Shown here: in pieces, positions 1 to 40,327 of the stretch
Layout of the letters: each line of letters begins with the position of its first letter
Numbering within the stretch: the stretch's first letter is position 1
Assembly (NCBI GenBank): GCA_015222055.1
Contig: JADFUR010000076.1
Span: forward strand, 1-40,327
From: Bacteroidota bacterium
GTDB lineage: Bacteria > Bacteroidota > Bacteroidia > Bacteroidales > B39-G9
DNA: 40,327 nucleotides
Reading direction: 5' to 3'
Notes under the pieces: generated by a model
Told to the model about the DNA's origin: nothing
The model's database searches: none
Seen by the model: only the letters and a program-made list of their open reading frames with translations
Program-made: the position numbers and the translations under genes

Positions 1-22
1 TAAACAAAATATTTCATAATAA

Positions 23-52
23 AAAAAGCCTTACATTACTGTAAGGCTTTTT
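23..52. terminator. Bidirectional hairpin terminator after tRNA-Val
   Basis: Perfect 13-bp inverted repeat (23-35 with 40-52, loop TTAC). The arms begin and end in A and T runs, so it can act as an intrinsic terminator in either direction. It lies one base past the tRNA-Val 3' end and probably ends that transcript. Confidence 0.75.
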
Positions 53-53
53 G

Positions 54-128
54 TGGGCGGTACTGGATTCGAACCAGTGACCCCCTGCTTGTAAGGCAGG
101 TGCTCTGAACCAACTGAGCTAATCGCCC
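54..128 (-). tRNA. tRNA-Val (anticodon UAC)
   Basis: The minus strand reads GGGCGAT, a D arm (GCTC...GAGC), an anticodon stem CCTGC/GCAGG with loop CTTACAA (anticodon TAC, valine), a T arm ACTGG-TTCGAAT-CCAGT, and 3' ACCGCCC with discriminator A. The acceptor stem has one A-C mismatch at the sixth pair. CCA is not encoded; the next bases are CAA, so it must be added after transcription. A consensus promoter lies about 75 bases upstream and a hairpin terminator follows directly. Confidence 0.93.
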
Positions 129-165
129 TAAATTTCATTTCAATATTTCAAAAAAAATTCGCAAT

Positions 166-185
166 ACTAATTGAGCTAAATACCC
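166..185 (-). pseudogene. Fossil 5' end of a second tRNA gene
   Basis: The minus strand reads GGGTATTTAGCTCAATTAGT, the acceptor 5' strand, the TA linker and the start of a D arm of a typical bacterial tRNA. It resembles the neighbouring tRNA-Val start (GGGCGATTAGCTCAGTTGGT). No anticodon, T arm or 3' acceptor strand follows; the sequence becomes A/T-rich after about 20 bases. It sits roughly ten bases downstream of the expected start of transcription, where the first tRNA of an operon would lie. I infer a deleted tRNA, leaving a leader for tRNA-Val. Confidence 0.5.
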
Positions 186-201
186 TTTCAAAATTGCGAT
201 G

Positions 202-232
202 CAAAGATAATAGACAATTTCTTTTATACAAA
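202..232 (-). promoter_or_regulatory. Bacteroidota-type sigma-A promoter of tRNA-Val
   Basis: On the minus strand TTTG (232-229) is followed after exactly 19 bases by TATCTTTG (209-202). This matches the known Bacteroidota consensus, TTTG at -33 and TAnnTTTG at -7, with its usual spacing. Transcription should start near 195. The rest of the gap up to 442 is very AT-rich, and I see nothing else in it that I can name. Confidence 0.65.
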
Positions 233-442
233 CAAAAATATGTTTTTTTTATTATTTATTTTTAAAAAAAATATAATTCGCTGTAAGTTAAATCTGTATG
301 ATTGTATGAAATAATTTCTATTTTTTTAAGCAAAAAAAACAATTAAATTCTCAATCTTTTGGACTTAATGTTTTTTTTTTCATTAAAATTTGTAAACTTT
401 GACAAATGAATTTTTTAAATAATAAATTTTAAATTTAAGATA

Positions 443-2659
443 ATGAATAATTACAAAAAAATAATTCTATTGCTAATTAGTTTATTGATTAGTAGTATTG
501 TCTTTTCTCAAAACAGTATTGAGAAATATAATAAAATCACACTTGAGGATCTTTGGGAAAATTTTACTTTTTCTCCACAATCTGTTTATGGATTAAGATC
601 AATGAACGATGGAGTGCATTATACTGTTATTGAAAAACATAAAGAAATTTCTAAGTACAGTTTTAAGACCGGTAAAAAAGTTGCCACTATTTTTGGTATT
701 GACGAATTAAAAAATGATTCTATAATTAAATATATCTCTAACTATGAATTTAATCACGATGAAACGAAAATTTTATTTTATATCAATCGTACAAGAATTT
801 ATCGTCGTTCGTTTACAGCCAATTATTATGTTTGGAATTTAAAAACAAAAAAACTTTTGCCAGTCTCTACAAATGGAAAGCAACGAATTGCTACTTTTTC
901 GCCTGATGGTATAAATATTGCATTTGTGAGAGATAATAATCTTTTTATTAAAAATATTGTTGATGGAAAGGAAAAACAAATTACTAACGACGGTGAATTT
1001 AATAAAATCATAAATGGAGCACCTGACTGGGTGTATGAAGAAGAATTTGAATATAATAAAGCATTTGCCTGGTCGCCAAAAGGAGATTATCTTGCATTTT
1101 GTAAATTTGATGAAAGTAATGTTCGTGTTTTTAATATGACACTCTTTCAAGGTTCACATCCCACCAAAAAAAAGAACGCTTTATATCCAGAAAATTATGC
1201 ATTTAAATATCCAAAAGCAGGAGAGGACAACTCAATTGTTTCTGTTCATGTTTATAATTTAAATTCTGAAAAAACATCAAAAATGGATGTTGGTGATGAA
1301 AAAGACCAATACATACCTCGAATAAGATGGACACAGCAAAATAATCTTTTAGGAATAATACGCTTAAACAGACTTCAAAATAATGTTGAGATACTTTTAG
1401 ATAATGCAGATAACGGTAGTTCTAAAGTTATTTATACTGAAAAAAATAAGTATTATATTGATGAAGGAAATTTCGACAATATTACTTTTTTAAAAGATGG
1501 TAAACATTTTATTTTAACAAGTGAAAAAAGTGCTTATTCTCATATCTATCTTTATAATATGGATGGCTCATTGGTTAATCAGGTAACAAAAGGTAACTGG
1601 GATGTTACAGATTATATTGGTTTCGATAGCAAGAAAAAACTTGTTTATTATATATCAGCAGAAACATCACCTTTGAGACGCAATGTCTATTCAATAAAAA
1701 TTGATGGAACAAAAAAGAAAAAATTATCAACCCAAGAAGGAACAAACGATGCTTTGTTTAGTGAAGGTTTTAAATATTATATTAATTATTTTTCAAACGC
1801 AACTACTCCTAATTATGTAACTTTAAATAACAGTAAGGGTAAATTGATTAGAGTTTTAGAAGACAATAAAAAATTGATTGATACATTAAAAACTTATCAG
1901 TATAATACAAAAGAATTTTTTAGCTTTAAAACATCTGAAAATGTAGAGTTAAACGGATGGATTTTAAAACCATACAATTTTGACAAGAATAAGAAATATC
2001 CTGTATTAATGACACAATACAGTGGCCCTAATTCTCAGTCTGCAACTGATGAATGGAGTTTTGGTTGGAACCAATATTTAGCACAAAATGGATATATTGT
2101 TGTTTGTGTTGATGGAAGAGGAACAGGAGCAAGAGGAGAGGGGTTTCGTAAAATGACTTATCTGCAACTCGGAAAATATGAGACTATTGACCAAATTGAA
2201 GCAGCCAAATATTTGGGTTCATTACCCTATGTTGATGAATCAAGAATTGGGATTTGGGGTTGGAGTTATGGTGGTTTTATGTCGTTATTATGTATGACTA
2301 AAGGAGCCGATTATTTTAAAGCAGGAATTGCTGTAGCACCAGTAACTAACTGGCGCTATTACGATAATGTTTATACTGAGCGATTTATGCGTACCCCACA
2401 AGAAAATCCTAAAGGATATGATGATAATTCACCAATAAATTTTGTTGATAAACTTAACGGGAAATTATTAATATGTCACGGTACAGCCGATGATAATGTT
2501 CATGTTCAAAATTCAATTGAAATAATTGAGAAATTGGTTCAAGCAAATAAACAATTTGAAATGCAATATTATCCTAATCGTAATCACAGTATTTATGGTG
2601 GAAAAACAAGATTGCATTTATACACAAGAATGACAAATTTTGTTTTAGATAATCTTTAA
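443..2659 (+). CDS. Dipeptidyl peptidase IV (S9B)
   Basis: Secreted prolyl dipeptidyl peptidase that removes X-Pro/X-Ala dipeptides from peptide N-termini, probably in the periplasm. Residues 1-23 are a signal peptide (lysines, hydrophobic stretch, ending near SQ). Residues about 100-490 form the DPP-IV N-terminal beta-propeller and the C-terminal third is an alpha/beta hydrolase. The double glutamate that binds the substrate amino terminus is present in DWVYEEEF (E200/E201). The catalytic triad is visible: S608 in GWSYGG, D683 in HGTADDNVH and H715 in NRNHS. Its 738 residues are normal for the family. PepD and an MFSD1-like carrier follow on the same strand. No Shine-Dalgarno site precedes the ATG, as usual in this phylum. 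Family assignment is very secure; exact specificity is inferred. Confidence 0.95.
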   Translation: MNNYKKIILLLISLLISSIVFSQNSIEKYNKITLEDLWENFTFSPQSVYGLRSMNDGVHYTVIEKHKEISKYSFKTGKKVATIFGIDELKNDSIIKYISNYEFNHDETKILFYINRTRIYRRSFTANYYVWNLKTKKLLPVSTNGKQRIATFSPDGINIAFVRDNNLFIKNIVDGKEKQITNDGEFNKIINGAPDWVYEEEFEYNKAFAWSPKGDYLAFCKFDESNVRVFNMTLFQGSHPTKKKNALYPENYAFKYPKAGEDNSIVSVHVYNLNSEKTSKMDVGDEKDQYIPRIRWTQQNNLLGIIRLNRLQNNVEILLDNADNGSSKVIYTEKNKYYIDEGNFDNITFLKDGKHFILTSEKSAYSHIYLYNMDGSLVNQVTKGNWDVTDYIGFDSKKKLVYYISAETSPLRRNVYSIKIDGTKKKKLSTQEGTNDALFSEGFKYYINYFSNATTPNYVTLNNSKGKLIRVLEDNKKLIDTLKTYQYNTKEFFSFKTSENVELNGWILKPYNFDKNKKYPVLMTQYSGPNSQSATDEWSFGWNQYLAQNGYIVVCVDGRGTGARGEGFRKMTYLQLGKYETIDQIEAAKYLGSLPYVDESRIGIWGWSYGGFMSLLCMTKGADYFKAGIAVAPVTNWRYYDNVYTERFMRTPQENPKGYDDNSPINFVDKLNGKLLICHGTADDNVHVQNSIEIIEKLVQANKQFEMQYYPNRNHSIYGGKTRLHLYTRMTNFVLDNL

Positions 2660-2829
2660 GAATTATTATTGCTATAATTTTATTATTTTTGTGCTTATTG
2701 AGATGTCGTGTGAAAATTTTTTAATACAATAAATTAATGCACTATGAGTTAATATTAGAAATCTAATAAAGAAACCGTAAATAATAAATATGAATTTTGT
2801 TTTATAAATAAATATAAAAATAAATAATT

Positions 2830-4290
2830 ATGAGTAATGAGATAAAAAATTTAGAGCCTAAATCATTATGGAAAAATTTTTATGGACTAACACAAGCTCC
2901 TCGTCCTTCAAAAATGGAAACAAAAGCTGTAGAGTTTATTAAAAATTTTGGTGAAAATTTAGGACTAGAAACAGTAATAGATGAAGTTGGAAATATTATT
3001 ATAAGAAAACCTGCTACCTCAGGTATGGAAAATAGAAAGACCGTTATTTTGCAAGGTCATATTGATATGGTTCCTCAAAAAAATAATGATGTAGATCATG
3101 ATTTTGAAAAAGACCCTATTGATGCATATATTGATGGAGATTGGGTTACAGCAAGAGGAACAACTCTTGGAGCTGACAATGGTATGGGTGTTGCTGCTGC
3201 TATGAGTGTGCTTGAATCAAAAGATATAGCTCACGGACCTATTGAAGCATTGTTCACTATTGATGAAGAAACAGGAATGACAGGTGCTTTTGGATTAAAA
3301 GATGATGCTTTAAAAGGCGACATATTAATGAATTTAGATTCTGAAGAAGAAGGAGAACTTTATGTTGGTTGTGCTGGTGGTACAAATGCAACTATGACCT
3401 TTCATTATAAAGAAACTAAGGTTGATGATAATGTAGCTCCTTACAAATTAATTTTAACTGGTTTAAAAGGTGGACATTCAGGAATGGACATTCTTTTACA
3501 ACGCGGAAATGCAAATAAATTAATGATTCGTTTTCTAAAAAAAGCTATTAGCGAATTAAATGTTAGACTTTCGAGCATTGACGGAGGAACTTTACGTAAT
3601 GCTATTCCTAGAGATGCTAATGCTATTATCACAGTGCCTGTTGAAAATGAAAAAGCTTTAATTGAACTTGTTGCAAAATATCAAGCTATTTATAAGAATG
3701 AATTAGCAGAAGTTGAACCAAATTTTGAATTTACTGTTGAAAAAACAGATATGCCAAAATCATTAATTGAAGAAATGGTTCAAGACGATTTAGTTAATGC
3801 TGTTTATGTTTGTCCAAATGGTGTTATTCGTATGAGCGATACTATGAAAGGAATGGTTGAGACATCTTCAAACTTAGCAACTGTAAAATCAGAAAATGGA
3901 ACAATTACAGCTCTATGCTTGTTAAGAAGTTCTGTTGATAGTGCAAAAGAAGATTTAGGCGAAGCAATATCTAGTGCATTTAAGTTAGCTGGTGCTGATG
4001 TTGTTCTTGACGGCGAATACCCAGGATGGAAACCAAATATGGATTCTCCAATTTTGAAAGAGATGAGAGGTATTTACAAAAATCTTTATGGTAAAGATCC
4101 TGAAATTAAAGCTATACACGCAGGTTTAGAGTGTGGATTATTAGGAGGTGTTTATCCAAATCTTGATATGATTTCTTTTGGTCCTTCTATTAATTTTCCT
4201 CATTCTCCAGATGAAAAGGTTAATATTAAAACAGTTGAGAAATTTTGGAATTTCTTAGTTGAAACTTTAAAAGAAGTACCGAAAAAATAA
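2830..4290 (+). CDS. pepD: Aminoacyl-histidine dipeptidase PepD (M20C)
   Basis: Cytosolic di-zinc dipeptidase (carnosinase-type, broad specificity for dipeptides including Xaa-His). The 486-residue length matches PepD closely. Metal-site motifs in order are GHIDMV (H77, D79), GADNGMG (D116, bridging Asp), DEETGMTG (E146/E147, general base and ligand), LDSEEEG and HAGLECG (H430, last ligand). GGHSGMDI marks the lid/dimerisation domain. There is no signal peptide, consistent with a cytosolic role. It is 170 bp after DPP-IV on the same strand and ends at a strong terminator. A TATTTTTG box at 2684-2691 could serve as its own -7 element, but I see no matching -33. It would hydrolyse dipeptides brought into the cell. 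Confidence 0.95.
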   Translation: MSNEIKNLEPKSLWKNFYGLTQAPRPSKMETKAVEFIKNFGENLGLETVIDEVGNIIIRKPATSGMENRKTVILQGHIDMVPQKNNDVDHDFEKDPIDAYIDGDWVTARGTTLGADNGMGVAAAMSVLESKDIAHGPIEALFTIDEETGMTGAFGLKDDALKGDILMNLDSEEEGELYVGCAGGTNATMTFHYKETKVDDNVAPYKLILTGLKGGHSGMDILLQRGNANKLMIRFLKKAISELNVRLSSIDGGTLRNAIPRDANAIITVPVENEKALIELVAKYQAIYKNELAEVEPNFEFTVEKTDMPKSLIEEMVQDDLVNAVYVCPNGVIRMSDTMKGMVETSSNLATVKSENGTITALCLLRSSVDSAKEDLGEAISSAFKLAGADVVLDGEYPGWKPNMDSPILKEMRGIYKNLYGKDPEIKAIHAGLECGLLGGVYPNLDMISFGPSINFPHSPDEKVNIKTVEKFWNFLVETLKEVPKK

Positions 4291-4311
4291 AAAATTTATA
4301 TAATTATCTTT

Positions 4312-4342
4312 AAGGCAAGGAATTATCCTTGCCTTTTTTTTT
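4312..4342 (+). terminator. Intrinsic terminator after pepD
   Basis: 9-bp GC-containing stem AAGGCAAGG/CCTTGCCTT (4312-4320 with 4327-4335), 6-nt loop, then a run of nine T up to 4342. It lies 22 bases after the pepD stop, so the MFS gene downstream probably has its own promoter. Confidence 0.85.
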
Positions 4343-4424
4343 GCACAAAAATATAATTTGCTATTAAGTATTATTATTATAATTTTATGGGTTTTAAATT
4401 TTTAAATTAATAAATGATAAAAGT

Positions 4425-5789
4425 ATGAATAATATAAAAAAAGCCCTTAATGAATCCGCCGTAATTAGATGGACAGCATTAATTTTAATAAGCATTGTAA
4501 TGTTCTCAAGCTATTATTTTTATGATGTTTATTCTGCTATTAAGGAAGCATTACAAAATCAAGCAGGTCTAAGTAACACTGAATATGGTTCAATGTATGG
4601 AGCTTATTCTTTCTTAAATGCTTTTGGTATGGCTTTTATTGGAGGTATGCTTCTTGATAAATGGGGAATTAGAAAAACAGGTATTATATTTTTATCTTTT
4701 CTACTAATTGGAACTGTAATAACAGCTTACGGTTCAAGTAGTTTGTTTAATAGTAATAGTTTTTCTTATGGTTTTATTAACTCTTTCTGGAAAGACTATA
4801 CACCTGCATTAAAAATGATGGTTCTTGGTAGAATCTTATTTGGTCTGGGAGCCGAAACTTTTTACGTTGTTATAAATAAAGTTATTGCAAAATGGTTTAA
4901 AGGTCATGAGTTAGCATTAGCATTTTCTATAAGTCTTGCTCTTGGTCGTTTTGGTACTGCTGCTGCGTTTATGTATTCACCTCGATTAATAGCTAATTCA
5001 CATCATTTCGATACTGCTCCTTGGTTTGGTGTTATGTTAGTTTTAGTATCATTTATTTTATTCTTTGTCTATTTAGTTTATGATTTTCGTTTTGATAAAT
5101 CTGTTGCAGGGAAAAATATTGAAGAAGATGAAGAAGAAAAATTCCATTTTAATGATGTAGCTAAGTTATTTAAAAATCGTTCTTTTATTTATATTACTTT
5201 ACTTTGTGTAACTTTTTATTCAGCAGTATTTCCATTTTTAGGTTTCGCTGCAGATTTTCTTCATAATAAATTTGCATTTTCTTTAAAATTAAGTGGAGAC
5301 CTTACAACAATTCTTCCTTATGGAACGATTTTATTTACACCTCTATTTGGATGGTTTACAGATCATAAGGGTAAAAATGCTTCAGTTATGATTTGGGGAT
5401 CATTATTACTTATTCTTGTTCATTTAACTTTTGCTGTTACCAGTATTTCTCCTTATGTTCCTTTATTTGTTTTAGGTGTCGCATTTTCATTAGTGCCTGC
5501 TGCAATGTGGCCTTCAGTTGCACGTATTGTTGACGAAAACAGTCTTGGTACTGCTTACGGTATCATGTTTTCTATTCAGAATTGGGGGTTAATGCTGTTT
5601 CCTTATTTAATAGGAAAAGTTTTAGATATTTCAAATAAAAATGTTCCTGACGGTGCTCCTTTAGACTATACAAACTCAATTTTAATGCTTGCTGTTCTTG
5701 GTGTTTTAGGAATTGTTTTTGCTTTATTACTAAAACGTGAAGATAAAGTTTCAGGCTATGGGCTAGAATTACCTAATAAAAAAGAATAA
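4425..5789 (+). CDS. MFS transporter, MFSD1-like (possible dipeptide carrier)
   Basis: A 454-residue major facilitator protein with about 12 hydrophobic segments and a charged central loop near residues 225-245 (KNIEEDEEEKFH). The motif A-like loop is GGMLLDKWGIRKTG (73-86). The N-terminal half (YYFYDVYSAIK, SMYGAYSFLNAF, RILFGLGAETF, LGRFGTAA) resembles the MFSD1 branch rather than sugar or drug carriers. E144 (GLGAETF) and R175 (LALGRFGT) are 31 residues apart. From memory, the two residues reported to hold the dipeptide termini in mammalian MFSD1, E150 and R181, have the same spacing. Gene order after DPP-IV and PepD also points to dipeptide uptake. MFS membership is certain; the substrate is inference. 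Confidence 0.85.
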   Translation: MNNIKKALNESAVIRWTALILISIVMFSSYYFYDVYSAIKEALQNQAGLSNTEYGSMYGAYSFLNAFGMAFIGGMLLDKWGIRKTGIIFLSFLLIGTVITAYGSSSLFNSNSFSYGFINSFWKDYTPALKMMVLGRILFGLGAETFYVVINKVIAKWFKGHELALAFSISLALGRFGTAAAFMYSPRLIANSHHFDTAPWFGVMLVLVSFILFFVYLVYDFRFDKSVAGKNIEEDEEEKFHFNDVAKLFKNRSFIYITLLCVTFYSAVFPFLGFAADFLHNKFAFSLKLSGDLTTILPYGTILFTPLFGWFTDHKGKNASVMIWGSLLLILVHLTFAVTSISPYVPLFVLGVAFSLVPAAMWPSVARIVDENSLGTAYGIMFSIQNWGLMLFPYLIGKVLDISNKNVPDGAPLDYTNSILMLAVLGVLGIVFALLLKREDKVSGYGLELPNKKE

Positions 5790-5823
5790 ATATAATTATA
5801 ACACTCAAATTGTTATTAAAATT

Positions 5824-5853
5824 AAAAGGCTATCCAAAATTGGATAGCCTTTT
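5824..5853. terminator. Bidirectional terminator between convergent genes
   Basis: 14-bp perfect inverted repeat AAAAGGCTATCCAA/TTGGATAGCCTTTT with a 2-base centre (practical loop slightly larger). A and T runs flank it on both sides. It separates the MFS gene from the convergent hsp20 and can serve both. Confidence 0.8.
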
Positions 5854-5873
5854 AAAAATTGGGGTTTTAAAAT

Positions 5874-6302
5874 TTATGAAATCTTAATTGTTCTTAAAGG
5901 TTTTTCCTTAGCTTCTTCCTTTTTAGGAATTACAACTTGTAAGATTCCATCTTTATATGAAGCTTCAATTTTATCAGAATTTACACTGTCAGGCAAAATA
6001 AAAGTTCGTTCAAACGAAGAATATAAAAATTCTTTTCTAACGACTTTGTCATCTGCTTCATCTTTATTTTCTTCCTTTTCAGAAGAAATTTTTAAAACAT
6101 CGTTGTGAATATCGATTTTGAAATCTTCGGTTTTAAAACCAGGTATTGCAAATTCAATTTTAAATTCGTTTTTGTTCTCTGTAATATTTACAGACGGCAT
6201 TGTGAAATCGCTTGACGCTTTAAAAAAATTTGATGGTTCGTTGCCGAAAAATTCGTTTAACAAATTTGGTAACATTGCTCTGGTTCTTAAGTTTGGTAAC
6301 AT
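5874..6302 (-). CDS. Small heat-shock protein Hsp20/alpha-crystallin
   Basis: ATP-independent holdase chaperone that binds unfolding proteins in the cytosol. Its 142 residues fit the bacterial sHSP size. Residues about 35-130 are the alpha-crystallin domain, including PSVNITENKNEFKIEFAIPG, FKIDIHNDVLKISSEKEE and the hallmark YKDGILQVVIPK. The C-terminal LRTIKIS supplies the I-x-I anchor. The first 15 residues contain MLPNL twice, from two GTTACCAAA stretches 27 bases apart, so a start at 6275 is also possible. The upstream start is preferred because a perfect AGGAGG lies 8 nt before it. The upstream 250 bp contain inverted repeats that may bind a regulator. Confidence 0.93.
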   Translation of the reverse strand: MLPNLRTRAMLPNLLNEFFGNEPSNFFKASSDFTMPSVNITENKNEFKIEFAIPGFKTEDFKIDIHNDVLKISSEKEENKDEADDKVVRKEFLYSSFERTFILPDSVNSDKIEASYKDGILQVVIPKKEEAKEKPLRTIKIS

Positions 6303-6310
6303 TTTTTTGT

Positions 6311-6316
6311 CCTCCT
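6311..6316 (-). promoter_or_regulatory. Strong Shine-Dalgarno site of hsp20
   Basis: AGGAGG on the minus strand, 8 bases before the ATG at 6302. It fixes the start choice. The other genes here that I checked lack such a site, and Bacteroidota generally do not use one, so it is exceptional. Confidence 0.75.
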
Positions 6317-6353
6317 ATTTTAAGTTATTAATTAATTTTTTTCGTTCGCTATA

Positions 6354-6462
6354 GGTATATTCAATTAATATACCAACCGAAAAATGGAAACTAATTGTCA
6401 CTAAATTCTATTGTATATGTCATTATGTCATACATTTATAATAATGCACGACAAAATGTCGT
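6354..6462 (-). promoter_or_regulatory. Inverted repeats upstream of hsp20
   Basis: Two short palindromes lie in the hsp20 leader/promoter region: GGTATAT-N7-ATATACC (6354-6374) and ACGACA-N3-TGTCGT (6448-6462). Between them the block ATGTCAT occurs twice in close succession (about 6417-6431). No TAnnTTTG box with proper spacing was found, so this may be regulated differently from housekeeping genes. The function as operator or RNA hairpin is a guess from position and symmetry. Confidence 0.35.
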
Positions 6463-6557
6463 ACAAAAATTAAATTATACAGTAGCATTTTAAATTAAGA
6501 TAAAATTAATTGGAAGTAAAAATAAAGTCACAAAAGATAAAATCTAAAAAAGAAACT

Positions 6558-7391
6558 CTAGTGTTCATAAAACAACATCGAAACGTAATCTACAACCTCC
6601 TGAGATGGAATTATTTCTCCTGAATTTCCTCTGCGTAATATTTTAGTATGCGGATTGTCTGATATAAGTTTTGAGAACTCTATTAATGCCATAATTGGCC
6701 CATAACCGCAAACAGACAAATGCTTTTTACGAACAACATTATTTATGGCACAGGCATCTAAATTTAAAATATTATCTAAAACAAAATTGTCTAAACATTT
6801 CCCATATTCAGGTTCTACATAATGTGAAAAATCTGATGAAGCAATAATCAAAAAATTTTTTTCAATTTTAAAACATGCTTTATAAATTTCTTCAGCCAAT
6901 AATTTTGCATTTTCGTAATTTTGATAAGACATCGTTATTGGTACAATTTTAAAGTCATAATCTAAAAAGTATTGAAGCAGAGGCAACATAACTTCACCGG
7001 AATGTTCATATCTATGTGTTTCTGTTGATGTTGAAAAAGGAAGTTGTGACATAAATTCAGTATCTAGACTAACATTTCCCAAAGGTGTTTCCCAACAATC
7101 GTTGCTGTCTAACTCAGTGTTATATCCATAAGATGAATGATTGGGATTAATAATAATAATCGTATCGTATTGCAGTGATGATTTTTTTATTATATCGAAA
7201 AAATGTACAGCCTCATAAGCAGAAAACATATATCCGGCATGAGGCACAATTCCCCCAATTATTTTGTGTTTTGATAAACTTAAATCAATATTATTTTTTT
7301 CTTTAAGATAAATTGAATTAATTAATTTTTTTAATTCGTTTTTTTCTTCCGGGTAAAATTTCCCGGCTACAGCTGGTTTTCTAATTTTCAT
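6558..7391 (-). CDS. amrB: AmmeMemoRadiSam system protein B (MEMO1 family)
   Basis: 277-residue MEMO1/AmrB protein, related in fold to class III extradiol (LigB-type) dioxygenases. It starts with the family signature MKIRKPAVAGKFYP. Likely iron-site residues are H51 (GIVPHAGY), H85 (NPNHSSYG) and C228 (SVCGYGP), which match H49, H81 and C244 of human MEMO1. Further conserved blocks are EHSGEVMLPLLQYF and ASSDFSHY (D187, H190). The radical SAM partner AmrS is encoded just upstream on the same strand, with 174 bp between them. The biochemical role of the system is unknown; a redox or radical modification function is inferred from its partners. Confidence 0.92.
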   Translation of the reverse strand: MKIRKPAVAGKFYPEEKNELKKLINSIYLKEKNNIDLSLSKHKIIGGIVPHAGYMFSAYEAVHFFDIIKKSSLQYDTIIIINPNHSSYGYNTELDSNDCWETPLGNVSLDTEFMSQLPFSTSTETHRYEHSGEVMLPLLQYFLDYDFKIVPITMSYQNYENAKLLAEEIYKACFKIEKNFLIIASSDFSHYVEPEYGKCLDNFVLDNILNLDACAINNVVRKKHLSVCGYGPIMALIEFSKLISDNPHTKILRRGNSGEIIPSQEVVDYVSMLFYEH

Positions 7392-7433
7392 CGGAATATA
7401 ATTTTAAGTTTTTATTGTTTTTACTAAAAGTTT

Positions 7434-7509
7434 GTCATTTCGAAGCGAGGTACGAGCGAGAAATCTCCTTTTTAATTGATGGGGATTCCTCATGTTCGTT
7501 CGGAATGAC
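7434..7509. repeat. Imperfect hairpin repeat between amrS and amrB
   Basis: Outer arms GTCATTTCGAA (7434-7444) and TTCGGAATGAC (7499-7509) pair with one mismatch. Inner segments GAGAAATCTCC and GGGGATTCCTC also pair imperfectly. Base composition is richer in G+C than the surroundings. It resembles the small palindromic, non-coding mobile repeats of Bacteroidota and shares the GTCATT arm theme with the elements at 8806 and 24977. Confidence 0.6.
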
Positions 7510-7565
7510 ACTCAATAACAAACCTCATTAGTATTCATGCTAATAATAATATCTAACTTTATACT

Positions 7566-8579
7566 TTACAAACTTTCAACTATTTTATTCCCACAATATT
7601 TGCATTTTCCCTCTTCATCAATTCCTTCATTTTTAACACAATACCCTTGGCGAGTAATTACTGTTTTGCCACAATTATCACAAATCGTATTTTCACCATT
7701 AGGTAATGAAACATTACCCAAATAAACATAATTAAGATATTTTTTTGCTATTTTAAACAAATCCATAAGTTTATCAACAGAAGTTGGTTCTACTTTTAAT
7801 TGATACATCGGAAAATATCTTGAGATATGAAATACTGTATTTTTTCCTAACTTATTTGCAATCCACTTAACCATATCTTCAAAAATTTCAACATCATCGT
7901 TTAAAGTTGGGATTACCAGATTTGTTAATTCAAAATGTTTATTATTTTTATTTATAAGTTCAATAGTATTTTTTACAGCTTGTAAACCCGAGTTTGTTAT
8001 CTTTTTATAAAAATCATCTGTATATGCTTTTAAATCAATACTAAATGCATCAATATATGGCAAAATCAATTCTAAAGGTTCCCTGTTTATGTAGGCATTT
8101 GTAACCATTACATTTTTCAAATTTTTCTTTTTTGCTAGTTTGGCAATTTCCAGCATGAACTCAAACCAAATTATTGGTTCATTGTAGGTGTAGGCAATAC
8201 CAACATTATTTTTATAACTTGTGGCTATTTTGACAATTTCTTCAGCATTAATATTTTTCAGGTAATGAAAATCATCAACAGATGTTTGTGATATTTCCCA
8301 ATTTTGGCAAAACTTACATTGCAAATTGCATCCAATAGTCCCTATAGATAAAATATTTCTCCCCGGGTAAAAATGATACAAGGGCTTTTTTTCAATGGGG
8401 TCATTGTTTAAGGAAGATAATTTATTATAAATTTCCGAATTGAGAATACCTTTATTATTAAATCGTACTTTACACTTACCTCGTTTACCATCATTAATAA
8501 TACAATTATGAGGGCATAAATTACATTTAATTTTATTATTTGATAATTTTTTGTAAAAAAGTGCTTCTTTCATTTTCAT
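7566..8579 (-). CDS. amrS: AmmeMemoRadiSam system radical SAM enzyme
   Basis: 337-residue radical S-adenosylmethionine enzyme of the AmrS family. The 4Fe-4S motif CNLQCKFC is at C84/C88/C91, after GTIG. An N-terminal cysteine cluster, CNLCPHNC...GKC (C19, C22, C26, C36), and a C-terminal zinc-ribbon-like CDNCG...GKCKYCGNK (last about 40 residues) are both typical of AmrS rather than of pyruvate formate-lyase activases. The start is MKMKEALFYKK; methionine 1 or 3 are both possible. It is followed by amrB. The AmrA (AMMECR1) partner is not in this window, nor fused to either gene. Confidence 0.92.
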   Translation of the reverse strand: MKMKEALFYKKLSNNKIKCNLCPHNCIINDGKRGKCKVRFNNKGILNSEIYNKLSSLNNDPIEKKPLYHFYPGRNILSIGTIGCNLQCKFCQNWEISQTSVDDFHYLKNINAEEIVKIATSYKNNVGIAYTYNEPIIWFEFMLEIAKLAKKKNLKNVMVTNAYINREPLELILPYIDAFSIDLKAYTDDFYKKITNSGLQAVKNTIELINKNNKHFELTNLVIPTLNDDVEIFEDMVKWIANKLGKNTVFHISRYFPMYQLKVEPTSVDKLMDLFKIAKKYLNYVYLGNVSLPNGENTICDNCGKTVITRQGYCVKNEGIDEEGKCKYCGNKIVESL

Positions 8580-8805
8580 TAATTTTAATAAAAAATTATT
8601 GATAACGCACTAATACGATTTGTTTACACGCAAACTAATAATCTTATAATCAAAATTATACTAAATAAAAAGTTTTTAGTTTACACTCAAAATATACGAA
8701 ATTTTAATAAACAAAAAAAATAATAATTTAGATTATAGACCCACAGAATTGTCAGCACAGGAGATTAAAGGTAAATATTTGTTTTTAAATTTTTTAAATT
8801 TTTAA

Positions 8806-8930
8806 TCCACTCCGGAAAGTGTGTTTTCGTCATTGCGAACGAAGTGAAGCAATCCCTGTGTGTCGATTTTCAACAGATTGCTTCGGGCTTTGCCCTCGCA
8901 ATGACGGCTATGAAGTCTTTTCGGAGTGGA
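8806..8930. mobile_element. MITE-like 125-bp palindromic element
   Basis: Terminal inverted repeats of 14 bp (8806-8819 and 8917-8930; TCCACTCCG core, one mismatch) enclose a second perfect inverted pair, CGTCATTGCGA (8828-8838) and TCGCAATGACG (8896-8906). Nested arms include GAAGCAATC/GATTGCTTC. No coding potential. A 40-bp piece matching its inner right half occurs at 24977. It occupies the amrS-tsaC gap (8580-9012), the rest of which is AT-rich and featureless to me. Confidence 0.7.
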
Positions 8931-9012
8931 CTCAATTTTAGAAATTTTAACATATCAGACATAAAATTTTTATGGTTTGTTCATTATGCCCTAAACTTAA
9001 TAATTTAACAAT

Positions 9013-9576
9013 CTATTTTCTTATAATTTTAATCTGGCCACTGTTCCACAACTTGAGTATACTCGATGGTTGAGCCAAAGAAATTTCTTCTTGTCGCCAT
9101 TCAACAACATAATCTACTTTTTCGACTATTTCCGGAGTAATATCTAAGAAACTTTGTGGATACTTATCTCCACTCAAATTTGCTGAAGTTGACACAATAG
9201 GTTTATTGAATTTTGAAATAAGTCTGCTACAAAACTCATCTTTAGTAACACGAATAGCAATGCTTTCATCAATGCTAATAAGGTTTTTTGCCAAATTTTT
9301 TGCTTTCTCAAAAATTATTGTAACTGGTTTCTCCGAATATTCAATAAGGTCGTAAGCAATATCAGGAACTGAATCGGCATACTTACTAATATGATTAATA
9401 TTATCAATAAGAATAATTAAACTTTTAGAATCTGATCTCTTTTTTAGAGAAAAAACTTTTTTTACAGCTTCAGGATTTGTCGCATCGCAACCAATACCCC
9501 AAATTGTATCCGTGGGGTAGAGTATTAATCCACCATTTTGTAATACTTGAACTGCTTTTTTTATATCATTCTGCAT
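9013..9576 (-). CDS. Threonylcarbamoyl-AMP synthase (Sua5/YciO/YrdC/TsaC)
   Basis: Makes threonylcarbamoyl-AMP from threonine, bicarbonate and ATP for the t6A modification of tRNA position 37. 187 residues, the short single-domain form without the Sua5 C-terminal domain. Signature stretches are LQNGGLILYPTDTIWGIGCDA (5' substrate pocket), SLKKRSDSKSLIILI and PIVSTSANLSGDKYP. It lies 31 bp after dapD on the same strand and probably shares its transcript. A YciO-like paralogue role cannot be excluded from sequence alone. Confidence 0.88.
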   Translation of the reverse strand: MQNDIKKAVQVLQNGGLILYPTDTIWGIGCDATNPEAVKKVFSLKKRSDSKSLIILIDNINHISKYADSVPDIAYDLIEYSEKPVTIIFEKAKNLAKNLISIDESIAIRVTKDEFCSRLISKFNKPIVSTSANLSGDKYPQSFLDITPEIVEKVDYVVEWRQEEISLAQPSSILKLWNSGQIKIIRK

Positions 9577-9607
9577 AATAAAAATTTATTGGGGATATAT
9601 ATAAACT

Positions 9608-10426
9608 TTAAACAGCAACATTAAAATCACGTAAAGCTTCGTTTAGCGAAGTTTTTAAATTTGTAGAAGCTTTTCGTTTACCAATAATTAATGCACAAGG
9701 CACCTGATATTCTCCTGCTGGAAATTTTTTTGTTCTATTTCCAGGAATAACAACCGAACGTGCAGGTATTATTCCTTTATATTCAATTGGTTCATTACCG
9801 GTAACATCGTAAATTTTTGTCGATTTGGTTATTACAACATTAGCTCCAAGCACAGCTTCTTTTTCAATTTTCACACCTTCTACAACAATACAACGAGAAC
9901 CAATAAAACAATTATCTTCAATAATGACAGGTGCTGCCTGAACAGGTTCCAAAACACCCCCAATACCAACACCTCCGCTAAGATGTACTCTTTTACCAAT
10001 TTGTGCACATGAACCAACTGTTACCCATGTATCAACCATTGTGCCTTCGTCTACATAAGCACCAATATTTACATACGAAGGCATCAATATAACACCTTTT
10101 GCAAGATAAGAACCATATCTGGCTATTGCATGAGGAACTACGCGAACATTTAATTTCTCATAATCCTTTTTTAATGCAATTTTATCGCGAAATTCAAATG
10201 GGCCAAGCTCAATTGTTTTCATTTCCTGAATTGGGAAATACATCAGCACTGCTTTTTTAACCCATTCATTAACAAGCCATTCGTTGTTTGCCTTTTCTGC
10301 AACACGCAATTTACCTTTATCTAAAAGTTCAATTGTTTCTCTTATTGCTTCAGTAGTTTGATTTTCACTAAGAAGAGACCTGTCTTCCCAAGCGTTTTCT
10401 ATTATTATTTGAATTTCGTTATGCAT
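9608..10426 (-). CDS. dapD: Tetrahydrodipicolinate N-succinyltransferase DapD
   Basis: Transfers succinyl from succinyl-CoA to tetrahydrodipicolinate in the succinylase branch of lysine/diaminopimelate synthesis, so it supplies peptidoglycan and lysine. 272 residues, normal length. An N-terminal helical part is followed by a left-handed beta-helix of hexapeptide repeats (about 100-230: YVNIGAYVDEGTMVDTWVTV, GKRVHLSGGVGIGGVLEP, IEDNCFIGSRCIVVEGV, AVLGANVVITKST) and a C-terminal tail with IPARSVVIPGNRTKKFPAG. Its ATG overlaps the stop of the preceding small gene in ATGCATAA (8-nt overlap), suggesting coupled translation. Confidence 0.95.
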   Translation of the reverse strand: MHNEIQIIIENAWEDRSLLSENQTTEAIRETIELLDKGKLRVAEKANNEWLVNEWVKKAVLMYFPIQEMKTIELGPFEFRDKIALKKDYEKLNVRVVPHAIARYGSYLAKGVILMPSYVNIGAYVDEGTMVDTWVTVGSCAQIGKRVHLSGGVGIGGVLEPVQAAPVIIEDNCFIGSRCIVVEGVKIEKEAVLGANVVITKSTKIYDVTGNEPIEYKGIIPARSVVIPGNRTKKFPAGEYQVPCALIIGKRKASTNLKTSLNEALRDFNVAV

Positions 10427-10811
10427 AATAATTATTAATTGTTAATTTTGTTGATTTTATAATGCTTGTTATTAATTTCATTAACTCTTCAGCATCTGAG
10501 TAAATACTTTTAAATTGATTATCATCAATTATTTTTGATTGATTTAACAATTCCAACCAATATAAACTTTCGTTGCATTCTTTCTGAGCAATTGCTAATT
10601 TGTGAACCACGAAGTGCTCTGCGGAGCAAATGAAATCTGCTTTACTTTCTGCATGCTCAGCTTCACGATATAATGCACCAACAGAAGTTCCCGATCTCAT
10701 TAATTGTTTGCTTAAAATATATTCTTTTTTTTCATTTTGTAAATACTGGAATAATTTAACTACCCTCAATGCAAAAGAGAAACTTTTTTCCTTTAGAATA
10801 TTCTTTCCCAT
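10419..10811 (-). CDS. Four-helix bundle protein (S23/23S rRNA-IVS family)
   Basis: Small helical protein of the family first found inside 23S rRNA intervening sequences and related to the Avd protein of diversity-generating retroelements. Landmarks are FSFALRVVKLFQYLQNEK, YILSKQLMRSGTSVGALYREAEHAESKADF and a C-terminal helix with LMKLITSIIKSTK. I place the start at the MGKN methionine (10811), three codons inside the longest frame, because MGKNILKEKSF aligns better with the family start. It lies between recJ and dapD, overlaps dapD by 8 nt, and is flanked on both sides by ATTAATTGTTAAT-type repeats. Function is unknown; a DNA/RNA-binding scaffold is possible. Confidence 0.85.
   Translation of the reverse strand: MGKNILKEKSFSFALRVVKLFQYLQNEKKEYILSKQLMRSGTSVGALYREAEHAESKADFICSAEHFVVHKLAIAQKECNESLYWLELLNQSKIIDDNQFKSIYSDAEELMKLITSIIKSTKLTINNYYA
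10424..10452. repeat. AT repeat, dapD side of the four-helix gene
   Basis: Contains TAATAATTATTAATTGTTAA, the same word family as the 10811-10845 block on the other side of the gene. Such TTAATTGTTAAT words also recur at 12731-12743, 14560-14584 and 14752-14770, always at gene borders in this minus-strand cluster. It may be an insertion footprint of the four-helix gene. Confidence 0.4.
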
Positions 10812-10845
10812 AATTAACAATTAACAATTAATAACTAACAATTTT
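10811..10845. repeat. AT repeat, recJ side of the four-helix gene
   Basis: Three near-tandem copies of AATTAACA/AATTAATAACTAACA words between the recJ stop and the start of the four-helix gene. It pairs with the similar block at 10424-10452. The recJ stop codon lies inside it. Confidence 0.4.
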
Positions 10846-12553
10846 TTTTAATGTCCTTTACCTTTATCTGCAACGAAGTGTTTCCATTATAATTATTTTC
10901 TTCAATTGTATAACACACATTAAATAATTGCTTCTTTTGAATAAGATTAATACAATTAGCTTGTCGAAAAGCAATACCTTGGATTAATTTGTTACGATTG
11001 CCTTTTTCAAACAAACTTAATTTAAGATGTTCATTATTTTTACCAACTTTTTTTCCGTTTCCATTATCATAAACATTTTCTGTTGAAAAAACAGGCGACA
11101 TATTTCCCGGTCCTAAAGGTTGAAATTGTTTTAATATTCTATATAATTTGTTATTAATATCTTCAAATTTAATTTTTGCATCAATATTAATTTTAGGAAT
11201 TAGCTGGTTTGGTTCTATTTGTTTTGAAACAACTTGTTCAAATTTATTTTGAAAAGCTTTTAAATTTTCAGGTTTAAGAGATAAACCCGCTGCAAATTTG
11301 TGTCCTCCAAAATTTTCCAGCAAATCTTTACAAGCCTCAATAGCATTATAAAGATTAAATCCTTGAACAGAACGAGCAGAACCTGTAATTAATCCGTTAG
11401 ATAGAGTTAACACAATAGTTGGACGATAATAGGTTTCTATTAAACGCGAAGCAACTATACCAATAACACCTTTATGCCATTTCGAATTATATAATACAGT
11501 AGTTTTTTTGTTTTTCAACTCCTCATTTTCTTCAATCATTTTTAAAGCATTCTGAGTAATTGTTTTATCTAAATCTTTACGAGTATTATTATCGTCGTTA
11601 ATATCATTACTAATATTATTAGCTTTTTTAATATCATCGGCTATTAGCAGTTCAACAGCTTTTGCTCCTGTATCAATTCTCCCGGCGGCATTTATTCGTG
11701 GGCCAATTTTAAACACAACATCTGTTATAGAAATTTCTTTTTTTTCTAATCCGGATATTTTTATTAGTGATTTCAAACCGATTTGTGGTTCATGGTTCAA
11801 TTTTTTTAAACCATAAAAAGCAAGCACTCTATTCTCGCCTATAATTGGAACAATATCTGAAGCAATACTAACAGCAACTAAATCAAGATAAGAAAAGACT
11901 TCTTTATCGGAAATTCTATTATTTTTTGCAAAAGCCTGAATTAGTTTAAAGCCAACACCACAACCTGACAATTCTTTAAAAGGATATTCACAATCATTAC
12001 GCTTAGGGTCAAGAACAGCAACTGCTTCGGGCAACATATCTCCAGGCGTATGATGGTCACAAATTATGAAATCAATATTTTTGTCATTGGCATAATCAAT
12101 TTTTTCTACTGCCTTAATTCCACAATCGAGTGCAATAATGAGCGAAAAATTATTTTCAACAGCATAATCAATACCTTTTGTCGATATTCCATAGCCTTCG
12201 TTATATCTATCTGGTATGTAATAGTCAATATTAGGATGTATTTTTTTGAAAAATGAATAAACAGTTGCTACAGCAGTTGTTCCATCAACATCATAATCTC
12301 CGTAAACAAGAATTTTTTCATTATTTTTTATTGCTATCTCTAATCGTCCTACTGCCATTCCCATATCTTTTATTAAAAAAGGATCGTGTAATTGGCTCAA
12401 TTCAGGACGAAAAAATTGTTTAGCATCATCAAAGTTTTTGATTCCTCTTTGTACTAATAAATTTGATATTATTTTTGAAACCGAGAGAGATTCAGACAAA
12501 TCATTAATTATTTGTTCATCCGCTTCCGGTTTTATTATCCATTCTTTATTCAT
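10835..12553 (-). CDS. recJ: Single-stranded-DNA 5'-3' exonuclease RecJ
   Basis: DHH-superfamily Mn-dependent 5'-3' ssDNA exonuclease acting in RecF-pathway recombination and mismatch/base-excision repair. From the chosen start the landmarks are YGDYDVDGTTA (84-94), ALDCG (141-145), the namesake DHH at 166-168 in IICDHHTPGD, NAAGRIDTGAKAVELL (linker/DHHA1 region), GGHKFAAGLSL (DHHA1) and a C-terminal OB-fold. The reading frame is open back to 12631, but that 26-residue extension is translated from a palindromic repeat (12579-12616) and is unlike RecJ. MNKEWIIKPE at 12553 fits known N-termini. 572 residues, normal length. Confidence 0.94.
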   Translation of the reverse strand: MNKEWIIKPEADEQIINDLSESLSVSKIISNLLVQRGIKNFDDAKQFFRPELSQLHDPFLIKDMGMAVGRLEIAIKNNEKILVYGDYDVDGTTAVATVYSFFKKIHPNIDYYIPDRYNEGYGISTKGIDYAVENNFSLIIALDCGIKAVEKIDYANDKNIDFIICDHHTPGDMLPEAVAVLDPKRNDCEYPFKELSGCGVGFKLIQAFAKNNRISDKEVFSYLDLVAVSIASDIVPIIGENRVLAFYGLKKLNHEPQIGLKSLIKISGLEKKEISITDVVFKIGPRINAAGRIDTGAKAVELLIADDIKKANNISNDINDDNNTRKDLDKTITQNALKMIEENEELKNKKTTVLYNSKWHKGVIGIVASRLIETYYRPTIVLTLSNGLITGSARSVQGFNLYNAIEACKDLLENFGGHKFAAGLSLKPENLKAFQNKFEQVVSKQIEPNQLIPKINIDAKIKFEDINNKLYRILKQFQPLGPGNMSPVFSTENVYDNGNGKKVGKNNEHLKLSLFEKGNRNKLIQGIAFRQANCINLIQKKQLFNVCYTIEENNYNGNTSLQIKVKDIKKNC

Positions 12554-12578
12554 TATATTATGTTTTATTATATTTTCT

Positions 12579-12616
12579 AAACCTGACAGGTTTGGGTTAT
12601 AAAACCAGTCAGGTTT
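12579..12616. repeat. Palindromic repeat AACCTGAC...GTCAGGTT
   Basis: Inverted repeat with AACCTGAC and GTCAGGTT arms and internal GGTT/AACC pairing, just upstream of recJ. It belongs to the same style of hairpins as 13450-13499 (AACAGGTT). It extends the recJ reading frame artificially. Confidence 0.55.
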
Positions 12617-12657
12617 GTTAATAACCTCCATATGTTAACTTGCTTCATTTATTTAGA

Positions 12658-12724
12658 CTTTCGGATTACAAATCCGAAAGAGCGGTGTAATTCAACTTTT
12701 CCAGGTCTTTCAGACTTTGGAAGG
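12658..12724. repeat. Two adjacent hairpins between lipB and recJ
   Basis: First a perfect 10-bp stem CTTTCGGATT-ACA-AATCCGAAAG (12658-12680), then CCAGGTCT-TTC-AGACTTTGG (about 12701-12720) within a longer imperfect palindrome. Degenerate copies of the first occur near 14511-14535 and 14723-14749 (GATTAC, GAAAG(A)GCTG). They follow the lipB stop and may also stop its transcription. Confidence 0.55.
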
Positions 12725-12740
12725 TTTAAATAATTAACAA

Positions 12741-13430
12741 TTAAATTATATTTGCTTCAAAAATATCAGCAATATGAATCCTTAATTTATTTTTCACTTC
12801 TTCAATATCTATTTTTCTGCCAAGTTCTTTTTCAAGAGATGTTACACCTTTATCTGTATAGCCACAAGGATTAATATAGTTAAAATAATCTAAATTAGTA
12901 TTAATATTGAATGCAAAACCATGCATTGTAACCCAATGACTTGCCCTAACACCAATTGCACATATTTTCCGTGTTTTATTTTTGTTGTTAACATCAAGCC
13001 AAACGCCTGTTGCACCTTCTAATCGACTTGCTTCTATCGAATAATCTTTTAATGTATCAATAATAGCTTGTTCAATACTAAAAATATACTTTTTAAGATG
13101 TAAATTAAAATTATCTAAATCTAAAATTGGATAGCCAACAATTTGTCCCGGCCCGTGATAGGTAATATCTCCGCCACGATCAATTTTATAAAATGTAGCA
13201 TTTATCTTTTTTAAAAAATCATCGTTAATGAGTAAATTATTAACAGCTCCGCTTTTACCAAGAGTATAAACATGTGGGTGCTCACAAAACAGTAAATAAT
13301 TATCAGAGGATTCATTGTTAACCTTATGAGATTTCTCATCTAAAACTTTATTAAACAATTTTTCTTGATAATCCCATGCTTCTTTATAGTCTATAGTTTT
13401 AAGATCCTTAAATATTATTTTTTTCTCCAT
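12741..13430 (-). CDS. lipB: Octanoyltransferase LipB
   Basis: Moves octanoyl from acyl carrier protein to the lipoyl domains of 2-oxoacid dehydrogenases and GcvH, the first step of lipoate synthesis. 229 residues, normal length. Conserved blocks are HPHVYTLGKSG, RGGDITYHGPGQIVGYPILDL (85-105), KICAIGVRASHWVTMHGFAF with the catalytic lysine K155, and INPCGYTDKGVTSL with the thioester-forming cysteine C189. It directly follows lipA on the same strand (86-bp gap with a hairpin), so the two steps of the pathway are encoded together. Confidence 0.95.
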   Translation of the reverse strand: MEKKIIFKDLKTIDYKEAWDYQEKLFNKVLDEKSHKVNNESSDNYLLFCEHPHVYTLGKSGAVNNLLINDDFLKKINATFYKIDRGGDITYHGPGQIVGYPILDLDNFNLHLKKYIFSIEQAIIDTLKDYSIEASRLEGATGVWLDVNNKNKTRKICAIGVRASHWVTMHGFAFNINTNLDYFNYINPCGYTDKGVTSLEKELGRKIDIEEVKNKLRIHIADIFEANII

Positions 13431-13449
13431 TTTTATTTTTGTTTTTCCA

Positions 13450-13499
13450 AGACCTAACAGGTTTTTAAAACCTGTTAGGTCTCGAAAACCTGTTAGGTA
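13450..13499. repeat. AACAGGTT palindrome plus extra half copy
   Basis: A 16-bp inverted repeat AGACCTAACAGGTTTT / AAAACCTGTTAGGTCT (13450-13465 with 13467-13482) and a third arm AAAACCTGTTAGGT at 13486-13499. It lies between lipA and lipB. This hairpin type recurs widely in Bacteroidota intergenic regions; it could act as a transcript-stabilising or terminating stem. Confidence 0.65.
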
Positions 13500-13516
13500 T
13501 TTATATTATTACCCAA

Positions 13517-14374
13517 TTAGCAATTAACATGTTTTGCTGCATGATATGAAGATCGGACTAAAGGACTGCTTTCAACAAACTTAAATCCTTTTTTCAATCC
13601 AATTTCTTCATATTTTTTAAATGTTTCAGGAGTAACATATTCGGTAACAGGCATGTTATTTTTCGTTGGTTGAAGATATTGACCTATTGTAAAAACTTTA
13701 CACCCAACATTTAACAAATCATCCATTGTTTGTAAAATTTCTTCTTCAGTTTCGCCTATTCCAAGCATAATCCCTGATTTAGAAATAGTTCCAGATTCTG
13801 AAATACGTTTAATCACTTCCAAACTCCTGTCATACTGAGCCTTGCTTCTAACACTTGGTGTTAGTCGTTTAACAGTTTCCATATTATGAGAGATTACCTC
13901 AGGTTTAGCATCAATAATTTTTTTTAAAGAAGCGTAGTCACCCATAAAATCAGGAATAAGAACTTCCATTGTAGTTTTTGGGTTTATTTTTTTAATAGTT
14001 TTTATAGTCTCAACCCACATATCTGAACCATAATCAGTCAAATCGTCTCTATCTACTGAGGTAATTACGCAATGTTTTAAGCTTAATAATTTTACTGATT
14101 CTGCAATGTGCATAGGCTCATCCTTATCAAGAGGTAAAGGCTTGCCTGTTTTAACTGCACAAAATTTGCATGAACGTGTACAAATATCACCAAGAATCAT
14201 AAAAGTAGCTGTTCCTAAGCCCCAACACTCTCCTGCATTAGGACATTTACCACTGGTGCATATTGTATGAAGATTATGTTCTTTAATAATTTTATTCATT
14301 TTTGAATATTCTTCATCGTTGGGTAATTTTATTTTTAACCAATCGGGTTTTCTTCTATTATTAATATTTTTCAT
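13517..14374 (-). CDS. lipA: Lipoyl synthase LipA
   Basis: Radical SAM enzyme that inserts two sulfurs into protein-bound octanoyl groups to form lipoyl. 285 residues. The auxiliary 4Fe-4S cluster cysteines are C39, C44 and C50 (CTSGKCPNAGEC) and the SAM cluster cysteines C65, C69 and C72 (CTRSCKFC). The C-terminal RSSYHA supplies the serine ligand of the auxiliary cluster. GETEEEI and the VTSVDRDDL block are also family-specific. It is the first gene of a minus-strand run leading to lipB and recJ. Confidence 0.97.
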   Translation of the reverse strand: MKNINNRRKPDWLKIKLPNDEEYSKMNKIIKEHNLHTICTSGKCPNAGECWGLGTATFMILGDICTRSCKFCAVKTGKPLPLDKDEPMHIAESVKLLSLKHCVITSVDRDDLTDYGSDMWVETIKTIKKINPKTTMEVLIPDFMGDYASLKKIIDAKPEVISHNMETVKRLTPSVRSKAQYDRSLEVIKRISESGTISKSGIMLGIGETEEEILQTMDDLLNVGCKVFTIGQYLQPTKNNMPVTEYVTPETFKKYEEIGLKKGFKFVESSPLVRSSYHAAKHVNC

Positions 14375-14800
14375 ACCTTAATTATATATGTTTATTTATT
14401 GTCTGTTAATTTTGTTTTGCCACGTTACTTTTTTGCAATCGAAAATAGCACAAAACGTCTATCGTTTTTTTTTATTAACAAGGGGTTAATAAAATTTTTT
14501 TGGATTACAAATTCGAGAAAGCTGTTCCTGCAAAATACATGAAACAAAAATAAATAATTATCAATTAACAATTATCAATAAATAATTATTTTTTATACTA
14601 TTATCGAAATAAAAAGGAAAGAAAATCAACAATCTTTATGGTTTTAAATTTTAAAGAGTATTATAAAATCCTACGAGGGTTTAAAACCATCGTAGGGTTA
14701 ATTAAATTCATCTGTTAAATTGGCTTTCTGATTACTAAGCCGAAAGAGCTGACAATTAATAATTAATAACTGTTTTGTTCAAAGAAAATTAGAAAAATTA

Positions 14801-14853
14801 TTGCTATTTAGAAAAATATATGTAATTTTACCTTGTACATAAAACTATGTACA
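14801..14853 (+). promoter_or_regulatory. Candidate promoter and palindrome of the T9SS protein gene
   Basis: TTG (14801-14803) is followed after 19 bases by TAATTTTA (14823-14830), a 7/8 match to the Bacteroidota -7 box TAnnTTTG. Directly after it is a perfect 8-bp inverted repeat TGTACATA-AAAC-TATGTACA (14834-14853), at or just after the expected start of transcription. It could be an operator or a 5' stem-loop protecting a long mRNA. Confidence 0.4.
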
Positions 14854-14862
14854 CAAAATTAA

Positions 14863-14895
14863 TTATTAACTAAAAATAAATTATTAACTAAAAAT
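14863..14895 (+). repeat. 18-bp tandem repeat before the start codon
   Basis: TTATTAACTAAAAATAAA at 14863-14880 is followed directly by a second copy, TTATTAACTAAAAAT (14881-14895), ending 2 bases before the ATG. An A-rich leader without Shine-Dalgarno is typical for highly expressed genes of the phylum, so duplication may raise translation. That effect is inference. Confidence 0.6.
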
Positions 14896-14897
14896 CA

Positions 14898-17800
14898 ATG
14901 TTTATGAAAAAACGAAATTTACATTTTAACAAACTAATTGGTTTGTTCATGACATTTACTATGCTGTTATTCTTGAGTGGCAACACTTTTGCTCAGAAAA
15001 AACAGACGACAAATGTTCTTGGCAAAAAAATTGTTCAAAATGAAAGAACAATAGACAAATCGAAGACTCTGGAGCTTATTACAAAAGCTGACAGACATTC
15101 TCGTACAATAAAACCTAACAATTTTGTTTCAAATAAAGCTGCTATGCTTTATGAAGGATTTGATGGTGGAGTATTTCCTCCTGCTGGATGGACTATAGAT
15201 GTTATATCTGGAGATCCCAGCAATCTTATTTTTGATGAAACAAATCCTCTAGTAGGTACTGGTAGTGCTTATTGGAGCGGATATGGCTCTGGAACAGCCA
15301 GCCCTCAAGAAAGCAGATTGATAAGCCCAATGGTAAATGTTGCTATTCCTGCAATTCTTACTTACGTTGAATGGGTTAAGTATGTTGGTGCTTGCGAAAC
15401 TTATGTGGAAATTTCAGAGGATAAAACTAATTGGACAACCATATATACTCCAACAGCAGATGTATTTAAGGAAACCAATATAGTTATTCCTGAATCATAT
15501 TATGGAAAAGATGTTTATTTTGCTTTTCACTATATAGATACTAACCTTTGGGAATATGGAGAACCTGTAACTTATTGGGAAATTGACGAAGTGAATTTAC
15601 ATGGATTTACTGGAACTGAAATTTTAGATTTAAGTTTTGGTGATGATCAAAAAGGAGAAACAACAGTTGATGCTGAGAAACATATTGTTACAGCTAATGT
15701 TTATAAATCAACAGATTTAACTTCTTTTGCAACTGACTTTACTCTTTCTGTTGGAGCTAAACTTTCTCCAGCTGCTGAATGGTATGATGCAGAAGGTGAT
15801 ATTATTCCTCATGATTTTACAGATACTGTTGAAGTAAATGTATTATCAGGCGATGGTGAGCAAACTCAATTATGGAAAATTAAAGCTGACAAACTTGATG
15901 AATTTTATACAGGTAATGAATTATCTAACTTTAATTTTGGTTCTTATCAAGTAGGCGAAGTATGGTATGATAACTATGCTAGAAGAGTTGAAGCTAAAGT
16001 TTTATTCGATTCAACACTTAATATTGCCCCAACATTTGAATTTTCTGAAAGAGCAACAGTTACACCTGCTCTTGGAGAAATTGTTGACTTTACTAATCCT
16101 GTAAATTATACAGTAGTTTCTGAAAGTGGAGATGAATTAACTTATAGAGTAACAGTTACAAATGCTGCTGCTGAAAAAGATGCTGACATTTATGCATTCT
16201 CAGTTGAAAATCAAGCTGCAAATGCTGTTGTTGTTGATAACACAATTCTTGCTTATGTAAATAACGACAAACCATTAAACAGTTTAAATGTTACTATTAT
16301 AACATCACCATTTGCTAGTATGGTAAGTCCTACAACTGCTGATTTTGAAGCAGGTCCTGTTATTTATAAAGTTGTTGCTGAAGACGAGACTGTTACTATT
16401 GACTGGTCTGTTCGTTTAGTTTGCGAAGATACTTTACTTCCTGTTGTAACAGCTATGTATAATAACTTAGATACTCTTACTAATGTTGGAGATTCTACTA
16501 AGATAGAAATTAGCGAATCTCCTAGTAATGTTGCTTTAGTATTAGAAGGTCAAGTATTTGCTGATATGGACGCACTTGACGACCTTGTTTATGATTATAA
16601 AGCTACTTATACAGAAATTGAAAAAGGCAAAAGCATTGGAACAATTTATACAGATGGACTAAAAGTTGGTAATTATTTAGCTTATGCTATTGATTCTACA
16701 GGTAATATTTCAGATCCTGCAGAAGATACTCTTGTTGTTACTATTGGAACAAAAGAGGTTGCAACTATTGCTGACCTTTGGGCAACCAAAAATTACAACA
16801 TGCAGTATAAATTAACTGGAGAAGCTATTATTTCTAAAATAGTAGGTTTTAAAGGACGTATTCATATTCAAGATGCCACAGCAGGTATTTTATTTGAAGA
16901 CTATAATGAAGATATTGTAACTACTGAGTATGACAGATATGATGGTATTACAGGTTTAACAGGTACTCTTTATAATTCTCATGGTACTTTAAAATTTGAA
17001 GCTGTTTCTGACCCTGGTGTTGCAAGTTCAACAGGAAACACTATTGAACCAAAACTTATTACTCTTCAAGAATTTGAAGATAACCAAGAAGATTATCAAT
17101 CTCAAGTAATTAAGATTAATAATGTAAATGTTACTTCTACTGGTGTATTTGAAAATGGTAAAAATTATGACATTGGTGATTACACTTCTGATGAAGGTGT
17201 ATTACGTTCTCATTTTTATAATGTAGATTATATTGGAACTGATATTCCTGATACAATAGTTAATGTTGTTGGTGTTGCTGTTTATGATTATAACGTAGCT
17301 AAAATAGCACCTCGTGATGCTGCTGATATCACAGGCGTAGAAGGTTCGGAATTATTTACAATGGATTATGACTTTGAAGAAGTTCTTGTTGGTGATACTG
17401 CTAGAGAAACTTTATATTATGGAAATATTGGTAATGGTATCATTACTATAGATTCTGTTAGATTTAAAGCTGATATGTCAGTATTCTCTTTCAAACAAGT
17501 AACTCCTAGTACATCACAAGTATCTTATGAAGCAGATTCTGTAATGGTTACTTTTAATCCGGATTCAGCTAAAGATGAAACTGCATCAATAATTTATTAT
17601 TATGATACAGATAAAACTCATACATCTACTATAACAGGTACTGGTTACGCTAATCCTGTTTGGACTGTAGGTTCATTAGAGAGTTTTGAAAAAGATGGCT
17701 ACGAAGAAGGTGATGTGTATACAGGCTCTGATTTACCTGATTTCCCCCCTGCAGGATGGAAAATTTATAAAGATAATAGTGGCTTTATGTGGGATCAAGG

Positions 17801-19868
17801 CTGGTATGGTGGTAATAACCAAAACGGTACTAATGCTCATTCTGGAGAACTTGCTGCTTATTTAAAATATGGTTCTGGTATTTTCGAAACACCTGAAATT
17901 GACTTAACAGGTGATGATGTTAAATTCCCTGCTATTGAATTTTGGGCAGGAAATACATTCCAAAAATGGGACGATTTTTATGTTGGAGTTTCAACAGACA
18001 ACTCATTACCAATGAATCAATGGGATAGATATGAAATTCCAAATAATCCTGGATTAGAAAATGGGGTTATGGCTAAAAATGCTATACAACTAAGCAATTA
18101 TAATGGTCAACATGTTTGGGTAAGATTTTATGCTAAAGCTACATCTGGTTTATATTTATATCAGTTTATTGATGATGTTAGTATTATTGAATTCCCTGTA
18201 ACTCCTGTATATGCAGTAAATGCAGATCCTTTTGCTTTTGGAGTAACTAATACTGATGTTGCTATTAAACAAACATTCAAAATTAGTAACCAAGGTGTAA
18301 GTTATATAACTGTTGATACTGCTTATGTTATAGGTACAAATGCAGATTTATTTGCTATACCTGCAGACTTAACATTCGGAGAAGAATCATATGATGCAAG
18401 TGTAATGAGTTTTGATATTACTTTCACTCCAACTACAATAGGTGAGAAAACAGCTAAACTTGTTATTAAATATAGCGATGCAAGAAATGCAAATGTTATG
18501 GACACTGTTGAATTGTCTGGTTACGGAGTTAACTGTGCAAATGCTCTTGAGGCTGTTATTGGAACAAACAATGCTCCTTATGCACCATCATGGTATAAAT
18601 TCACACCAACAAAAAATTGTGTAATTTCTGTATTAGCAAACACTAAAGAAGATACTTATCTTAAAGTATATGACGCATGTGGCGGAACAATGATATCAGA
18701 TAATGATGACGTAAGTGGTACTTCTCATGAAGTAAATGCTGATTATACTGCTGCTTCAGCTGCTGATTTTTATGGTGAAGCAGATCACACTTACTATATT
18801 TATTGGACAGAAGATAATGGTGGAAACGGATCATTCGACTTCTCAATAACTGTAAATGAAGAAGAAGGTGCTATTTGTGAAACTGCAAAAGAAGTTACAT
18901 TACCAATGTATGGTGATGTTGAATTTAGCGGTTCAACTGTTTTAACAGGTGATTTCTATGATGATAATGCTGATTTATGTGATGCTCATTACTTAGGTGG
19001 TAACGATTTTGTATATACATTTACTATTGAAGAGCCTGTATTATTAAGTGGTTCTATAGATAATGCTTATGCTGGTATGCACATAGTAACTAAACCTATT
19101 GGTTTATTTGGTGCAGCTGCAGAATCTAATGCTAGGTGTGCTGCATTTGCTTATTTTGATACAAAATCTCAATCATTTAGCAATAAACGATTTGAAGCTG
19201 GTACTTACTATGCAGTTGTATCTACATGGCCAAAACCACAAACCATTGATTTCACTATTCATTTCACAACAAAATCTGTACCTCGTGCAAATGTTATATT
19301 TAATGTAGATATGACTTATGCAGTGAAACGTGGTGATTTTGATGCTACAAAAGATTCTGTGGATGTTGCCGGATCAATCAATGCTTGGGCAGGAGAAAAA
19401 ATGACAGATACTGATGCTGATGGTATTTATACAATTACTTATAACGATGTGGTTATTGGTGAGACTATTGAATATAAATATCGTATTAATGGTGACTGGG
19501 CTACTTCTGAATTCCCTAATGGTGGACCTAACAGAGAATACACTATATTAGAAGGTGATAATATCTTAAATAATATTTATGATGATAATACTGATGTAGG
19601 TGTTAATGAGTTAAGTCTTTTTGAGAGAATTGAAGTTTATCCAAATCCAAATACTGGTAGATTCATGATTTCTATAAATAGCAATAATTCTGAAAATATT
19701 GTAGTTGAATTAGTTAATATTCAAGGACAAAAAGTTTACAGAAATGAAATGAAAAATGTAACCAACTCTGTTGAGAACATTGATATTTCTGAATTTGCTA
19801 AAGGTATTTATTACATAAGAGTAAATAACGGAACTGATGTTGCAATCAGAAAAGTTGTTGTTCAATAG
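14898..19868 (+). CDS. Giant multidomain secreted protein with T9SS sorting domain
   Basis: 1656 residues; no enzymatic domain recognised. A signal peptide ends near residue 33 (NTFAQ). Approximate order: cleaved-adhesin/choice-of-anchor J domain 80-240 (FPPAGWTID); three DUF5018-like beta repeats 240-510; an OB-fold/DUF5689-like part 615-815 (GFKGRIHIQDATAGI); an anchor-D-like beta domain 820-925; a second anchor J domain 930-1095 (FPPAGWKIY); a further anchor-D-like domain 1100-1215; two pre-peptidase-like domains 1215-1465; a starch-binding-like domain 1470-1575 (SINAWAGEKMTDTDADGIYT); and a type A T9SS sorting domain at the end (VYPNPNTGRF, ISEFAKGIYYIRV). It is probably surface-displayed as an adhesin or carbohydrate binder. 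The start could equally be the second ATG at 14904 (MKKRNLHF). Its codon use is GC-richer than neighbours, consistent with high expression. Confidence 0.88.
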   Translation: MFMKKRNLHFNKLIGLFMTFTMLLFLSGNTFAQKKQTTNVLGKKIVQNERTIDKSKTLELITKADRHSRTIKPNNFVSNKAAMLYEGFDGGVFPPAGWTIDVISGDPSNLIFDETNPLVGTGSAYWSGYGSGTASPQESRLISPMVNVAIPAILTYVEWVKYVGACETYVEISEDKTNWTTIYTPTADVFKETNIVIPESYYGKDVYFAFHYIDTNLWEYGEPVTYWEIDEVNLHGFTGTEILDLSFGDDQKGETTVDAEKHIVTANVYKSTDLTSFATDFTLSVGAKLSPAAEWYDAEGDIIPHDFTDTVEVNVLSGDGEQTQLWKIKADKLDEFYTGNELSNFNFGSYQVGEVWYDNYARRVEAKVLFDSTLNIAPTFEFSERATVTPALGEIVDFTNPVNYTVVSESGDELTYRVTVTNAAAEKDADIYAFSVENQAANAVVVDNTILAYVNNDKPLNSLNVTIITSPFASMVSPTTADFEAGPVIYKVVAEDETVTIDWSVRLVCEDTLLPVVTAMYNNLDTLTNVGDSTKIEISESPSNVALVLEGQVFADMDALDDLVYDYKATYTEIEKGKSIGTIYTDGLKVGNYLAYAIDSTGNISDPAEDTLVVTIGTKEVATIADLWATKNYNMQYKLTGEAIISKIVGFKGRIHIQDATAGILFEDYNEDIVTTEYDRYDGITGLTGTLYNSHGTLKFEAVSDPGVASSTGNTIEPKLITLQEFEDNQEDYQSQVIKINNVNVTSTGVFENGKNYDIGDYTSDEGVLRSHFYNVDYIGTDIPDTIVNVVGVAVYDYNVAKIAPRDAADITGVEGSELFTMDYDFEEVLVGDTARETLYYGNIGNGIITIDSVRFKADMSVFSFKQVTPSTSQVSYEADSVMVTFNPDSAKDETASIIYYYDTDKTHTSTITGTGYANPVWTVGSLESFEKDGYEEGDVYTGSDLPDFPPAGWKIYKDNSGFMWDQGWYGGNNQNGTNAHSGELAAYLKYGSGIFETPEIDLTGDDVKFPAIEFWAGNTFQKWDDFYVGVSTDNSLPMNQWDRYEIPNNPGLENGVMAKNAIQLSNYNGQHVWVRFYAKATSGLYLYQFIDDVSIIEFPVTPVYAVNADPFAFGVTNTDVAIKQTFKISNQGVSYITVDTAYVIGTNADLFAIPADLTFGEESYDASVMSFDITFTPTTIGEKTAKLVIKYSDARNANVMDTVELSGYGVNCANALEAVIGTNNAPYAPSWYKFTPTKNCVISVLANTKEDTYLKVYDACGGTMISDNDDVSGTSHEVNADYTAASAADFYGEADHTYYIYWTEDNGGNGSFDFSITVNEEEGAICETAKEVTLPMYGDVEFSGSTVLTGDFYDDNADLCDAHYLGGNDFVYTFTIEEPVLLSGSIDNAYAGMHIVTKPIGLFGAAAESNARCAAFAYFDTKSQSFSNKRFEAGTYYAVVSTWPKPQTIDFTIHFTTKSVPRANVIFNVDMTYAVKRGDFDATKDSVDVAGSINAWAGEKMTDTDADGIYTITYNDVVIGETIEYKYRINGDWATSEFPNGGPNREYTILEGDNILNNIYDDNTDVGVNELSLFERIEVYPNPNTGRFMISINSNNSENIVVELVNIQGQKVYRNEMKNVTNSVENIDISEFAKGIYYIRVNNGTDVAIRKVVVQ

Positions 19869-19886
19869 TAATAATTAATTTATTTT

Positions 19887-19920
19887 TAAAAAGCGAGCCA
19901 TTTTGGCTCGCTTTTTTTTT
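19887..19920 (+). terminator. Intrinsic terminator of the T9SS protein gene
   Basis: 10-bp stem AAGCGAGCCA/TGGCTCGCTT (19891-19900 with 19904-19913), loop TTT, flanked by A upstream and nine T downstream. It lies 20 bases after the stop codon. Confidence 0.88.
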
Positions 19921-20782
19921 GTTTGCAATAGTAATATGCTTAAGAAATGTAAGGGGTTGTAGACTCGCTTAAAATTACGGATGGATTAGACCTGAATTTA
20001 AGAATTTTTAACCCATAAACTGATTATTAATGGATTATAATTACTTGTTTGTATACTGTAGTTATCGCAAATATTCAATATTCAAATGTTGCTGACGCAC
20101 CAAATTTTTTATACTAAAAGTAATTTACTTTAGTATTGAAAATTTTATATTGAGTGTTGAATGTTAAAAATGTTTTAATATACTATATATTTAAAAATAG
20201 CTACCCTTTCCGTGTTTGTTTTCTTGACAAATATTTTATTATAAACAAATACGGGGTTAAATACGCCCTAATTTGGATATAAAAAGAAACCACGTAGTAG
20301 TGACATGTTTATAGCACAGAGTTTATAAAATATTTTAAAGTGCCGTAGGTACGTCCTGTTTCAATATTAAGGCAGTTTTTAAATTTATCGGGAAACAATA
20401 ATTGTTTTATTATAATCTACCCTAATTTTAAATTAATCCATTATTACCGGCACATCAAAACAGTTATATACTATTTTTTTATGCACTATTGGTCTTATCC
20501 CCTTTTCATCCAAATGAAATAATAAAATATTTTTTTATATAGACAATAACATTGTGGTTCATAAGTGCAATTCTTCTGTTTTTGTTGGTGGAGGTTATAC
20601 CACAATCCGACTTTATTCGTATTGTTTTATTTGCTTTTTCGTGCATAGTATTAATTTAGCAATGTAATTTTAAACTTATTGAGAAACGGAGGCAGAAAGC
20701 TTATCGTCGGAATTTTTTTTTTGTAAAATGGCAGTTACATAACCATGGTTCCCCAAAATTTAATTTTATTGATATGTATTAT
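19921..20782. other. Non-coding, probably decayed region
   Basis: No frame on either strand looks like a gene. Visible structure: an imperfect hairpin CCGTGTTTGTT/AACAAATACGG (20210-20220 with 20244-20254), extended by ACCC/GGGT pairs, and a block around 20288-20365 with the words CCACGTAGTAGTGACATG and GTGCCGTAGGTACGTCCTG. These resemble fragments of GC-richer dispersed repeats of Bacteroidota. It forms the left border of the decayed island. Confidence 0.5.
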
Positions 20783-21259
20783 CTATGAATTATTTTCTAT
20801 TGTATTTTTGTATTTCGTTTGCAATGCATTAAGAAAATTTTTTAGATATTGATTTTTAAAATCTTTATAGGACCTATGATTAGGACTACGGAAAAAAGCA
20901 CTCAACTCATTTTCGCTTTTTTTTTTATCTAATAAGGCGAACAAATCTATTATGTCTTCGGATTTCAAATCTAAGGCAATTTTTAGTTTTCAAAGTATTA
21001 TGTTATTGTTTATAACATTTTCCGGTTTCGGTATAGAACCTTCTTTTTTTCTGCGTTAATTAATAATTAATACGTTTAGGAAAGTTGCCAATTCTTTATC
21101 TGTAATTTTTTTTAATAAAGGATTATCTTCTTTTTTTAACCAGATACTCACATCTGCTTTCCGTACATTGTAATTTGCTAATTTAAAAAGCTCAATATTT
21201 TTGAGATTATTAAAGTTAAACAGATAACGAATACGTCGTAATACATCATTATTAGTCGT
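20783..21259 (-). pseudogene. DUF1456 (YehS-like) pseudogene
   Basis: One continuous frame of about 158 codons encodes both halves of a DUF1456 protein: TNNDVLRRIRYLFNFNN...VRKADVSIWLKKED...KKITDKELATFLNVL, then IPKPENVINNNI...KLKIALDLKSEDIIDLFALL...NELSAFFRSPNHRSYKDF...YLKNFLNALQ. The expected start ATG is ACG (21259-21257), and no ATG, GTG or TTG lies between it and the upstream in-frame stop. Two in-frame stops interrupt it: TAA where Lys is expected in (K)RGKKEG, and TGA at 20992-20990 where Arg is expected in IL(R)KLK. There is no frameshift in the whole length. Function of intact relatives is unknown. Recent inactivation by point mutation is the simplest reading. Confidence 0.8.
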
Positions 21260-21668
21260 ATTATATTTTATTTATTTTTTATTTCACTTATAATTTTAAT
21301 ATTCATAGTCTAACTTGATTATCATGCTATAAAATTATTAATGTTTCTGCGTTAATAATAGTGCTAGTTTCTGATGAGTTTTATTTTTCACTGTTAAACA
21401 ACATTACTAAGATAATATTGTAAGCAAAGCACCTTAACCCTGCATTTTTGTTGAATGCGTGTGTATGCCCTGCATGAACCACAGTGTAAATTCTGCAAGT
21501 TAGAACAAAATTAAAAAAACACAAATAAATTTTTAGAAAAACAGGCAGAGTATGTGCTCAATTTTTTTTCAGATGAACCGCAAAATGCAACCTGTCCCGC
21601 ACCAAAGGTTGGGAAGGACCGTATCCCGAAGCATCGGGAGTGGTACTTCGGCTATCGCTCAGCAGGTC
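21260..21668. other. Non-coding stretch left of the toxin-antitoxin module
   Basis: No gene seen. It contains TATGCCCTGCATG (21464-21476), a weaker form of the TATGC-N3-GTAAC motif found at 22267 and 23226, and a GC-richer part from 21570 with small hairpins (CCCGA-AGCA-TCGGG near 21625-21640). It runs into the 46-bp repeat and may be the rest of a recombination-site-like repeat about 200 bp long. Confidence 0.45.
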
Positions 21669-21714
21669 TGTGAGAGGTTCATTGGCGATTATTCAACCGT
21701 CAGCTGACTACTTG
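21669..21714. repeat. 46-bp module-end repeat, copy 1
   Basis: TGTGAGAG...TTATTCAACCGTCAG...CTACT is shared with 22401-22446; 39 of 46 positions are identical without gaps. It includes a small hairpin (CGATT-ATTC-AACCG; perfect CGGTT/AACCG in copy 2). It ends 14 bases before the stop codon of the ParE-type toxin gene, the same distance as copy 2 has to its own neighbour. Confidence 0.75.
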
Positions 21715-21728
21715 ATTGCTTTGCGTAT

Positions 21729-22028
21729 TTATATTATTTTTCTTTTTTTAAAATTTCTTGCTGAATGGTGAATTGTTAAAATATCAATTTGTTTATCTTT
21801 TATTATTTTATATATTATTCTGTAATTTCCATCAATTAGTTCTCTAATATTTTTTTGATTAATTTCAGGAACAATTTTTCCAGTACGAATCTGAATTTTT
21901 AATATTCTTGTCCGATTTTTAAGTCTGATAACTTGAAATTTTGCATAACGCTTAGAATCTTTTGAAATATATTCTGCGATAGCATTTAAGTCTTCTTTTG
22001 CTTGAAATGTCCAATTTATTCGAACCAT
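21729..22028 (-). CDS. RelE/ParE-family toxin
   Basis: 99-residue toxin of the type II RelE/ParE superfamily. Family pattern: INWTFQAKEDLNAIAEYIS at the start, then GKIVPEINQKNIRELIDGNYRIIYKI and ILTIHHSARNFKK at the end. The closing pattern and length fit ParE-like (gyrase-poisoning) rather than RelE ribonuclease members, but I cannot decide the target. Its start overlaps the antitoxin end by 13 bases, the usual antitoxin-toxin order. The frame is intact, unlike its neighbours. It lies in a repeat-bounded module. Confidence 0.88.
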   Translation of the reverse strand: MVRINWTFQAKEDLNAIAEYISKDSKRYAKFQVIRLKNRTRILKIQIRTGKIVPEINQKNIRELIDGNYRIIYKIIKDKQIDILTIHHSARNFKKRKII

Positions 22029-22198
22029 TTTTCAATTTCATTTTCCATTTCACTTTCAGATATTACTTCTCCGTTTTCTGATTGTTTGTTCCCTGTTTCA
22101 ATTTTTTCAATTAAGATTAATTTTTCAACCAACTCATCAATTGAAAATTTTTCAGGAAATTTTTCAATCTGTTCTTTAAGTCTGCCTTTTGTCAACAT
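22016..22198 (-). CDS. Antitoxin of the ParE-type module
   Basis: 60-residue acidic protein (MLTKGRLKEQIEKFPEKFSI at the start, NEIEKWFE at the end) encoded directly upstream of the toxin with a 13-nt overlap. No DNA-binding fold is obvious. Short helical antitoxins of this type, with a KFPEKFSIDELVEKLI-like helix, are common next to ParE toxins in Bacteroidota. Identity rests mainly on size, charge and position. Confidence 0.75.
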   Translation of the reverse strand: MLTKGRLKEQIEKFPEKFSIDELVEKLILIEKIETGNKQSENGEVISESEMENEIEKWFE

Positions 22199-22266
22199 AT
22201 CGTTTATTTTTTATTTTAGTACAAATATACGAAATTATATTTTATTTGTTGATTGTGTTTTTTTTA

Positions 22267-22279
22267 TATGCAAGGTAAC
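22267..22279. repeat. TATGC-N3-GTAAC motif, 5' border of the TA module
   Basis: TATGCAAGGTAAC follows a T-run about 70 bases upstream of the antitoxin start. The same arrangement, T-run then TATGCCCTGTAAC, is at 23226-23238 upstream of the next module. On the coding strand both read GTTAC-N3-GCATA followed by an A-run. Confidence 0.5.
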
Positions 22280-22400
22280 GATCTCGACTATTAATAGTTG
22301 CGTTGTTTATCACTTAACTTTTCAAACACACACCAAACTAAAAATACGAATAAAATTTTGTAAAACAAACACTCTGCTTCGAATTCCTGAGATGTTTTGG

Positions 22401-22446
22401 TGTGAGAGCTTCACTGGCGGTTATTCAACCGTCAGTAGTCTACTCG
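22401..22446. repeat. 46-bp module-end repeat, copy 2
   Basis: Second copy of the repeat at 21669 (39/46 identical), with the perfect hairpin GGCGGTT-ATTC-AACCGTC. It ends 14 bases before the stop codon at 22461, exactly as copy 1 does before 21729. To its left, 22340-22380 also resembles 21525-21560 loosely (ATAAA..TTT..AAAAC...AGAGT..TGCT). Confidence 0.75.
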
Positions 22447-22460
22447 TATGTAGGGTGTAA

Positions 22461-23209
22461 TTAATTTTCATTAATAATTTTTGTTAAAGTGTCATATATT
22501 AATTCACTATTTTCAAGTGCGAAATCTCGTTGTTTTTTTCTAGTCAGCTTACCGTGTATAGAAGAATTACAAGTTGATAATACCCACTTGGTTAGTTCAA
22601 AAAATTTTTCATCAATTAATTGAAGGCTATTTAAATCATTTAGCATCTGAAAAGAATTTAATAGTCTGTTGTTTTTTTTTGAAAAATCTTCAAATTTTCC
22701 CCATGCTATTCTTAATACTTCTTCAATTTTGTATCTTACTTGAAATAGTTGAATCGTAGATTTATAAACATCAAATTTTTCAGATAGAACAGGCTCTTTG
22801 ATTTTTTTTCTTTAATTTTTATTTTATTCTGGATACCATGTTCTTTTTTACTTGCTTTCAATAAATTTGAGACCTCTTTTTCTAGTTCATCTATTTTATT
22901 GTCAGACGGAGGTACTCCATAACCCAAAGTGATTTGTTGATTGTTTGAGTTATTAATTTCAAATTTTAAAGATTGGATTTCACTTTTTACATCATTTTTT
23001 AATTCTTCAATTTCCTTTTTTAGCTTTATTCCGAAGAACTCAATTTCTCCAAAAAGAGGTGAAATTGTCAGACAAACCCATAATCCAAATATTGCATAGA
23101 AAAATTCTACTCTAATTTCTGTAAACAGTCCAGAGAATCTTAGTATTAATATTAATCCGAAAAATATCATCAATCCAATCCAATAATATGTTTTATTTAT
23201 ATGTTTCAT
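22461..23209 (-). pseudogene. Frameshifted membrane-anchored coiled-coil protein
   Basis: Two frames form one gene of about 249 residues. The N-terminal part (from 23209) has two membrane segments (YWIGLMIFFGLILILRF, FYAIFGLWVCLTISPLF), then a coiled coil (KLKKEIEELKNDVKSEIQSL). The frame breaks at an A8 run (22802-22809); adding one A restores KEKKIKEPVLSEKFDVYKS... into the second frame, which ends ...RKKQRDFALENSELIYDTLTKIINEN. The helical C-terminus contains CNSSIHGKLT, faintly like HEPN/DUF4145 proteins, but I do not recognise the family with confidence. It forms the second repeat-bounded module. A sequencing slip or transcriptional slippage at A8 is possible instead of true inactivation. 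Confidence 0.65.
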
Positions 23210-23225
23210 TGTTTGCTGTTTTTTT

Positions 23226-23238
23226 TATGCCCTGTAAC
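23226..23238. repeat. TATGC-N3-GTAAC motif, 5' border of second module
   Basis: TATGCCCTGTAAC after a T-run, 17 bases upstream of the start of the frameshifted gene. Matching motif at 22267-22279. It also lies 44 bases from the end of the integrase relic. Confidence 0.5.
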
Positions 23239-23281
23239 AATTAAATATCCGCCCAATCCCGTTTATTCCCATTATATAAAA

Positions 23282-23458
23282 TTACATTTCATCAAGCGAA
23301 TTCTTAATATTTTCTATTCCTTTTCTTGTGATATGTGTATATATTTCAGTTGTTTTTTTAAAAAAAAATTATAATACTCTCGTAAATTTATTAATAATTC
23401 TTTTGATAGCAAACTAATTCGGTCTTCCCCCCCCTTTTCCTTGTATTATTTTTATCAT
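23282..23458 (-). pseudogene. Remnant of a tyrosine recombinase (integrase)
   Basis: Three short segments match successive parts of XerC/D-type integrases. First MIKIIQGKG, then (after a G8 frameshift) DRISLLSKELLINLREYYNF, the usual QGKG(K)KDR-xx-LLS beta-hairpin region. Then, after a deletion inside a T9A7 run and a frame change, TTEIYTHITRKGIENIKNSLD, the C-terminus with the nucleophile tyrosine. The H-x-x-R and H/W-containing middle is missing, so the protein is dead. It lies immediately upstream of, and co-oriented with, the two repeat-bounded modules. It was not among the long frames; I found it by reading all three minus frames. Confidence 0.8.
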
Positions 23459-23522
23459 AAATAAATTTTAAGTCCGAATTACCTGGTTTCCACTAAAGCT
23501 CAACTTTGCAAATTTTTAAGCA

Positions 23523-24020
23523 TCAAACTCTGGTTTCCAACTCCATAATTTCCATGTCTTTAATATTATTTTTATCAATAGTAAAACGTATTAATGTTGA
23601 TACTTTTTGGTAACCACTTTTTCCGGCAGCACCAGGGTTAATGTGTAACAAATCTAACTTTTTATCATAAATAACTTTTAAGATGTGTGAATGGCCACTG
23701 ATAAATAATTTTGGTGGGTTTTTAAAAATTTCGGGTTTTACTTCTTTCGCATAGTTATTGGGATAGCCTCCAATATGAGTAATCCAAACATCAACATTCT
23801 CGCACATAAACCGTAGATGCTTCTTATATACAATTCGAACATCTTGTCCGTCAATATTACCGTGCACAGCTTTTAGAGGTTTAAAAGCAGATAGCTTGTC
23901 GGCTAATTCAATATTTCCAATATCGCCTGCATGCCATATCTCATCGCAGTTAGCAAAAAATTTAAATATTCTTTCGTCTAAATATGAATGAGTGTCAGAT
24001 AATAAACCGATTTTTTTCAT
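23523..24020 (-). CDS. YfcE/MJ0936-type metallophosphoesterase
   Basis: 165-residue calcineurin-like phosphodiesterase with two metals. Motifs in order: GLLSDTH (D9, H11), AGDIG (D33), HGNIDG (N56), THIGGYP, SGHSH and HINPGAAG. The size and the last motif define the YfcE/MJ0936 group, small cytosolic phosphodiesterases active on model phosphodiesters with unknown natural substrates. It is monocistronic as far as I see, at the right border of the decayed island and divergent from rsmE. Confidence 0.92.
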   Translation of the reverse strand: MKKIGLLSDTHSYLDERIFKFFANCDEIWHAGDIGNIELADKLSAFKPLKAVHGNIDGQDVRIVYKKHLRFMCENVDVWITHIGGYPNNYAKEVKPEIFKNPPKLFISGHSHILKVIYDKKLDLLHINPGAAGKSGYQKVSTLIRFTIDKNNIKDMEIMELETRV

Positions 24021-24194
24021 GATTATTTTTTAGGTTTCAAGTTTCGAGTTTCCAATTTCTATCAGTCCTGCCTACTTATAATTAACAGAAAAGTATTTTT
24101 TTAGCTTATTTTTAAAAATGCCAACTATTTATAACAAAAATATTATAACTTCGTTAAAATTATATTAATCTTTGTAAAAAATTATTGAAAATAA

Positions 24195-24899
24195 ATGAAC
24201 TTATTTTATACTCCTGATATTACGCCTGAATTTTATTTGCTAAATGAAACAGAATCAAAACATTGCATTAGAGTTTTACGACTTCGTAATGAAGATTTTA
24301 TTTTTTTAATTGATGGGAAAGGTGGCTTTTACAAAGCTCAGATTATTGATGATAATCCAAAAAAATGCTTAGTAAAGATTATTGAAACAAAAAAAGAATA
24401 TAACAAGCGTGATTTTTATGTTCATATAGCAATTGCTCCAACCAAAAATATAGACAGATTTGAATGGTTTTTAGAAAAAGCAACAGAGATTGGCATTGAT
24501 GAGATTACACCAATCATAAGTAATAATTCTGAGCGAAAGGTGATAAAGCCTGAGAGATTGAATAAGGTGATAATTTCTGCGATGAAACAGTCTTTAAAAG
24601 CTTATAAGCCAATTTTAAATGATATTGCTAAGTTTGATGACTTTATAAAAAAGGATTTTAAAAGTGATAAATTTATTGCCCATTGTTACGATGACAATTT
24701 GAAGAGTTTAAAAGATGAAGCTTTATCTAAAAAAAATGTTACTATATTAATTGGTCCTGAAGGAGATTTTTCTCTTGATGAAGTTAAAAAAGCAACAGAA
24801 AAAAAATATTTTGAAATTGGATTGGGATACAGTAGGTTAAGAACTGAGACCGCCGGCGTTGTGGCTTGTCATACAATTAATTTACTAAATGGGAATTAG
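24195..24899 (+). CDS. rsmE: 16S rRNA (uracil1498-N3)-methyltransferase RsmE
   Basis: SPOUT-family SAM methyltransferase that methylates U1498 of 16S rRNA. 234 residues. An N-terminal PUA-like domain (1-70, with SKHCIRVLRLRNED) is followed by the knotted domain: KATEIGIDEITPIISNNSERK, then IGPEGDFSLDEVK and GLGYSRLRTETAGVVA, which form the SAM-binding trefoil knot. The first gene of a plus-strand run. TAATCTTTG some 28 bases upstream is a near match to the -7 box. Confidence 0.95.
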   Translation: MNLFYTPDITPEFYLLNETESKHCIRVLRLRNEDFIFLIDGKGGFYKAQIIDDNPKKCLVKIIETKKEYNKRDFYVHIAIAPTKNIDRFEWFLEKATEIGIDEITPIISNNSERKVIKPERLNKVIISAMKQSLKAYKPILNDIAKFDDFIKKDFKSDKFIAHCYDDNLKSLKDEALSKKNVTILIGPEGDFSLDEVKKATEKKYFEIGLGYSRLRTETAGVVACHTINLLNGN

Positions 24900-24907
24900 G
24901 AAGAAGT

Positions 24908-25016
24908 TCATAAAGTTTAAAGTTGAAAGTTCATAAAGTTGAAAGTTTGAATCTACTAAGAAAAGTTGAAAATGCTCGTCATTGCGAGGGCGAAGCCCGA
25001 AGCAATCTGTTGAGAA
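24908..25016. repeat. AAAGTTGAAAGTT tract and MITE fragment
   Basis: The left part consists of repeated words (AGTTTAAAGTTGAAAGTTCATAAAGTTGAAAGTTTGAA). From 24977 to 25016, CGTCATTGCGAGGGCGAAGC...CAATCTGTTGAGAAT matches the reverse complement of 8867-8906 almost base for base. So this is half of the palindromic element at 8806-8930; its other arm and terminal repeat are absent. Similar AAAGTTCAAAGTT words occur at 28817-28850. Confidence 0.65.
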
Positions 25017-25116
25017 TTAATATTGAAGCATAGTAAATTATTTTATTTATCAGTGTTAATCTGTTAAATCTGTGTTATCTGCGTTCTATAAAAGAGTTTA
25101 AAGTTGAAGTTGTAAA

Positions 25117-25779
25117 ATGAGATTATACAAATTAATTTTTATTTTTTTAATATTTTTTGTGTTTGATTCGTATAGTCAAACAGGTTCTGTAAAAATTGGC
25201 TTGCTTAAATATAATGGGGGAGGAGATTGGTATGCCAATCTCGAAACATCTCTACCTAATTTAATTAAGTTTTGTAATGAAAATCTTAAAACAAATATCG
25301 ATAAGAAACAAGGAATAGTTGAAGTCGGCAGCCCTGATATTTTCAATTATCCCATTGTGCATATGACAGGTCACGGTAATGTTATTTTTTCACAGCACGA
25401 TGTTGAGAATTTACGTAATTATTTAATCTCAGGCGGATTTTTACATATTGATGATAATTATGGTTTAAATAAATTTATAAGAAGAGAGATGAAGAAGGTT
25501 TTTCCAAATATTGATTTTGTTGAGCTACCGTTTTCATTTCCCATTTATCATCAGAAATTTAATTTTCATAAAGGATTGCCAAAAATTCATGAACATGATG
25601 GTAAAGCCCCACAAGGTTTTGGTATTTTTTACAAAGCCCGATTAGTATGTTTTTATACCTATGAGTGTGACCTTGGTGATGGTTGGGAAGATCAGATTAT
25701 TCATAACGATTCGCAACAGACAAGGATTAAAGCCCTAAAGATGGGTGCTAATATTATTAGTTATGTATTTGATAATTGA
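25117..25779 (+). CDS. DUF4159-family secreted protein
   Basis: 220 residues with a signal peptide ending at SYSQ (residue 21). The body matches DUF4159: KYNGGGDWYAN, VEVGSPDIFNYPIVHMTGHGN, LISGGFLHIDDNYGLNKFIRREM, a helix with VELPFSFPIYHQKF, and YECDLGDGWEDQ. The fold resembles the glutamine-amidotransferase-like/ThuA class (a GGF-hIDD turn is seen), but no catalytic function is established. 217 bp after rsmE; the gap holds repeats, so cotranscription is uncertain. Confidence 0.88.
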   Translation: MRLYKLIFIFLIFFVFDSYSQTGSVKIGLLKYNGGGDWYANLETSLPNLIKFCNENLKTNIDKKQGIVEVGSPDIFNYPIVHMTGHGNVIFSQHDVENLRNYLISGGFLHIDDNYGLNKFIRREMKKVFPNIDFVELPFSFPIYHQKFNFHKGLPKIHEHDGKAPQGFGIFYKARLVCFYTYECDLGDGWEDQIIHNDSQQTRIKALKMGANIISYVFDN

Positions 25780-25928
25780 ATGAGATTTTGGATTATGTAG
25801 TTTGTCTTTTGGCTTGGCTAACTTATAGTTATCAATGACAATAAATGACTTAATGACTACTAATGACAGAATATTATAATTATTATTACATGTATTTTGT
25901 ACTTAACAAATATAAATATTGTTAATTA

Positions 25929-26915
25929 ATGAAATCTTTTTTAATCATACAAACAGCTTTTATAGGAGATGTAATTCTTGCAACATCAATAATTGAGAAA
26001 TTGCATAAATTTCACCCTGATGCAAAGATTGATTTTTTGCTTCGTAAAGGCAATGAATCTTTATTAAACAATCATCCTTATATTAATAATTTAATTATTT
26101 GGAATAAAAAGAATCAAAAATATAAAAATTTGTTTCATATCTTATCTTTAATACGCAAACAAAAATATGATTATGTTGTTAATCTACAGCGTTTTGCATC
26201 AACCGGTTATATTACATCATTCTCCAAAGCAAAAAATAGAATTGGGTTTAGAAACAATCCCTTTTCAATATTTTTTACAAAACGCATTAAGCATACAATA
26301 CAATCAGGAATTCATGAGGTTGACAGAAATAATTGCTTAATAAAGCATTTAACAGATGAACAATTTGAGCGACCTAAACTTCATCCTTCAGTTTTAGATT
26401 TTGATAATGTCAGTAAATATAAAAGTTCTGAATATATATGTATAGCACCTACATCAGTATGGTTCACCAAACAGTTTCCGGCAAAAAAATGGATTGAATT
26501 TATTAATCAAATACAAACAAATTTAACTGTGTATCTGCTTGGAGCTAAAAGTGATTTTGCTGCTTGTGAAGAGATTCAAACACAATGCAAAGAAATTAAT
26601 ATTATTAACCTTGCAGGAAAAATTAGTTTGATAGAATCGGCAGCTTTAATTAAAGATGCCAAAATGACTTATGTAAATGATTCTGCTCCTTTGCATATTG
26701 CTTCTGCTATGAATTCACCAACGGCTGCTATTTTTTGCTCAACAGTTACAAATTTTGGTTTTGGTCCTTTGGCAGATAAGTCAACGATTATTCAGACACA
26801 TAAAAATTTAAATTGTCGTCCTTGTGGATTACATGGACGAAATAAATGTAAAACACGCACTTTTGAATGTGCTAATTCTATAGATATTAAAGAAATGTTA
26901 AATTTATTAAAATAA
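25929..26915 (+). CDS. Family 9 glycosyltransferase (heptosyltransferase-like)
   Basis: GT9 enzyme (WaaF/WaaC/RfaF class) that transfers a heptose or similar sugar from a nucleotide donor to lipid A-core in the inner leaflet of the membrane. 328 residues. The N-terminal domain starts FLIIQTAFIGDVILATSIIEKL and contains YDYVVNLQRFAST. The donor domain has APTSVWFTKQFPAKKW, LAGKISLIESAALI and NDSAPLHIASAMNSPTAAIF. The C-terminus has a cysteine cluster NCRPCGLHGRNKC frequent in this family. It is closely followed (11 bp) by the DUF364 gene. Confidence 0.92.
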   Translation: MKSFLIIQTAFIGDVILATSIIEKLHKFHPDAKIDFLLRKGNESLLNNHPYINNLIIWNKKNQKYKNLFHILSLIRKQKYDYVVNLQRFASTGYITSFSKAKNRIGFRNNPFSIFFTKRIKHTIQSGIHEVDRNNCLIKHLTDEQFERPKLHPSVLDFDNVSKYKSSEYICIAPTSVWFTKQFPAKKWIEFINQIQTNLTVYLLGAKSDFAACEEIQTQCKEINIINLAGKISLIESAALIKDAKMTYVNDSAPLHIASAMNSPTAAIFCSTVTNFGFGPLADKSTIIQTHKNLNCRPCGLHGRNKCKTRTFECANSIDIKEMLNLLK

Positions 26916-26926
26916 ATAGTTTAGAA

Positions 26927-27619
26927 ATGGAAGAACCTTTAAAAAAATTATATAGCAAATTTGGAGTAAATGTAAATAATATTCAAAGAGTTGTTTATGG
27001 TGATAAATACACTGCTGTAGTTTTAAAAAATGGAAATATAGGGCTTTGTGCGAATTTAAATAATAAGATTAATTTCCGCCTCAAAGATATTGAAAGGCCT
27101 GATTTTGATAATTTTGAACATCGTATAGTGCTAAATGCATATTTCAACGCAGAGTTTAATTATTTAAATACCTATGATAAAAATATAGATATTTTTGATG
27201 GCATTGATTTTACAAAATACAACAGATTAGTCATGGTAGGATATTTTAAGCCATTATTAAAGAAATTTAGAAAGAATAATATAAAAGTAACTATATTCGA
27301 TTTGTTTGACCGAGATGATGTTATTACGCCAATGGAAAAGCAATTAGACTATGTTAAAACGGCAGATGCAATTATTCTTACATCAACATCAATATTTAAT
27401 AATACATTTTTAAATATTGTTAATAATTCGGACAATTGTGAGATTTTTTTATTAGGTCCATCATCAATAATGCACCCTTCTATTTTAGAATATAAAAATG
27501 TTAAAACAGTTTTTGGTTCTGTCTTTAAAAAAGATGATGAAAAAGTCTTAGATATTATAAAAGATGGCTTTGGCACACAATATTTTTTGCCTTATGGCGG
27601 AAAAGTATCTTTACAATAG
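26927..27619 (+). CDS. DUF364/DUF4213-like protein (putative metal-chelation fold)
   Basis: 230 residues, no signal peptide. The C-terminal half matches DUF364: VMVGYF, VTIFDLFDRDD, AIILTSTSIFNNTF, LLGPSSIMHPSIL, VKTVFGSVFKKDDEKVLDII and FLPYGGKVSL. Two Rossmann-like halves are expected. The N-terminal 90 residues correspond to the enolase-N-like DUF4213. The family is called 'putative heavy-metal chelation' on structural grounds only. Very close to the glycosyltransferase gene (11 bp), hence likely the same transcript; a link to LPS sugars is speculative. Confidence 0.72.
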   Translation: MEEPLKKLYSKFGVNVNNIQRVVYGDKYTAVVLKNGNIGLCANLNNKINFRLKDIERPDFDNFEHRIVLNAYFNAEFNYLNTYDKNIDIFDGIDFTKYNRLVMVGYFKPLLKKFRKNNIKVTIFDLFDRDDVITPMEKQLDYVKTADAIILTSTSIFNNTFLNIVNNSDNCEIFLLGPSSIMHPSILEYKNVKTVFGSVFKKDDEKVLDIIKDGFGTQYFLPYGGKVSLQ

Positions 27620-27629
27620 ATAGACAGTA

Positions 27630-28145
27630 TTAAAAACCCTTCACAGGAGTAATCATATGTTCAATTAAAACACCGAGGCATCCGGTGTTTCTATTTTTTG
27701 GTAAAATTCCGTGTATTTTCTTTTCTTCTTCTGTTTTTCCGGGAACAAATATTTTTATATATACTGTTCTTGTTTCAAATACAGTAAATTCGAAAACTTT
27801 TGAATAATCATTATCTGCATTATTATACAAAACATCATCTGTTTCAAAATCAATAAGTTTAAATTCAAGAGTATCGCCTAAATCGTCATCATTACAAATT
27901 GAAATACGATAATCTCTACCATTGAATATGTCAAAATTCATTTTTGAGGTCTCCCCTTTAATAAATAAGGCACTTCTTGAGGCTTCGTTATACTGATAAT
28001 ATTTATTTTCTGAATATTTGCAGTTGTTTTTTTGAAAGTCTAAGCACATTGGTCGATAATCGTTACCGTTATTTTGACCTTGAGATAAAAACGATACAAG
28101 AAAAAATGAAGTGGTTAGTAATATTGAATTTAAGAATGTTCTCAT
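27630..28145 (-). CDS. Secreted protein of unknown function
   Basis: 171 residues. The signal peptide runs to about residue 24 (FFLVSFLSQGQ). The mature part is hydrophilic and beta-rich with cysteines in CLDFQKNNC, ICNDDD and TGCLG, and alternating ETRTVYIKIFV strands like those of bacterial pre-peptidase domains. I do not recognise the family. It is convergent with the DUF364 gene (10 bp gap). The frame and signal peptide support a real gene. Confidence 0.7.
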   Translation of the reverse strand: MRTFLNSILLTTSFFLVSFLSQGQNNGNDYRPMCLDFQKNNCKYSENKYYQYNEASRSALFIKGETSKMNFDIFNGRDYRISICNDDDLGDTLEFKLIDFETDDVLYNNADNDYSKVFEFTVFETRTVYIKIFVPGKTEEEKKIHGILPKNRNTGCLGVLIEHMITPVKGF

Positions 28146-28283
28146 TAAAAATAAATTATTATTGATTATGAATAATTAACGTAGAAATTTAAGATTTCAA
28201 AGTAAAAATAATTTTTTTAAAAAAAAAGTAATTCATCTCAATTTTATAACGGAATATTTAATAATAAAATTGTATTTATTAGG

Positions 28284-28811
28284 CTATTTATTAATTAGTT
28301 GTAATAAGTATTCATTAATCCACTTAGAATTAGCTTTAATCCAATCTTTTTTTTCGCCAACAATATTAAATCCCACGTTAGTAAAAAGATTAATGCTTTT
28401 CATATTATCTGATGCAATATTGCAAAAAAGTTGATGTAAGCCTAAATGTTTAAATGAATAATCAATTAGTGATTGCAACGCTTCTGTTGCATATCCTTTT
28501 TTTCTATTTTCTTCAGAGTAAATTAAAATACCTATTCCAGCTCTAAGGTGATATGGGTCAAAGTCAAATAAATCAATTGTTCCAATAGGAATATTTATAT
28601 CGTTTGTCTTTAAGTCAATAATTAGCCTTAATTGTTTTGTTTGATAAATATCAAGATGAGAATTTTCGAGATATTGTTTTAATATATGTTTTGAGAAGGG
28701 ATTCAAAGTGTTGCTTATTGTCCAAATATCTGTATTGTTTTCCCATTCATATAATAAATCAATGTCGGAAGATTCCAGAGCTCTTAGTTTAATGTTTTTA
28801 CTTTCAAGCAT
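28284..28811 (-). CDS. GNAT family N-acetyltransferase (RimJ/RimL type)
   Basis: 175-residue acetyl-CoA-dependent N-acyltransferase. It begins KNIKLRALESSDIDLLYEWEN; the acetyl-CoA loop is EENRKKGYATEALQSLIDY (R/K-x-x-G-Y-A/G). The C-terminal HLGLHQLFCNI...SINLFTNVGFNIVGEKKDWI is standard for the RimJ/RimL subgroup. Substrate unknown (protein N-terminus, polyamine or sugar amine are all possible). An AAAGTTCAAAGTT tract (28817-28850) directly precedes the start codon. Confidence 0.9.
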   Translation of the reverse strand: MLESKNIKLRALESSDIDLLYEWENNTDIWTISNTLNPFSKHILKQYLENSHLDIYQTKQLRLIIDLKTNDINIPIGTIDLFDFDPYHLRAGIGILIYSEENRKKGYATEALQSLIDYSFKHLGLHQLFCNIASDNMKSINLFTNVGFNIVGEKKDWIKANSKWINEYLLQLINK

Positions 28812-28897
28812 AAATAAGTTTAAAGTTTAAAGTTCAAAGTTCAAAGTTGAGCGAAATCGAAATTTCGACAATTTATGGTTTGAATTTTAATGTTTTT

Positions 28898-31651
28898 TTA
28901 TTTTTTAATTATAAAAGCACCTTTGTAGCCTTTATTAATAACTTTTTGACATTTTTGTTTTGCAATATTATAGCCCTTATATTTTCCTATTGTATATCTA
29001 TAAAACCCGTCATTACCTTGATTTTTTTCAACCCCCTGTACGTTTTTAAAATAATTTAATTCAACGGGATTTTTTAAAGCAAAAAGTTGAATTGTGTAAG
29101 TGGCTGTTTGTCTTGTTTTTTTTTCTTTTTTTATTCGTTCTATTGTTTCCGGTGATCCACTGTCTTTCATTGATTGCAGTTCAATGCTATTTATAATTTT
29201 AGCTTCAGGGAAACCTATATCAACAGCTTTGTTTAATAATTGCAATGCTTCTGATTTATGTTTATATACTCCTACAGTATACATATATCCTTTATTAGTT
29301 GGGAAAAACCAAACATTATTTATTGTTTCTCCTTTATATTTTGTGAAATAATTAACAGGTAATTGCATTTCTTGCTCAACTAATAAAATAGAATACGTAA
29401 GATTGTCTGCTTTTAAATAATCGGGCACATAAATGTTTTCGGTAACAATTTTGCTATTGTCAGAATTTAATATTTTAACATCAACACGGCGGTTTAATTT
29501 CCTTCCCTCAGGATTATCTGTTCCATCTGCATTATGGTTTATTGCAATTGCGTCTCTTTCGCCAAGCCCTAAAGTAACAAAACGACTATTTTTAACACCT
29601 TTATTTGCTATATAATTTTTAACAGCCTGTGCACGTTTTTCCGATAATTGCTTATTAAATACTACTCCGCCTTTTGAATCTGTATGTCCTAAGATTTCAA
29701 TATATAATGACGAATTATTTTTCATTAAGAGATATAATTTTTCAAGTTGAATTTTTGTGTCTCGTGATAGTGCTTGTTGGTTAAAATCGAAGAATACACT
29801 TTTTATTACATAATAATCTCCCGTGCTTACTTCTTTAGGAACCAATTCCAGATTTAAAGCAATATGATTGCCTTGAAAATTATCAGGAATAACAACATCT
29901 TTCGAATTTTTATTATAAGCGTTTCCTTCTACTGAAACAGAATAGTCTCCTTTTTCAACTGTATAAGAATATTTACCTGTTAAAATATCAGGATTTATTG
30001 ATGCAATAGTTTTTGATTTTGTTTTATCATAAATTTGCACAACAAAACTACTATTTAGTTCTTTGTTATCTTGTAAACTAATTGTTCCATTAATTAAATA
30101 ATTTTTAACTATAGGTTTAACAATTTTTGTTTTTTTTTCAGTTTTTTCTATAAATTCATTTTTGTTTTGAGAAATTATTGGTTCTGGGTTTTCGCTTATT
30201 TCAGGACTCTTGTTCGTTTCAATAATTTCCTCAGTATTAAGCCGAGCTAAATTGCTTGAATTTAATGTGTCGGTATAATTTGTTGTAGTATCAATTGTTT
30301 CTTCTATAACATTTTCAGCAATTAATTCTTCTTGCTTACTATCTTCTCTACCTAAAATCGTAATATCATAAATATCTTTGCCACCAAAACCATTTTCGTC
30401 AATTAAAGATAAATAACCGCGTTTACCATCTTTAACAGGCATATAAAATAAATCATCATCAGTAGTATTAATAGGATATCCAATATTAACAGGTTCCGAC
30501 CATTCTCCATTATCAGACATTTTGCTGTAAAAAATGTCATAACCACCCATTGAGTAATGACTTTCGGAACTGAAATACAAAGTTTTGCCGTCGTTTAATA
30601 AAAATGGAGTGTCTTCGTGAAAAGGAGTATTTATTGTTTCGCCTAGATTAATAGGCTTGTCCCATTTGCCTTTATCATTTTTTGTTGATTTGTAAATATC
30701 TCGTCCACCAATACCATCGGATCTGTCACTTACAAAATATATAGTATTACCATCTGGCGAAAAACAAGCATGAGATTCCCCTGATTTTGTATTTATCTTT
30801 TTTGACATTTTTTTTACTTCAGACCAATTTTTTCCTCCTTCTTTTGTACTAATATATATATTTCCATTACCAAAATCATCTCTAAAAAAAAGTATCTGGT
30901 CACCATTTGTCGATATACCAACTGTTGAAAGATATCCATCTGAATTTATTTGGGACGTTATTTTTTTTTGATTAATCCAGTTATCACCATCTTTGTTTGC
31001 TATAAAAATATCTTCAACAAATCCTTTTTCACCATATTGAATAATTTCTTTTAGAGTAGTATAAATTAAAGTGTTACCATCTCCCGAAATCACAGGATTA
31101 AAGTTATCATTGTTATCGTTTATTTTGTTGCCAATATTTACTTTTGTTATCTCAAGAGGAGAAGCCATTAATTCTTTTGCATTTTTGCATTGTTGTATTT
31201 TTAATTTAACAAAATCAATAAAATAAACATCATCAACATTAAGATATGTTAAATATTTTTCAAAAGCTTCTATAGCATTATCTAATTCATAATTAATGAG
31301 ATAGGCTTTTCCTAGATAGAAAAAAGCTTCGGGTGGGGCATGTATCTCTTTGTATGAACCTTCGTGCCATTCAGATGAAATATCTTTACTAGCTTCTTTT
31401 AAATATTCTAAGGCATTTATTTTTTTACCTTCAATATTTACATAGCATAAACCAACACAATATTGAATATTTGCATTATTATATTCTTTGTCTAAAATGT
31501 CTAAATAAATGGGCAATGCATTGGCAAAATCTCCATACATTATGTTTGATCCTGCCTCAACAAAAAGGTTTTTTATTTTTTTTTCATTTTGGGAATAGAC
31601 AACATTAAAAAAGAAAATTATTAAAAGAAAGAGTAGTGTCTTCGATTTCAT
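28898..31651 (-). CDS. TPR-PD40-OmpA protein with C-terminal SPOR-like repeats
   Basis: 917 residues. Signal peptide 1-20 (FFNVVYSQ). TPR region about 25-165; PD40/WD40-like beta-propeller 185-430 (FNPVISGDGNTLIYTTL, SHACFSPDGNTIYFVSDRSD, DTPFLLNDGKTLYFSSESH); variable linker 430-520 rich in E and T; carboxypeptidase-regulatory-like domain 525-605; OmpA C-terminal peptidoglycan-binding domain 610-735 (FFDFNQQAL, LGHTDSKGG, LSEKRAQAVKNYI, NRRVDVKI). The end carries two SPOR-like repeats (GYMYTVGVYKHKSEAL; YTIQLFALKN...DGFYRYTIGKYKG). The first four parts are the architecture of PorE, a peptidoglycan-linked T9SS component; the SPOR-like tail is an addition. It lies in tandem with the 682-residue paralogue. 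Confidence 0.88.
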   Translation of the reverse strand: MKSKTLLFLLIIFFFNVVYSQNEKKIKNLFVEAGSNIMYGDFANALPIYLDILDKEYNNANIQYCVGLCYVNIEGKKINALEYLKEASKDISSEWHEGSYKEIHAPPEAFFYLGKAYLINYELDNAIEAFEKYLTYLNVDDVYFIDFVKLKIQQCKNAKELMASPLEITKVNIGNKINDNNDNFNPVISGDGNTLIYTTLKEIIQYGEKGFVEDIFIANKDGDNWINQKKITSQINSDGYLSTVGISTNGDQILFFRDDFGNGNIYISTKEGGKNWSEVKKMSKKINTKSGESHACFSPDGNTIYFVSDRSDGIGGRDIYKSTKNDKGKWDKPINLGETINTPFHEDTPFLLNDGKTLYFSSESHYSMGGYDIFYSKMSDNGEWSEPVNIGYPINTTDDDLFYMPVKDGKRGYLSLIDENGFGGKDIYDITILGREDSKQEELIAENVIEETIDTTTNYTDTLNSSNLARLNTEEIIETNKSPEISENPEPIISQNKNEFIEKTEKKTKIVKPIVKNYLINGTISLQDNKELNSSFVVQIYDKTKSKTIASINPDILTGKYSYTVEKGDYSVSVEGNAYNKNSKDVVIPDNFQGNHIALNLELVPKEVSTGDYYVIKSVFFDFNQQALSRDTKIQLEKLYLLMKNNSSLYIEILGHTDSKGGVVFNKQLSEKRAQAVKNYIANKGVKNSRFVTLGLGERDAIAINHNADGTDNPEGRKLNRRVDVKILNSDNSKIVTENIYVPDYLKADNLTYSILLVEQEMQLPVNYFTKYKGETINNVWFFPTNKGYMYTVGVYKHKSEALQLLNKAVDIGFPEAKIINSIELQSMKDSGSPETIERIKKEKKTRQTATYTIQLFALKNPVELNYFKNVQGVEKNQGNDGFYRYTIGKYKGYNIAKQKCQKVINKGYKGAFIIKK

Positions 31652-31828
31652 CTTTTAAAAAATTAATAATAAATCAATAAATGAGATCTCGCATAAAAAT
31701 TATCCCATTTTTTTATTTTAATATTCAAGTATATAAATAAGTCTATAAATATAGACATAAAAAAATAAATAATAATAATATGTAATTTTTTTTGATTAAA
31801 ACACCTATTTTTTAGTTTAAATGAAATT

Positions 31829-33877
31829 TTAATTAAACAAAAATTTATCAGGAATGCCTATGGGTTTTAAACTAAGAGGTTCTTTACCTTTTTTTATTAT
31901 TTTAAATTCAACTCGTCTGTTATATTTTCTACCCTCTATACATACAGAACCATCCTCGTAATTATTTTTAGCAATTGGATTGTCTTCACCAAAACCTTTT
32001 ATTATTAGATTTTCGCTTTTAATTTTTTTATTTAACAAATAGTTTTTTACAAAATTTGCTCTTCGAACGCTTAGTTGGTAATTGTAATCAGCGGGTCCGG
32101 TTGCATCAGCAAAACCAGAAATTTCTATAATAGTATTGGGATTATTTGTTAAATATTCTGCAAGCACATCAAGAATTTCTGTGTAAATAAAAGTTAGTTT
32201 TTTGTCTGTTTCGTGTTTATCGAAATCAAAAAGAACTGTCTTGTTAACATAATATTTTTTTAAAAGTTCAACAGGATTAAGTTTAACGATTTTTTTTGTC
32301 TGGTCATAAGATTTTTTTGGAACAGTCACATCAGTAGTTGTTGTTGTATAGCCTGGGGCTTCAATAGTAATATTATATTTTTTCCCGCGGGGTAAAATAA
32401 TAATGTATCTGCCTGTATTATTGTTTGGCGAATAAACGCCCATAAAAGTACCTGTATGGTCTTCATTAACAGTGATTTGGGCCTCACGAATTATTTCCCC
32501 ACTTTTATTTATTAATGTACCGGTTATAACTGTTTGATTGCGAACACTGCTTTCTGGCAAATCAATAATGAAAATATCGTCACGACCAATACTTCCTATT
32601 TGATGTGATGCGTAGTAAGCTTTTCTTCCGTCTAGAGTTGGAATATAAAAAACGTCGTCATCTGTAGTGTTTATAGGATAGCCAATATTTTCTGGTTCTG
32701 CCCATTTTCCATCTTCATTTTGTGTGCTTGCGAAAATATCAAAACCCCCCATTGTTTTATGTCCCTGAGAGCTAAAAAATAATGTAATATCATCAGGATG
32801 AATATATGGACCTTCTTCGTTGTATTTAGTATTTATTGTAGGTCCTAAATTTAGTGCGTTACTCCATTTTCCGTTTGGTAGTTTCTTCACTCTATATATG
32901 TCCATACCTCCATATCCTCCTTTTCTGTCACTAGTGAAATATAAAGTATTTCCGTCAAATGATAATGATGCATGTGTCTCTTTTGCTTTTGTGTTTATAG
33001 GAAATTCGAGTTTTTTAGGAGCAGACCACTCAATTGCATCTTTATTGCTTGAATAAATATTACCATCGCCATTATCATCTTTGTAGATAAATAATTGATT
33101 ACCATCGAATGAAAGACCTATTGAAGCTTCGTGCCCTGAGGTGTTTATACTGTCAGAAATTTGTTGTGCGGGAGACCAGTTATCACCTATTTTGTATGAG
33201 GCATAAATATCTTCAAAATATTGTCCGTCTGTTGTTAATTTATTGCCTGTGTTGTCTTTTCTTTTTGATGTGTAAATTAATACGGTTTGGTCGCCTGATA
33301 CTACCGGACTATGTTCGTCATACTCGGTATTTATTTTATCGCCAAGATTAGTAACAATCATGTTGATAGGATGTTTTACTAATTCAATGGCATTTTTACA
33401 AGATATAATCTCTTGGTTTATCGAATCTGTTAACAAAATTTCTTTTTCGGATAATTTCGTTAATAATTTATTAAAAATTTCTATAGCCTTGTAGAATTCA
33501 TAATTGAAATGATAAGCTTTTCCTAAATAAAAATATGCTTCTAATGGAGCTTTTGTCTCTTTATAAGAGTTCTCGTTGTATTCGTCGGTAATATTATTAA
33601 TGGCTTTTTTAAGGTAGGTAATAGCTTTGCCTTTTTCTTGAGCAGTATGAATATAGCAATAACCTATTTTGAAGTTTAGATTGCCATTGTCAGGTACTGT
33701 TTCTAATAATTTCTCATATATTTCAATTGCTTTTTGAAAATTACCATCATCAATATATGCATCTGCAGTATAGAATTTGTTTTCAAAAGAATTATTTTCA
33801 GATGATTTTATTATTTGTGAATACGCTGTATTTGTGAATAATAGAAACACACTTAGAAATAATATTGTTTTCTGCAT
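31829..33877 (-). CDS. PorE-like TPR-PD40-CRD-OmpA envelope protein
   Basis: 682 residues, periplasmic. Signal peptide to about 20 (NTAYSQ); TPR part 30-165 (DGNFQKAIEIYEKLL, APLEAYFYLGKAYHF); PD40 propeller 190-440 (HSPVVSGDQTVLIYTSKRK, HASLSFDGNTLYFTSDRKGG, GPYIHPDDITLFFSSQGH); carboxypeptidase-regulatory-like domain 452-545; OmpA domain 555-665 (VLFDFDKHETDK, ISGFADATGPADYNYQLSVR, GRKYNRRVEFKI). This order is that of PorE of Porphyromonas, which tethers the T9SS to peptidoglycan. Paralogues serve other envelope roles, so the T9SS function is likely but not proven. The gap to the next gene (177 bp) suggests a loose operon. Confidence 0.88.
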   Translation of the reverse strand: MQKTILFLSVFLLFTNTAYSQIIKSSENNSFENKFYTADAYIDDGNFQKAIEIYEKLLETVPDNGNLNFKIGYCYIHTAQEKGKAITYLKKAINNITDEYNENSYKETKAPLEAYFYLGKAYHFNYEFYKAIEIFNKLLTKLSEKEILLTDSINQEIISCKNAIELVKHPINMIVTNLGDKINTEYDEHSPVVSGDQTVLIYTSKRKDNTGNKLTTDGQYFEDIYASYKIGDNWSPAQQISDSINTSGHEASIGLSFDGNQLFIYKDDNGDGNIYSSNKDAIEWSAPKKLEFPINTKAKETHASLSFDGNTLYFTSDRKGGYGGMDIYRVKKLPNGKWSNALNLGPTINTKYNEEGPYIHPDDITLFFSSQGHKTMGGFDIFASTQNEDGKWAEPENIGYPINTTDDDVFYIPTLDGRKAYYASHQIGSIGRDDIFIIDLPESSVRNQTVITGTLINKSGEIIREAQITVNEDHTGTFMGVYSPNNNTGRYIIILPRGKKYNITIEAPGYTTTTTDVTVPKKSYDQTKKIVKLNPVELLKKYYVNKTVLFDFDKHETDKKLTFIYTEILDVLAEYLTNNPNTIIEISGFADATGPADYNYQLSVRRANFVKNYLLNKKIKSENLIIKGFGEDNPIAKNNYEDGSVCIEGRKYNRRVEFKIIKKGKEPLSLKPIGIPDKFLFN

Positions 33878-34040
33878 ATCGAATAATTTTAATAATATCT
33901 GCTAATTTAAGAAAAATATTAATAATATAATTAACTTATTTTTTTTATCTTTTTTTGGAATTAATTTAAAAATTTTTTTTGCAATTAATGCAATATAAAT
34001 TTATAGTAATATATTTTTAATAAACAGAAATTCAAAAAAA

Positions 34041-34071
34041 AATATGACATATATTTAATATATGTCATATT
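34041..34071. promoter_or_regulatory. 14-bp perfect palindrome between ridA and the PorE-like gene
   Basis: AATATGACATATAT (34041-34054) and its exact reverse complement (34058-34071) with a 3-base centre. It is AT-rich, and the flanking T-run expected of a terminator is weak. It lies 164 bp upstream of the PorE-like gene and 70 bp after ridA, so it could be an operator or a weak terminator. Confidence 0.45.
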
Positions 34072-34141
34072 AAAAGTAAACTCATGTATTTAATTAAAAT
34101 AATTGTAATTAAATATGCGAAATGTAGTTAAATTAGATATG

Positions 34142-34516
34142 CTACTTAATAGCAATAGTTTCTATTTCAACCATAACACCAAGGGGTAATTTTACAACAC
34201 CAAAAGCTACTCTTGCAGGAGGATTTGTTGAGTAATATTTTGCATAAATATCATTCATTGCTTTAAAATTATCCATATTATCTAACAAACAGGTAGATTT
34301 AACAACATCGTTAAAAGTATAACCCGCTTCCGTTAATATCGCTTCGATGTTTTTCATAACTTGCTCTGTTTGAGCAGATATACCTTCAGGTATTTTTCCA
34401 GTTTCTGGCTTAATTGGTACTTGTCCTGAGATGTATAAGGTCCCGTTAATTTCAATTGCTTGACTGTAAGGTCCAATTGCTTTTGGAGCTTTTTCTGTGT
34501 TAATTATTTTTTTCAT
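34142..34516 (-). CDS. ridA: RidA family enamine/imine deaminase
   Basis: Trimeric enzyme that hydrolyses reactive enamines/imines formed by PLP enzymes such as threonine dehydratase (2-aminoacrylate). 124 residues, normal length. Family blocks: APKAIGPYSQAIEINGTLYISGQV, QTEQVMKNIEAIL, KSTCLLDNMDNF and PPARVAFGVVKLPLGVMVEIE, which contains the arginine that binds the substrate carboxylate. Start 24 bp after the stop of the preceding secreted orphan, so probably cotranscribed with it. Confidence 0.94.
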   Translation of the reverse strand: MKKIINTEKAPKAIGPYSQAIEINGTLYISGQVPIKPETGKIPEGISAQTEQVMKNIEAILTEAGYTFNDVVKSTCLLDNMDNFKAMNDIYAKYYSTNPPARVAFGVVKLPLGVMVEIETIAIK

Positions 34517-34540
34517 AAGACGTATTATTTTTTTGTAAAA

Positions 34541-35083
34541 TTATTCATATTTTTCATAAATGAATATATCATTTCGATTTTTTTTTGAACGTGATATAAA
34601 ATATTTTTTGTCATTTGTGTAGAATCTAATTTTATTAAGCCTAACTTCTTCAACCCTACAACCGCGAGGCGTTTTATTGCAATTTATTTTACGATAACGG
34701 CTTGTAAATATATTAATTTTTTTATATTCTGAAGAATAGCGTTCGCATTTTAAATAAAAAATGCTGTCATTAGAGCCGAAATAGCTGTTGTTTAATTCTA
34801 AAACACCTGTTAATCGTAAGGAACAAATTTTTTTAAAAGATCCAATTTCATAGAAGGCTAAGATAGATGATTTATTTCCATATATTGTTATAAAATATTT
34901 GTTGCTTTTACTCAATATCATTGCCCTTACAATACTGTTTTTATTTTCCTTATTAGGTGAATTATTTATAAAATTTGGTGCTTTTATAGTGGTTAAGTAT
35001 TCATAACCTTTTTTATTTTGTCCAAGCAAAGGTTTGCTATTGGACATTAATAAGATTATGAATATGATAATAAATTTTTTCAC
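34541..35083 (-). CDS. Small secreted protein of unknown function
   Basis: 180 residues with a clear signal peptide (KKFIIIFIILLMSNSKPLLGQ). The mature part is lysine-rich and beta-strand-like (KYFITIYGNKSSILAFYEIG, SIFYLKCERYS, IRFYTNDKKYFISRS), suggesting one or two propeller-like blades. Three cysteines. No recognised family. Its stop is 24 bp before ridA. Confidence 0.65.
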   Translation of the reverse strand: MKKFIIIFIILLMSNSKPLLGQNKKGYEYLTTIKAPNFINNSPNKENKNSIVRAMILSKSNKYFITIYGNKSSILAFYEIGSFKKICSLRLTGVLELNNSYFGSNDSIFYLKCERYSSEYKKINIFTSRYRKINCNKTPRGCRVEEVRLNKIRFYTNDKKYFISRSKKNRNDIFIYEKYE

Positions 35084-35258
35084 TAAAAATATTATAATTA
35101 AATGACTGTTGATTTTTTCACAATAATTTAAGCTATTTCAATTTTTATTCGAAAATATAAAAAAATTAAGAATATATGAAATTTGTTTTTGATACTTTTA
35201 TATACTGATTTGTTTTTTTGTTTTGCAGGTTTAAAATCTTATGTATTAATATTTCTGT

Positions 35259-35295
35259 AAAATAAGAAGGAGAGCATTACTTTCCTTCTTATTTT
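35259..35295 (-). terminator. Hairpin terminator after the acyl-CoA ligase gene
   Basis: Perfect 13-bp inverted repeat AAAATAAGAAGGA / TCCTTCTTATTTT with an 11-base loop, about 50 bp after the ligase stop. The A/T outer arm provides a T-run for minus-strand transcripts. It isolates the ligase from the following gene. Confidence 0.65.
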
Positions 35296-35343
35296 ATATT
35301 TAAAGACAGACTTTAAATTACAATCGCTGAATATAAATTAAAC

Positions 35344-37002
35344 TTAGTTGTTAGATAATATTGTGTATAAAAATCTTTTTATACTTTTTTTCGGAGTCTT
35401 TTCAAATTCTTTTTTTTGTATTTCAAATTTAGAAATTTTCATGTAATTAGGTAAGTCTTGATTTAGAATGTTTCTGTTATTAATCATTTCAAATTCAAGG
35501 CCTTCACTATCAATTCCTTTTTCTTCAATAAAATCATAATCAGGAACAATAAGGGCATGAAGTTTACCCGTTTTTTCAACAACTAAACATTCATTTACAA
35601 AAGGGAGGCTATTTATTTTCGCTTCAATTTCTTCAGGATAAATATTCTGTCCAGAAGATCCTAATATCATTGATTTACTTCTTCCTTTAATATGGATACA
35701 ATTATTTTTATCGATAAGTCCCAAATCGCCGGTATGTAACCATCCATCTTTATCAATGGCTTTTGCAGTTGCTTCTTCATTTTTATAATAACCAATCATT
35801 ACATTCTCACCTTTTACAAGAATTTCACCAACAGTATTGTATGGATCATCAGAATCGATTTTTAGTTCTAATGTATCAATAATTCGTCCGGTTGAAAAAA
35901 TACTGGTTTTATTCCATGGAGTATAACTAACAAGTGGTGCACATTCTGTCATCCCGTAACCAACAGAATAAGGGAGTTTTATTTTGTGAAAAAATATTTC
36001 AGCTTCTTTATTTAGTGCGGCTCCACCTAAAACCACTTCAGCAAAATTACCTCCAAAAGCTTCTTTTATTGAGTGTAAAAATTTTTTATATATAATTTGT
36101 TTTACAAAAGGTATTTTAGTTAATATTTTGATTTTTTTTGTTTGAAGAACAGGCTTTATTTTTGTTTTATAAACTTTTTCAAGAATAAGAGGAACGCTAA
36201 GAATTATTCTAGGTTTAATTTCTTTAAAAGCTTTAGTGATAATATTGGGTGAAGGTATTTTTCCTAGAAAAGTTACATGACAACCTTTAGTTAAAGGCCA
36301 TAAAAATTCAAAAGCACATCCGTAAGCATGAGCTAAAGGCAGGAATGAAACAATTTTGTATCCTCTATGAACAATAAAATTATGTCGTGCATAATGAATG
36401 TTGGCAGCCAAATTGTTATGAGAAAGCATTACTCCTTTTGAAAAACCGGAAGTCCCTGATGTGTATAGAATTCCTAATAGTTCTTTATTGTCAACTTTTT
36501 TTAACTTGAAATTTGAAGGGGTAATTTTATTTTTTGAGAAGTATTCTTCAGCTTCTATAAGATTAGCATCAGCATTTTTGTTTTTTGAAAAAAGTATAGA
36601 GTAATTATCAAGAGATAATATAGTTTCTACGTCTTTTATCTCGTTAGCATCAATCTTTTGAAAAATTTGGTCAGAGATAAACAATAATTTTGATTCTGAA
36701 TGATTAATAATATGATGAATATCTTTTTTGGAAAAATCTTGTAAAAGCGGGACTATTACAGCTCCATAAGTAACTGTTGCTAAATATACTATAGCCCAGT
36801 TACAATTATTTTTTCCAATCAGAGCAATTTTATCACCTTTTTTAATATCATTTTTTTTTAAAAGGTAGTGAAATTTTTTAATTTTTAAACCTACTTGAGC
36901 GTAAGTTAATGTCTCCCCTTGATAGTTTGATAGTGCAGGTAATTCCCAATTATGTTTAATACTATTTTCATAGTATTCAACAAAATTTTGTTTAATCATC
37001 AT
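35344..37002 (-). CDS. Long-chain acyl-CoA synthetase (AMP-binding)
   Basis: ATP-dependent fatty acid-CoA ligase of the ANL superfamily, 552 residues, acting at the inner membrane face. Motifs: A3 P-loop YTSGTSGFSKGVMLSH (about 183-198), A5 GYGMTECAP, A7 GWLHTGDLG, A8 hinge IKGRSKSMILGSSGQNIYPEEIE, and the C-terminal catalytic lysine region TPKKSIKRFLY. The SSGQNIYPEEIE form and the size match bacterial FadD15/FAA1-like enzymes. It is upstream of nothing obviously linked, but the patatin phospholipase gene precedes it (180 bp), so released fatty acids could be activated here. That link is inference. Confidence 0.92.
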   Translation of the reverse strand: MMIKQNFVEYYENSIKHNWELPALSNYQGETLTYAQVGLKIKKFHYLLKKNDIKKGDKIALIGKNNCNWAIVYLATVTYGAVIVPLLQDFSKKDIHHIINHSESKLLFISDQIFQKIDANEIKDVETILSLDNYSILFSKNKNADANLIEAEEYFSKNKITPSNFKLKKVDNKELLGILYTSGTSGFSKGVMLSHNNLAANIHYARHNFIVHRGYKIVSFLPLAHAYGCAFEFLWPLTKGCHVTFLGKIPSPNIITKAFKEIKPRIILSVPLILEKVYKTKIKPVLQTKKIKILTKIPFVKQIIYKKFLHSIKEAFGGNFAEVVLGGAALNKEAEIFFHKIKLPYSVGYGMTECAPLVSYTPWNKTSIFSTGRIIDTLELKIDSDDPYNTVGEILVKGENVMIGYYKNEEATAKAIDKDGWLHTGDLGLIDKNNCIHIKGRSKSMILGSSGQNIYPEEIEAKINSLPFVNECLVVEKTGKLHALIVPDYDFIEEKGIDSEGLEFEMINNRNILNQDLPNYMKISKFEIQKKEFEKTPKKSIKRFLYTILSNN

Positions 37003-37181
37003 ATTAAGTTTAGTTAATACTAAATTTTTTTTAAAAATACCATTTTATTTCAAAAAAAAAAAATGATAAATATTTTTTTTTAAAACGGCAATTTTGATTT
37101 CTCTTATTATCGAAATTAATATGATAAATTACAGAAAGATTTTTTTTAAAGGAAGTATTTAAATTTTTATTGGTAATTTAA

Positions 37182-39509
37182 TTAATCCGTTCCTTTTTTA
37201 TTGAAAAGAGTATAACCAAAATTAAATGTAAAATAAAAGTTTGAGTTTGTTTTATCAAAATAGCTAAGGTTTATGCTTGCAGGACCAAAAAAAGTTTGAT
37301 AAACAAGTGTTGTAGAGAAAATAAAGGATCTATCATTAAATGTATCACCATATCTTGCTTTATATTCATTGAATTGAATTTTTTTGTAAGCTTGAAAAAT
37401 ATATCCTTCAACACGTAAATTAAAGTCAGATGAAATATTATATATCGTTTTTATACCTCCTGCTAAGTATGTGTTTGCTCTGAAATTTTCAATAAAAATT
37501 GTTTTGCTTGAAGGAGTTGGACAAAATGCAGGAGCCGACATTATTGTAGAGATATAATTATTGTAAAAGCCTTTGTTTGAATAAAGCCCTTGAAAATAAC
37601 TACCAATAGTAATCTTTTTGTTTATTTTATGATATTTATCAAAAATTAAATTTATTTGAAACCATTTATGGCTCAAGTTTGATGAGTTTGTGTCAATGTC
37701 AATTGAATAGCTTCCGGGTATATATTTTTCTTTGCCGTTAATAAGTCTAGTTTTAAATGCAATATATTTTCCTGAGTTTGGAAACTGGAAATAATTAAGA
37801 GTGCTATTCTCAATTGTTAGATGAAAAGTGTAAGCATCAAAATTAGTTTGATCTGCAATATCGGTTTTGTTAAAACTATTTGTTTGATAATATTCGTAAG
37901 AGGATTTTGAAAGTGCACCGCCAAAAGATATTTTACCATGATTGTTAAAAGGAAACCCTATATTTGTTCTATAGTTACCTTCTTTGTTAATAAGATAAGA
38001 TGGATGTACATCTTTATAAAAAAGTTCATTACTGCTACTGAAATAATCCCACCTATTTAATGTAACGGCAAATTCAACATAATAGGGTAATACAATTTTA
38101 TTTAATAGAAATTTTGTTGGCGAAAAATCAATGCGCGATTTTATTTGTCCTGAATTGTAAAATTTACCAAAATAAGTGTTTGCCGAAAAATTGTATGCTT
38201 TATTAGATAAATGACGATATTCAACTTTCGCAAAAGCCTGATTCATTGAACTTGATGAAATATTTCCACCTAGGTTTGCTTGAAATTTATTGTTACGTTT
38301 TATTTTAAGATATAAATCAAAATATCCTGTTTTAGAATTATAAATTGCTTTTGGATAAATTGACTTTATCATATCATCGGCAAGTAGTTTAAAATATGCT
38401 TTTTTGAATTGTTTAAATGTAAAAGTCTCTTTTTTTTGTTTAATTGATTTTAATACATAGTTTCGTTGTGTGCTGTTTAAACCTTCAATGTAGACATTAT
38501 TGAATAAAATTTTAGGTTCGGAAAATTTGAAGGTTTGTCTTTTTTTATTTGTTTCATCTATGCTAACTCGGCGGGTTATTCTGTTTTTGATAATATCTAT
38601 TTTATCTATGGTAGCATTGTAACCATTTTTAATTAGCATTTTGTATTTGTTAAAATCCATTAATTGTACACCCTTTACGTTTGGTTCAATAAGAACCCCG
38701 TTTTTAGGCAGACTATAGTCAGTTTTACCAAGCAACATACTTTCAAGTTGAGAGTATAAATCATCTTCGTCGGGTCGGGGAGAGTTTTTTGCTACTTTGC
38801 TTCCAATAATTATATCCGGATTAAAATCTTGTTCCACAATATTGACAGGGAAATTATTTTTCATTCCGCCATCAAAAAACAAGGTGTTTTTTATAGTAAT
38901 AGGTTTAAAATAAAAAGGAAAGGTCATTGATGCTCTAATAGATGACGATAATAAACCATTTGAAAATGCAGTAGCTTTGTTATGGTAAACATCAGTTGCT
39001 ATACATCTAAATGGGATAAACAAACTGTCGAAATTGTAATTCGCTTTTGCACATGCTTGAGAAAATATTTTTAAAAATGCCAAATCCATTTGGTGATTTG
39101 GAACAATATTAGTCGGGAGAATTGGTTTTAAAACAGAATCTTTATCTGTAGTAAATTTCATTTCAAACATTGAGGAATTATGATCTTTCAACTTAAAAAA
39201 ATAAGTGTCTGATTCGTCAAGCTTGCCAAAGGCCCATTTTTGAAAATCGTCAGATCTTATTATTTCTTCCATTTCATATGGGCTTAATCCAATTGCATAT
39301 AAACCTCCAATTATAGCACCCATTGATGTTCCTGCAACATAGTCAATAGGTATGCCATTTTCTTCCAGTGCTTTTATCACACCAATATGTGCTATTCCTT
39401 TAGCACCGCCACCACTTAGTACTAAACCTACTTTTTGTGAATAGCATGTAGCATTAAGGGTTATTAGTAAAAATAATAGAATTGATTTTTTAATTGACAA
39501 TAATTTCAT
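37182..39509 (-). CDS. Patatin-like phospholipase with outer-membrane beta-barrel
   Basis: 775-residue protein of the patatin-POTRA-BamA-type barrel class (PlpD-like). Signal peptide to about residue 25 (CYSQ). Patatin domain 26-310 with the oxyanion loop GGGAKG (33-38), nucleophile S62 in GTSMG and catalytic aspartate D213 in FFDGGMKNNFPV. Residues about 330-400 are a POTRA-like domain (FNNVYIEGLNSTQRNYVLKSI). The rest forms a 16-strand-type barrel with many aromatic strands (PYYVEFAVTLNRW, KISFGGALSKSSYEYY, SINLSYFDKTNSNFYFTFNFGYTLF). It ends with a short hydrophilic tail instead of a terminal phenylalanine. It would hydrolyse phospholipids and display the lipase domain through the outer membrane. 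Confidence 0.93.
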   Translation of the reverse strand: MKLLSIKKSILLFLLITLNATCYSQKVGLVLSGGGAKGIAHIGVIKALEENGIPIDYVAGTSMGAIIGGLYAIGLSPYEMEEIIRSDDFQKWAFGKLDESDTYFFKLKDHNSSMFEMKFTTDKDSVLKPILPTNIVPNHQMDLAFLKIFSQACAKANYNFDSLFIPFRCIATDVYHNKATAFSNGLLSSSIRASMTFPFYFKPITIKNTLFFDGGMKNNFPVNIVEQDFNPDIIIGSKVAKNSPRPDEDDLYSQLESMLLGKTDYSLPKNGVLIEPNVKGVQLMDFNKYKMLIKNGYNATIDKIDIIKNRITRRVSIDETNKKRQTFKFSEPKILFNNVYIEGLNSTQRNYVLKSIKQKKETFTFKQFKKAYFKLLADDMIKSIYPKAIYNSKTGYFDLYLKIKRNNKFQANLGGNISSSSMNQAFAKVEYRHLSNKAYNFSANTYFGKFYNSGQIKSRIDFSPTKFLLNKIVLPYYVEFAVTLNRWDYFSSSNELFYKDVHPSYLINKEGNYRTNIGFPFNNHGKISFGGALSKSSYEYYQTNSFNKTDIADQTNFDAYTFHLTIENSTLNYFQFPNSGKYIAFKTRLINGKEKYIPGSYSIDIDTNSSNLSHKWFQINLIFDKYHKINKKITIGSYFQGLYSNKGFYNNYISTIMSAPAFCPTPSSKTIFIENFRANTYLAGGIKTIYNISSDFNLRVEGYIFQAYKKIQFNEYKARYGDTFNDRSFIFSTTLVYQTFFGPASINLSYFDKTNSNFYFTFNFGYTLFNKKGTD

Positions 39510-39635
39510 TTATTAATTTGTTATTAATTACAAATTACAATTTTTTATTTAAATTAGTGAAAGTTTTTATTAATTAATATATTTCATTATTTATTGATAA
39601 TAATAAATCATTTTTTTTAACTTAAACTAATTTTT

Positions 39636-40327
39636 ATGATACTTATTGCAGATAGCGGCTCGACAAAAACTGATTGGAGAGTGATTGACGAAAAAGGCAA
39701 TATTAGCAAATTTCAAACAATTGGTTTAAATCCTTTTTTTATAGATGCTAAAAATATAAACAAAATTATTAATAATACGTTTTGTGTAAAACTTAATATC
39801 GAAAAAGTTAAAAAAATATTTTTTTATGGTGCAGGATGTGTTTCAATAAGTAACTGTAATACTATTAAGGATAGTTTTGTGAGTTTTTTTAAAAATGCTG
39901 ATGTCTTCGTCTTTACTGATTTATTTGGAGCTGCTAGAGCACTTTATGGAAGTGAAAATGGAATTGTTGTAATTTTGGGTACTGGCATGAATACCGCCTG
40001 TTTTGATGGCGAAAAAATTACAAAAAATATTAGTTCGCTAGGTTATATTCTTGGTGACGAAGGGAGTGGTGCTTATCTTGGGAAAATTTTTATTGCCGAT
40101 TTTTTAAATAATGAATTGCCTGATAATATTGCTAATAAATTTAGTAAAGAGTATGAATTAACAAAAGAAAATATTTTGGAAGCAATTTACTCGAAACCTT
40201 TTCCAAATAGATTTTTAGCATCATTTACAAAATTTTTGTTTGAAAATAAAAATAATGGTTATGTAATTGGTTTATTGTCAAGAAATTTCAATGTTTTTTT
40301 TGACAAAACAATATGTAAGTATGAAGA
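39636..40327 (+). CDS. BadF/BadG-type N-acetylglucosamine kinase family (partial)
   Basis: The gene starts ATGATACTTATTGCAGATAG and is cut by the window end after about 230 codons. MILIADSGSTKTDW is the phosphate-1 motif of the actin-fold sugar kinases (BadF/BadG/BcrA/BcrD family). FFYGAGC, FTDLFGAARALYG (Asp of the family), VVILGTGMNTACFD (phosphate 2) and LGYILGDEGSGAYLG follow in order. This subgroup is annotated as N-acetylglucosamine kinase in Bacteroidota and phosphorylates amino sugars, perhaps recycled from peptidoglycan. It is divergent from the patatin gene (126-bp spacer). Confidence 0.9.
   Translation, partial: MILIADSGSTKTDWRVIDEKGNISKFQTIGLNPFFIDAKNINKIINNTFCVKLNIEKVKKIFFYGAGCVSISNCNTIKDSFVSFFKNADVFVFTDLFGAARALYGSENGIVVILGTGMNTACFDGEKITKNISSLGYILGDEGSGAYLGKIFIADFLNNELPDNIANKFSKEYELTKENILEAIYSKPFPNRFLASFTKFLFENKNNGYVIGLLSRNFNVFFDKTICKYE

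Follow-up and report, generated by a model that had tools for sequence, protein, structure and literature searches.

Mammalian MFSD1 is a lysosomal dipeptide uniporter with a structure available as PDB 8r8q (PMC11252000 and PMC10990142, both cited from excerpts). Its partner GLMP is suggested, in the cited part of PMC10990142, to be needed against degradation and not for transport. Among bacteria, a dipeptide route has been described for Porphyromonas gingivalis, in which POT is the main carrier and OPT has a moderate share (excerpt of PMC8048996). POT proteins carry the motif ExxERFxYY in TM1 (excerpt of PMC10990142). The Legionella Pht proteins act in the uptake of threonine, valine and thymidine (excerpt of PMC3920079). 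A literature search, with most subscription papers outside it, returned no characterised bacterial MFSD1. MFSD1 is not mentioned in PMC5974234, and no title among those listed concerned a set of dipeptide MFS carrier and dipeptidase in Bacteroides or an operon of OPT, PqqD and dipeptidase.

Here, we analyse a window of 40,327 nucleotides, the whole stretch of contig JADFUR010000076.1 from a Bacteroidales genome (GCA_015222055.1), in which an MFSD1-type carrier gene lies by genes for a DPP-IV and a PepD dipeptidase. The P. gingivalis route and the route proposed here share periplasmic dipeptidyl-peptidases, an inner-membrane dipeptide carrier and a cytosolic dipeptidase (excerpt of PMC8048996), while the carrier gene of the window is of the MFSD1 type and not POT or OPT. 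A preliminary description of this DNA had held that bacterial MFSD1-like proteins have no assigned substrate. That statement leaves out the filing of MFSD1 under TCDB 2.A.1.53, which we take to be the Pht family. Besides this filing (excerpt of PMC9333335), MFSD1 has been stated to be homologous to the Legionella Pht amino-acid carriers (excerpt of PMC6819133), and this homology is the common link between Pht and the window carrier.

Gene content of the locus

The features of the locus are as follows.

443..2659, forward strand: dipeptidyl-peptidase IV (S9B) gene (Pfam DPPIV_N and Peptidase_S9; btDPP4 match)
2830..4290, forward strand: gene for a PepD-type cytosolic nonspecific (Xaa-His) dipeptidase, M20 family (TIGR01893; PDB 3mru)
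4312..4335, forward strand: intrinsic-terminator-like hairpin with a T run, in the gap from the dipeptidase gene to the carrier gene (scan, fold)
4329..4357, forward strand: promoter-like site TTGCCT-17-TATAAT, 10/12 (scan; weak evidence, class not above chance)
4425..5789, forward strand: MFSD1-family MFS carrier gene, 454 aa product (PDB, alignment, phmmer, tree, AlphaFold2, Foldseek)

The three genes are co-directional, and their identities as DPP-IV, PepD and MFS carrier, proposed earlier from the letters, are borne out by Pfam, TIGR01893 and PDB matches. The first product combines a beta-propeller (DPPIV_N, 336 bits) with a hydrolase domain (Peptidase_S9, 205 bits) as in dipeptidyl-peptidase IV of family S9B. 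Its best PDB match is btDPP4 (743 bits), and the stretches DWVYEEE and GWSYGG are retained. By eye, its N-terminus reads as a signal peptide ending in VFS|Q, and the enzyme is predicted to act beyond the inner membrane, freeing dipeptides there. The second product reaches 622 bits with TIGR01893, above the curated cut-off of 344, which makes it a PepD-type dipeptidase, and 535 bits with PDB 3mru; a signal peptide, looked for by eye, was not visible. The third matches only MFS_1 (126 bits) and MFS_2 in Pfam at E 0.001. The next gene after the carrier encodes a small heat-shock protein on the opposite strand.

The hairpin between the PepD and carrier genes belongs to a class with eight sites in positions 1-7500 where 2.4 are expected. 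The fold of 4285-4350 has -15.2 kcal/mol (z -3.05), and a similar hairpin is found in a sister genome (locus L045). This suggests that the carrier has its own transcript in the window. Promoter-like sites number 48 against an expected 42.4 (sd 6.9) and are as a class not above chance.

The carrier belongs to the MFSD1 family

Searched against the PDB to E 10, the carrier matches mouse MFSD1 alone (8r8q, E 4.4e-45), with 33% identity over the aligned part. In a phmmer search from MFSD1 the window carrier scores 157 bits and a paralogue from its own genome 97, while none of 14 other MFS proteins exceeds 5.5; with a profile built from 13 family members the window carrier scores 218 bits and the next protein 21.7. 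In the tree, 24 bacterial rows, two from the window genome and 22 randomly drawn, are placed with mouse MFSD1 on one side of a branch with support 100/100 and the 14 other MFS proteins on the other. Mouse MFSD1 is the lone eukaryotic member and the tree holds no Pht protein. The window genome has ten other MFS genes, of which seven served as outgroups and those on contigs 3, 89 and 110 were left aside. The assignment as an MFSD1-like MFS protein is thus confirmed by the PDB match, the phmmer scores and the clade support, and the MFS tree that had been called for joins the carrier to MFSD1 and not to sugar or nitrate carriers or POT.

Within this tree the carrier is separate from NarK, XylE, LacY, DgoT, GlpT and POT. 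It reaches no NCBIfam cut-off, with 55 bits for 2A0114 (cut-off 395) and 49 bits for NarK (cut-off 312). Tree and sub-cut-off scores together rule out a sugar, nitrate or galactonate carrier. With POT (PTR2/SLC15) the carrier shares the MFS fold and, as hypothesised here, dipeptide substrates. Unlike POT, it has no Pfam PTR2 match, lacks ExxERFxYY in TM1 as judged by eye and falls in a separate clade; membership of this family is ruled out.

An AlphaFold2 model of the carrier has a mean pLDDT of 88.9, and its best Foldseek match is 8r8q (E 1.8e-13). In VIA-align 2, chains of OxlT, VAChT and VMAT come top, from Z 39.5 downwards, and 8r8q is absent among the 50 matches listed (lowest Z 34.9). 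We give fold similarity little weight because conformation may dominate structural rankings.

The pocket of mouse MFSD1 is largely retained

Of the 14 pocket residues of mouse MFSD1, 11 are identical in the window carrier. These are Y30, Y33, D34, E144, R175 and Y265 (mouse Y56, Y59, D60, E150, R181 and Y276), together with F269, W362, Q385, N386 and L389 (mouse F280, W373, Q396, N397 and L400). The carrier differs from the mouse protein at the other three positions, with S170, F354 and F382 where mouse has Q176, Y365 and Q393. E150 and R181 are named as mouse residues in the cited part of PMC11252000, and Q176K is given there as a variant without transport. The correspondence of E144 and R175 to this pair, proposed from their spacing, holds in the alignment.

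The same pair is invariant in all 121 aligned family members, the window carrier included, as are each of the equivalents of Y276, W373 and Q396; Y56 is kept in 119/119, N397 in 118/121 and D60 in 111/119 (counts cover carrier ORFs of 380-600 aa). Forty of 358 positions are mouse-like in 95% or more of the family, and nine of the 14 pocket positions are among these 40 (hypergeometric 1.5e-6). A draw from across the phylum retains E, R, Y276, W373 and Q396 in 19/19 called proteins, and just 11 of these 19 have N at the N397 position. In the alignment the E/R pair is present in none of the 14 MFS outgroups. DgoT has a TM4 glutamate a single alignment column off E150, so that such a glutamate by itself is no distinguishing mark.

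The carrier gene recurs beside peptide genes

The family is large: pattern matching in the genome collection gave at least 596 stretches, 590 of them coding for a relative. In the order searched, 32 of 41 genomes have the carrier and 38 of 41 a POT gene, so that the carrier is not the sole peptide route. Before counting we removed rows L095 (a duplicate of L048) and L115, L133 and L179 (no carrier ORF called); in L179 tblastn found the carrier, while PepD, OPT, M29 and DPP4 were not found.

PepD lies within four genes of the carrier in 33 of 131 loci and in none of the other 98, always on the carrier's strand (33/33), and both upstream and downstream of it across loci. Counted by gene position, PepD occupies 33 of the 892 near the carrier and none of the 709 farther away (Fisher 4.5e-9, kinship between loci ignored). 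The linkage is found in 8 of the 32 carrier-bearing genomes of the order and in 8 of 20 loci of the phylum draw, where chance expectation is well below one in each set, assuming two PepD copies and 3000 genes and again disregarding kinship. The conserved neighbourhood expected earlier therefore stands for PepD, also outside the class, and is weaker for DPP-IV, which is near the carrier in 6/131 loci, with PepD in all six. One of the loci (L064) is a compact run of DPP4, 21 nt, PepD, 29 nt and carrier.

A second neighbour cluster is near in 17 loci and far in none, yet on the same strand in 1/17. A near-but-never-far pattern can thus also come from plain synteny, and shared synteny explains part of the carrier-PepD linkage. 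As its sole cause, ancestral synteny is opposed by the occurrence of PepD on both sides and by a FastTree tree on which the linkage label has to change state 20 times, gain and loss not being distinguishable there (PepD present in 34 rows and absent from 67; a further 39 close to contig ends were excluded). The same observations bear on the idea that the gene order in the window arose by chance and that the MFS protein carries something unrelated. The hairpin before the carrier and the heat-shock gene behind it would fit such a coincidence, but linkage that recurs in both gene orders, with 20 changes of state and one strand in 33/33, already disfavours it, and we consider it very improbable.

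Other partners are also related to peptides or amino acids. Outside the class, an OPT oligopeptide transporter is found in 12 of 20 loci and an M29 peptidase in 10 of 20, and OPT and PepD occur together with the carrier in the same loci. The second MFSD1-type gene of the window genome adjoins a POT-related gene. In five Dysgonomonadaceae loci the carrier comes immediately after a histidine ammonia-lyase gene (hutH), and this neighbour would suit a carrier of free amino acids like Legionella Pht, with the peptidase neighbours releasing amino acids. The TCDB filing and stated Pht homology of MFSD1 point the same way, as do the roles of PhtA in threonine and PhtJ in valine uptake (excerpt of PMC3920079). 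However, what recurs beside the carrier is a dipeptidase that lacks a signal peptide, and such a partner fits dipeptide import better, the dipeptide pocket of MFSD1 is retained, and OPT is a frequent partner outside the class. We regard amino-acid transport as unlikely.

Proposed function

We propose, at a rough probability of 0.74, that 443-5789 is a dipeptide-harvesting set of DPP-IV, MFSD1-type carrier and PepD. Exported DPP-IV would trim periplasmic peptides to dipeptides, the carrier would bring these through the inner membrane into the cytosol, most likely by uniport as in mammalian MFSD1, and cytosolic PepD would cleave them at once. Cleavage by PepD would keep the internal dipeptide level low and so pull import forward. 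Judged from its sequence and neighbours, the gene product is most likely an inner-membrane dipeptide carrier supplying PepD. The suggestion that gene order offers a dipeptide-carrier hypothesis for bacterial MFSD1-like proteins gains support in that the tree keeps the protein apart from sugar and nitrate carriers and the neighbourhood with PepD recurs. Substrate, direction and uniport of the carrier, and the joint role of the three genes in the organism, are what we infer.

The direction of transport deserves comment, as MFSD1, a uniporter, is described as prone to reversal (excerpt of PMC11252000). The carrier might work mainly outward and relieve a build-up of dipeptides or amino acids accumulating via POT or OPT import. 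It shares loci with OPT and PepD, and most of the searched genomes of the order have POT, which would agree with this. Going by gene content, PepD should hold cytosolic dipeptides low and the gradient inward, and the external DPP-IV would be the dipeptide source. An outward role appears improbable to us.

If the harvesting set is read correctly, the window carrier and mammalian MFSD1 would resemble each other beyond clade and pocket, including the E150/R181 equivalents, in the step that they serve, from a compartment where proteins are broken down to the cytosol. Unlike the mammalian protein, the window carrier is bacterial, presumably in the inner membrane, and linked to peptidase genes. It is tempting to speculate, although we consider it rather doubtful, that the widespread bacterial MFSD1 family consists of dipeptide uniporters driven by PepD and not by protons, and that the lysosomal exporter descends from a bacterial salvage carrier. 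If true, the lysosome would be reusing an old bacterial step of dipeptide salvage from periplasm to cytosol. The conserved pocket and the recurrent peptidase neighbours suggest, for a bacterial family not yet characterised, a role that can be put to direct test. Peptide-using Bacteroidota, some gut species among them, would gain a further way of dipeptide entry next to POT and OPT, and the bacterial relatives would be simple models for the mechanism and structure of MFSD1.

The gene set and the spread of its carrier

Three genes of the window are read in one direction:

443-2659, + strand: dipeptidyl-peptidase IV (DPP-IV), two Pfam domains, each well above cut-off
2830-4290, + strand: PepD-type dipeptidase, TIGR01893 622 bits, near PDB 3mru
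4425-5789, + strand: MFS protein of 454 aa (the carrier)

The best solved relative of DPP-IV is btDPP4 (743 bits); the DWVYEEE and GWSYGG stretches are retained and a signal peptide is apparent by eye at the N-terminus, while none is visible in PepD. The gap between PepD and the carrier gene contains a hairpin and T run resembling a terminator (4312-4335), and a similar hairpin is present in the sister genome. The carrier in the window is therefore probably transcribed separately from PepD. The carrier is present in 32 of the 41 genomes of the order, own genome counted, and the collection of genomes encodes at least 590 relatives among at least 596 candidate stretches, 80 of which were retained. 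In a draw of genomes across the phylum, 21 of 118 match at E 1e-30, namely the window's own and 20 labelled merely as the same phylum.

The carrier as a relative of MFSD1

The preliminary description likened the MFS gene to the MFSD1 branch, and the searches bear this out. Among all PDB chains, phmmer finds mouse MFSD1 (8r8q, E 4.4e-45) as the single match, with nothing further up to E 10, and when the query is a profile built from 13 family members, MFSD1 gets 218 bits and MCT1, next in line, 21.7. With MFSD1 as query, the window carrier reaches 157 bits and a second copy in the same genome (L015:7586-9175) 97; the top score among 14 further MFS proteins is 5.5. These comprise six from E. coli K-12, seven from the own genome, which has ten other MFS genes, and one POT from locus L127. 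In a 39-row tree from IQ-TREE, a 100/100 branch unites MFSD1 with 24 bacterial proteins, two from the own genome and 22 random picks; NarK, DgoT, GlpT, XylE, LacY, the POTs and the remaining MFS proteins stand outside, so that the carrier groups with MFSD1 and apart from the sugar, nitrate and POT carriers. MFSD1 is nested within the bacterial group (93/95, unstarred), and since it has a long branch and is the sole eukaryote in the tree, no safe claim about its origin follows. An AlphaFold2 model of the carrier (mean pLDDT 88.9) places 8r8q on top in Foldseek (E 1.8e-13, 28% identity); VIA-align 2 places OxlT, VAChT and VMAT on top, 8r8q being absent among the best 50 rows. Comparison of the predicted fold alone thus does not single out MFSD1.

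Conservation of the dipeptide pocket

As described in PMC11252000, the two ends of the dipeptide are held in simulations by E150 and R181 of mouse MFSD1, both important for stability and transport, and 14 residues surround the ligand (13 given with the density, and D60 added from the mutants). E144 and R175 of the window carrier occupy the E150 and R181 columns, as had been proposed from their spacing. Eleven of the 14 pocket residues are identical; against the reading, the Q176, Y365 and Q393 positions are substituted. Over 121 family members, window carrier included and ORFs outside 380-600 aa excluded, the equivalents of E150, R181, Y276, W373 and Q396 are invariant; that of N397 is kept in 118/121 and that of D60 in 111/119. 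Forty of 358 positions match mouse in at least 95% of the family, and nine of the 14 pocket positions are among them (hypergeometric 1.5e-6). The E/R pair occurs in none of the 14 outgroup proteins; in DgoT a glutamate of TM4 falls one column off, and the alignment is unsure at such distance.

In the phylum draw (L168-L187) the five invariant residues are kept in all 19 called carriers, and the N397 column holds N in 11, Q in 7 and A in 1. Carriers with PepD nearby have 7 N and 1 Q, those without 4 N, 6 Q and 1 A; this association may reflect one clade, kinship not being removed.

Genomic neighbourhood

The 112 distinct loci comprise the window, the second copy, 33 loci of relatives and 77 of the collection, with L095, L115 and L133 removed. 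PepD lies within four genes of the carrier in 25 of them, adjoining in 17 and always on the carrier's strand; it is absent from ranks 5-11. Among recurring neighbours it also forms the biggest cluster (22 loci at up to three genes' distance, none far). A second cluster is near in 17 loci and far in none, yet on the same strand in only 1 of 17; it resembles plain shared synteny and is a warning for the near/far test. With 19 phylum-draw loci added, PepD occupies 33/892 near against 0/709 far positions (Fisher 4.5e-9), and per genome it is near the carrier in 8 of the order's 32 genomes that have the carrier and in 8 of 20 from the phylum draw (binomial tails 6e-12 and 8e-14, assuming two PepD copies and 3000 genes; 1 or 2 copies lie above the cut-off in 40/41 genomes), the Fisher and binomial figures ignoring kinship. 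The PepD-linkage label changes 20 times on a FastTree tree, and the position of PepD relative to the carrier varies between loci, upstream or downstream.

Conservation of the neighbourhood holds for PepD (33/131 loci, same strand in 33/33) and is weaker for DPP-IV, which is near in 6/131 (the window, the sister-genome locus L045, L064, L085, L110 and L181), PepD being present in each. The clearest case is L064, with DPP-IV, 21 nt, PepD, 29 nt and the carrier.

Of the 20 phylum-draw loci, 12 have an OPT oligopeptide transporter within four genes of the carrier, 10 an M29 peptidase and 8 PepD (Pfam on three OPT proteins and one M29, the others assigned by phmmer match to these). At least one of the three occurs in 15 loci and an M28 peptidase in one further, L186; in L179, L183, L184 and L187 none of the queried peptide genes was found. 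L181 reads OPT, PqqD-like, PepD, carrier, DPP-IV, and L059, of the window's own order, reads carrier, OPT, PqqD-like, PepD. The partners of the carrier are thus peptide import and cleavage genes in two separate settings.

In 15 loci a small PqqD-like protein is encoded near the carrier, often alongside OPT and PepD, and it is absent from far positions (L168:6725-7099, L171:8631-8966, a 126 aa ORF in L045, L059:12893-13261 and eleven more; both tested ones match PF05402). PF05402 is a peptide-binding fold of peptide-modification systems. The window has no such ORF between DPP-IV and PepD. Judged by coordinates, PepD also adjoins an OPT gene on G011 contig 178, G017 contig 297 and G018 contig 194, three contigs for which no MFSD1-type gene is listed; PepD may accompany any peptide importer that happens to be there.

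Further copies and peptide routes

The carrier is one peptide route among several. The own genome has a POT gene as well as a POT-related one adjoining the second MFSD1-type copy; an OPT gene was not found there, and POT is present in 38/41 genomes. The second copy (contig 116, 529 aa) retains the E/R pair, has about 70 added hydrophobic residues in its C-terminal half after query residue 297, and is divergent from the POT-related gene, of 484 aa with ELFERWAWYG near the N-terminus. Two or three MFSD1-type genes stand in tandem in L046, L063, L085, L087, L102, L106, L110 and L112, among others. In L020, L021, L038 and L040 the ORFs have 572-661 aa and the match stops near query residue 401-409 and resumes later in frame, which suggests a big insertion before the last helix. 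In five Dysgonomonadaceae loci (L137, L141, L143, L146, L151) the carrier directly follows, on the same strand, a gene for histidine ammonia-lyase (Pfam for L141, clustering for the other four); a link to His-containing dipeptides or histidine is possible.

A candidate route of dipeptide uptake

In the proposed route, DPP-IV would generate dipeptides outside, the carrier would admit them, and their cleavage by PepD would pull import. We infer the substrate, direction and uniport of the carrier by analogy with MFSD1, described as a uniporter (PMC11252000), and with P. gingivalis, where periplasmic DPPs, POT and a cytosolic dipeptidase form the route (PMC8048996). Where that route has POT between the DPPs and the dipeptidase, the window set has an MFSD1-type carrier. 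TCDB 2.A.1.53 corresponds to the Pht family. MFSD1 is filed there (PMC9333335), its homology to Pht is stated in PMC6819133, and the Legionella Pht members serve uptake of threonine, valine and thymidine (PMC3920079). Bacterial relatives with substrates thus exist at some distance; the literature searched on MFSD1 and bacteria yielded no substrate-assigned member of the nearer clade. Dipeptide harvesting of this kind is itself already known, and what is new here is a candidate harvest set with an MFSD1-type carrier.
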